Origin: Halorubrum ezzemoulense DSM 17463
GTDB taxonomy: Archaea > Halobacteriota > Halobacteria > Halobacteriales > Haloferacaceae
DNA: 34,937 nucleotides
Direction: 5' to 3'
NCBI RefSeq assembly: GCF_002114285.1
Contig: NZ_NEDJ01000034.1
Coordinates: 1-34,937, forward strand
Part shown: positions 1 to 34,937 of the stretch, one piece after another
Numbering within the stretch: position 1 is the first letter of the stretch
Layout of the letters: each line of letters opens with the position of its first letter
Position numbers and translations under genes: made by a program
The notes under the pieces: generated by a model
Told to the model about the DNA's origin: nothing
The model's input: only the letters and a program-made list of their open reading frames with translations
Database searches by the model: none

Positions 1-6
1 CGTCGA

Positions 7-40
7 GTCTCGTGGGCTCGGAGATGTGTATAGGGGACGG
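7..40 (+). other. Nextera transposase adapter remnant (assembly artefact)
   Basis: Bases 7-40 match the 34-base Nextera read-2 transposase adapter from memory. The first 26 bases match fully, and the mosaic-end part differs only by three A-to-G changes. It is library-derived sequence, not genome. It marks the left edge of the window as a contig end that was not fully trimmed. Bases 1-6 are probably also not genomic. Confidence 0.93.
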
Positions 41-128
41 CGCGAGGACGACGCAGGCGACGTAAGCACCGCAGCGAGTGAGCGGAGCGAACGAGCGAGG
101 AGCGCAACGAGCGTGCGTCGTCCTCGCG
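41..128. repeat. Long inverted repeat with 15-bp perfect arms
   Basis: Bases 41-55 are the exact reverse complement of 114-128, with 58 bases between them. The spacer is rich in short GAGCGA/GAGCGC-type runs. The element starts directly after the adapter remnant, so it may have caused the assembly to stop here. No coding capacity is apparent. Confidence 0.75.
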
Positions 129-219
129 ACTGGGGCTTCGGCGGTGTTCGCCGTCGATCCGCCACCAGTCATTTATAAACAAGCGACTGTGGCTTCGGCG
201 GTGTTCGCCGTCGATCCGC
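126..219 (+). repeat. Two copies of a 37-base intergenic repeat, 57 bases apart
   Basis: Bases 126-162 and 183-219 are near-identical (36 of 37 positions). Each contains a short self-complementary core around GGCGGTGTTCGCC. Each is followed by an AT-rich TATA-like patch (171-180 and 230-236). Diverged copies lie at 17615-17651 and 17678-17710, so this is a dispersed intergenic family. It could be a cryptic small-RNA or promoter element, or a non-autonomous repeat. The function is unknown. Confidence 0.7.
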
Positions 220-328
220 TATCAGCCAGTTATATCTGAACGGATACGGCGGCTATCCACCGATCGGCGACCTCGATTTATCACCTAACGACTCGGCACT
301 GACCAGCAACGACTACGGACTCCGCTTA

Positions 329-1192
329 TCAGTCTGATTCGATCTCGTTCGCGGCCGCGAGCACCTCGTCGTGGAGTGCGCCGTTCGAGGCGACCAGCCC
401 GGTCGAGTCGTGCCGCCAGCGGTTCCCGTCCAAGTCCGTCACGCGCCCGCCGGCCTGCCGGATCGCGAAGACGCCTGCCACCGTGTCCCACGGGTTCGCC
501 GCGACGTTCGTGATCGTCCCCTCCAGCCCGCCGGCGGCGACGGTGGGCAGGACCACCTGCGCCGCGCCGAGCCGGCGCATATCGCCGAAGCGGGTGACAA
601 TCGCCTCGCAGGCGCGGGCGTACTCGTCGCGGGCGTCGTATTCCCACCAGATCGTCGGGTCGACGGTCGCGTGCCGGGTCTCGGTCACGCCGCTCACCGC
701 GATCGGTTCGCCGTTGCGGTACGCGCCCTCGGCGTCGGCGATGTAGGTGTCGCCGAGCGCGGGCGCGACGATCGCCGCCGCCACCGGCTCGCCGTCGACG
801 ACGGCGGCGACCGCGGTGGCCCACACGCGGATGTCGCGGACGTAGTTGTGGGTTCCGTCGATGGGGTCGATCACCCACGCGGGGCCCGACTCGGGGACCG
901 TCTTGCGCTCGTCCTCTTCCTCGCCGACGACCGCGTCGTCGGGGTACGACTCGCGGATCGACTCGATGACGGCGCGCTGGGCGGCGCGGTCCGCCTCGGT
1001 CACCACGTCGTCCTCGCCTTTCGTCTCCACCGCGATGTCGCTCCGGAAGCCCTCGTTCGCCACCGCGGCGCCCGCCTCCGCGGCACGCTTCGCGACCGCG
1101 GCGCGTTCGTCGACGTCGTCCGTGCGGGCCGCGGGAGCGGGGACCTCCTCGCGCCCGCCCGAATCGGCGCCGCGCTCGTCTGCGTCGGTCAT
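329..1192 (-). CDS. Inositol monophosphatase family protein
   Basis: This 287-residue protein belongs to the Mg2+-dependent, Li+-sensitive phosphatase family that includes inositol-1-phosphatase, archaeal fructose-1,6-bisphosphatase and CysQ. The metal-binding signatures are all present: GEEEDE at about residues 90-95, DPIDGT at 109-114 and NPWD at 233-236 with its conserved Asp. The first ~25 residues are an acidic extension before the conserved fold. The ATG at 1192 is supported by a TATA box on the minus strand (1218-1223) about 28 bases upstream, as expected for a leaderless mRNA. In archaea these enzymes may act on inositol phosphate or fructose bisphosphate; the sequence does not decide which. 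It is expected to be cytoplasmic. Confidence 0.93.
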   Translation of the reverse strand: MTDADERGADSGGREEVPAPAARTDDVDERAAVAKRAAEAGAAVANEGFRSDIAVETKGEDDVVTEADRAAQRAVIESIRESYPDDAVVGEEEDERKTVPESGPAWVIDPIDGTHNYVRDIRVWATAVAAVVDGEPVAAAIVAPALGDTYIADAEGAYRNGEPIAVSGVTETRHATVDPTIWWEYDARDEYARACEAIVTRFGDMRRLGAAQVVLPTVAAGGLEGTITNVAANPWDTVAGVFAIRQAGGRVTDLDGNRWRHDSTGLVASNGALHDEVLAAANEIESD

Positions 1193-1215
1193 GCGCCCAG
1201 TCGACGCCGCCGCGG

Positions 1216-1224
1216 AGTATAAAC
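1216..1224 (-). promoter_or_regulatory. TATA box of the inositol-monophosphatase-family gene
   Basis: TTTATA on the minus strand, centred about 28 bases before the ATG at 1192. This is the spacing expected for a leaderless archaeal promoter. Confidence 0.6.
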
Positions 1225-1276
1225 GTCGGTTCGACGCGGGGCGCGAGTCGAAATTAACTCAGTTCCGAATCCGAGT

Positions 1277-1286
1277 ACATTTAAGT
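1277..1286 (+). promoter_or_regulatory. TATA box of the small acidic protein gene
   Basis: ATTTAAGT on the plus strand, centred about 28 bases upstream of the ATG at 1310. It supports that ATG over the in-frame TTG at 1304. Confidence 0.6.
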
Positions 1287-1309
1287 AGGTCGGAGTCGGA
1301 CAATTGGAT

Positions 1310-1567
1310 ATGAAACCCGAGGAAGCGGTCCGTCAGCTCGAGTACACCATCGACGCCTCGCTCGACGAGATCGGTCAGCGCGCCGCCGCCGGCTACCGGC
1401 CCACCTTCGAGCGCGTCGCCGAGCGCGCCGACGGGGCCGCGGTGTACGACCTCGCGGGCGAACTCTCCGAAGAGGTCGTCGACGGCTCTTGCCCCTCCCC
1501 GGCGGAGGCGAACGCGGCCGCCGAGCGCGTCCTCGACGACTGGGCGTACACCGACGGCGGGGAGTAG
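1310..1567 (+). CDS. Small acidic conserved-type protein of unknown function
   Basis: This 85-residue acidic protein has no signal peptide or membrane segment and is predicted to be largely helical. It begins KPEEAVRQLEYTIDASLDEI and ends in a DDWAYTDGGE tail. I do not recognise a named family, although proteins of this size and composition are common in haloarchaea. The ATG at 1310 was chosen over the in-frame TTG at 1304 because the TATA box at 1277-1286 would place a leaderless transcript start at or next to it. The gene stands alone, divergent from the phosphatase gene. Its third-codon-position GC bias matches a real haloarchaeal gene. Confidence 0.75.
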   Translation: MKPEEAVRQLEYTIDASLDEIGQRAAAGYRPTFERVAERADGAAVYDLAGELSEEVVDGSCPSPAEANAAAERVLDDWAYTDGGE

Positions 1568-1631
1568 GAACGTTAGCCTCGCGGTCCGGCTCTTCTCTCG
1601 CGTCTCTTGTCTCGACCGCTACCCACGGCGA

Positions 1632-3209
1632 TCACCGCGGCGCGCGCCGAACTAGGAATAGCGTCGCGAGGACGATCCCGACGAGCGCCGCGAGCCCCGC
1701 GAGGTCGCTGAGATCGAACTCGGACAGCTCCGGACTCGACCCGCCGCCGTCGTCCGCCGATCCCGGTGCTCCATCGTCGCCGTTCCCTACTCTGTCTCCG
1801 GCGTCAAACTCGGTTCCATCGTCGCCCGAGCCCTCCGCTTGATCCGTCACCGTGACGGATCCGAGGATCGGACCGTCCCCAGTCGCTCTCGTCCTGACCG
1901 CCTCGCCCGCGAGAACGAGGTCGTACTCCCCCGGCTCACTGAACCGAACCGTCACCGACTCGGTCGCCGTCGCGCCCGGGCCGATATCGACCGCGACCGC
2001 TTCGTCGCCCGCGACCGCCTCGGCGTCGGCAGTCTCGACCCGGATCGTCTCGTCCCTTGCGGGGGCCGGCCCGCGGTTCTCGATGTCGACCGCGACCGTC
2101 AGGGGCTCGCCAGGCGCGACCTCCTCGTCGGAGAGGTTCGTCTCGGTCGGGGCCAGCGCCGGGCGCTCGGCCGCGACCGCGAACGCGGAGAACTCCTCGG
2201 TGGCGGCCCGCAGCCTGACCGTCTCGCTCCCCTCGTCGACGACGCGCATCTCGGCGCGCTCCCAGCCCGTCTCGGTCTCGCGGTAGGCGGCGACCCGCTC
2301 GGGGGCGACCCCGGCCGCGGCGAGCCGGTCGCGGTCCACGACGATCTCGGCGGTCGCCTCCGCGACCGGCTGGCCGGGCTCCGCGAACTCGACCGCGTAG
2401 TACCCGAGGGGGTCGACGCCAGGCGGTGGCGGCGGCGCCTCCGCAGGCCGGTCGCTCAGTCCCCGCACCGCGAACTCGACGTCGCCGGGCGACTCCCGGA
2501 CGAACGTCAGCCGGTCGAGCCGGATCGCGGGGTCGCCGACGCGGAGCCCCCGCAGGTCGACCGCGGTCTCGTCCCCGCCGACGACCGACCGGAGCGTCAC
2601 CTCTCGGACGCTCGGGGACGCGCGAGCGACCGAGACGATCGGGTCGGTGGTGAGGCTCGGGTCGTCGGCCTCGCCGCCGTCGCCGCTCGGGTTCTCTCCG
2701 TAGGGCGGTTCCTCCGGCTCCGCGGCTCTAGCGTGGACCGATATCTCGTCGATGAGTCGGTCGCCCGGGACGACCCCGGCGACGCGGGTGTCGATCCGGA
2801 CGCCTACCGGGACGGCGTCGTTCTCGGGCGTGAGCCGCGCGGCCCGCTCGGGGCTCTCGACCGGCTCGCCGTCGACGACGAAGGTGACGCCCGTGCCCTT
2901 GTGTTCGATCCACGCCTCGGCGGTCGCGTTCCCGTCGTAGGTGATATAGAAGAGCGCCTCTTGGGCGGCGAACGCGCCGACGTTGACCCCATCGTGTTCG
3001 ATTCGGGGGTTGTCCTCGGTGATGTCGATCGCGAGTTCGCCGCCTTCGTCGAGGTATGCGTAGGGGTTGTCGCCGGGCTGGAGAGCGACGTCGTCGGTGA
3101 TGGGATCGATGGGTTGATACAAGACGACAGCGCCGGTGGAGACCGCGAGGAGGACGGTGACCGCAACGGCAGCGAGCGCGAGGAAAGAGGTCGATGCTCG
3201 GGACGACAT
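1632..3209 (-). CDS. Exported surface protein with PGF-pre-PGF-like and CARDB-like domains
   Basis: This 525-residue protein is probably exported and anchored. A hydrophobic N-terminal segment (residues ~8-31) is followed by a DUF1102-like beta region (~35-165, including AYLDEGGELAIDITEDNP). A Pro/Gly/Asp-rich linker follows. A PGF-pre-PGF-like stretch around 290-350 ends in EEFSAFAVAAERP. A CARDB-like beta domain around 360-440 contains VDIENRGPAP. An acidic Ser/Gly/Asp linker leads to a C-terminal membrane helix (~505-522) followed by RRAPR, a sorting-signal-like architecture. The ATG at 3209 was chosen because the hydrophobic segment begins just after it; the in-frame start at 3239 would only add a short charged extension. 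It lies beside two further exported proteins on the same strand. The domain names are pattern-based; the ligand and role are unknown. Confidence 0.8.
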   Translation of the reverse strand: MSSRASTSFLALAAVAVTVLLAVSTGAVVLYQPIDPITDDVALQPGDNPYAYLDEGGELAIDITEDNPRIEHDGVNVGAFAAQEALFYITYDGNATAEAWIEHKGTGVTFVVDGEPVESPERAARLTPENDAVPVGVRIDTRVAGVVPGDRLIDEISVHARAAEPEEPPYGENPSGDGGEADDPSLTTDPIVSVARASPSVREVTLRSVVGGDETAVDLRGLRVGDPAIRLDRLTFVRESPGDVEFAVRGLSDRPAEAPPPPPGVDPLGYYAVEFAEPGQPVAEATAEIVVDRDRLAAAGVAPERVAAYRETETGWERAEMRVVDEGSETVRLRAATEEFSAFAVAAERPALAPTETNLSDEEVAPGEPLTVAVDIENRGPAPARDETIRVETADAEAVAGDEAVAVDIGPGATATESVTVRFSEPGEYDLVLAGEAVRTRATGDGPILGSVTVTDQAEGSGDDGTEFDAGDRVGNGDDGAPGSADDGGGSSPELSEFDLSDLAGLAALVGIVLATLFLVRRAPR

Positions 3210-3381
3210 TAAATATAATGATCTATCTCGAGGTACCAAAGTAATCGGTCCTCAATTAGGCATCGAGCAGTGGCCTCGTATTATAAACTATATATACTTA
3301 TCAATCAACATATGTATACTCGACAAGAGGATCAGATCACGACGGAACGCGTCTCATCGTCAGCCGAAAATTAAAATTCGG
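3210..3381. promoter_or_regulatory. AT-rich intergenic segment, likely promoter region of the surface-protein gene
   Basis: This segment is far more AT-rich than its surroundings and contains several TATA-like stretches (for example 3280-3304 and 3210-3220). The 3280-3304 box read on the minus strand could serve the gene starting at 3209, with a leader of about 50 bases. No Shine-Dalgarno sequence is visible. Confidence 0.4.
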
Positions 3382-4013
3382 TTAGGAGACGGCACCGGGC
3401 TCGACCGTCAGCGACGCGGTGAAGAAGTCCCCGACGTCGCCACTATAAGAGTTGACGACAAATGAAACACCTAACGCGTCGCCAGGATCGAGTTCTAGTG
3501 ACGGTGCTGCGGTCTGGTCTGGATACCGAACTCCGGACAGTTTCTCGCTCGAATCATGGATTTCGAACAGGAATCTCGTGTGACCGGCATCCGAGCTGTT
3601 GCTGGTCAGATCTAAGGTGAAGGTGATACTCATCGTGCTATCCGTCTGGTTTGATATCAGGAAAGGCGATTCGAAGTCGTCGGTACTGGCACCGACCGGA
3701 TTGCTCGTCGTTTCCAACGTGGACCAATCCGGCGTCACCTTGGGATACGTCTCAGTGAGGTAACCGAACTGGTAGATAGAGTTGACATTAACTCCCGGAT
3801 CGGCGATGGAGATCGATAACTGGCCGTTGTCAGCTTTAGTAACGCCGGCAGCCTCATTGTTCGGAATCAGAGCGACGAGGCTTTGCGAGTCGCTGACGAC
3901 TGAGATGTTTGCGTCTCGGTTCATTGAGCAGGGGTAAATGCTCCAGTTCCGAGCGTTGCGCTGCCGCCCGTGACAGTCGCACTCAGTCCGAGGAGAAGTT
4001 TTATTCGTTTCAT
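3382..4013 (-). pseudogene. Frameshifted exported protein (signal peptide separated from mature domain)
   Basis: Read on the minus strand from the ATG at 4013, 30 codons give a start with two basic residues, a hydrophobic stretch and the export-type ending GTGAFTPAQ, followed by TGA. The TGA overlaps an ATG at 3924 that opens a 180-residue beta-rich mature domain in another frame. Adding one base near 3925 would join the two. It would also place Arg and the SLV triplet at the same distances after GTGAFT as Arg and AYL in the neighbours at 4227-5021 and 6052-6912. The simplest reading is one gene with a single-base deletion, either true decay or a sequencing error. An ATGA-coupled pair is formally possible but would leave the mature part without a signal. 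AT content is above that of the flanking genes. Confidence 0.72.
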
Positions 4014-4226
4014 TAGTGTTTCAGACGGCTATCCAAGTTGTGATAGAATCTTCCGTACGTCCTCCACTCATTATCGTAACTCCTTGCCGCGCAACTGACT
4101 CTCGCTTTGCCGTGAATCGGAGTTGTCCCACCGTTTTCAGACTTTGTGGGTGGCAGCGTATCGAAGTGAAAAGTGGAGCCGTCAACAGCGTAGCCGCGTG
4201 CTGTCGAAGGCTACTTGAGCGTGTAA

Positions 4227-5021
4227 TTATTCCACGCCGGGATCTGCCGCCTCGTTGGCGCTGATGACGAGTTCCTCAGCTAGCAAGGTACCAGCACCCG
4301 TCTCGCCACCAGTCGTGTCCACTTGGATTGAGACGTAGACCGACTCGCCCGGAGGGATTGCCTCGTCTTGCGGATTTCCGTTGTTGAAACTCAGAGCCTC
4401 AGTTGCCTCGTCTTTTTCAGGGCTATCGTCCTCGTCGTTTAGGTCAAGTTCCGAAGTGTTCGTCGCGGTCGCACCATCAAGCTGGCTATCGGCGCCGCTT
4501 CCGCTGATAGCGGTCGCCTTCCCCTGTAGGTACACTGTCGCGTTAGTATTCGAGCTGGAAGTATTCAGTCCGATCTCAATATCGAGCGTTTGTCCGCTCT
4601 GATTACTGAGGACGAAAGCCGACTGATCCACAGGAGGAGACACGTTAGCGGTAGCGAGCGGCTCGCCTTCACCCTCAGCAGCCGGGGTGGTGTTTGAGTC
4701 GAAGAGACTCTCAAAGTCGATACCATCTCCAGTCGCGCCATCGTTCATCGCGCCGAGTTGGTACCGTGAGTCATCGTTAACACCAGATCCGCTCGCATCC
4801 TCATCAAAATCAATGTACAGCTCGCCGCCTGATTTGCCAACCCTATCTCCGACACCACGGGCGCCACCGGCATTAAGCTGGAGGTAGGCGTTACTGTCGT
4901 TCTGAACCCCGATGTCCGCAGTACGCGGCACCGTTGCTGCGGTAAATGCCCCAGTCCCTGTTGCGGCTGCCCCGCCGGCAGCGAGCGATCCGAGTCCGAT
5001 CACGAACTTGCGCCGTTCCAT
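4227..5021 (-). CDS. Exported DUF1102-like protein with Tat-type signal
   Basis: This 264-residue protein begins MERRKFVIGLGSLAAGG, a twin-arginine-like motif (RRKFV) followed by a hydrophobic segment and GTGAFT at residues 22-27. The mature part is rich in Asn, Ser, Thr, Asp and Gly, is predicted to be mostly beta, and has no cysteine or C-terminal anchor. AYL at 45-47 and the SGVN- and ISIQVDTTGG-type strands resemble DUF1102-family haloarchaeal proteins. The ATG at 5021 is preferred over the in-frame start at 5033 because GGTGAG lies about 8 bases upstream, a good Shine-Dalgarno sequence. Base composition is less GC-rich than neighbouring housekeeping genes, hinting at different origin or selection. 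A filament or envelope role is inferred only by analogy with TasA/camelysin-like secreted proteins. Confidence 0.83.
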   Translation of the reverse strand: MERRKFVIGLGSLAAGGAAATGTGAFTAATVPRTADIGVQNDSNAYLQLNAGGARGVGDRVGKSGGELYIDFDEDASGSGVNDDSRYQLGAMNDGATGDGIDFESLFDSNTTPAAEGEGEPLATANVSPPVDQSAFVLSNQSGQTLDIEIGLNTSSSNTNATVYLQGKATAISGSGADSQLDGATATNTSELDLNDEDDSPEKDEATEALSFNNGNPQDEAIPPGESVYVSIQVDTTGGETGAGTLLAEELVISANEAADPGVE

Positions 5022-5026
5022 GTCGT

Positions 5027-5034
5027 ATCTCACC
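5027..5034 (-). promoter_or_regulatory. Shine-Dalgarno sequence deciding the start of the DUF1102-like gene
   Basis: AGGTGAG on the minus strand lies about 8 bases before the ATG at 5021. Clear Shine-Dalgarno sites are rare in this window, where most starts look leaderless. Confidence 0.6.
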
Positions 5035-5055
5035 TGTGTTCACGCACCCTCGCAG

Positions 5056-5074
5056 CCCGGCCGTCCGGGCCGGG
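5056..5074. promoter_or_regulatory. GC-rich hairpin in the leader of the DUF1102-like gene
   Basis: CCCGGCC (5056-5062) pairs with GGCCGGG (5068-5074) across a 5-base loop. It lies about 35 bases before the start codon at 5021, in the likely 5' leader, so it could affect translation or stability. It could also be incidental in GC-rich DNA. Confidence 0.4.
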
Positions 5075-5164
5075 AGCGCTCGGATAACCCATACGGGGCA
5101 TGGTACTTCGTTATGAAATTCTCGACACGATCACGCGCTGGGCTCGATGACGCGACATGAGCGC

Positions 5165-5203
5165 CTCGATACGGATCGACCGCTCTTCGCGGCCCGTATC
5201 GAG
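5165..5203. promoter_or_regulatory. 10-bp inverted repeat in the divergent intergenic region
   Basis: CTCGATACGG (5165-5174) and its exact reverse complement CCGTATCGAG (5194-5203) are separated by 19 bases. They lie between the divergent exported-protein gene and the wHTH regulator operon. An operator for the adjacent wHTH protein is a reasonable guess. Confidence 0.45.
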
Positions 5204-5353
5204 CTGACCTTGAATCCGACGTGGAGACGCTGAAGCTGGCACCTGAAGCGCTCGCCGCGTCTCGAACACTACCTGAATACACGCGAGGACTCCGCTCCGC
5301 GGTTCAACCGTCTCTCGAGGAACCGACGAGCCGAACGTTTTCTCATCACCTTT

Positions 5354-5361
5354 CTTAAATT
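5354..5361 (+). promoter_or_regulatory. TATA box of the wHTH operon
   Basis: CTTAAATT is centred about 29 bases upstream of the ATG at 5387, which fits a leaderless start there. Confidence 0.5.
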
Positions 5362-5386
5362 AACAAGTTAATTATCCAACCTGTTT

Positions 5387-6055
5387 ATGATAGATACAAT
5401 CACACATACAAGTGAATATCGCCGGTTCGCGGGAGGGGCCGACCGGCGCCTAATTAGGGTGCTCACACCGATGCTCTCTACAACTCCGACACGCGAGACG
5501 GGTCAGAACGGAGGTGAACTGTCCGAAGACGAGGTCTTCGAAGTCCTGTCGAACAGACGACGCCGCTTCGTCATTCACGCGCTCAAGCGGGCGGAAGGCC
5601 CGATCGAGGTCTCCGAACTCTCCACGCACGTCACCGCGTGGGAACACGATATCGACCCGACGGACGTCAAGTACGAGGACCGCCGAAACGTGTACAGCAC
5701 CCTTCAGCGCACGCACCTGCCGAAGTTAGAGGAGGTGAACGTGGTGACGGTCGACGACGAGGCCAACCTCGTCGAGCCGACACCCGAGCTGGAGAGCCTC
5801 GACATCTACGTCGAAGTCCTCCGAAGCAGGGAGATCCCGTGGAGCCTCTACTACGTCGGGCTCGCGGCCCTCGCCGCCTCGCTCCTCCTCGCCGTCGTCA
5901 CGGGGACACCGGGATTCGCCGGGCTGGAGGCGCTCGACGTGGGGGTGTTCACTGCCACCGTCTTCGGGATCTCCTCGGTGGCCCACCACGTCATCGGCCG
6001 CAGGACGCGCTTGGGGAACACCGAGAAACCCCCCGAACTCCGCCGCCGAGAATGA
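5387..6055 (+). CDS. Membrane-anchored winged-helix regulator (DUF7344-like)
   Basis: This 222-residue protein has a winged-helix domain at about residues 44-120. Its recognisable core is LSEDEVFEVLSNRRRRFVIH, then ELSTHVTAWE and YSTLQRTHLPKLEE, typical of the haloarchaeal DUF7344 group. Two hydrophobic segments follow (about 156-172 and 184-203), and then a basic tail. This suggests a DNA-binding domain tethered to the membrane. The ATG at 5387 is supported by the TATA box at 5354-5361. The ATG at 5471 (194 residues) gives a more family-like short N-terminus and remains possible. Its stop overlaps the next start (ATGA), so the two are probably cotranslated, and it may regulate the exported proteins on both sides. 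Regulation is inferred from position only. Confidence 0.82.
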   Translation: MIDTITHTSEYRRFAGGADRRLIRVLTPMLSTTPTRETGQNGGELSEDEVFEVLSNRRRRFVIHALKRAEGPIEVSELSTHVTAWEHDIDPTDVKYEDRRNVYSTLQRTHLPKLEEVNVVTVDDEANLVEPTPELESLDIYVEVLRSREIPWSLYYVGLAALAASLLLAVVTGTPGFAGLEALDVGVFTATVFGISSVAHHVIGRRTRLGNTEKPPELRRRE

Positions 6056-6912
6056 ACGTCGCTACGTCGCCGTCGACCCGCGTACGGCCGCTCCGCGCGC
6101 TGAGCATCGCGCTCGCGTTCGCGGCGGCGACCGGGCTGATATTCGGCACCGCCGGGTTCACCGCGATGGAGGCCAACCGCGGGCTCGCGGTCAACGTCAC
6201 CGACGACGAGCGCGCGTACCTCGGCTCCGCGCCGCTCGCCGACGAAGTCCGCGACGGAGAGCTGACGGCAGTCGTCGAGTACCGCAACCGGTTCGGGAGC
6301 GGTCTCGACGACATCGACGTCGACGTATCGATCGCGCCGTCCGGATCGCCACGTGCGACGATCGAGTCAGTCGACTCCCCCTCGTCGCTCGACGAGGGCG
6401 CCGCCGCCGCGGTCGACGTCACCCTGCGCTGCCCGGTGCGGGAGCAAGTCCCGCTCGTCTTCGAGGTCGACGGGAACGGCGGCGGGGTGAGCGTCTCGCT
6501 CAGCCGCGTCCACACCGTCACATGCGTCCCGACGAGCCCGATGGTGACCGGCGTCCGGTACGCGGGCGTCGGGAACGCCTTCGTCGAGGCGGGCGGGGAA
6601 CGCGCGACCGTCGAGGCGACCGTTTGGCTCACCGACTCCGTCCCGGGTGCGAACGGTTCCGAGGGGAGTCTCCGGTCCGAAACTGTCGCGAGCCTGAATC
6701 CGTCGAGTCCAGTGCGGCCGCAGCTATCGACTAACGCGTCGAACGAGCGGATCGTCGGCGTCGCGTTCCCCGAGCAGGGGGTCGCGTACTTCCACCCGGG
6801 GTGGAACGGAGCGAACCACGTCGCTCCGAGAGAGGGCCCCGGCGTCAGACGAACGGGGGTTCCGCTCGACGCCGAAACCGTCCGGAACACGTCCGTCGTC
6901 GAGGACGAGTGA
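6052..6912 (+). CDS. Exported protein of the GTxxFT/AYL group
   Basis: This 286-residue protein has a basic N-terminus with RVRPLRAL, a hydrophobic segment at ~18-31, GTAGFT at 32-37, Arg at 43 and AYL at 55-57. These distances equal those in the DUF1102-like protein at 4227-5021. The mature part is beta-rich. It contains two cysteines (in RCPVRE and TCVPTSP) that could form a disulphide outside the cell, and it has no C-terminal membrane anchor. The ATG overlaps the stop of the wHTH gene, so it is the second gene of that operon. It ends 7 bases before the convergent beta-CASP gene. No enzyme motif is visible, and a structural or envelope role is the likeliest guess. Confidence 0.8.
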   Translation: MNVATSPSTRVRPLRALSIALAFAAATGLIFGTAGFTAMEANRGLAVNVTDDERAYLGSAPLADEVRDGELTAVVEYRNRFGSGLDDIDVDVSIAPSGSPRATIESVDSPSSLDEGAAAAVDVTLRCPVREQVPLVFEVDGNGGGVSVSLSRVHTVTCVPTSPMVTGVRYAGVGNAFVEAGGERATVEATVWLTDSVPGANGSEGSLRSETVASLNPSSPVRPQLSTNASNERIVGVAFPEQGVAYFHPGWNGANHVAPREGPGVRRTGVPLDAETVRNTSVVEDE

Positions 6913-6918
6913 CCCCGT

Positions 6919-8169
6919 TCACAGCTCGATTCGCTCGCCGACCTCGGGCGCGCTCGCGTCGACCCCGTCCGCGCGCAGGTCCGCGGCGAACGCCTCGCAG
7001 CGGTCGCCGTGGTTCACCAGCACGCGCGCGTCCCGGTACGCGTCGAGGAACGACTCCAGCCCCTCGCGGTCGGCGTGCGCGGAGAAGTCGTACGACGACA
7101 CCCGCGCGCTCACGGGCCTGACCTGCCCGTTCAGCTCCAACCGCCCGCGCTCCTGTAGCTCGCGGCCGGGCGTCCCCTCCACCTGGTACCCCGTGAGCGT
7201 CACGAGGTTCGTCGGGCTCGTCCTGATCTCCGGGAGGTACGTCTGGACCGGGCCGCCCGCGAGCATCCCGGAGGTGGTGACGATCAGCGCGCTCTCGGCG
7301 GCGACCCGCTTCCGCTGGCCGTCGCGGCCCGTGACGACGCGCGCCTGCCCGACCGCCCCCCCGAACGCGTCGGCGTCACGGAGGAACGACGGGTACCGCC
7401 GGAGCGTTTCCGTCACCCCGACGCCCATCCCGTCCACGTACGGCGCGAGGTCGTTCGCGCCCGCGCCGAGGAGCATCTCCTGCGTCCGGCCGATGGCGAA
7501 CGCGGGCGCGACGACGGTGCCGCCCTCCCAGAGGGTCCGCTCGACGCGCTCGGCCCACGCCGACTCCACCGCGGCGCGGTCCTCGTGCGTCACGTCCGCG
7601 TAGGTGGACTCACAGATCACCGCGTCGGCGTCGGGGCGCGCCGTCGTCCCCGCGACCAGCCGCTGGTCGTCGGTGTGGAAGTCGCCGGTGTACAGCAGCC
7701 GAGTGTCTCCGTCGTCGACGAGGACGTGCGCCGAGCCCGGAATGTGCCCGGCCGAGAACAGCGTCACCTCGTAGCCGCCGCCGTCGATCCCGCCCGCGAC
7801 CGGGAAGGGGTCGCCGTAGCCGTGTCGCACCTCCACTTCGCCCAACCGCGCGACGTGCTCGGCCCCAAACGGGCACAGCGGGCTGTTCCCGTGGAGCTTC
7901 AGCGTGTCCTCGGCGAGCGTCCGCGCGAGCTCCCCGGTCGGCGGCGTCCAGTGGATCGGCGGGCGGCGGTCGCCCTTCAGCAGCGCGGGGACCGCGCCGA
8001 CGTGGTCGAGGTGTCCGTGCGAGACGACGACCGCGTCGGGCTCGGGATCGCGAACCGGGTACTGCGGCGGCTCCGCGGTCATCAGTCCGTAGTCCACGAG
8101 CAGCGCGTCGTCGACGAGGAGGGCGCTCCGCCCCACCTCGCGGGCGCCGCCGAGGAACTCGATCTCCAT
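6919..8169 (-). CDS. Beta-CASP family metallo-beta-lactamase-fold nuclease (aCPSF2-like)
   Basis: This 416-residue cytoplasmic protein carries the metal site HGHLDH at residues 51-56, GHIPGSAH, and the Asp of LYTGDFHTDDQR. It also carries the beta-CASP motifs ESTYAD, SAHADREGL and VNHGDRCEAF. Such enzymes are zinc-dependent RNases with endo- and/or 5' exonuclease activity on RNA. Archaea have three types: FttA/aCPSF1, aCPSF2 and aRNase J. This one lacks the N-terminal KH domains of FttA, and its length fits aCPSF2 best, but aRNase J is not excluded. The ATG at 8169 was chosen because MEIEFLGGAREVG is the usual fold start; the in-frame upstream region (to 8247) looks non-conserved. It lies downstream of GINS and priS on the same strand. 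Confidence 0.88.
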   Translation of the reverse strand: MEIEFLGGAREVGRSALLVDDALLVDYGLMTAEPPQYPVRDPEPDAVVVSHGHLDHVGAVPALLKGDRRPPIHWTPPTGELARTLAEDTLKLHGNSPLCPFGAEHVARLGEVEVRHGYGDPFPVAGGIDGGGYEVTLFSAGHIPGSAHVLVDDGDTRLLYTGDFHTDDQRLVAGTTARPDADAVICESTYADVTHEDRAAVESAWAERVERTLWEGGTVVAPAFAIGRTQEMLLGAGANDLAPYVDGMGVGVTETLRRYPSFLRDADAFGGAVGQARVVTGRDGQRKRVAAESALIVTTSGMLAGGPVQTYLPEIRTSPTNLVTLTGYQVEGTPGRELQERGRLELNGQVRPVSARVSSYDFSAHADREGLESFLDAYRDARVLVNHGDRCEAFAADLRADGVDASAPEVGERIEL

Positions 8170-8274
8170 CGAGGGACCGTAGCGGCCGCTGGCGTTAGTG
8201 TCCGTCGGTCGGTCGAGCGGCGCTGTCGACCGCAGTGAGTCACTCACTCGGGCGACCGACCTCGCCGACCGCGG

Positions 8275-9405
8275 TCAGTCGATCCGCTCGGCGGCGTCGC
8301 GCTGGACGAGCGGGTCGACGTTCTCGACGGGCAGTGAGACCACGTCCTCGCTCGCGAGCTCGTACTCCCGCTCGTCGACGCCGAAGATCGCTCCCACGTC
8401 GCGGGTGATCCGCACCGTGGCTCGCTCGGTGGGCCGGTCAGGCTCCGAACCGGCACCCGGCTCCGCAGCCGCGTCCGATCCGCCCCCTGCCGGCGACTCG
8501 GGGATCGCTCCCCCGTCCGTCGTCGCGCCGGGGTCGGCCCCCTCGTCCGTGTCTCCCGCGGGGCGATCGCCCGGGACCGTGCCGCTGTCGCCGATCGCGC
8601 TGTCGCCGATCGTGTCGTCGGCGTCGGCCGCGTCGTCGGCCCCGACCGCTCCCGGAGGCGCCGGTTCGGGGGGCACCGGCGTCGGACCCTCGCCGCCGTC
8701 GGACGCGGACTCGGGGTCGGGCGCCGGGCGGTCCTCGTTCGGCTCCGGCTCGGCGTCGGCGGAGGAGTCTCCCCCGTCGCCGCCCATCGCGCCGGCGAGG
8801 GCACCGGCGTCGCCCGACGCCGTAGCGGCGTCCGACGGCTCGGGTTCCGGGTCGGCGGGAGCCGCGTCCGCGTCCGACGGCTCGGGGCCACCGTCGGGTG
8901 AGTCGGTGCCTGCCCGACTCGGGTCCGGCGTCCTCGCTTCGGGGGCCGAGGACCCCTCCTCGGTCCCGAGCGGCCGGTCGTCGCCGTCCGCGGTCGCGGA
9001 CTCGTCCGGGACCGGCGACTCGCCCGCGAGCACGTCGAGCACCGCTGACTTGTTCGCGCTGATGCGCTCGACGAGGTCGTCGAACAGCCGCCGCTCCTCG
9101 GCCGTCATTCCCTCCTCGTCGACGGACATGTCGGCCGCGGCGAAGGAGGCGAGCTTGACGACCTTCCCGACCCGGCGCTCGTAGAGCGCCTCGGCGACCT
9201 CCTCCGCGGTCTCCACCTCGTCGGAGAGCCGTCGGACATCGTCGTCGGAGAACGGGTTCTCGACCTGCTCGGCGCGGCGGTCGCGCGCGGCGCGCAGGTC
9301 CGCGACGTACGCGCCCACGTCGTCGTAAAACGAGTCCCGCAGGTGCTGGAGGCTGTCCTTCCGGCGCTCCTTCGCCTGCGCGGATCGGAGTTCGTCGAGG
9401 TTCAT
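8275..9405 (-). CDS. DNA replication complex GINS subunit (Gins51/15 type)
   Basis: This 376-residue protein is a GINS subunit that bridges MCM helicase, primase and polymerase at the fork. The helical A domain covers about residues 1-135 (start MNLDELRSAQAKERR; conserved YERRVGKVVKLASF near 75-90). The small beta B domain is at the C-terminus (about 328-376, VRITRDVGAIFGVDER onwards), an A-then-B order as in Gins51. Between them lies a ~190-residue Asp/Glu/Ser/Pro/Gly-rich linker. This makes the protein much longer than typical archaeal Gins51 (about 200 residues). The ATG at 9405 lies 10 bases after the priS stop, so the two are cotranscribed. The adjacent priS gene is strong contextual support. 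Confidence 0.87.
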   Translation of the reverse strand: MNLDELRSAQAKERRKDSLQHLRDSFYDDVGAYVADLRAARDRRAEQVENPFSDDDVRRLSDEVETAEEVAEALYERRVGKVVKLASFAAADMSVDEEGMTAEERRLFDDLVERISANKSAVLDVLAGESPVPDESATADGDDRPLGTEEGSSAPEARTPDPSRAGTDSPDGGPEPSDADAAPADPEPEPSDAATASGDAGALAGAMGGDGGDSSADAEPEPNEDRPAPDPESASDGGEGPTPVPPEPAPPGAVGADDAADADDTIGDSAIGDSGTVPGDRPAGDTDEGADPGATTDGGAIPESPAGGGSDAAAEPGAGSEPDRPTERATVRITRDVGAIFGVDEREYELASEDVVSLPVENVDPLVQRDAAERID

Positions 9406-9415
9406 TTGTCGTCGG

Positions 9416-10579
9416 TCATCGTTCGGGAGCTTTCCGCGCCTCGCCGCGGGCCATCAGGAAGGCTCCCGCGAACTCGGGCACGGTGTTTCTACCGGATTCA
9501 ACTCTGACGCGCTCGCCGTTTAATTCTACCGTCCGATCCGCGTCCGTCTCGATCCGGATCTCGCGGCCGACGAACCGGTCCGGGACCGCGTCCCGGAGCG
9601 GGTCGAAGTCGGCGAGCTCGTCGCGGTCGAGCGGCGTGACGACGAGCGCGGAGCCGCCGTGGAGCGTCCCCGGGAGCCGGATGAGCCGCCGGGTATCGGT
9701 CGTCACCGGCTCGTCGATCGGCGCGGCGTCGGTCGCGGCGACGCGCGCGGCGAGCGCGGAGACGAGCCGGCGGACGCCCGGCCCGCCGGCCTCCACGTTG
9801 CCCTCGCGCACGGCGGTCGGGTTCCGGTCAAACGCGCCGAGGATCGTCTCCGCGCGCCCCTCGCCGATCCCGTCGAGTTCCATGAGGCGCTCGCGCGCGG
9901 CCTCGTCGCCCATCTCGCGGAGGTCGTCGGCGTACTCGACCAGCGCGTCGTGAACGCGCGCGCCCCACCCGCCCTCGGTGCGGAGGACGCGCTTCGTTGT
10001 CCCCCGCTCGGAGACCGTCCGGATCAGTCCGTCGCTGTCGAGGTCGATGGCGCGCACGTAGTCGACGATCTCGCGGCGCGCCTCGCTGTCCAACTCCCGC
10101 ACGCTCTCGTCCCGGACGTGGACGTGGTAGCCCCGCCCACCGGAGAAGACGACCGTCACGTCTTCGAACGCGAAATCGTCGTCGATGAAGTCCAGCAGCC
10201 GCACGAGCGCGTCCTTACACGCCGCCAGCATCTCCGGGTAGGAGGTGGTCTCGGGGTCGACGCCGGGGAGGTGGTCGGCGTCCAGGTCGAAGACGAGGTC
10301 GGCGTTCCGCCACCCCTTCTGCCCCATCGTCGTCGCTCCGGGGTCGTCGTAGCGCGCGGCCGAGAAGTAGGCGTGCCGGGGCGCGTTGTCGGCGAAGAAG
10401 GTGTCCACGTCGCCGAGGTCGTACAGCGACTGGTGACGGACCATCGTCGTCCCCGACCCGGGGGTCCACGGGATGTGCCCCCACTCGCGGAGGTTCGCGT
10501 CGGGGGGGAGCGACAGCGACACCGACCGGTAGTAGTCGCCGAACCGCCCCCGGAGGTACTCGCGAGTCCGGTCGTCCAT
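9416..10579 (-). CDS. priS: DNA primase small catalytic subunit PriS
   Basis: This 387-residue protein is the catalytic subunit of archaeal-eukaryotic primase, making RNA primers with PriL. The metal-binding pair lies in VFDLDAD (Asp98 and Asp100). The nucleotide-binding signature [10 protein letters not shown] spans about 146-155, and the third conserved Asp precedes [14 protein letters not shown] helix-hairpin-helix-like stretch ([14 protein letters not shown]) is in the middle. The ATG at 10579 has a purine-rich GAGGAG a few bases upstream. The length is normal for haloarchaea. It is the first gene of a priS-GINS unit; the large subunit PriL is not in the window. Confidence 0.95.
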
Positions 10580-10892
10580 TCGTCTCCTCTCATATCCGCG
10601 GTCGACGTATCAACGTTACCGTTCGCCGGTGTCCGCGACAGTACTCATCGAAAAGACGCGGCGGCGCGTGGCGACGAGCGCTCGAAGAGCGCGAGCCGCG
10701 AGGCTGGGGAGGCGTGGGGCGCTGCGCGGTACGGGCGCGGCCCCGCGGCTGGGAATTTGCGGTGTCCTCTGTCGAACTACGATCCATATGTGTAACCAGG
10801 CGGCCGTGATTTGGCCTCAGGCCCTCTCCTCGTCACTGACCGTCGACAGCATTTAGTCCGGCACCGTCGTCGGCCGAACACGGCCGGTCCCC
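10580..10892. other. Intergenic region with a dispersed GC-rich repeat
   Basis: About 313 bases without a convincing gene. Bases 10670-10740 hold an element (core AGGCTGGGGAGGCGTG near 10700) that recurs in diverged form at 17520-17565. A 6-bp inverted pair, CGGCCG at 10871-10876 and 10881-10886, lies just before the next gene. The left part must contain the priS promoter on the minus strand. Confidence 0.6.
10670..10740 (+). repeat. Dispersed intergenic repeat (GGGGAGGCGTG family), copy 1
   Basis: The segment around 10698-10736 resembles 17520-17560: both have a GAGGC[TC]GGGGAGGCGTG core followed by a GC-rich tail. It lies between genes and has no coding potential. Confidence 0.55.
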
Positions 10893-11117
10893 ATGCTCGA
10901 CGAGACACTCGACCTGCTCATCGACGAGGTCGCAAAGCTGGTCCCCGATGTCGTGTTGGGCGCGATATTTCTGGTGACCGGTCTCCTGACGGCGATGCTC
11001 GGCGTGGCGACGCTTCTCGGCGTGGCGACGGTCGGGTGGTCACCGCGGTTCGGCGGGGTACTGACCGCCGTCGGCGCACTCCTCGTGGTCGGCGTGGTCG
11101 TCTGGTGGTATCGATGA
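10893..11117 (+). CDS. Small two-helix membrane protein of unknown function
   Basis: This 74-residue protein has a short acidic, amphipathic N-terminus (MLDETLDLLIDEVAKL). Two hydrophobic helices follow (about residues 18-46 and 54-72), and the chain ends WWYR. I recognise no named family. It is probably a small integral membrane protein. No metal or catalytic motif is visible. Confidence 0.68.
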   Translation: MLDETLDLLIDEVAKLVPDVVLGAIFLVTGLLTAMLGVATLLGVATVGWSPRFGGVLTAVGALLVVGVVVWWYR

Positions 11118-11234
11118 CCCTCCGGATCCGGTGAGCCCTCAGTCAGTCGCGAGAGTCTCGGCGACGGCGCCCCGTCAACCGCTCGACACCCTTCCGGCCA
11201 CAACACTATCCGGGACCGCTCCGTACCGAGTGGT

Positions 11235-11381
11235 ATGCGTTCGGAAGAGGAGATCAGAGAGCAGTACGAGTTCCTGCGCGAGCAGTTGGACGACGAAGAG
11301 ATGAACCACCGCGGCGTCGAGGAGCTGTTCGCGCACTACAAGCGCGCGCTCGGCTGGGTGTTAGAAGAAGAACACATGTGA
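11235..11381 (+). CDS. Small acidic conserved-type protein (48 residues)
   Basis: A short reading frame from the ATG at 11235 to the TGA at 11381 encodes 48 residues. It is highly charged and helical, starting MRSEEEIREQYEFLREQL and ending ALGWVLEEEHM. Codon use has the strong third-position G/C bias of the neighbouring genes, and the helical pattern is regular, both of which support a real gene. I believe similar small proteins occur in other haloarchaea but cannot name a function. A structured, probably transcribed region follows immediately. Confidence 0.7.
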   Translation: MRSEEEIREQYEFLREQLDDEEMNHRGVEELFAHYKRALGWVLEEEHM

Positions 11382-11409
11382 GCGGCGTACAACACGTTTA
11401 TTACGCTCT

Positions 11410-11507
11410 ACCTGCTATCGTCAGGTGACGCTTCGTCTGGAGGGCCGAAGCGTCAGCGGGGACCAATCGGCAGGCTCGACGCGGCTTTTTTCCGCGTCGG
11501 GCGTGCC
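11410..11507 (+). ncRNA. Candidate structured small RNA of three consecutive stem-loops
   Basis: Three adjacent hairpins are visible. ACCTG (11410-11414) pairs with CAGGT (11422-11426). TGACGCTTCG (11426-11435) pairs with CGAAGCGTCA (11446-11455). A 16-bp stem with one mismatch and one G-U joins 11469-11484 with 11492-11507 around a CTTTTTT loop. A TATA-like TTTATTA at 11396-11402 lies close upstream. It may be an independent sRNA or the structured 3' end of the 48-residue gene. No known RNA family is recognised. Confidence 0.45.
11469..11507 (+). terminator. Stem-loop with T-run in the loop, possible terminator
   Basis: The 16-bp imperfect stem encloses a run of six T (11486-11491). T-runs are the main signal of archaeal termination. 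It lies about 90 bases after the 48-residue gene. Confidence 0.4.
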
Positions 11508-11550
11508 TTCTTCGAGCGCTAATCCGACAGCGTCCGGCATATCCTGCTTC

Positions 11551-11615
11551 GATAGCGCCTCGCACGCCCTGATCCGATAGCGCCTCGCACGCCCTGATCC
11601 GATAGCGCCTCGCCT
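11551..11615 (+). repeat. 25-base tandem repeat, about 2.6 copies
   Basis: The unit starting GATAGCGCCTCGCACGCCCT occurs at 11551-11575 and identically at 11576-11600. A partial third copy follows to about 11615. There is no coding frame and no flanking repeat system; it is too short and continuous for a CRISPR array. Confidence 0.85.
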
Positions 11616-11850
11616 CCGTCTCGTCGCGCCCGATCGGAGCCGCTCGGTTTCTCTCCGATCGGCGCCCTACTCCGACAGCCAGTCGTTCCTGTGAGCCGCG
11701 GGTTCCGGGCACGTATCAGGTAACCGTAACGACTTCCCATCGCCGAATACCCGCTCTATTTCGGATGACAGTTACGGAGTTGACAGAACGAACCCGTCGG
11801 TTACGGAGGCGTAGGTGCCGCCGGCTGGTCGTATGAGGACAGATGTAACG

Positions 11851-11867
11851 GTATATTTATTTATTTT
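11851..11867 (+). promoter_or_regulatory. TATA region of the PadR-like gene
   Basis: The TATATTTATTTATTTT stretch includes TTATTT centred about 28 bases before the ATG at 11892, consistent with a leaderless transcript. Confidence 0.55.
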
Positions 11868-11891
11868 CGGATAATATGTCTAAGCAGTCGT

Positions 11892-12167
11892 ATGTATGAC
11901 CTCACAGGTTTTCAGCGAGACCTGCTCTACGTGATCGCGGGGCTCGACGAGCCGCACGGGCTGGCCATCAAGGAGGAACTCGAAGAGTACTACGAAAAGG
12001 AGATCCACCACGGCCGCCTCTACCCGAACCTCGACACGCTCGTCGAGAAGGGGCTCGTCGAGAAGGGCCAGCGCGACCGCCGCACCAACTACTACACGCT
12101 GACCCGCCGCGGCCGCCGCGAGATCGAGGCCCGGACCGACTGGGAAGCCGAGTACATCGAGCACTGA
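11892..12167 (+). CDS. PadR-family transcriptional regulator
   Basis: This 91-residue protein is essentially one winged-helix domain. The DNA-binding part runs from MYDLTGFQRDLLYVIAGL through GRLYPNLDTLVEKGLVEKG. The wing is RDRRTNYYTLTRRGRREIEA, the typical PadR pattern with HHGRLYPNL in the recognition region. It lacks the C-terminal dimerisation/ligand domain of larger PadR proteins, as in the short class common in haloarchaea. The target genes are not evident; the gene stands alone downstream of a repeat-rich region, and autoregulation is plausible. A hairpin terminator follows the stop. Confidence 0.88.
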   Translation: MYDLTGFQRDLLYVIAGLDEPHGLAIKEELEEYYEKEIHHGRLYPNLDTLVEKGLVEKGQRDRRTNYYTLTRRGRREIEARTDWEAEYIEH

Positions 12168-12220
12168 CCCGGCCGCCCGCCGCTCCCGCACTCGGTCGAT
12201 AGCCGTCGGCCTCTCTTCTT

Positions 12221-12239
12221 CGTCGCCGTTTTTGCGACG
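12221..12239 (+). terminator. Hairpin terminator after the PadR-like gene
   Basis: CGTCGC (12221-12226) pairs with GCGACG (12234-12239) around a loop containing five T. It lies about 55 bases after the stop and 60 bases before gatD. Confidence 0.5.
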
Positions 12240-12298
12240 CTCCCGTCGCGCCGCCTCGAACGGTTGGATTCAAGTCCGCCCCGGCGGAAGCGGAGCGT

Positions 12299-13618
12299 AT
12301 GCAACCGGGAGATCGCGTCCGCGTCGAGCGCGGGGGCGTCACCAACGAGGGCGTACTGCTCCCCTCCACGACGCGCGACCACCTCGTCGTCAAGCTGGAC
12401 GGCGGCTACAACGTCGGCATCGACCGCGAGGCGGCCGATGTCGAGGTGCTGGACTCCGCCGCCCGCGAGGTCGACCCTGCGGCCGAGACCGACGACGAAG
12501 CCGACGCCACCTCCGAGATCACCTTCGACGAGGACCTCCCCACCGTCTCGCTCATCTCCACCGGCGGGACGATCGCCTCCACCGTCGACTACCGGACCGG
12601 CGCCGTCACCGCGCAGTTCGACGCCGAGGACGTCCTCCGCGCCGTCCCAGAACTCGCCGGGCGCGCGAACTACCGCGGGCGCGTCGTCGCGAACATCCTC
12701 TCGGAGAACATGGAGCCGTCCATCTGGCGCGACCTCGCCGACGCGGTCGCCGAGGAGATCGAGGCCGGCGCCGACGGCGTCGTCGTGATGCACGGCACCG
12801 ACACGATGCAGTACTCCGCGTCCGCGCTATCCTTTATGCTCGACTCGCCCGTCCCGGTCGTGTTCACGGGGAGCCAGCGCTCCGCGGACCGGCCCTCGTC
12901 GGACAACGTGATGAACGCGGTGTGCGCCGTCGAGGCCGCGAAGGCCGAGCATAGCGAGACCCTCGTCTGTATGCACGCCGACCCCTCCGACGACGCCTGC
13001 GCGCTCCACCGCGGCACGCGCGTCCGCAAGAATCACACCTCGCGCCGGGACGCCTTCGAGACGGTCGGCGCCGCGCCCCTCGGGCTGATCGACTACGAGC
13101 GCGCCGCGGAGGCGGGCGCCGACGGTGACGCGGCCGACGCTGCGATCGAGTGGAACCGCGAGCCGCGCCCGCGGGGCGGAACCGACGGGAGCGACGCGGC
13201 CGACGGCGACGCGATCGCGCTTGAGCCCTACCTCGACGGCGACGTGGAGCTGGTGAAGTTCACGCCCGGAATGGACCCGGCCGCGTGGGCGTACCTCGAC
13301 GACAAGGACGGCGTCGTGATCGAGGGCACCGGGCTCGGCCACGTCCACACCGACCTCATCCCGCGGATCGAGGAGCTGGTCGAGGGCGGGACTGTCGTCG
13401 CGATGACGAGCCAGTGCCTTGAAGGTCGGGTCTGCGACCGCGTGTACGACACCGGCCGCGACCTGCTGGACGCCGGCGTCGTCGAGGCGGGCGACACCCT
13501 CCCCGGAACCGCGAAGGTGAAGCTGATGTGGGCGCTCGCGAACCGCGCGGACCCCGCCGACGCGATGACGCGTGACCTCGCGGGCGAGCTGACAGAGGAG
13601 TCGCGGCCCTGGCGATGA
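12299..13618 (+). CDS. gatD: Glu-tRNA(Gln) amidotransferase subunit D
   Basis: This 439-residue protein is the asparaginase-type subunit of the archaeal GatDE complex, which releases ammonia from an amide donor so that GatE can convert Glu-tRNA(Gln) to Gln-tRNA(Gln). A small N-terminal Tudor-like/AnPRT domain (about 1-55, from MQPGDRVRVERGG) precedes the amidase domain. The asparaginase signatures are STGGTIAS (87-94, nucleophile Thr91) and HGTDTM (165-170, Thr167-Asp168). The length matches the family, and an acidic linker sits at about 55-78. The partner gatE is not in the window. The stop overlaps the start of the GNAT gene (ATGA), so the two are translationally coupled. Confidence 0.95.
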   Translation: MQPGDRVRVERGGVTNEGVLLPSTTRDHLVVKLDGGYNVGIDREAADVEVLDSAAREVDPAAETDDEADATSEITFDEDLPTVSLISTGGTIASTVDYRTGAVTAQFDAEDVLRAVPELAGRANYRGRVVANILSENMEPSIWRDLADAVAEEIEAGADGVVVMHGTDTMQYSASALSFMLDSPVPVVFTGSQRSADRPSSDNVMNAVCAVEAAKAEHSETLVCMHADPSDDACALHRGTRVRKNHTSRRDAFETVGAAPLGLIDYERAAEAGADGDAADAAIEWNREPRPRGGTDGSDAADGDAIALEPYLDGDVELVKFTPGMDPAAWAYLDDKDGVVIEGTGLGHVHTDLIPRIEELVEGGTVVAMTSQCLEGRVCDRVYDTGRDLLDAGVVEAGDTLPGTAKVKLMWALANRADPADAMTRDLAGELTEESRPWR

Positions 13619-14670
13619 GCGAGGCAGCCGACGAGGCCGACGCAGCGCCGACCGTCGTCGTCCGCGAGGCGCGCCCCGCCGACGCCGACGCGGTCGCGGC
13701 GTTCACCCGCGACACGTGGGGCGAGCGCCACGAGGACTACATCCCTCGCGTGTTCCCGGAGTGGGCCGCGTCCGACGACCCGGACCGCGGCACCTTCGTG
13801 GCGACGCTCCCCCCGGACGCCGCCGACGTGGGCGACCTCGACGGCAGAGACGCGGGCGACACGCACGTCACGGGCGACGGCGACGGCGCCGCCGACGCGG
13901 GCGACCCCGAGGCGGTCGTCGGCTGTATCCAGGGCGCGCTCCTCAGCGAGTGGGAGGCGTGGGGACAGGGGATCCGCGTCGACCCCGCCGCACGCGGCCA
14001 CGGCGTCGGGACCGCCCTCTCGGAGGCGGTGCTCGACTGGGCGCGCGGACGCGGCGCGACCGTCTGCCGCAACATGGTGTTCTCGTGGAACGTCATGGGA
14101 CTCGGCCAGTCGCGCGCGGTCGGCTTCGACCCCGCGACGGAGTTCCGGTTCGCGGAGCCGGCGCCCGACCCGGACGCAATCGACCGCGACGCCGCCGGTC
14201 TCGACCGTCTCCCCGACCCCGACCCGAACGCGGCGTGGGCGTTCTGGAGCGACAGCGCCGCCCGCGACCGCCTGCGCGGCCTCGCGCTCGACCCGGACGA
14301 GTCGTGGGCCTGCTCCCGGCTCACCCGCGACGAGCTCGCGACAGCGGCCGCCGAGGACCGACTGCTCGCGGTCGCCGACGCCGACGCGCTCGCCGGCTTC
14401 GCGGTCCGGACCCGCGTGACGGAGCGCGAGGTCGACGGCGAGCCCACGCGGACCGCGGTCTACGGCGTCGCCGCGTGGCGCGACGTCGACGCGGCGGGCG
14501 CGCTGTACGACGCGATCGCCGCCGACGCCGCGGCGGCGGACGCCGACCGCGCTCGCGTGCTGATCCCCGAGACGGTCGAGCACGTCAGCGACACCGGCGC
14601 GAACCGCGTGCCGGTCGCGGCGGAGCCGGACTTCGTCATGTGCGCCGACCTCACCGGTGGAGACGGATGA
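13615..14670 (+). CDS. GNAT family N-acetyltransferase
   Basis: This 351-residue protein has an N-terminal GNAT domain. The start VVVREARPADADAVAAFTRDTW is followed by an acetyl-CoA-binding segment, VDPAARGHGVGTALSEA, around residues 122-140. A degenerate second GNAT-like half follows in the C-terminal part (about 200-345). An acidic Gly/Asp insert lies near 62-100. The substrate is not evident. The start at 13615 overlaps the gatD stop by 4 bases, and the stop overlaps the start of the next small membrane protein, so this is the middle of an operon. A protein or small-amine acetylase are both possible. Confidence 0.85.
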   Translation: MSEAADEADAAPTVVVREARPADADAVAAFTRDTWGERHEDYIPRVFPEWAASDDPDRGTFVATLPPDAADVGDLDGRDAGDTHVTGDGDGAADAGDPEAVVGCIQGALLSEWEAWGQGIRVDPAARGHGVGTALSEAVLDWARGRGATVCRNMVFSWNVMGLGQSRAVGFDPATEFRFAEPAPDPDAIDRDAAGLDRLPDPDPNAAWAFWSDSAARDRLRGLALDPDESWACSRLTRDELATAAAEDRLLAVADADALAGFAVRTRVTEREVDGEPTRTAVYGVAAWRDVDAAGALYDAIAADAAAADADRARVLIPETVEHVSDTGANRVPVAAEPDFVMCADLTGGDG

Positions 14671-14879
14671 CGCTCTTCGGTCTCGCTCTCCCGTGGTCGC
14701 TGCCACTCACGCTCGTGATCTACGGCGTCGTCGTCGCCGCCGCGGTGTGGATCTACCGCGACGCGAGGGCGCGCGGGAGCCGCTACGCGGTCGTTTGGGC
14801 CGCCTCGACGCTCCTCTTCACGATCGTTCCGGTGCTGGCGTACCTCTATCTCCACCGCGACGCCGGTCCGGCGCGCTGA
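14667..14879 (+). CDS. Small two-helix membrane protein
   Basis: This 70-residue protein has two hydrophobic helices (about residues 10-29 and 40-62) separated by the basic stretch YRDARARGSRY, with a short C-terminal basic/acidic tail. The ATG at 14667 overlaps the stop of the GNAT gene, which supports the start and operon membership. The pattern resembles the PLDc_N-like or short haloarchaeal membrane proteins that often accompany metabolic genes. No function can be assigned. Confidence 0.72.
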   Translation: MTLFGLALPWSLPLTLVIYGVVVAAAVWIYRDARARGSRYAVVWAASTLLFTIVPVLAYLYLHRDAGPAR

Positions 14880-14959
14880 ATCGGTCGCGCGCGGCACCGG
14901 TCCGAGCCCCCCGCCGAACCCCCGGCCGCTTATGTACGCCGACCCGGAACGACCGACGG

Positions 14960-16237
14960 ATGCCCTCCTCTCGCCCGCCCGACGGGTTGCGCGCGCTGGC
15001 CCGCGGCCGTCGTCCCCGAGTCCTCTCGGTCGCGCTCGCGAACCTGCTCCCGCTCGTCGGCGTGGTCTCGCTCGGCTGGAACGCGGCCGCGCTGATGACG
15101 CTGTACTGGTTCGAACTCGGGATCGCCTCCGGGTGGGCGCTCGTCCGCGCGCTGTTCGCCGGACGCCCGTCCGAGATAGAACGCGACGGGCTGCTCAGCG
15201 GCCCGCTCGCACAGCGACGGGTCGCCCTGTCGATCCCGCGGACCGGCGTTCAGGTCCGGCTCTCGTCGCTGCTCGTCCTCCCCGTCGCCGCGCCGATCCT
15301 CGCGGTCGTCTGGCTGGTCGTCGGCACGCTCACGGTCGGCGTCGTCGTCGAGGAGGGGACCGTCTCGACCGTGGTCGACACGGTCGCGCTCGCGACGCTC
15401 GCCCTCTTCATCGGCGAGGGGGTCACGACGCTCGTCGAGTACTTCGGTCGCGGCGAGCACCGGGATCACAGCGCGCAGACCGCGATCCAAGGCGTGTTCG
15501 CTCAGGGCGCGGCGATCTTCTTCGGCGCGCTGTTCACCGTCACGATCGTCGGCGCGGGAACGCTGGAGGAGGACACGCCGATCTCTGCGATCGATCCGGA
15601 CGCGATCGGGATTCCCCTCCTGCTCGGCATCGTCGCGGTGAAGTTCGCTTTCGACCTCGCGAGCCTGTACGGCGACCGACTGGCCGCGTTCGACGAGTCG
15701 TCGTCGCTCGATCTGGGGCTCTCCTACGACCCGCCCGCGGCCGAGCCGGTCGACGGATCGCTCGCGGAGCCGACCGAGACGGTCCGCCAGCCCCGCCGCG
15801 CTCGTCTCGCCGGGGCGCTGACGACGCCGCTCGGCCACCCGGGGCTCTGGTACGTCGGCGGGGGCCTCGCGCTCCTCGGCCTCCTGTTCGCGTTCGGCGG
15901 CGACTGGGGGACCGTCGCCCTCCTCCTCGCGGCCGCGCTCGCGGTCCCGCTCGCGCTCGCCGCGCTCGACCACGAACTCCGGCACGGGCTCGTCGAGTAC
16001 CGCGCCGGCGACGGCGCGCTCGTCGCGCGCGACCGCCTGTCCGGCGCGACGATGTGGCGCGTCGAGCCGTGGGACGAGACGGATCTGCGGGTGGAGCGCC
16101 GGCGGCTCGACCGGCGGCTCGGGACCGAGACCGTCGTGATCGAACTGCGCGACGACGAGTACCGGATCCCGGGCCTCGACGACCCGGAGCCTGTCCTCGA
16201 CGTGTTCGATCGGCGGCCGGACCGGCCGGACGGCTGA
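14960..16237 (+). CDS. Multi-pass membrane protein, DUF6498-like, with C-terminal soluble domain
   Basis: This 425-residue protein has several membrane helices in residues ~20-60, 88-155, 170-200 and 285-340. The early stretch WNAAALMTLYWFELGIASG is typical of the DUF6498 group. A soluble C-terminal part (about 348-425) begins EYRAGDGALVARDRLSG and looks like a small bacterial-PH-type beta domain, with VVIELRDDEYRIPG. The ATG at 14960 was chosen because hydrophobic segments start shortly after it; the in-frame region upstream is Arg-rich and lies over the previous gene. The function is unknown. Confidence 0.8.
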   Translation: MPSSRPPDGLRALARGRRPRVLSVALANLLPLVGVVSLGWNAAALMTLYWFELGIASGWALVRALFAGRPSEIERDGLLSGPLAQRRVALSIPRTGVQVRLSSLLVLPVAAPILAVVWLVVGTLTVGVVVEEGTVSTVVDTVALATLALFIGEGVTTLVEYFGRGEHRDHSAQTAIQGVFAQGAAIFFGALFTVTIVGAGTLEEDTPISAIDPDAIGIPLLLGIVAVKFAFDLASLYGDRLAAFDESSSLDLGLSYDPPAAEPVDGSLAEPTETVRQPRRARLAGALTTPLGHPGLWYVGGGLALLGLLFAFGGDWGTVALLLAAALAVPLALAALDHELRHGLVEYRAGDGALVARDRLSGATMWRVEPWDETDLRVERRRLDRRLGTETVVIELRDDEYRIPGLDDPEPVLDVFDRRPDRPDG

Positions 16238-16299
16238 CGGCTATCGATATCGATACGCGAACCCGAACGCCTAATTGGTCCCGTCTCGCCCGTGGAGAC

Positions 16300-17391
16300 A
16301 TGGTCGCGACGCTGCCGGACCTCCTCCGACTCGTCGTCGTCCCCGTGTTCGCGTGGGCGGCGATCCGGGACGTCCGGACCCGGCGCCTCCCGAACAGGCT
16401 GTGGCCGCCGCTGTACCTGTTCGGCGCGCTGCTTCTGGTCTGGGAGATTGTGACGATCTGGCCTCTCGGGGGGTTCGTGGAGATGCGATTCCTGGTGCGA
16501 GTCGCGATCAGTCTGCTTTTCGTCGCGCCGCTGGGCTACGCGTTCTGGTACCTCGGGGCGTTCGGCGGCGCCGACGCCAAGGCGATGATCGCGCTCGCGG
16601 TGCTCTTCCCGACGTTCCCGGCGTACGACCTCGCCGGGGTCACGCTCCCGCTCGTCGACACCCAGCTCGGCGTGTTCTCGCTGACGATCCTCACGAACAC
16701 CGTCCTCCTCGGGCTCGCGTACCCGGTCGGCCTCGCCGTCTTCAACCTCGTCCGCGGCGAGGCCTCGCGGCTCATGTTCTTCGCGCGACCGGTCGCGACC
16801 GACTCGCTGCCCGACCGGCACGGGCGGCTGTTCGAGGACCCCGACGGGCCGACCCGGAACGGCCTCGATCTCGACGCGCTCCGGATGTATCTCCGGTGGC
16901 GCGGCCGCACGCTCGCCGACGTGCGGGCCGACCCCGACGACCTCCGCGATCCCGCCTCGGTCGGCGAGACGTTCGCCCCGACCGACGGCGGGACCCACGT
17001 CGGTCCGCGGACCGACGGGGGGCGCGCAGTTGACGACGCGCCTACCGACGGGGGGCGCGCAGTTGACGACGCGCCCACCGACGGAGGACGGGCAGTTGAC
17101 GACGCGGCCCCGGACGGCGGGCATGCGGCCGACGCGGAGACCGACAGCGACGCCGACCGCGAGTCCGACGACCCGTGGGCGGCAGAGCGGTTCCTAGACG
17201 AGATCGATCACGGCGCGTACGGCACCGACGCCGCGACGCTCCGCGAGGGCCTCGACGTCGTCGCCCGCGAGGACCGCGTGCTGGTCTCGCCCGGGATGCC
17301 GTTCGTCGTCCCGATGGCGGTCGGACTCGTCGCCTCGCTGACGTACGGCGACGCGCTGTTCGCGGCGCTGGGCGCGCTCGGGCTGGTGTGA
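16300..17391 (+). CDS. pibD: A24-family prepilin/preflagellin peptidase (PibD-like)
   Basis: This 363-residue membrane aspartyl protease cleaves class III signal peptides of archaeal pilins and archaellins. The two catalytic aspartates are visible: Asp24 in IRDVRTRRLPNRL, and Asp93 in FGGADAKAMIAL, the GxGD-like motif. The membrane helices lie in residues ~8-22, 37-55, 66-88, 95-115 and 125-150, with another at the C-terminus (~330-360). Between them is a cytoplasmic acidic insert (about 175-325) that includes three tandem TDGGRAVDDA repeats. The ATG at 16300 fits the expected N-terminal helix. PibD proteins are usually shorter, so the linker is the unusual part. The symbol is by homology to the Haloferax enzyme. 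Confidence 0.86.
   Translation: MVATLPDLLRLVVVPVFAWAAIRDVRTRRLPNRLWPPLYLFGALLLVWEIVTIWPLGGFVEMRFLVRVAISLLFVAPLGYAFWYLGAFGGADAKAMIALAVLFPTFPAYDLAGVTLPLVDTQLGVFSLTILTNTVLLGLAYPVGLAVFNLVRGEASRLMFFARPVATDSLPDRHGRLFEDPDGPTRNGLDLDALRMYLRWRGRTLADVRADPDDLRDPASVGETFAPTDGGTHVGPRTDGGRAVDDAPTDGGRAVDDAPTDGGRAVDDAAPDGGHAADAETDSDADRESDDPWAAERFLDEIDHGAYGTDAATLREGLDVVAREDRVLVSPGMPFVVPMAVGLVASLTYGDALFAALGALGLV
17011..17109 (+). repeat. 33-base in-frame tandem repeat, three copies, in the peptidase gene
   Basis: Units at 17011-17043, 17044-17076 and 17077-17109 each encode TDGGRAVDDA plus Pro or Ala. They differ by only a few bases, so the expansion is recent. The repeat lies in a disordered linker, where copy number can vary without frame loss. 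Confidence 0.9.
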
Positions 17392-17519
17392 GCCGACACT
17401 GACGACGCCATTTATAAACAGATGAGCGGTGCGGCGGCGTGTGCCGACGAGCGGTCGCAGGCCGCGAGTCGCGCGCGCGAGGGAGTTGCTGGCCCCGGAG
17501 CGAAGCGGAGGGCGCCAGC

Positions 17520-17580
17520 GACGAGGCCGGGGAGGCGTGAGGTGCGGCTGCTGTGCGTTCGGGTGAGACTCAAAGGGGCA
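17520..17580 (+). repeat. Dispersed intergenic repeat (GGGGAGGCGTG family), copy 2
   Basis: The GAGGCCGGGGAGGCGTG core is followed by a GC-rich tail and GTGAGACTCAAAGGGGCAG. The core is shared with 10698-10736. I associate this repeat type with Halorubrum genomes from memory; that is not verified here. Confidence 0.55.
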
Positions 17581-17583
17581 GTC

Positions 17584-17616
17584 GCGATTCCCGCTCGCTT
17601 CGCTCGCGGGAATCGC
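17584..17616. repeat. 11-bp inverted repeat
   Basis: GCGATTCCCGC (17584-17594) and GCGGGAATCGC (17606-17616) are perfect reverse complements with an 11-base loop. Flanking C17583 and G17617 extend the stem to 12 pairs. It lies between convergent genes, so it could be a bidirectional terminator or part of the dispersed repeat. Confidence 0.7.
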
Positions 17617-17710
17617 GGCTGGGGCTTTGGAGGCGTTCGCCGCCGATCGCCAATCGCTCTTTTATCGGCGAGCAGCTGCGACTTTAGCGGTTTTTACCGC
17701 CGATCGGCGA
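17615..17710 (+). repeat. Two diverged copies of the 37-base repeat
   Basis: Bases 17615-17651 and 17678-17710 resemble the pair at 126-219: a GCGGCTGGGGCTTTGG or GCGACTTTAGCGG start, then a short self-complementary core and GCCGATCG. An AT-rich patch (17659-17665) lies between them, as in the left-end pair. Confidence 0.55.
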
Positions 17711-17751
17711 TCGACGATCCGTAAGCGATCAACGACGACCTCCCCGTCTCG

Positions 17752-19368
17752 CTAGCTCCCAGCGCGGAGGGCGGCCGCCGTCAGTACCCGCGTTCCGACC
17801 GGGCGCTTCACGAACTCCCCGAGGTCGCGGCCGACGAGGTCGCCGACCCCGCGCTGGGCCGCCACGTCGAGCAGCCGCTGGTCGACGGTGCCGTCGACAA
17901 CGACGGCTCGCGGCGCGGGCTCGGCCCCCTCCACCGCGTCGAACGCGTCTCCCGCGTCGACCTCATCGACGACGCCGAACTCGTCGCCGAGGAGCCGGGC
18001 GCGGCCGGTCTCGCCGTCGACGACCTCGTCGACGTGCGCCGCGATCGACCGCGGTTCGTCGTGCTCGCCGGTCGCGCCGTCCGTCGGTTCCTCGTTCGCG
18101 GTCGCGCCGTCCGAAGGTTCCTCGTCCGCGGTCGCGTTGTCGCTAGCCATCTCGTCCGCGGTCGCGTCGCCTCCGGACACCTCGTCGGTCTCTCCGGCGG
18201 CGTCGTCCGCGACGGTGTCGGTACCGCCGGCTTCTTCGGGAGTTGACGCCGAATCCGCCGGTTCTACTTCGCCACCGGAGGCGGACGCGCCGCTCGTTCC
18301 GGCGACTTCGGCGTCGGCGTCCGTCGCGTCGCGCGATTCGGTCGTCGACCCGGCAGTCGGCGGCTCGGTCGATTCGGGCGACGGGTCGACCGCGTCGCCG
18401 CCCGCGGAACCGCTCGGCACCGCGCCGCCGTCGCCGACACGCGCGGCCGACTCGGGACCGTCGTCGTCGGGTGCCACGTCGTCGGTAGTCGTCCCGTCGC
18501 TGACGGACGCCCCGTCGCCGTCCTCGGGATCCTCGTCGCCGGCGGCCGCTCGGAGATCGCCGGCGTCCGCGAGGCTCGCGTACGGGACCTTCCCGCGGAG
18601 CGCCTCGAAGACGGCGTCGCGGTCGAGGTCCTCGACGGACTCGCCGGGCGGCGCGAACGCGACGTAGTCCACGTCGCCCACCTGCGCGAGCTCGCGGAGG
18701 ATGAGCTCCCCGCCGCGGTCGCCGTCGAGGAACGTGGTGACGGTCCGGTCGGCGGTCAGCTCGGCGACCGCCTCGGGGACGTTCGTCCCCTCGACCGCGA
18801 CGGCGTTCTTGATCCCGCAGTCGAGCAGCGTGAGCACGTCGGCGCGGCCCTCGACGACGATGACGGCGTCTGAGTCGCCGACGCGCGGCCCGGCCGGGAG
18901 CCCCTCGTAGTCGACGATGCCCTCGACGCGGGCGGCGTCGCGCACCTCGTCTAACACGTCGCTGCTCGCGAGGCTCGTCTCCTCGAAGCCGCCCGCGATC
19001 AGCTCCTTTGCGCGCTCGACGACCTCGCGGCGCTTGGCCGCCCGTACGTCCTCGATGCTCGTCACCTCGACGGAGGCGTGACAGGGGCCGATGCGATCGA
19101 TCGTCTCCAGCGCGGCGGCCAGGATCGCGGTCTCGACCTTGTCCAGGCTCGACGCGACGGTGACCTCGCCGAACGACTGGCCGTTCTCGGACTCGACGGA
19201 GACGTCGATCCGACCCACGCGCGAGGACTCCTGGAGGTCCCGGAGGTCCAGCTCGTCGCCGAGCAGCCCCTCCGTCTGGCCGAACACCGCCCCGACGACG
19301 TCGCTCCGCTCGACGACGCCGTCGGCCGCGATGGTGGCGTGTATCAGGTATTTCTCTGTGTCTTTCAT
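17752..19368 (-). CDS. dnaG: Archaeal DnaG-like primase
   Basis: This 538-residue protein is the archaeal DnaG homologue, which can act as a primase and also associates with the exosome. The N-terminal domain (residues 1-160, MKDTEKYLIHATIAADGVVE onwards) is archaeal-specific. The Toprim core carries VVEGRADVL (Glu173) and FLDGDRGG (Asp215, Asp217). A ~190-residue acidic, low-complexity region (about 270-460) with repeated DGATADEE-like units precedes the conserved C-terminus (about 470-538). The ATG at 19368 gives the canonical start; the upstream in-frame extension is not family-like. The low-complexity insert is longer than usual. The gene is convergent with the peptidase gene. Confidence 0.94.
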   Translation of the reverse strand: MKDTEKYLIHATIAADGVVERSDVVGAVFGQTEGLLGDELDLRDLQESSRVGRIDVSVESENGQSFGEVTVASSLDKVETAILAAALETIDRIGPCHASVEVTSIEDVRAAKRREVVERAKELIAGGFEETSLASSDVLDEVRDAARVEGIVDYEGLPAGPRVGDSDAVIVVEGRADVLTLLDCGIKNAVAVEGTNVPEAVAELTADRTVTTFLDGDRGGELILRELAQVGDVDYVAFAPPGESVEDLDRDAVFEALRGKVPYASLADAGDLRAAAGDEDPEDGDGASVSDGTTTDDVAPDDDGPESAARVGDGGAVPSGSAGGDAVDPSPESTEPPTAGSTTESRDATDADAEVAGTSGASASGGEVEPADSASTPEEAGGTDTVADDAAGETDEVSGGDATADEMASDNATADEEPSDGATANEEPTDGATGEHDEPRSIAAHVDEVVDGETGRARLLGDEFGVVDEVDAGDAFDAVEGAEPAPRAVVVDGTVDQRLLDVAAQRGVGDLVGRDLGEFVKRPVGTRVLTAAALRAGS

Positions 19369-19545
19369 GAGTGGTGAATGGTGATAGCGGGCGGTAGCGC
19401 CCGTCCGTGTATCGTTGCGCTCCTCGCGGAAAATAGCTATCGCCACGTCCCTCCGGCAACAGTTATCGAAGAAAATTTCTCTCCGATATGTGTGTTCGAA
19501 CTTATTCGATAGCTCTTTGTGTTTATAGTCGTAGTTTCATTGTAC

Positions 19546-19878
19546 ATGACGCGCTTACGGAGCGATCTCGTTTGGATACCGACGTTCGCGATACTCGTTG
19601 CGTTCGCGGTGCCGTGGCCGCTGTGGGGCGTCGACCGCGTCGCCGCCGGGCTCCCGGTGTGGATCTGGTGGCACGTGGCGTGGCTCGGGCTGTGTGCGGG
19701 CCTGTTCGCGCTGTTCGTCCGGAGCGGCGCGTGGGAGCGCGGGATGGGCAGGCGGGCGGGGACCGACGCCGTGGCCGCAGATTCCGCGGCCGCCGACACC
19801 GTGGCCACAGATTCCGCCGCCGTGGACGGCGCGACGAGCCGCGACCCGTCGGAGCCGACCGGGGGTGACCGCCGGTGA
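19546..19878 (+). CDS. DUF3311 small membrane protein, partner of the symporter
   Basis: This 110-residue protein has two hydrophobic helices (about 8-24 and 35-58) with PWPLWGVDRVAAGLPVWIWW between them, the DUF3311 pattern. Its C-terminal tail contains a short near-repeat of AADSAAADTVATDSAAVDGA. DUF3311 proteins are usually encoded next to sodium:solute symporters, and here the stop overlaps the GTG start of one (GTGA), so the two are coupled. The ATG at 19546 sits close behind a TATA-like GTTTATAG (19521-19528); that spacing is shorter than usual. Confidence 0.85.
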   Translation: MTRLRSDLVWIPTFAILVAFAVPWPLWGVDRVAAGLPVWIWWHVAWLGLCAGLFALFVRSGAWERGMGRRAGTDAVAADSAAADTVATDSAAVDGATSRDPSEPTGGDRR

Positions 19879-21359
19879 CGCTCGGCCTTTCGCTCGGCGT
19901 CGTCGTCGGCTACCTCGTCGTCGCGCTCGCGCTCGGCCTCGTCGCGTACCGCGTCTCGGAGACGACCGCCGAGGACTACTACCTCGCGAACCGGTCGATC
20001 GGCACGCTCGTGCTGCTCTTCACGACCTTCGCCACCCTGCTGTCGGCGTTCACGTTCTTCGGCGGGCCGAACCTCGCCTACCGCGCCGGCCCAGAGTGGC
20101 TGATCGTTATGGGGACCTTAGACGGCGTCCTGTTCGCGGTGCTGTGGTACGTCATCGGCTACAAGCAGTGGCTGATCGGCGCTCGTAACGGCTACGTGAC
20201 GCTCGGCGAGATGCTCGGCGACCGCTTCGGCTCGACCGGGCTGCGCGCGCTGATCGCCGGCGTCAGCCTCCTGTGGCTGTTCCCGTACGTCATGCTCCAG
20301 CAGATGGGCGCCGGGGAGGCGCTCGTCGGCCTCACCGACGGCGTCGTCCCGTACTGGGGCGGCGCGGCGCTCATCACCGGGTTCATGATCCTCTACGTCG
20401 CCGTCGCCGGACTCCGCGGCGTGGCGTGGACCGACACGCTCCAGGGGCTGTTCATGCTCTCCGTCGTCTGGGTCGCCGCGGCGTGGGTCGTCTCGGCGCT
20501 CGGCGGCGTCGGCGCCGCGACCGAGGGGATGCTGGCGGCCCGGCCCGAGTTTGGGGGCTTCGGCGGCGGCGCGTACACGCCGGAGTTCATCGTCTCCACG
20601 GCGATCACCATCGCGTTCGGAGTGACGATGTTCCCGCAGATCAACCAGCGCTTCTTCGTCGCGAAGTCGGCCGCGACGCTGAAGCGGTCGTTCGCGCTGT
20701 GGCCCGTCCTCGTCCTGCTGCTGTTCCTCCCCGCGTTCATGCTCGGCGCGTGGGCGGCCGGGACGCCGGTCGAGGTGCCAACGGATGCGAACGTGCTCCC
20801 GGTCGTGCTCGGCGAGTACACCCCCGCGTGGTTCGCCGCGCTCGTCGTCGCGGGCGCGATGGCGGCGATGATGTCCTCGTCGGACTCGATGCTGCTCTCG
20901 GGGTCGTCGTACTTCACCCGCGACCTGTACCGACCGCTCGTCGACGCCGACGCCTCCGAGCGACGCGAGGCGTGGATCGCGCGGATCGGCGTGGCGGCGT
21001 TCGCGACGCTCGCGTTCGCCGCGAGCCTGTTCCGCCCGGGGACGCTGATCGAGGTCGGCGACACGGCGTTCTCCGGGTTCGCGCTGCTCGCGCTCCCCGT
21101 GATCTGCGCGCTCTACTGGCCGCGGACGACCCGCACGGGGATGATCGCCGGCGTCGCGGTCCCCCAGGCGGCGTACCTGCTCGTCGTGCTGTCCGCCGTC
21201 GTCGGTGCCGTCCCGACCCTGCCGAAGACGGTCCTCGGTGGCTGGGACGTTGCGCTCGGGCTGATGGCGCTGTCCGGCGCGCTCACCGTGGGGGTCTCGC
21301 TGCTCACGGCGCCGACCGAGGAGGGCGACGCCTCGCGGTTCGCGGTGGCCGGGGACTGA
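19875..21359 (+). CDS. Sodium:solute symporter family protein
   Basis: This 494-residue protein has about 13 membrane helices in the sodium:solute symporter fold. Family-typical stretches include TTAEDYYLANRSIGTLVL near the N-terminus, TLGEMLGDRFGS, and MAAMMSSSDSMLLSGSSYF. The last matches the helix that holds the sodium-site serines in this family. The GTG at 19875 overlaps the DUF3311 stop. The transported substrate cannot be read from sequence; organic acids, proline or pantothenate are known family substrates. Confidence 0.93.
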   Translation: MTLGLSLGVVVGYLVVALALGLVAYRVSETTAEDYYLANRSIGTLVLLFTTFATLLSAFTFFGGPNLAYRAGPEWLIVMGTLDGVLFAVLWYVIGYKQWLIGARNGYVTLGEMLGDRFGSTGLRALIAGVSLLWLFPYVMLQQMGAGEALVGLTDGVVPYWGGAALITGFMILYVAVAGLRGVAWTDTLQGLFMLSVVWVAAAWVVSALGGVGAATEGMLAARPEFGGFGGGAYTPEFIVSTAITIAFGVTMFPQINQRFFVAKSAATLKRSFALWPVLVLLLFLPAFMLGAWAAGTPVEVPTDANVLPVVLGEYTPAWFAALVVAGAMAAMMSSSDSMLLSGSSYFTRDLYRPLVDADASERREAWIARIGVAAFATLAFAASLFRPGTLIEVGDTAFSGFALLALPVICALYWPRTTRTGMIAGVAVPQAAYLLVVLSAVVGAVPTLPKTVLGGWDVALGLMALSGALTVGVSLLTAPTEEGDASRFAVAGD

Positions 21360-21401
21360 CTCGGCCGATCCCCGTCGGTCGGGGTTCGACCGCCGTCGGT
21401 C

Positions 21402-21836
21402 TCACTCGTTCCGCAGGAACCGGAGCGTCTTCGGATCAGGCCCGTCGTAGTACCGGTCGAGCGCGGTCCCGAACGGATCGTCCCCGTCCGCGACCGCGTC
21501 GAACAGCGTCATCGACGACCGGAACTTCAGGTCGTCCGGCGACCCGAACACCTCGTGGGCCGACCGCCCCTCCAGCCCGTTGACGATCGCCGTACACTCC
21601 CGCAGCCGCGGCCCCAGCGTCGGGTGCGCGAGGTACGCGGTCGCCTCCTCGCGGGAACCGATCGCGTAGCGCTGCGACCTCCGACTGGTCCCCAACCCCT
21701 CGACCTGCGGGAACACGAACCACATCCAGTGGCTCCGCTTCCGTCCCGCGCGCAGTTCCCGCTTGGCCGACTCGATCACGCCGGCCTGCGCCTCGACGAA
21801 CCGTCGGAGGTCGTGGGAGTCGTTCGGGTCGGCCAT
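21402..21836 (-). CDS. DUF1810 family protein
   Basis: This 144-residue cytoplasmic protein matches DUF1810 well. HDLRRFVEAQAGVIESAKRE is followed by RAGRKRSHWMWFVFPQVEGL, AYLAHPTLGPRL and LKFRSSMTLFDAV. The conserved RKRSHWMWFVFPQ segment suggests a functional site, but the family has no activity I can state with confidence. The ATG at 21836 is about 30 bases downstream of a minus-strand CTTATAAA (21863-21870), consistent with a leaderless transcript. It is divergent from the YqcI/YcgG gene. Confidence 0.9.
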   Translation of the reverse strand: MADPNDSHDLRRFVEAQAGVIESAKRELRAGRKRSHWMWFVFPQVEGLGTSRRSQRYAIGSREEATAYLAHPTLGPRLRECTAIVNGLEGRSAHEVFGSPDDLKFRSSMTLFDAVADGDDPFGTALDRYYDGPDPKTLRFLRNE

Positions 21837-21862
21837 CTCTTCGGGAACGTTCTCGTCGCTTG

Positions 21863-21870
21863 TTTATAAG
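21863..21870 (-). promoter_or_regulatory. TATA box of the DUF1810 gene
   Basis: CTTATAAA on the minus strand is centred about 30 bases before the ATG at 21836. Because TTTATAA is nearly symmetric, it might also serve the divergent gene at 21946, but with a longer leader. Confidence 0.55.
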
Positions 21871-21945
21871 AGTGGCCGGCAGTGCCCGTTCCCGCCGCGT
21901 CGAACCCGGCGAAAGCCAAAAGACCGCTTCGCCCCGACAACGCGT

Positions 21946-22818
21946 ATGAACGAGCCCGGCACCGAGGGCGTGCTGTTGGACCAAGAGACGCTCCACGATC
22001 GGCTCGACGACGCGTCGCCGTGGTTTCAGGAGCACTACCGGACCTTCCGGGAGTCGATGCTCGGCGAGCGCGACGGGTCCCCGTTCCCCTGCTACTTCGG
22101 GATCGAGGTCGAGCGCGAGGGCGACATGCTGTACGCCGCCTGTGAGTCGACCACGGACCCGGCCGCGCTGTTGCGGCTGCGCGATGTCCTCTCAGAGTAC
22201 CTCGACACGTACCCGGACCACGCCGACCGCGCGCCGCTCGCGGTGTTCTTCAGGCCGCCCGACGACGACCGCGGCGAGGCGTACTACCACGAGCGGCTCT
22301 GGCACGTCCTGGAGTTCCTCCACGTCCACGACCCGGAGCCGTGGCCGGACGACATCCCGGTCGACCCCGACACCCCGCGGTGGGAGTTCTGCTTCGGCGG
22401 CGAGGCGCTGTTCCCGACCTCGCGCGCCCCCTTCTACGACGACCGGAAGAGCCGCTACTCGCCGGTCGGCCTAGAGATCACCTTCCAACCCCGGAGCGTC
22501 TTCGAGGGGATCACCGCCGACACCGAGGCGGGCGAGCGCGCCCGCGAGACGATCCGAGGCCGGATGGAGGAGTACGACGGGGTCTGTCCCCACGCCGACC
22601 TCGGCGACTGGGGCACCGAGGGCGACCGCGAGTGGAAGCAGTACCTGTTCCGCGAGGACGACGACGCGAGCCCGGACGCCTGTCCGCTCGACCCGACGCG
22701 CGAACACCCCAAGGCGTCCGAGTCGCTGCTCGAACCCGGCGCGTGGCGGGCGTTCGACGCGGCCGACACCGGGAGCGAATCCGACGCGCCCGTCAGTTCC
22801 GGACTCGGCGATGACTGA
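21946..22818 (+). CDS. YqcI/YcgG family protein
   Basis: This 290-residue protein matches the YqcI/YcgG family. Typical stretches are [59 protein letters not shown] and the following [16 protein letters not shown]. The protein is soluble and acidic, with a C-terminal low-complexity tail. The family function is unknown to me. It overlaps the start of the isochorismatase-family gene by 8 bases, so the two form a tight operon. The ATG at 21946 begins the family-like region. Confidence 0.87.
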
Positions 22819-23362
22819 CGACGCGGTCCTCCTCCTCGTCGACTTCCAAGTCGGGTTCGACGAGCCGGGGTGGGGCGAGCGCAACAACCCCGACGCCGAG
22901 GCGGTCGCGGCCGTGCTCCTCGACCGCTGGCGCGAGACGGACCGGCCGGTCGCGCACGTCCGCCACGCCTCGACGGAACCCGACTCGTCGCTGCGTCCGG
23001 ACGCCCCCGGCTTCGCGTGGAAGCCGGAAACGGCGCCCGCCGGGGGCGAGCCGACCTTCGAGAAGTCGGTCAACGGCGCGTTCCTCGACTCCGGGCTCGA
23101 CGAGTGGCTCCGCGAGGCCGGGTACGAGTCGCTCGTCGTCTGCGGACTCACCACCGACCACTGCGTCTCGACGACGACGCGCGAGGCCGAGAACCGAGGC
23201 TACGACGTGCGCGTGGTCGCCGACGCGACCGCGACGCACGCCCGCGAAGCGCCCGACGGGGAGCGGATCGACCCGGAGACCTCCCACCGCGTCGCGCTCG
23301 CGCACCTGAACGGCGAGTTCGCGACGGTCGTCGAGAGCGACGACCTGCTCGCCGACCGCTGA
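22811..23362 (+). CDS. Isochorismatase-family cysteine hydrolase
   Basis: This 183-residue protein has the catalytic triad of the family: Asp11 in LLLVDFQ, Lys85 in [12 protein letters not shown], and Cys118 in [18 protein letters not shown]. The family hydrolyses amides such as nicotinamide, ureidoacrylate or carbamoyl compounds, or isochorismate. The lack of a metal-ligand pattern typical of nicotinamidase makes general amidase the safer call. The ATG lies inside the end of the YqcI/YcgG gene, which indicates cotranslation. The protein is cytoplasmic. Confidence 0.9.
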
Positions 23363-23556
23363 GGAGAACCGCCCGCACGGCCCGTCAGTGACGGCGTCGC
23401 GGTCGACCTCGAACGTCGAGGAATTCGGTATTCCGACGGAGCCACCAAGCGCGGGGATCTACCGCGACCCGCACAGCAGAGAACGGAGGGACGCCGCGCC
23501 GGTCGCGGCCGCTCCGTGCCCCGCACGCGGCCGCCCGGCGCCCGCGAAGGGAAACC

Positions 23557-23563
23557 TCTTAAT
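23557..23563 (+). promoter_or_regulatory. TATA-like box of the HEAT-repeat gene
   Basis: TCTTAAT is centred about 29 bases upstream of the ATG at 23589, which favours that start over the in-frame ATG at 23562. Confidence 0.45.
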
Positions 23564-23588
23564 GGACTACGCGCGGAGTTCGTGGTAT

Positions 23589-24983
23589 ATGAGCAACGGC
23601 GATGACGACCCGGCCGACGCCGCGGACGACGGCGAGCCGGCGGAGACGGCCGCTCCGACGCTCCCCGACGACGCGACCGAGGAGTCCCTCACCGAGTACC
23701 TCGACGAGATCGCCGACCGCCTCGAGGCCGCCGAGACAGAGGCCGACCTCGACGACGTCGAGGCGCTCTTAGCCGACGCGGAGACCGGTATCGAGGAGGC
23801 CGACCTCCCCGAGCCGGACGAGGACGATGAGGACGCGGACGACCCGCGCGGCGACCTCGAAGACCGCGTCGCGGAGCTTCGCGACGGCGTGGACGACGCC
23901 CGCGGCCCCTACGGGGAGGACGTCGTCGACGCGATCGAATCCGCCGCCGGGACGGTCGAAGACACGGAGTGGACCGACGACGGGCGCGAGGACGTCGCGG
24001 CCGCCGTCGAGTCGTTCGTCGACGCGGCCGCCGACGCGATCGACGACGCGCTCGGCGACGCCGACGAGGATCCCGAGGCGCTTCTCGCGGAAGGCGAGGC
24101 GGCCGACGCCGCGGCGCCGGCCCCCGTCGATCAGCTCGTCGCGGCGCTCGACGCGGTCGCCGGCGCGGTCACTGACGCCGACCTCGACGCGGACGACGAC
24201 GCCGACGACATCGCCGCGCTGCTGGACGCGACCGACGAGCTGGAGGCCGGCCTCGACGACGCCGAGGAGTGGGACGACCTCGAAACCCACGAGCAGCTCC
24301 GTGCGCAGGGATACTACGACGTGCTCGGCCACTACAAGGACTTCCCCGTCGAGTGGGCGGCGCTGAAGGAACACGAGGCGCGGGGCAACGTCGACATGAT
24401 CCTGCTCGCGCTCGACTCGCTCCAGTCCGAGTTCATGGAGCGCCACTGCCTGGAGGCGTTCGAGCGGATGGGCAAGCGCGGCAAGACCGAGGCGTCGGTC
24501 GAGGAGATCCTCGGCCGCGCCGAGAAGCGCGACCAGCCCGCGATCCGGATCCTCGGGACGATGGCGGCCGAAGAGGCGACCGACACCCTCGTCGAGTACG
24601 TCCCCGAGGACTCGAACCCGCAGCTCCAGAAGGTCGTGTTCAAGGCGCTCGGCGAAATCGGCGCGTCCGAGGCGGTCCAGCCGCTCGCGAACCAGCTCGA
24701 CCCCGACGGCGACACCGACGAGCTCGTCCGCCCCCACGCCGCCCGCGCGCTCGGGCTGATCGGCGACACCCGCGCCGTCGACCCCCTCGCCGACGCGCTC
24801 GAGGCGCACCCGTCCGACGACGTCCGCGCGGCCGCCGGCTGGGCGCTCCGCCAGATCGGCACCCGCGAGGCGCTCGAAGCGGTCGCCGAGCACGCCGACG
24901 AACACTCCTTCGTCGTCTCGACCGAGGGCGAGAAGGCCCGGGACGCGCTCGACGACGAGGCGGAACCGGCGCCGACCGCCTGA
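23589..24983 (+). CDS. HEAT-repeat protein with long acidic N-terminal region
   Basis: This 464-residue protein has an extremely acidic, Asp/Ala-rich helical region (about 1-235). Several HEAT/PBS-lyase-type helical repeats follow (about 235-455). Examples are NPQLQKVVFKALGEIGASEAV, VRPHAARALGLIGDTRAVDP and DDVRAAAGWALRQIGTREAL. Such repeats are protein-interaction scaffolds. The ATG at 23589 is favoured by a TATA-like box; upstream in-frame sequence is not haloarchaeal in character. The partner is unknown. Related haloarchaeal proteins are annotated only as HEAT-repeat proteins. Confidence 0.85.
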   Translation: MSNGDDDPADAADDGEPAETAAPTLPDDATEESLTEYLDEIADRLEAAETEADLDDVEALLADAETGIEEADLPEPDEDDEDADDPRGDLEDRVAELRDGVDDARGPYGEDVVDAIESAAGTVEDTEWTDDGREDVAAAVESFVDAAADAIDDALGDADEDPEALLAEGEAADAAAPAPVDQLVAALDAVAGAVTDADLDADDDADDIAALLDATDELEAGLDDAEEWDDLETHEQLRAQGYYDVLGHYKDFPVEWAALKEHEARGNVDMILLALDSLQSEFMERHCLEAFERMGKRGKTEASVEEILGRAEKRDQPAIRILGTMAAEEATDTLVEYVPEDSNPQLQKVVFKALGEIGASEAVQPLANQLDPDGDTDELVRPHAARALGLIGDTRAVDPLADALEAHPSDDVRAAAGWALRQIGTREALEAVAEHADEHSFVVSTEGEKARDALDDEAEPAPTA

Positions 24984-25073
24984 CGCGGCCCGCGTGATGC
25001 GGACCGACTGACCCGACCCGCTCCGCCCGCCGTTCGACCGACCCTTTTCACCGATACCGAGGGCACTCCCCTC

Positions 25074-26843
25074 GTGTCACCCGCTCCGTTCCGTGTCCCG
25101 ATCCACTCGACCGCGAGCGTCGCCGCCGTCGTCGCGCTCGGACTGCTCGTCTCCGCGGCCGTCGTCCCGGTCGCCGTCGCTGGCGATGCCGGAACCGGCC
25201 CGGGAGTCGGCAGACCCGACCCCGACGGCGCCGCCACCGCACCGTCGAACGAGAGCCCGGAGAACCTGACGCTCGTGTCCACGACGCCGCGGATCGTCGA
25301 GCTGTTCCCGAACCCGACGACCGCGGAGAACCGCGGCGAGTACCTCGTCGTCCGGCTCCCCGAGCGCGGGAACTGGTCGCTCGCCGACGGACACCACGAG
25401 GCGGAGGTCCCGGCGAACGCCAGCGGCGTCGTCGCCCTCTCGATGGACCCCGCGAACGCGACGCCCCTGCTCGCCGACGAGACCGCGGTCGCCGGCAACG
25501 GCGGCACCGGGGACCCGACGCTCCGCGCGCTCGACGACCACTTCCCGCTCGCCGCGTCGGGCGACCGGATCGCGCTCCGCCGGAACGGGACGACGGTCGC
25601 CGCGGTCGACTACGACCGCGCGCCCGAGGGACACCGGTGGCGCGCCGACTGGGGGGAGTGGCGACCCCGCGGGTACGAACGGCGGTCGCCGCGTCGGACC
25701 GCGAACGCCGCCGTGACGCCGTTCGTCCTCCCCGACAGCCCCGGCCTGCCGGTCGAGCCGCTCCGCGACGCCGAGGACCGCCTGTTCGTCGCCGGCTACA
25801 CGCTGACCTCGGAGCGGGTCGCCGACGCGCTCGTCGCCGCCGCGGACCGCGGCGTCCGCGTCCGCGTGCTGCTGGAGGGGTCGCCGGTCGGCGGTTTCCC
25901 GGCGCGGAGCGCGGAGCTGATCGACCGGTTGACGGCCGCCGGCGTCGAGGTCCGGATCCTCGACGGCGAGGTCGAGCGGTTCCGGTTCCACCACCCGAAG
26001 TACGCGGTCGCCGACGACCGCGCGGTCGTCCTCACGGAGAACTGGAAGCGGTCCGGCACGGGCGGGCGGAGCAACCGCGGCTGGGGCGTCGTCGTCGGAA
26101 GCGACGACACCGTTGACGCGGGCGGTCCCGGGACCGAGCGCGACGCGCTCGTCGCGGAGGACCTCGCCGCGCTGTTCGCCGCGGACTTCCGGGCGCGGGA
26201 CGCGCGCTCGTGGCGCGCCTTCCGCGCCGACACCGAGTTCCATGGCGGCGGGCGCGTGAACGGCTCGTACCCGACGCGGTTCGACGCGCCCGCGAAGCCC
26301 GCGACGGCGAACGTGACCGTCCTGACCGCGCCGGGGAACGCCGCCGACCGGATCGTCGCGCGGATCGACGCCGCGGACGAGCGGGTGCTCGCGCTCGTGC
26401 CGCGGGTCGGCGGTCCCGACGATCGGATCATCCGCGCGCTCCGACGCGCGGCCGACCGCGGGGTCGACGTCCACCTGCTGCTCTCGGACGCGTGGTACGA
26501 CCGGGAGGCGAACCGGAACCTCTCCGAGTCGCTCAGGGACGAGCCGATCGCCGTCGACCTCGCCGAGCCGCGCGGCCGGTTCGAGAAGGTCCACGCGAAG
26601 GGGCTGGTCGTCGACGACACGGCGCTCGTCGGCAGCCTCAACTGGAATCCGAGCGCGGAGACGAACAACCGCGAGGTGGTGCTCGCGGTCGAGAACGAGT
26701 CGGTCGCCGACTTCTACGCTCGCGCGTACGCGGCCGACTGGCGGGGCGGCGGAATCCAGCTTCCGATCGCCTTCGTCGCCGGGTTCGGCGTCGCGCTCGC
26801 GGGAGCCGGCGCCGTCGCTCGACGGGAGCTCGCGTTCGGCTGA
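25074..26843 (+). CDS. Secreted phospholipase-D-like protein with lamin-tail domain
   Basis: This 589-residue protein has a signal-type N-terminus (about 15-36, VAAVVALGLLVSAAVVPVAV). A lamin-tail-like beta domain spans about 60-190, including VELFPNPTTAENRGEYLVV. Two PLD domains follow, with HKD motifs HPKYAVADD (about 305) and HAKGLVVDD (about 506). A C-terminal membrane helix (about 562-582) is followed by a short basic tail. Two HKD motifs form one active site for phosphodiester cleavage of lipid or nucleic acid. The GTG at 25074 is about 27 bases downstream of CTTTTCA. LTD plus PLD is an extracellular DNA-processing-type architecture; nuclease activity is inference. Confidence 0.88.
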   Translation: MSPAPFRVPIHSTASVAAVVALGLLVSAAVVPVAVAGDAGTGPGVGRPDPDGAATAPSNESPENLTLVSTTPRIVELFPNPTTAENRGEYLVVRLPERGNWSLADGHHEAEVPANASGVVALSMDPANATPLLADETAVAGNGGTGDPTLRALDDHFPLAASGDRIALRRNGTTVAAVDYDRAPEGHRWRADWGEWRPRGYERRSPRRTANAAVTPFVLPDSPGLPVEPLRDAEDRLFVAGYTLTSERVADALVAAADRGVRVRVLLEGSPVGGFPARSAELIDRLTAAGVEVRILDGEVERFRFHHPKYAVADDRAVVLTENWKRSGTGGRSNRGWGVVVGSDDTVDAGGPGTERDALVAEDLAALFAADFRARDARSWRAFRADTEFHGGGRVNGSYPTRFDAPAKPATANVTVLTAPGNAADRIVARIDAADERVLALVPRVGGPDDRIIRALRRAADRGVDVHLLLSDAWYDREANRNLSESLRDEPIAVDLAEPRGRFEKVHAKGLVVDDTALVGSLNWNPSAETNNREVVLAVENESVADFYARAYAADWRGGGIQLPIAFVAGFGVALAGAGAVARRELAFG

Positions 26844-26879
26844 GAAACGAGGTCGGTGCGAACGGCCGCGGCGGCCGGC

Positions 26880-28826
26880 TCAGTCGTCGAGCGCGATCGT
26901 CGACGAGAGCGCCTCGTCGATCTCCGCCCCCGCCATCTTCTCGACCGGCGTCTCGATCACTTCGCTCCGGCGGCGCTTCACGAACTTGATCGAGCCGACG
27001 ACGAGGTGGCCGCCCCCGGAGACGCCGGCCTCGGGGAGTTCCTCGTTCAGCTCGGTCACCATGTTCGGGATGTCGAGCCGGACGCCGTCGGACCGGAGGA
27101 CGCAGAAGTCGGGGCCGTAGCCGATGGTGATGACGGGGTCGCCGGTCTCTTTCACTCTCGTGTCGTGGAGCTCGCCGGTCGTCTTGCCCGGCGCGGGGTA
27201 GGTGAATCGGTGCGCGTACTCGTCTAAGTCGATCCGGTAGAGGTGCGCGCCGGAGGCGAGCCGCTCGTGGTCGACGTGGTCCTCGACGGCGTCGAGCTGG
27301 CGCTCCACGTCGCGCTCGGCGCGCTCCGAGAGGAACTCGACGAGCTCCTCGTGGCGCGCCTCGTCGTCGCAACCGACGTTGAGCGCGTCGTTGACCAGGG
27401 TCTTCCCCTCGGAGTAGCGGAGCCAGTGGGCGGCGTAGTCGAGCGCCTCGCCGATGTCGAGGAGGTCGGACTCGTCGTACCCCGCGCCCTCGGCGAGCGC
27501 GACGTAGTCGTCCATCGCCTCCGCCTTCGAGCGGTCGGAGAGGCCGGCAACCGCCGGCACGTGTTCGAGCTCCTCGGTGAGCGACGGGTCGACGAGCCGG
27601 GCGAGCTCGACGCACATCATCCCGGTGGTGACCCGGTAGTCCTCGCCGTGGAGGTAGGGGTTCACGTGGGCGTCGAGCAGCGGCCCGACCGCCTCGGGGT
27701 CGGGGTGGTGGTGATCGACGGCCGCGATGGGGATGTCGTAGTGCGCGAGGTTCTCGTAGGCCGGCACGTCCTCCTCTGTCGACCCGTTGTCGAGCATGAG
27801 GAGGAAGGGGAGCTTCTGCCCGTGGCGCGCGCGGCCCTCCAAGGCGAAATTGAGGTCGCGGGTGACGTCCTCCATCTCGTAGTAGGGCGCCTTGCTCGGG
27901 AGCCGCTTGAACAGGTGTCGGGCGGCGTCGGGGTCGCCGTGGACCTCCTCGATGAGGTTCTCAACGGCGAGCTGTACCGGGATCGCGGCGCACATCCCGT
28001 CGCCGTCGGCGTGGTGTCGGACACGGATCGGGCGGCCGGCGAGGACCGTCCGGCGGAGCAACCGCGCGAGCTCGCGGAGGTCCTCGTGGATCGGCTCGAA
28101 CGCCTCCCAGTCGACGAGCGGCTCGACGTCGGCCGGCTCGGCGCGCTCGTCGAGGGCCGCCTCGAAGCGATCGCGGGCTTCGGCGGCGCGCTCGTCGGGG
28201 AGCCGCGTCAGCGAGTCGACCTCCAACTGGAGCGCGTTCTCGCGGCTCTCGATCGCCCCCGAGACGTGGACCATGTCGCCGACCTCGACCTCGGGGTACG
28301 CCCGGACCCCGGCGGACTCGAAGGCGGCACAGGAGAGGACGCCGGAGGCGTCCGCGACGGCGAAGACGGTGGGACCCCCCGTCTGTTTCGCCTGAACGAC
28401 CTCGCCCTCGACGGTCACCTCGTCGCCCGGCGTGAGGCCCCGGACCCGAGAGACCGTCGGCTCGTGGGCGACCGTCTCGGTGCGGTAGTCGTCGGGGTCG
28501 ACGTCGTCGAACGCCACGTCGCCGTTCTCCTTGACCTCGGTGAGCCGGACGATCAGCCGGTCGCCGACCGCGTAGTCGCCGTCGAGGTTCGACTCGTGGA
28601 CCAGCCCGCTCACGGCGTCGGAGAGGTCGACGAACACGCCGTAGTCGACGACGCCGTTGACTTCGGCGTGGTACAGCTCGTCGACTGCGGCGTCTTCGAG
28701 GGTACAGTCCGGCGCCAGATCGTAGACGGTCGGCCGGTCGTCGGCCGCCCCCTCCGCCGCGTCGGCGTCGGGTTCGGGGCTCGAATCGCCCCGCGTGCCG
28801 GAATCCCCGGCGAAGTTTTCGCTCAT
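26880..28826 (-). CDS. DHH-family phosphoesterase with S1 and OB domains (RecJ-like)
   Basis: This 648-residue cytoplasmic protein has an acidic leader and an S1-type RNA-binding domain (about 48-110, [18 protein letters not shown]). An OB-fold follows (about 130-210). The DHH phosphoesterase core carries HHADGDGM (Asp274, Asp276), DNGS (347-350) and DHHHPD (372-377). A DHHA1-type domain has GGGH at 605-608. It is the multi-domain RecJ-like type of haloarchaea, probably a single-strand exonuclease or nano-RNase; related RecJ-like GAN enzymes bind GINS in other archaea. The S1 domain allows an RNA substrate. It is convergent with the PLD-like gene. The ATG at 28826 was kept because the acidic leader is typical of haloarchaeal starts. 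Confidence 0.9.
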
Positions 28827-28942
28827 GGGCAGCCTTCGGGAACGGCCGGTGTTAAGCCTGTTCTCTCGGGGCTCGGGCCGGGAGTCCGCGTCGCGTTCCG
28901 CGGTCCGGAACCCCTATGAGGCGACGGCGACTTATCCCGCTT

Positions 28943-29458
28943 ATGCGACTGTTCCGCTCGGACGAGCTCCTCGGCATCGCCCGAGAGACCCTGGATTTCG
29001 TCCTCGAGGCGAGCGAGGAGACGCACCCCAACGAGTACATGGGGTTCCTCCGCGCGGACGACGCCCGGAAGCTCGATCTCGACCGGGACGGACAGGTGAT
29101 CACCGACGTGCTCGTCATCCCGGGCACGGAGTCGAGCCCGACGAGCGCCAGCGTCCGGACACACATGAAGCCGAACGACATGCGCGCGGTCGGGTCGGTC
29201 CACTCCCACCCCAACGGCGCGCTGCGGCCGAGCGACGCCGACCTCGCGACCTTCGGGCAGGGGAAAGTACACATCATCGTCGGCGCCCCCTACGGCTGGG
29301 GCGACTGGAAGGCGTTCGACAACGAGGGGCGACAGACCACCCTCGACGTCCTCGACGTGGAGGTGCCCGACGAGCACTTCTTCGATTTCACCCAGGAGGA
29401 CATCGACCGGGAGCTCGACGAGCGCGACCGCGGCGGCTTCCTCTCGTGGTTCCGATGA
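28943..29458 (+). CDS. JAMM/Mov34 metalloprotease (HvJAMM1-type desampylase)
   Basis: This 171-residue protein carries the full JAMM zinc motif: Glu31, then [14 protein letters not shown] with His87, His89, Ser97 and Asp100. Its archaeal relatives, such as HvJAMM1 of Haloferax volcanii, remove ubiquitin-like SAMP proteins from targets and are called desampylases. The ATG at 28943 begins the conserved [18 protein letters not shown]; the in-frame ATG at 28916 would add nine basic residues. The stop overlaps the next start (ATGA), coupling it to the FAD synthase gene. The specific substrate is by homology. Confidence 0.88.
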
Positions 29459-29907
29459 CGCGGGTCGTCGCGCAGGGGACGTTCGACCTGCTCCACCCCG
29501 GCCACGTCCACTACCTGGAGGACGCCGCGGCCCGCGGCGACGAGCTCCACGCCATCGTCGCCCGCCGGACCAACGTCACGCACAAGCCCGCACCGGTGCT
29601 GTGCGCCCGCCAGCGGCGCGACATGGTCGCGGCGCTCGACGCGGTCGACGAGGCGCACCTCGGCGATCCGGGGGACGTGTTCGTCCCCATCGAGCGGCTC
29701 GACCCCGACGTGATCGTGTTGGGGTTCGACCAGCACCACGACGAGGCCGACATCGCCGACGCGCTCGCGGACCGCGGTATCGACTGCCGGGTCGAGCGCG
29801 CGTCCGGCCGCGAGCCGAAGTACGAGGACGAACTGCTCTCCAGCGGCGACATCGTCGACCGGATCCTCCGAGAGCGCGGCGGCGAGGCGGACGCGGACCG
29901 GGACTGA
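29455..29907 (+). CDS. ribL: Archaeal FAD synthase (adenylyltransferase)
   Basis: This 150-residue nucleotidyltransferase has the HxGH signature HPGH at residues 14-17 ([18 protein letters not shown]). A C-terminal [11 protein letters not shown] takes the place of the ISSTxI motif. It matches archaeal RibL-type FAD synthases, which transfer AMP from ATP to FMN; glycerol-3-phosphate cytidylyltransferase is the related alternative. The ATG overlaps the desampylase stop. No riboflavin gene lies beside it in the window. Confidence 0.84.
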
Positions 29908-29979
29908 GCGCTGACGGACGCCGTCCGCTCGGGTCCGCGTTTTCGCCCGCCGCTCGCCGCCGTTTTGTCGAAGCGCGGA

Positions 29980-29987
29980 ACATATAT
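29980..29987 (+). promoter_or_regulatory. TATA box of the ctaA-ctaB fusion gene
   Basis: ACATATAT is centred about 29 bases upstream of the GTG at 30013. It favours the GTG over the ATG at 29986, which would lie within the box itself. Confidence 0.6.
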
Positions 29988-30012
29988 GGGTCCGATTCGT
30001 AATTCACGCCAC

Positions 30013-31416
30013 GTGACGCTCCCAGACAGATTCCCCGCGGTGTTGGCCGCGGCCGCGATGGGCGTGTACCTGCTCGTCGTCGTCGGCGCCACCACCTCGC
30101 TCACCGAGGCGGCGACCGCCTGCGGCGCCTGGCCGGCCTGCGGGAACGGCGCCGCCCTCCCGACGGCGACCGAGGGGTGGATCGCCCTCGGCCACCGCGC
30201 CCTCGCCGCCGTCGTCGGTCTCCTCGTCGCGCTCTCCGCCGCGCTCGCGTGGCGGGACGGCGCCGACCGCCGGGTCAGGGTCGCGCTCGCCGTCGCGCTC
30301 GTCGTCTATCCCGCGCAGGCCGGCGTCGGCGCGCTCGTCGCGCTCGGCGACCTCCCGGCCGCGCTCGGCTCCGCGCACCTCCTGATCGGTATCGGAATCT
30401 TCGGGGCCGTCCTCGCCGCGCTCGCCTGGTGGCTGGAGGCCGAGACGGGCGACCCGGACGACGCGCCCGACGAGTTCGAACCCGGGACCGACGACCTGCC
30501 GCCGGTCGAGGAGGCCCCGGAACCGGACATCCCGTCGGCGGCGCTCCCGCGGCTGAAGGCGACCGCGACCGCGTACTTCCGGCTGATGAAGCCGCGGCTG
30601 ATGTGGCTGCTCTGCCTCGTCGCCGCGGCCGCGATGGCGCTGGCGGGCGGCTCCGGTTTCACGCCGCCCGTCGTGGCGGCGACGCTCGCAGGCGGTGCGC
30701 TCTCGATCGGCGCCTCCGGGACGTTCAACCACGTCCTCGAACGCGACGTGGACAAGCGGATGCAACGCACCAGCGACCGCCCGCTCGCGACGGACCTCGT
30801 GCCCGTTCCGCACGCCCTCGCGTTCGGCGGTCTGCTGACGCTCGTCTCGCTCGGCCTGTTCTGGACGGTGAACTCCTTGACGGCCGCGCTCGGGCTCGTC
30901 GCGATACTGTTCTACAGCGTCGTCTACACGCTCGTCCTCAAACCGAACACGGTCCAAAACACCGTCATCGGCGGCGCGGCCGGCGCGCTGCCGGCGCTCA
31001 TCGGGTGGGCCGCAGTCACGGGCGAGGTCGGCGGCGGCGGGGTGCTGCTCGCCGCGGTCATCTTCCTCTGGACGCCCGCACACTTCTACAACCTCGCGCT
31101 GGCGTACAAGGACGACTACGAGCGCGGCGGCTTCCCGATGATGCCCGTCGTCCGCGGGGAGACCGCGACGCGTCGGCACATCCTCTGGTACCTCGGCGCG
31201 ACGCTGGTCGCCGCGGTCGCCCTCGCCGCGGCCGCCGACCCGCTCGGCGCGCTGTACGCGGTCGTCGGCGTCGGCGTCGGCGGGGTCTTCCTCTGGATGG
31301 TCGTCCGGCTCCACTACGAGCAGACCGAGGGGGCCGCCTTCCGCGCGTTCCACGCCTCGAACGCCTACCTCGGCCTGTTGCTGTTCGCCGTCGTCTTCGA
31401 CGCGCTGGTGGTCTGA
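30013..31416 (+). CDS. ctaB: Fusion of CtaA-like half and protoheme IX farnesyltransferase (haem O synthase)
   Basis: This 467-residue membrane protein has two parts. Residues ~1-145 form four helices resembling half of haem A synthase, with His61 and His122 as likely haem ligands and a Cys pair around 37-43. Residues ~185-467 are a UbiA-type prenyltransferase. Its Asp-rich motifs lie in NHVLERDVDKRMQRTSDRPL and YKDDYERGGFPMMPVV. An acidic linker (about 143-178) joins them. CtaB adds the farnesyl group to haem B to give haem O for terminal oxidases. The GTG at 30013 is preferred because of the TATA box; an ATG exists at 29986. The fusion is known in haloarchaea. Confidence 0.9.
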   Translation: MTLPDRFPAVLAAAAMGVYLLVVVGATTSLTEAATACGAWPACGNGAALPTATEGWIALGHRALAAVVGLLVALSAALAWRDGADRRVRVALAVALVVYPAQAGVGALVALGDLPAALGSAHLLIGIGIFGAVLAALAWWLEAETGDPDDAPDEFEPGTDDLPPVEEAPEPDIPSAALPRLKATATAYFRLMKPRLMWLLCLVAAAAMALAGGSGFTPPVVAATLAGGALSIGASGTFNHVLERDVDKRMQRTSDRPLATDLVPVPHALAFGGLLTLVSLGLFWTVNSLTAALGLVAILFYSVVYTLVLKPNTVQNTVIGGAAGALPALIGWAAVTGEVGGGGVLLAAVIFLWTPAHFYNLALAYKDDYERGGFPMMPVVRGETATRRHILWYLGATLVAAVALAAAADPLGALYAVVGVGVGGVFLWMVVRLHYEQTEGAAFRAFHASNAYLGLLLFAVVFDALVV

Positions 31417-31464
31417 AACGGTCGATATCGTCGCGAGCGCGCCGCGACCGACCGGGACCTGTCC

Positions 31465-31471
31465 CTTTAAT
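31465..31471 (+). promoter_or_regulatory. TATA box of the SelW-like gene
   Basis: CTTTAAT is centred about 28 bases before the ATG at 31496, consistent with a leaderless transcript. Confidence 0.55.
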
Positions 31472-31495
31472 CCCGTTCGCGTCCTACGCTGTGCC

Positions 31496-31738
31496 ATGAC
31501 ACGCGTTGAAGTCGAGTACTGCGTCCCCTGTGGCATGTTGAACCGCGCCCGAGACGTCTCCGAGGCGATCCTCAAGCAGTTCGGCGAGAGCGTCGACGAG
31601 GTCGCTCTGGTGACCGGCGACGACGGCGTGTTCGTCGTCCGCGCCGACGGCGAGGTCGTCTTCGACAAGACCGAAGACGAGTACGACGTCGACGCCATCG
31701 TCCGCGCGGTCAAGCCGCACGTCGGCGCGACGGCGTAG
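31496..31738 (+). CDS. SelT/SelW/SelH (Rdx)-family thioredoxin-fold protein
   Basis: This 80-residue protein has a redox CVPC motif (Cys9, Cys12) in VEVEYCVPCGMLNRARDV, then the EAILKQFGESVDEVALV core of the Rdx family. Cysteine replaces selenocysteine. It is a cytoplasmic thioredoxin-like protein whose partner is not known. It lies directly downstream of ctaB but has its own TATA box at 31465-31471. Confidence 0.85.
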   Translation: MTRVEVEYCVPCGMLNRARDVSEAILKQFGESVDEVALVTGDDGVFVVRADGEVVFDKTEDEYDVDAIVRAVKPHVGATA

Positions 31739-31820
31739 TCACTCGGCTGTTCTCAGCCTGGAGACGCCCGAGGAGGACTCTTCGACGGGTTACATTGATC
31801 ACTGTTCTCACGCCGCAAGC

Positions 31821-31827
31821 TAATTAC
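31821..31827 (+). promoter_or_regulatory. TATA-like box before the membrane protein gene
   Basis: TAATTAC is centred about 29 bases before the ATG at 31853; the spacing to the in-frame GTG at 31847 is less typical. Confidence 0.45.
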
Positions 31828-31852
31828 GACTCGCCGACAAATCTCGGTGACG

Positions 31853-32407
31853 ATGTCGGACTCATCGGAGCGGACCCGGACCGAGGCGGTCGCCCCCGGC
31901 GATCCGGCGGTCGACGCCGCCGCCGAGAACCGGTCGCGGCTCGCGCGGACGTGGTACCGGTCGCGGTTCGGCGTCGGCGTCATCGCCGCCGACGTGCTCC
32001 TCACCGTCGGCCTCGCCGCCGGGGCGCTGCTGGTGACCGACGGCCCGTTCCCCGGGTTCGCCGGCCTCGGTTCCGGAGTCGTTCCGCCGTTCGTCCCCCT
32101 GTTCAGCCTGCTCGGCGCCCTGGGGTTCGTGTTCACCGCCCTCGTCGAGCGGTTCGACGCCTCCGTCGGCACGCTCGTCCGGTACAACCTCCGGCTGCCG
32201 GCCGCCCTGCCGCTCGGCGTCGGGGTGTACCTGCTCTCCGACATCCTTCTCGGCGGGACGACCGGCGACGCGCCCCTCGTCGCCGGCGTCGTCTTCCTCT
32301 CGGGACTGTACGTGAACCTCGCGTACAAGCGCCTGGGGGCGTTGGCGCGCCGCCTCCTCCCCGCGAGCGCCGATCGGAGCGCGGGCTCGGGAGACGGGGA
32401 GAGCTGA
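31853..32407 (+). CDS. Multi-pass membrane protein of unknown function
   Basis: This 184-residue protein has a short acidic N-terminus. Four or so hydrophobic helices follow (about 42-60, 75-97, 113-130 and 138-155). A basic stretch then leads to a short Ser/Gly/Asp tail. No family is recognised. The ATG at 31853 was chosen because of the TATA-like box at 31821-31827. It is convergent with the P-type ATPase gene. Confidence 0.75.
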   Translation: MSDSSERTRTEAVAPGDPAVDAAAENRSRLARTWYRSRFGVGVIAADVLLTVGLAAGALLVTDGPFPGFAGLGSGVVPPFVPLFSLLGALGFVFTALVERFDASVGTLVRYNLRLPAALPLGVGVYLLSDILLGGTTGDAPLVAGVVFLSGLYVNLAYKRLGALARRLLPASADRSAGSGDGES

Positions 32408-32424
32408 CCCCGGCCACGCCGGAC

Positions 32425-34866
32425 TCAGTCGGGGTCGAACACCGCACGCGCGGAGTTGGTCCCGACGAGGATGCTGCTCGACGCCATCGCGAGCGCGGCC
32501 AGCAGCGGGTTGAGGACGCCGGATAACGCCAACGGGATCGCGACCGCGTTGTAGACGAACGCCCAGCCGAGGTTCTGTTTCAGCCGTCGGTTCGTCCCGC
32601 GCGTGACGGCGAACAGTTCGGGGACCGCCGAGGGCCGGTCCTCCAGGAGGGCGGCGTCGGCCGCGTCCGCGGCGAGGTCGGTGCCGGAGGCGAGCGAGAC
32701 CCCGAGGTCGGCCGCGGCGAGCGCCGGCGCGTCGTTGCTCCCGTCGCCGACCATCGCGACCGAGCCGTCGGTGCCGAGCCGCCGGACCGTCTCGGCCTTC
32801 GCCTCCGGCGGCACCTCGGCGAACACCTCGTCGATCGCGGGGTGCTCCGCGAACCGCCTCGCGGCCGCGGGCGCGTCGCCGGTGAGCACCACCACCCGAC
32901 GGCCGTCCGCGTCGAGGTCGGCGACCACCGACTCCCACCCGTCGCGCACCTCGTCGCCGACCGTCAGGACGCCGCGGCCGCGACCCTCCCAGCCGACGTA
33001 GACCGGGACGTTCCCGCGGTCGCGGGCGGTCGCTCCCGCCTCGCGGAGCGCGTCCGGTATCGGCCAGCCGCGCTCGTCGAACAGGCCGGGGTGGCCGACG
33101 ACGACCTCGTCGCCGTCGACGCGCCCCGCGACCCCGCGGTCGAAGACGTCCACGTCCGTCGCTGACGGGCCGCTCGGGGCGGGCGCGTCGTCGGTCTCGC
33201 CGACGCCGTCGGCGGTCGAGTCCGCCGCGGTCGCCGCGCCGCCGTCGGTCGCCGGCCGCTCAACCGTTCGCCCCTCCGAGTCCCCCAGCACTCCGGAGAC
33301 GATCGCCTCGGCGACCGGGTGGACCGAGGCGCGCTCGACGGCGGCGGCGCGGTCTCGCACGCGGTCGACCGGCGTCCCCGCCGCGGCCGTCGCGTCGAGC
33401 AGCCGCATCTCGCCGTCGGTGAGCGTCCCGGTCTTGTCGAGGACGACGGTGTCGACGTCGCTCGCCGACTCGAAGACGGCGTCGGAGACGACGACGATGC
33501 CGCGGTTCGCGGCGTCGCGGATCCCGGCGGCGACCGCAAGCGGCGTCGCCAGGCCGAGCGCGCACGGACACGAGACGATGAGCACCGTCAGCCCGACGAG
33601 CGCGGCCTCGATCGGCGCCGACCCGAGCGCCAGCGTCGCGGCGGCGCCGACGGTCGCGACCGCGACGACGAGGGGGACGAACACCGTCGCCAAGCGGTCG
33701 ACGAGCCGCTGGACGCCGGACCGCGAGCTCTGGATCTCCCACAGCAGCCGCACGAGGGTGTCGAGGGTGTTCGCCGCGTCCTCGCCGACCTTGACGACGA
33801 CCGGCGAGTCGGTGACGACGGTCCCGCCCCGGACCGCGTCGCCCTCGCGTTTCGTGGCGGGGAGGGACTCGCCGGTGACGAGCGCCTCGTCGACAGCGGC
33901 CGTTCCCTCGGCGACGGTCCCGTCGAAGGGCACGCGCTCGCCGGGGCGCACGAGCAGCCGGTCGCCGGGGTCGACCGCGTCGGCGGCGACGGTCTCGCCC
34001 GCCTCGGTCCGCGCCGTCCGGTCCTCGGTCGTCGTCAGGTCGGCGAGCATGCCGGTCGCCCGCCGCTTGATGATCGACTCGTAGTGGTTGCCGGCGGTGA
34101 CGACCAGGATGACGGCGATGGTCACGTCGAAGTAGAGGTCGGTCCGGCCGACGAACAGCGCGAGCGTGCTGTAGACGTACGAGCTCGCGGCCGCGAGCGA
34201 CACCAACAGGTCCATGTTCGGCTGCCGGGCCCGGAGGCTCACGTACGCGCCCCGCAGGATCGGGTAGCCGGTGTAAAACAGGACGATGGAGGCGAACACC
34301 CAGATCTGCGCGAACAGGTACGTCCCGGAGACGCCGCCTAAGTCGAGTATCGGCTCGTACCCGAAGTAGGTCGGATACAGGAAGAGGACGTACCACAGCA
34401 TCGCCATCATGCCGAAGAACCCGCCGCCGATCAGGAATCGCACGACCGCGTCGTCGTCCTCCGCGTCCGGGTCCGCGCGGTCGCTCGCCGAGTAGCCCGC
34501 GACCGAGAGCCGCCCGGGAAGCTCCTCGGCGCTCACGGCGTCGGGGTCGTAGTCGACCCGGATCGTGTCCGTGGCGTAGCTCGCCTCGGCGGCCGCGACC
34601 CCCTCCTGCTCGCCGGCCGTCATCTCGAGGAACGACTCGCAGGTGGCGCAGTGCATCCCGTCGACGTGGAGGAACGTCGTCTCGCCGTCGAACTCGTCGC
34701 CCGGCGTCGCGTCCGGCCGCTGCTCGTCGAGGTCGTCGAGGTCCTCGACGTCGTCCAGCGACCGCGCGACGGTCAGACAGCCCCGGCAGCAGAACTCGCC
34801 GTCGACGTCGGGCGCGGTGTGCGGGTCGTCCCCAGTCGGGAGGTCACAGAGCGTACAGCCTGTCAT
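32425..34866 (-). CDS. copA: Copper-type P1B ATPase with N-terminal Cys-rich domain
   Basis: This 813-residue heavy-metal P-type ATPase begins with a Cys-rich segment (Cys4, Cys7, Cys26, Cys27, Cys30) like that of CcoI/FixI-type ATPases. An HMA domain follows with GMHCATC (Cys73, Cys76). The core has TGES (331-334), the ion-site CPC (433-435), the phosphorylated Asp477 in DKTGTLT, the HP motif (516-517) and GDGSND (707-712). An acidic Ala/Asp insert sits at about 540-572 in the nucleotide domain. CPC plus HMA indicates Cu(I). The N-terminal Cys-rich domain argues for a CcoI/FixI-like role supplying copper to oxidase rather than plain efflux, which fits the nearby ctaB. The ATG at 34866 lies inside the terminal palindrome, so its upstream region is not reliable. 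Confidence 0.9.
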   Translation of the reverse strand: MTGCTLCDLPTGDDPHTAPDVDGEFCCRGCLTVARSLDDVEDLDDLDEQRPDATPGDEFDGETTFLHVDGMHCATCESFLEMTAGEQEGVAAAEASYATDTIRVDYDPDAVSAEELPGRLSVAGYSASDRADPDAEDDDAVVRFLIGGGFFGMMAMLWYVLFLYPTYFGYEPILDLGGVSGTYLFAQIWVFASIVLFYTGYPILRGAYVSLRARQPNMDLLVSLAAASSYVYSTLALFVGRTDLYFDVTIAVILVVTAGNHYESIIKRRATGMLADLTTTEDRTARTEAGETVAADAVDPGDRLLVRPGERVPFDGTVAEGTAAVDEALVTGESLPATKREGDAVRGGTVVTDSPVVVKVGEDAANTLDTLVRLLWEIQSSRSGVQRLVDRLATVFVPLVVAVATVGAAATLALGSAPIEAALVGLTVLIVSCPCALGLATPLAVAAGIRDAANRGIVVVSDAVFESASDVDTVVLDKTGTLTDGEMRLLDATAAAGTPVDRVRDRAAAVERASVHPVAEAIVSGVLGDSEGRTVERPATDGGAATAADSTADGVGETDDAPAPSGPSATDVDVFDRGVAGRVDGDEVVVGHPGLFDERGWPIPDALREAGATARDRGNVPVYVGWEGRGRGVLTVGDEVRDGWESVVADLDADGRRVVVLTGDAPAAARRFAEHPAIDEVFAEVPPEAKAETVRRLGTDGSVAMVGDGSNDAPALAAADLGVSLASGTDLAADAADAALLEDRPSAVPELFAVTRGTNRRLKQNLGWAFVYNAVAIPLALSGVLNPLLAALAMASSSILVGTNSARAVFDPD

Positions 34867-34937
34867 TGGTGGTCCGTTCGCGGTCGGTGGGGCGGTCCGC
34901 GGACCGCCCCACCGACCGCGAACGGACCACCAATGAC
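34862..34937. repeat. Perfect 76-base palindrome at the window end, probable assembly artefact
   Basis: Bases 34862-34899 are the exact reverse complement of 34900-34937, with no loop. The palindrome runs exactly to the last base and contains the ATPase start codon in both arms. Such perfect loop-free palindromes are usually unstable in cells and are common fold-back products at contig ends. Confidence 0.85.

Follow-up and report, generated by a model that had tools for sequence, protein, structure and literature searches.

What does a haloarchaeon make of three exported proteins that share one N-terminal code and surround a membrane-tethered winged helix-turn-helix (wHTH) regulator? The window that we analysed, 34,937 nt long, is the whole of contig C83 (NZ_NEDJ01000034.1) in the 155-contig genome of Halorubrum ezzemoulense DSM 17463, and we consider it likely that the cluster of this Halorubrum-type haloarchaeon encodes a surface fibre of the Tat-fimbria ('tafi') type in a reduced form. 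What sequence comparison contributes to this explanation are the homologies, the gene order, the clade, the leader and the missing local peptidase. Read directly, the code is GTGAFT-AATVPR...AYL in the product of 4227-5021, GTAGFT-AMEANR...AYL in that of 6052-6912 and GTGAFT-PAQ(x)NR...SLV in that of 3382-4013 after joining. All three exported proteins, with the joined gene counted, carry an Arg at +6 and an AYL or SLV triplet at +18 after the T, as the original prediction had described for this group around the tethered wHTH. Shuffled ORFs of the window gave 0.005 loose and 0 strict matches per window, which excludes chance as the origin of the code. Of 135 motif ORFs in the named relatives, the Arg stands at +6 in 120, and 124 lie within 3.5 kb of the wHTH, against a base rate of 48%. 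The G+C content is 54-61% at 3001-6000, which covers the fimbrial genes and the intergenic region, against about 70% elsewhere.

The gene at 4227-5021 (minus strand) encodes a TafE-like fimbrial subunit with a twin-arginine signal, MERRKFVIGLG...GTGAFT. It matches NCBIfam TafE at 1.8e-9 over residues 1-53, far under the curated cut-off, and all 25 of its homologues match the same family (best 1.5e-22). Six of the 25 match DUF1102 (Pfam PF06510, best 3.6e-9), and the DUF1102-like kinship proposed earlier is borne out in the relatives. The protein alone also matches a solved structure, PDB 9p0a 'Pilin', at 5.3e-6, and a profile of the 25 homologues does so at 1.3e-27 over positions 1-182 of 212. 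Its own structure model is beta-rich and poor (pLDDT 62), and Foldseek with this model gave no confident fold match, the best E being at least 0.024, with a weak match to CanA at E 0.028.

A second TafE-like subunit gene at 3382-4013 (minus strand) is frame-broken after the signal, and has KR where the first subunit has RR (MERRKFVIG). Its 30-codon signal ORF (4013-3921) ends in GTGAFTPAQ and a TGA stop, which overlaps, as ATGA, the start codon (ATG at 3924) of the mature part, 180 codons long (3382-3924). Thus, the product that had been predicted "after joining" does carry the code once joined, but it is not one open frame. The break may be a sequencing error; against this, the gene is frameshifted in a related locus (L029) and absent from two more (L024 and L026), which makes a genuine break plausible, while the gene is intact in L022, L027 and L028. 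In L024 (5000-5969) and L026 (4700-5731) the anchor discussed below is missing together with the second subunit, and an inositol-monophosphatase-like gene, which in the window follows the anchor (329-1192), comes straight after the first subunit.

The larger protein at 1632-3209 (minus strand) is probably the membrane-anchored base subunit that holds the fibre to the cell, since it combines a signal and a subunit-homologous, DUF1102-like domain with CARDB, a C-terminal hydrophobic helix and an RR tail. Its relation to the three exported proteins, noticed earlier, is borne out by the N-terminal domain, which aligns with the subunit profile (hhalign) at 1.5e-15 over 163 columns. Pfam finds CARDB at 7.9e-5 and DUF1102 weakly, at 0.0057 (17.3 bits against a gathering cut-off of 22.2). 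Its paralogue in another locus of the genome (L019, contig C10), 35% identical and in the same gene order, matches CARDB at 5.8e-9 and DUF1102 at 3.3e-7 (31 bits, above the cut-off). Between anchor and peptidase, this C10-type locus encodes a multi-helix membrane protein (L019:351-1271, minus strand) that has no Pfam match.

On the opposite strand, the longest ORF from 5387 contains a DUF7344 winged-helix protein with two C-terminal membrane helices (5471-6055, plus strand), which matches Pfam DUF7344 (PF24035) at 1e-25 (90.3 bits against a gathering score of 27.8) and is 36-37% identical to the wHTHs of the genome's other two taf-like loci. We found no literature on DUF7344. The wHTH stop overlaps the next start by four bases (ATGA), an overlap kept in relatives, and both this coupling and the two membrane helices agree with the original prediction; its start at 5387 does not, as 5471 is probably the true one, because the ATG at 5387 is part of a conserved TATA-like box, TTTATG (5384-5389). 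This box closes a promoter-like block, TTAACAAGTTAATTATCCAACCTGTTTATG (5360-5389, plus strand), which joins an imperfect palindrome to it ahead of the wHTH-TafC transcript and is conserved in the alignment of the window's clade. A perfect palindrome as operator was considered and is a weak candidate, with perfect arms only in the window and L028.

A scan with the genome's three wHTHs gave 80 named loci (L022-L101) from many haloarchaeal genera, and 63 of the 80 contain motif proteins. The usual order is peptidase, anchor and one to three subunits on one strand, with wHTH and TafC divergent on the other. The gene set is therefore conserved in many genera, and an occurrence in this genome only is excluded. 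This survey also bears on a rival explanation, that the wHTH serves a wider regulon and sits here by linkage only. DUF7344-like proteins occur in 288 of 292 haloarchaeal genomes, often with 11 scored per genome, and four wHTH loci (L054, L084, L087 and L094) have no fimbrial neighbours; since these proteins are near universal in the class, a wHTH by itself is no marker. Against a wider regulon stand the linkage kept in those 63 loci and the start/stop coupling of the wHTH with TafC. We regard it as rather unlikely, and it would be compatible with a fibre in any case.

The gene coupled to the regulator (6052-6912, plus strand) encodes a TafC-like exported protein. It matches NCBIfam TafC at 1e-17 over residues 20-159, far under the curated cut-off, and TafC is matched by 24 of its 24 homologues (best 3.6e-23). 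Its structure is modelled as two Ig-like beta-sandwich domains (pLDDT 82.6), and its profile has only the N-terminal region in common with the subunit profile, at 3.6e-13 over about 85 columns. Judged by this limited profile similarity, the common element is the signal and the first strands and not one whole fold, and a common jelly-roll for all three proteins, named earlier as the support to look for, is not supported. Fimbrial chaperones (CfaA, Caf1M and CsuC) are among the top Foldseek matches of the TafC model, with E from 3e-4 to 1e-2 and target TM of 0.32-0.37, but similar scores go to sialidases, complement C3 and adaptin ears, and we make no claim of a chaperone. The signal of TafC in the window's clade lacks the twin arginine (PLRALSIALAFAAATGLIFGTAGFT), whereas C10-type TafC begins with MKRR; given the RR on the subunit, TafC may be exported by another route than the subunits.

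Two other contigs of the genome hold relatives of this arrangement. Contig C76 (L020) has a canonical taf locus, with TafA over its cut-off (219.7 bits), DUF7344 and TafC, and with an S26 signal peptidase that is divergently oriented. Contig C10 repeats the order and orientation of the window with an anchor, two TafE-like genes, DUF7344 and TafC; two further TafE-like genes lie on contig C123. Adjoining the canonical locus, the protein of L020:8151-9545 has a TTGSFT-like signal end, an YVAYDGAGELRL segment, a long G/D/S-rich repeat and C-terminal membrane helices, and is possibly an anchor of a different make. As noted earlier for SipW-type enzymes, no Sec11/SipW-type signal peptidase lies beside the window's module; the genome has a full gene elsewhere, in C76, and a second one in C10 that the contig end truncates. 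The tree places the window on one branch (SH-aLRT 100) together with 21 loci, which come from Halorubrum, Halobellus and one MAG; in this 22-locus clade, every locus that could be assessed lacks a local peptidase. A peptidase is present elsewhere in nine of the nine genomes of the clade that were searched, and so it is probably supplied in trans to window-type loci. Both locus types occur together in 13 organisms among L022-L101.

Haloarchaeal genes are often leaderless, and it is thus notable that the first subunit gene has a conserved 5' leader (5022-5097, minus strand), in which a GC-rich hairpin is followed by the Shine-Dalgarno-like AACACAGGTGAGAT and then the ATG. An alignment of 21 loci gives 14 consensus pairs, three with double-sided changes, a modest covariation; the case for the hairpin comes from this alignment, its stability being not unusual for its composition (z -1.25). 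The leader has no match in Rfam. At the same place, loci of the C10 type have another hairpin, which is longer (L019 4539-4625, minus strand), so that two fimbrial-locus clades have distinct conserved hairpin leaders before their first subunit gene, neither with an Rfam family. Such a leader could raise the subunit to a high level.

These data also bear on a second rival, in which the locus once encoded a fimbria and is now a decaying remnant: its peptidase and second subunit have been lost, erosion goes on and little function is left. The broken frames of the window and L029, the losses in L024 and L026 and the missing peptidase of the whole clade fit such a history, and with its second subunit gene broken the locus may indeed be partly decayed. 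On the other side, almost every locus of the clade has kept regulator, signal, leader and first subunit open and conserved, the leader pairs are kept through changes, and the regulators are 61-86% identical to the window's across species, all of which speaks for selection and makes a mere remnant unlikely.

What has changed within the clade is the subunit itself. For pairs of loci with a wHTH identity of 80% or more, mean identity is 85% in the subunit signal and 37% (range 21-91) in the mature part, and regulator and mature-subunit identity are hardly correlated (0.21); in the clade, regulator and signal are conserved while the mature subunit falls to 21-50% identity. The closest subunit is that of L029 (68%), although the window's regulator is nearer to those of other loci, which suggests that subunit genes have been replaced. 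In L023 (4900-6706), a displaced wHTH-like fragment adjoins a subunit gene with a truncated signal, an arrangement that suggests a trace of recombination between fimbrial loci. The remaining rival, a general set of envelope proteins that do not polymerise and share only an export signal and processing site, is quite improbable: the TafC-like/subunit similarity confined to the signal region and first strands and the poor subunit model would suit it, but the conserved code runs 20 residues beyond the cleavage region, the subunit profile follows the solved pilin over positions 1-182, and the anchor has the full mature domain of the subunit.

We therefore return to the fibre, an idea already present in the original prediction and strengthened by the TafC and TafE family matches, DUF1102 in relatives, the solved pilin and the neighbourhood in many genera; against it we count that the Taf matches of the window's proteins lie under the equivalog cut-offs and are mostly N-terminal, that the subunit model is poor and gives no confident fold match, and that the second subunit gene is broken. 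In the mechanism that we propose, the subunit of 4227-5021, and formerly that of 3382-4013, would be exported folded via the Tat pathway, cut near GTGAF|T by the Sec11/SipW-type peptidase encoded at another taf-like locus, and polymerised outside the cell. The strand by which each subunit would engage the next, through strand exchange, is probably the conserved segment that follows the signal (R-x-x-x-[VI]...AYL). The protein of 1632-3209 would hold the fibre to the cell through its subunit domain, CARDB and membrane helix, and the TafC-like protein, probably exported by Sec, would act as initiator, tip or chaperone-like partner. The DUF7344 wHTH would be seated in the membrane, made with TafC from one coupled message, and its neighbourhood suggests that it switches the divergent subunit/anchor operon; we infer this control of the fimbrial operon from position.

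The comparison shows that one genome can carry several tafi-type loci in parallel, and that in one clade of them the peptidase has gone and the subunit has diversified while its signal stayed fixed. If our reading is right, it would explain varied haloarchaeal surface fibres under constant control and export, propose a cell anchor for tafi-type fibres, and make the membrane-tethered regulator, which may sense the assembly of fibres, open to test. It is tempting to speculate further, and quite tentatively, about a dual-export fibre (Tat for the subunit, Sec for TafC, a peptidase supplied by a sister locus) in which one subunit gene after another takes its place behind an unchanging head of promoter, leader and signal. 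Species and strains would then differ in their fibres, with a single tethered regulator reading TafC or the fibre state, in an archaeal surface-variation system perhaps driven by fibre-binding viruses.

How does the cluster compare with known systems? TasA/camelysin and the archaeal bundling pili (AbpA) combine SipW/Sec11-type cleavage with beta-rich subunits, a logic that the window's cluster has in common with them. The kinship with TasA and camelysin that had been proposed is not supported: no member among the 25 of the subunit family matches Pfam camelysin/TasA at E<=1, so that there is no sequence-family match, and no fold match was obtained with the subunit model. The membrane HTH regulators of the archaellum, ArnR and ArnR1 (PMC13286277), resemble the wHTH in joining an N-terminal HTH to a membrane helix beside a surface-appendage system, but they belong to a different family, and their kinase control is not evidenced for the wHTH. 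The PDB 9p0a pilin has the same RR signal and GTGAF site, and the profile covers nearly the whole subunit, while the window's protein alone aligns over only about the first 90 residues. The nearest system is that of the Tat-fimbriae of haloarchaea, with TafA, TafC and TafE (NCBIfam NF052520-22), as attributed in PMC12687288 to Galeva et al. (2025, iScience 111793). As in the genome's canonical locus, TafC- and TafE-like proteins adjoin a DUF7344 gene, and the GTGAFT Tat signal is alike. In contrast, the window's proteins stay below the TafA/TafC/TafE cut-offs (64.3 bits for a cut-off of 410 and 37.6 for one of 155), with no TafA-level match and no local peptidase, and the cluster has a divergent gene order, a CARDB anchor, a non-RR signal on TafC and a diversified subunit. 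The tafi-type system has thus been known since 2025, and the locus in the window is a distinct variant of it.
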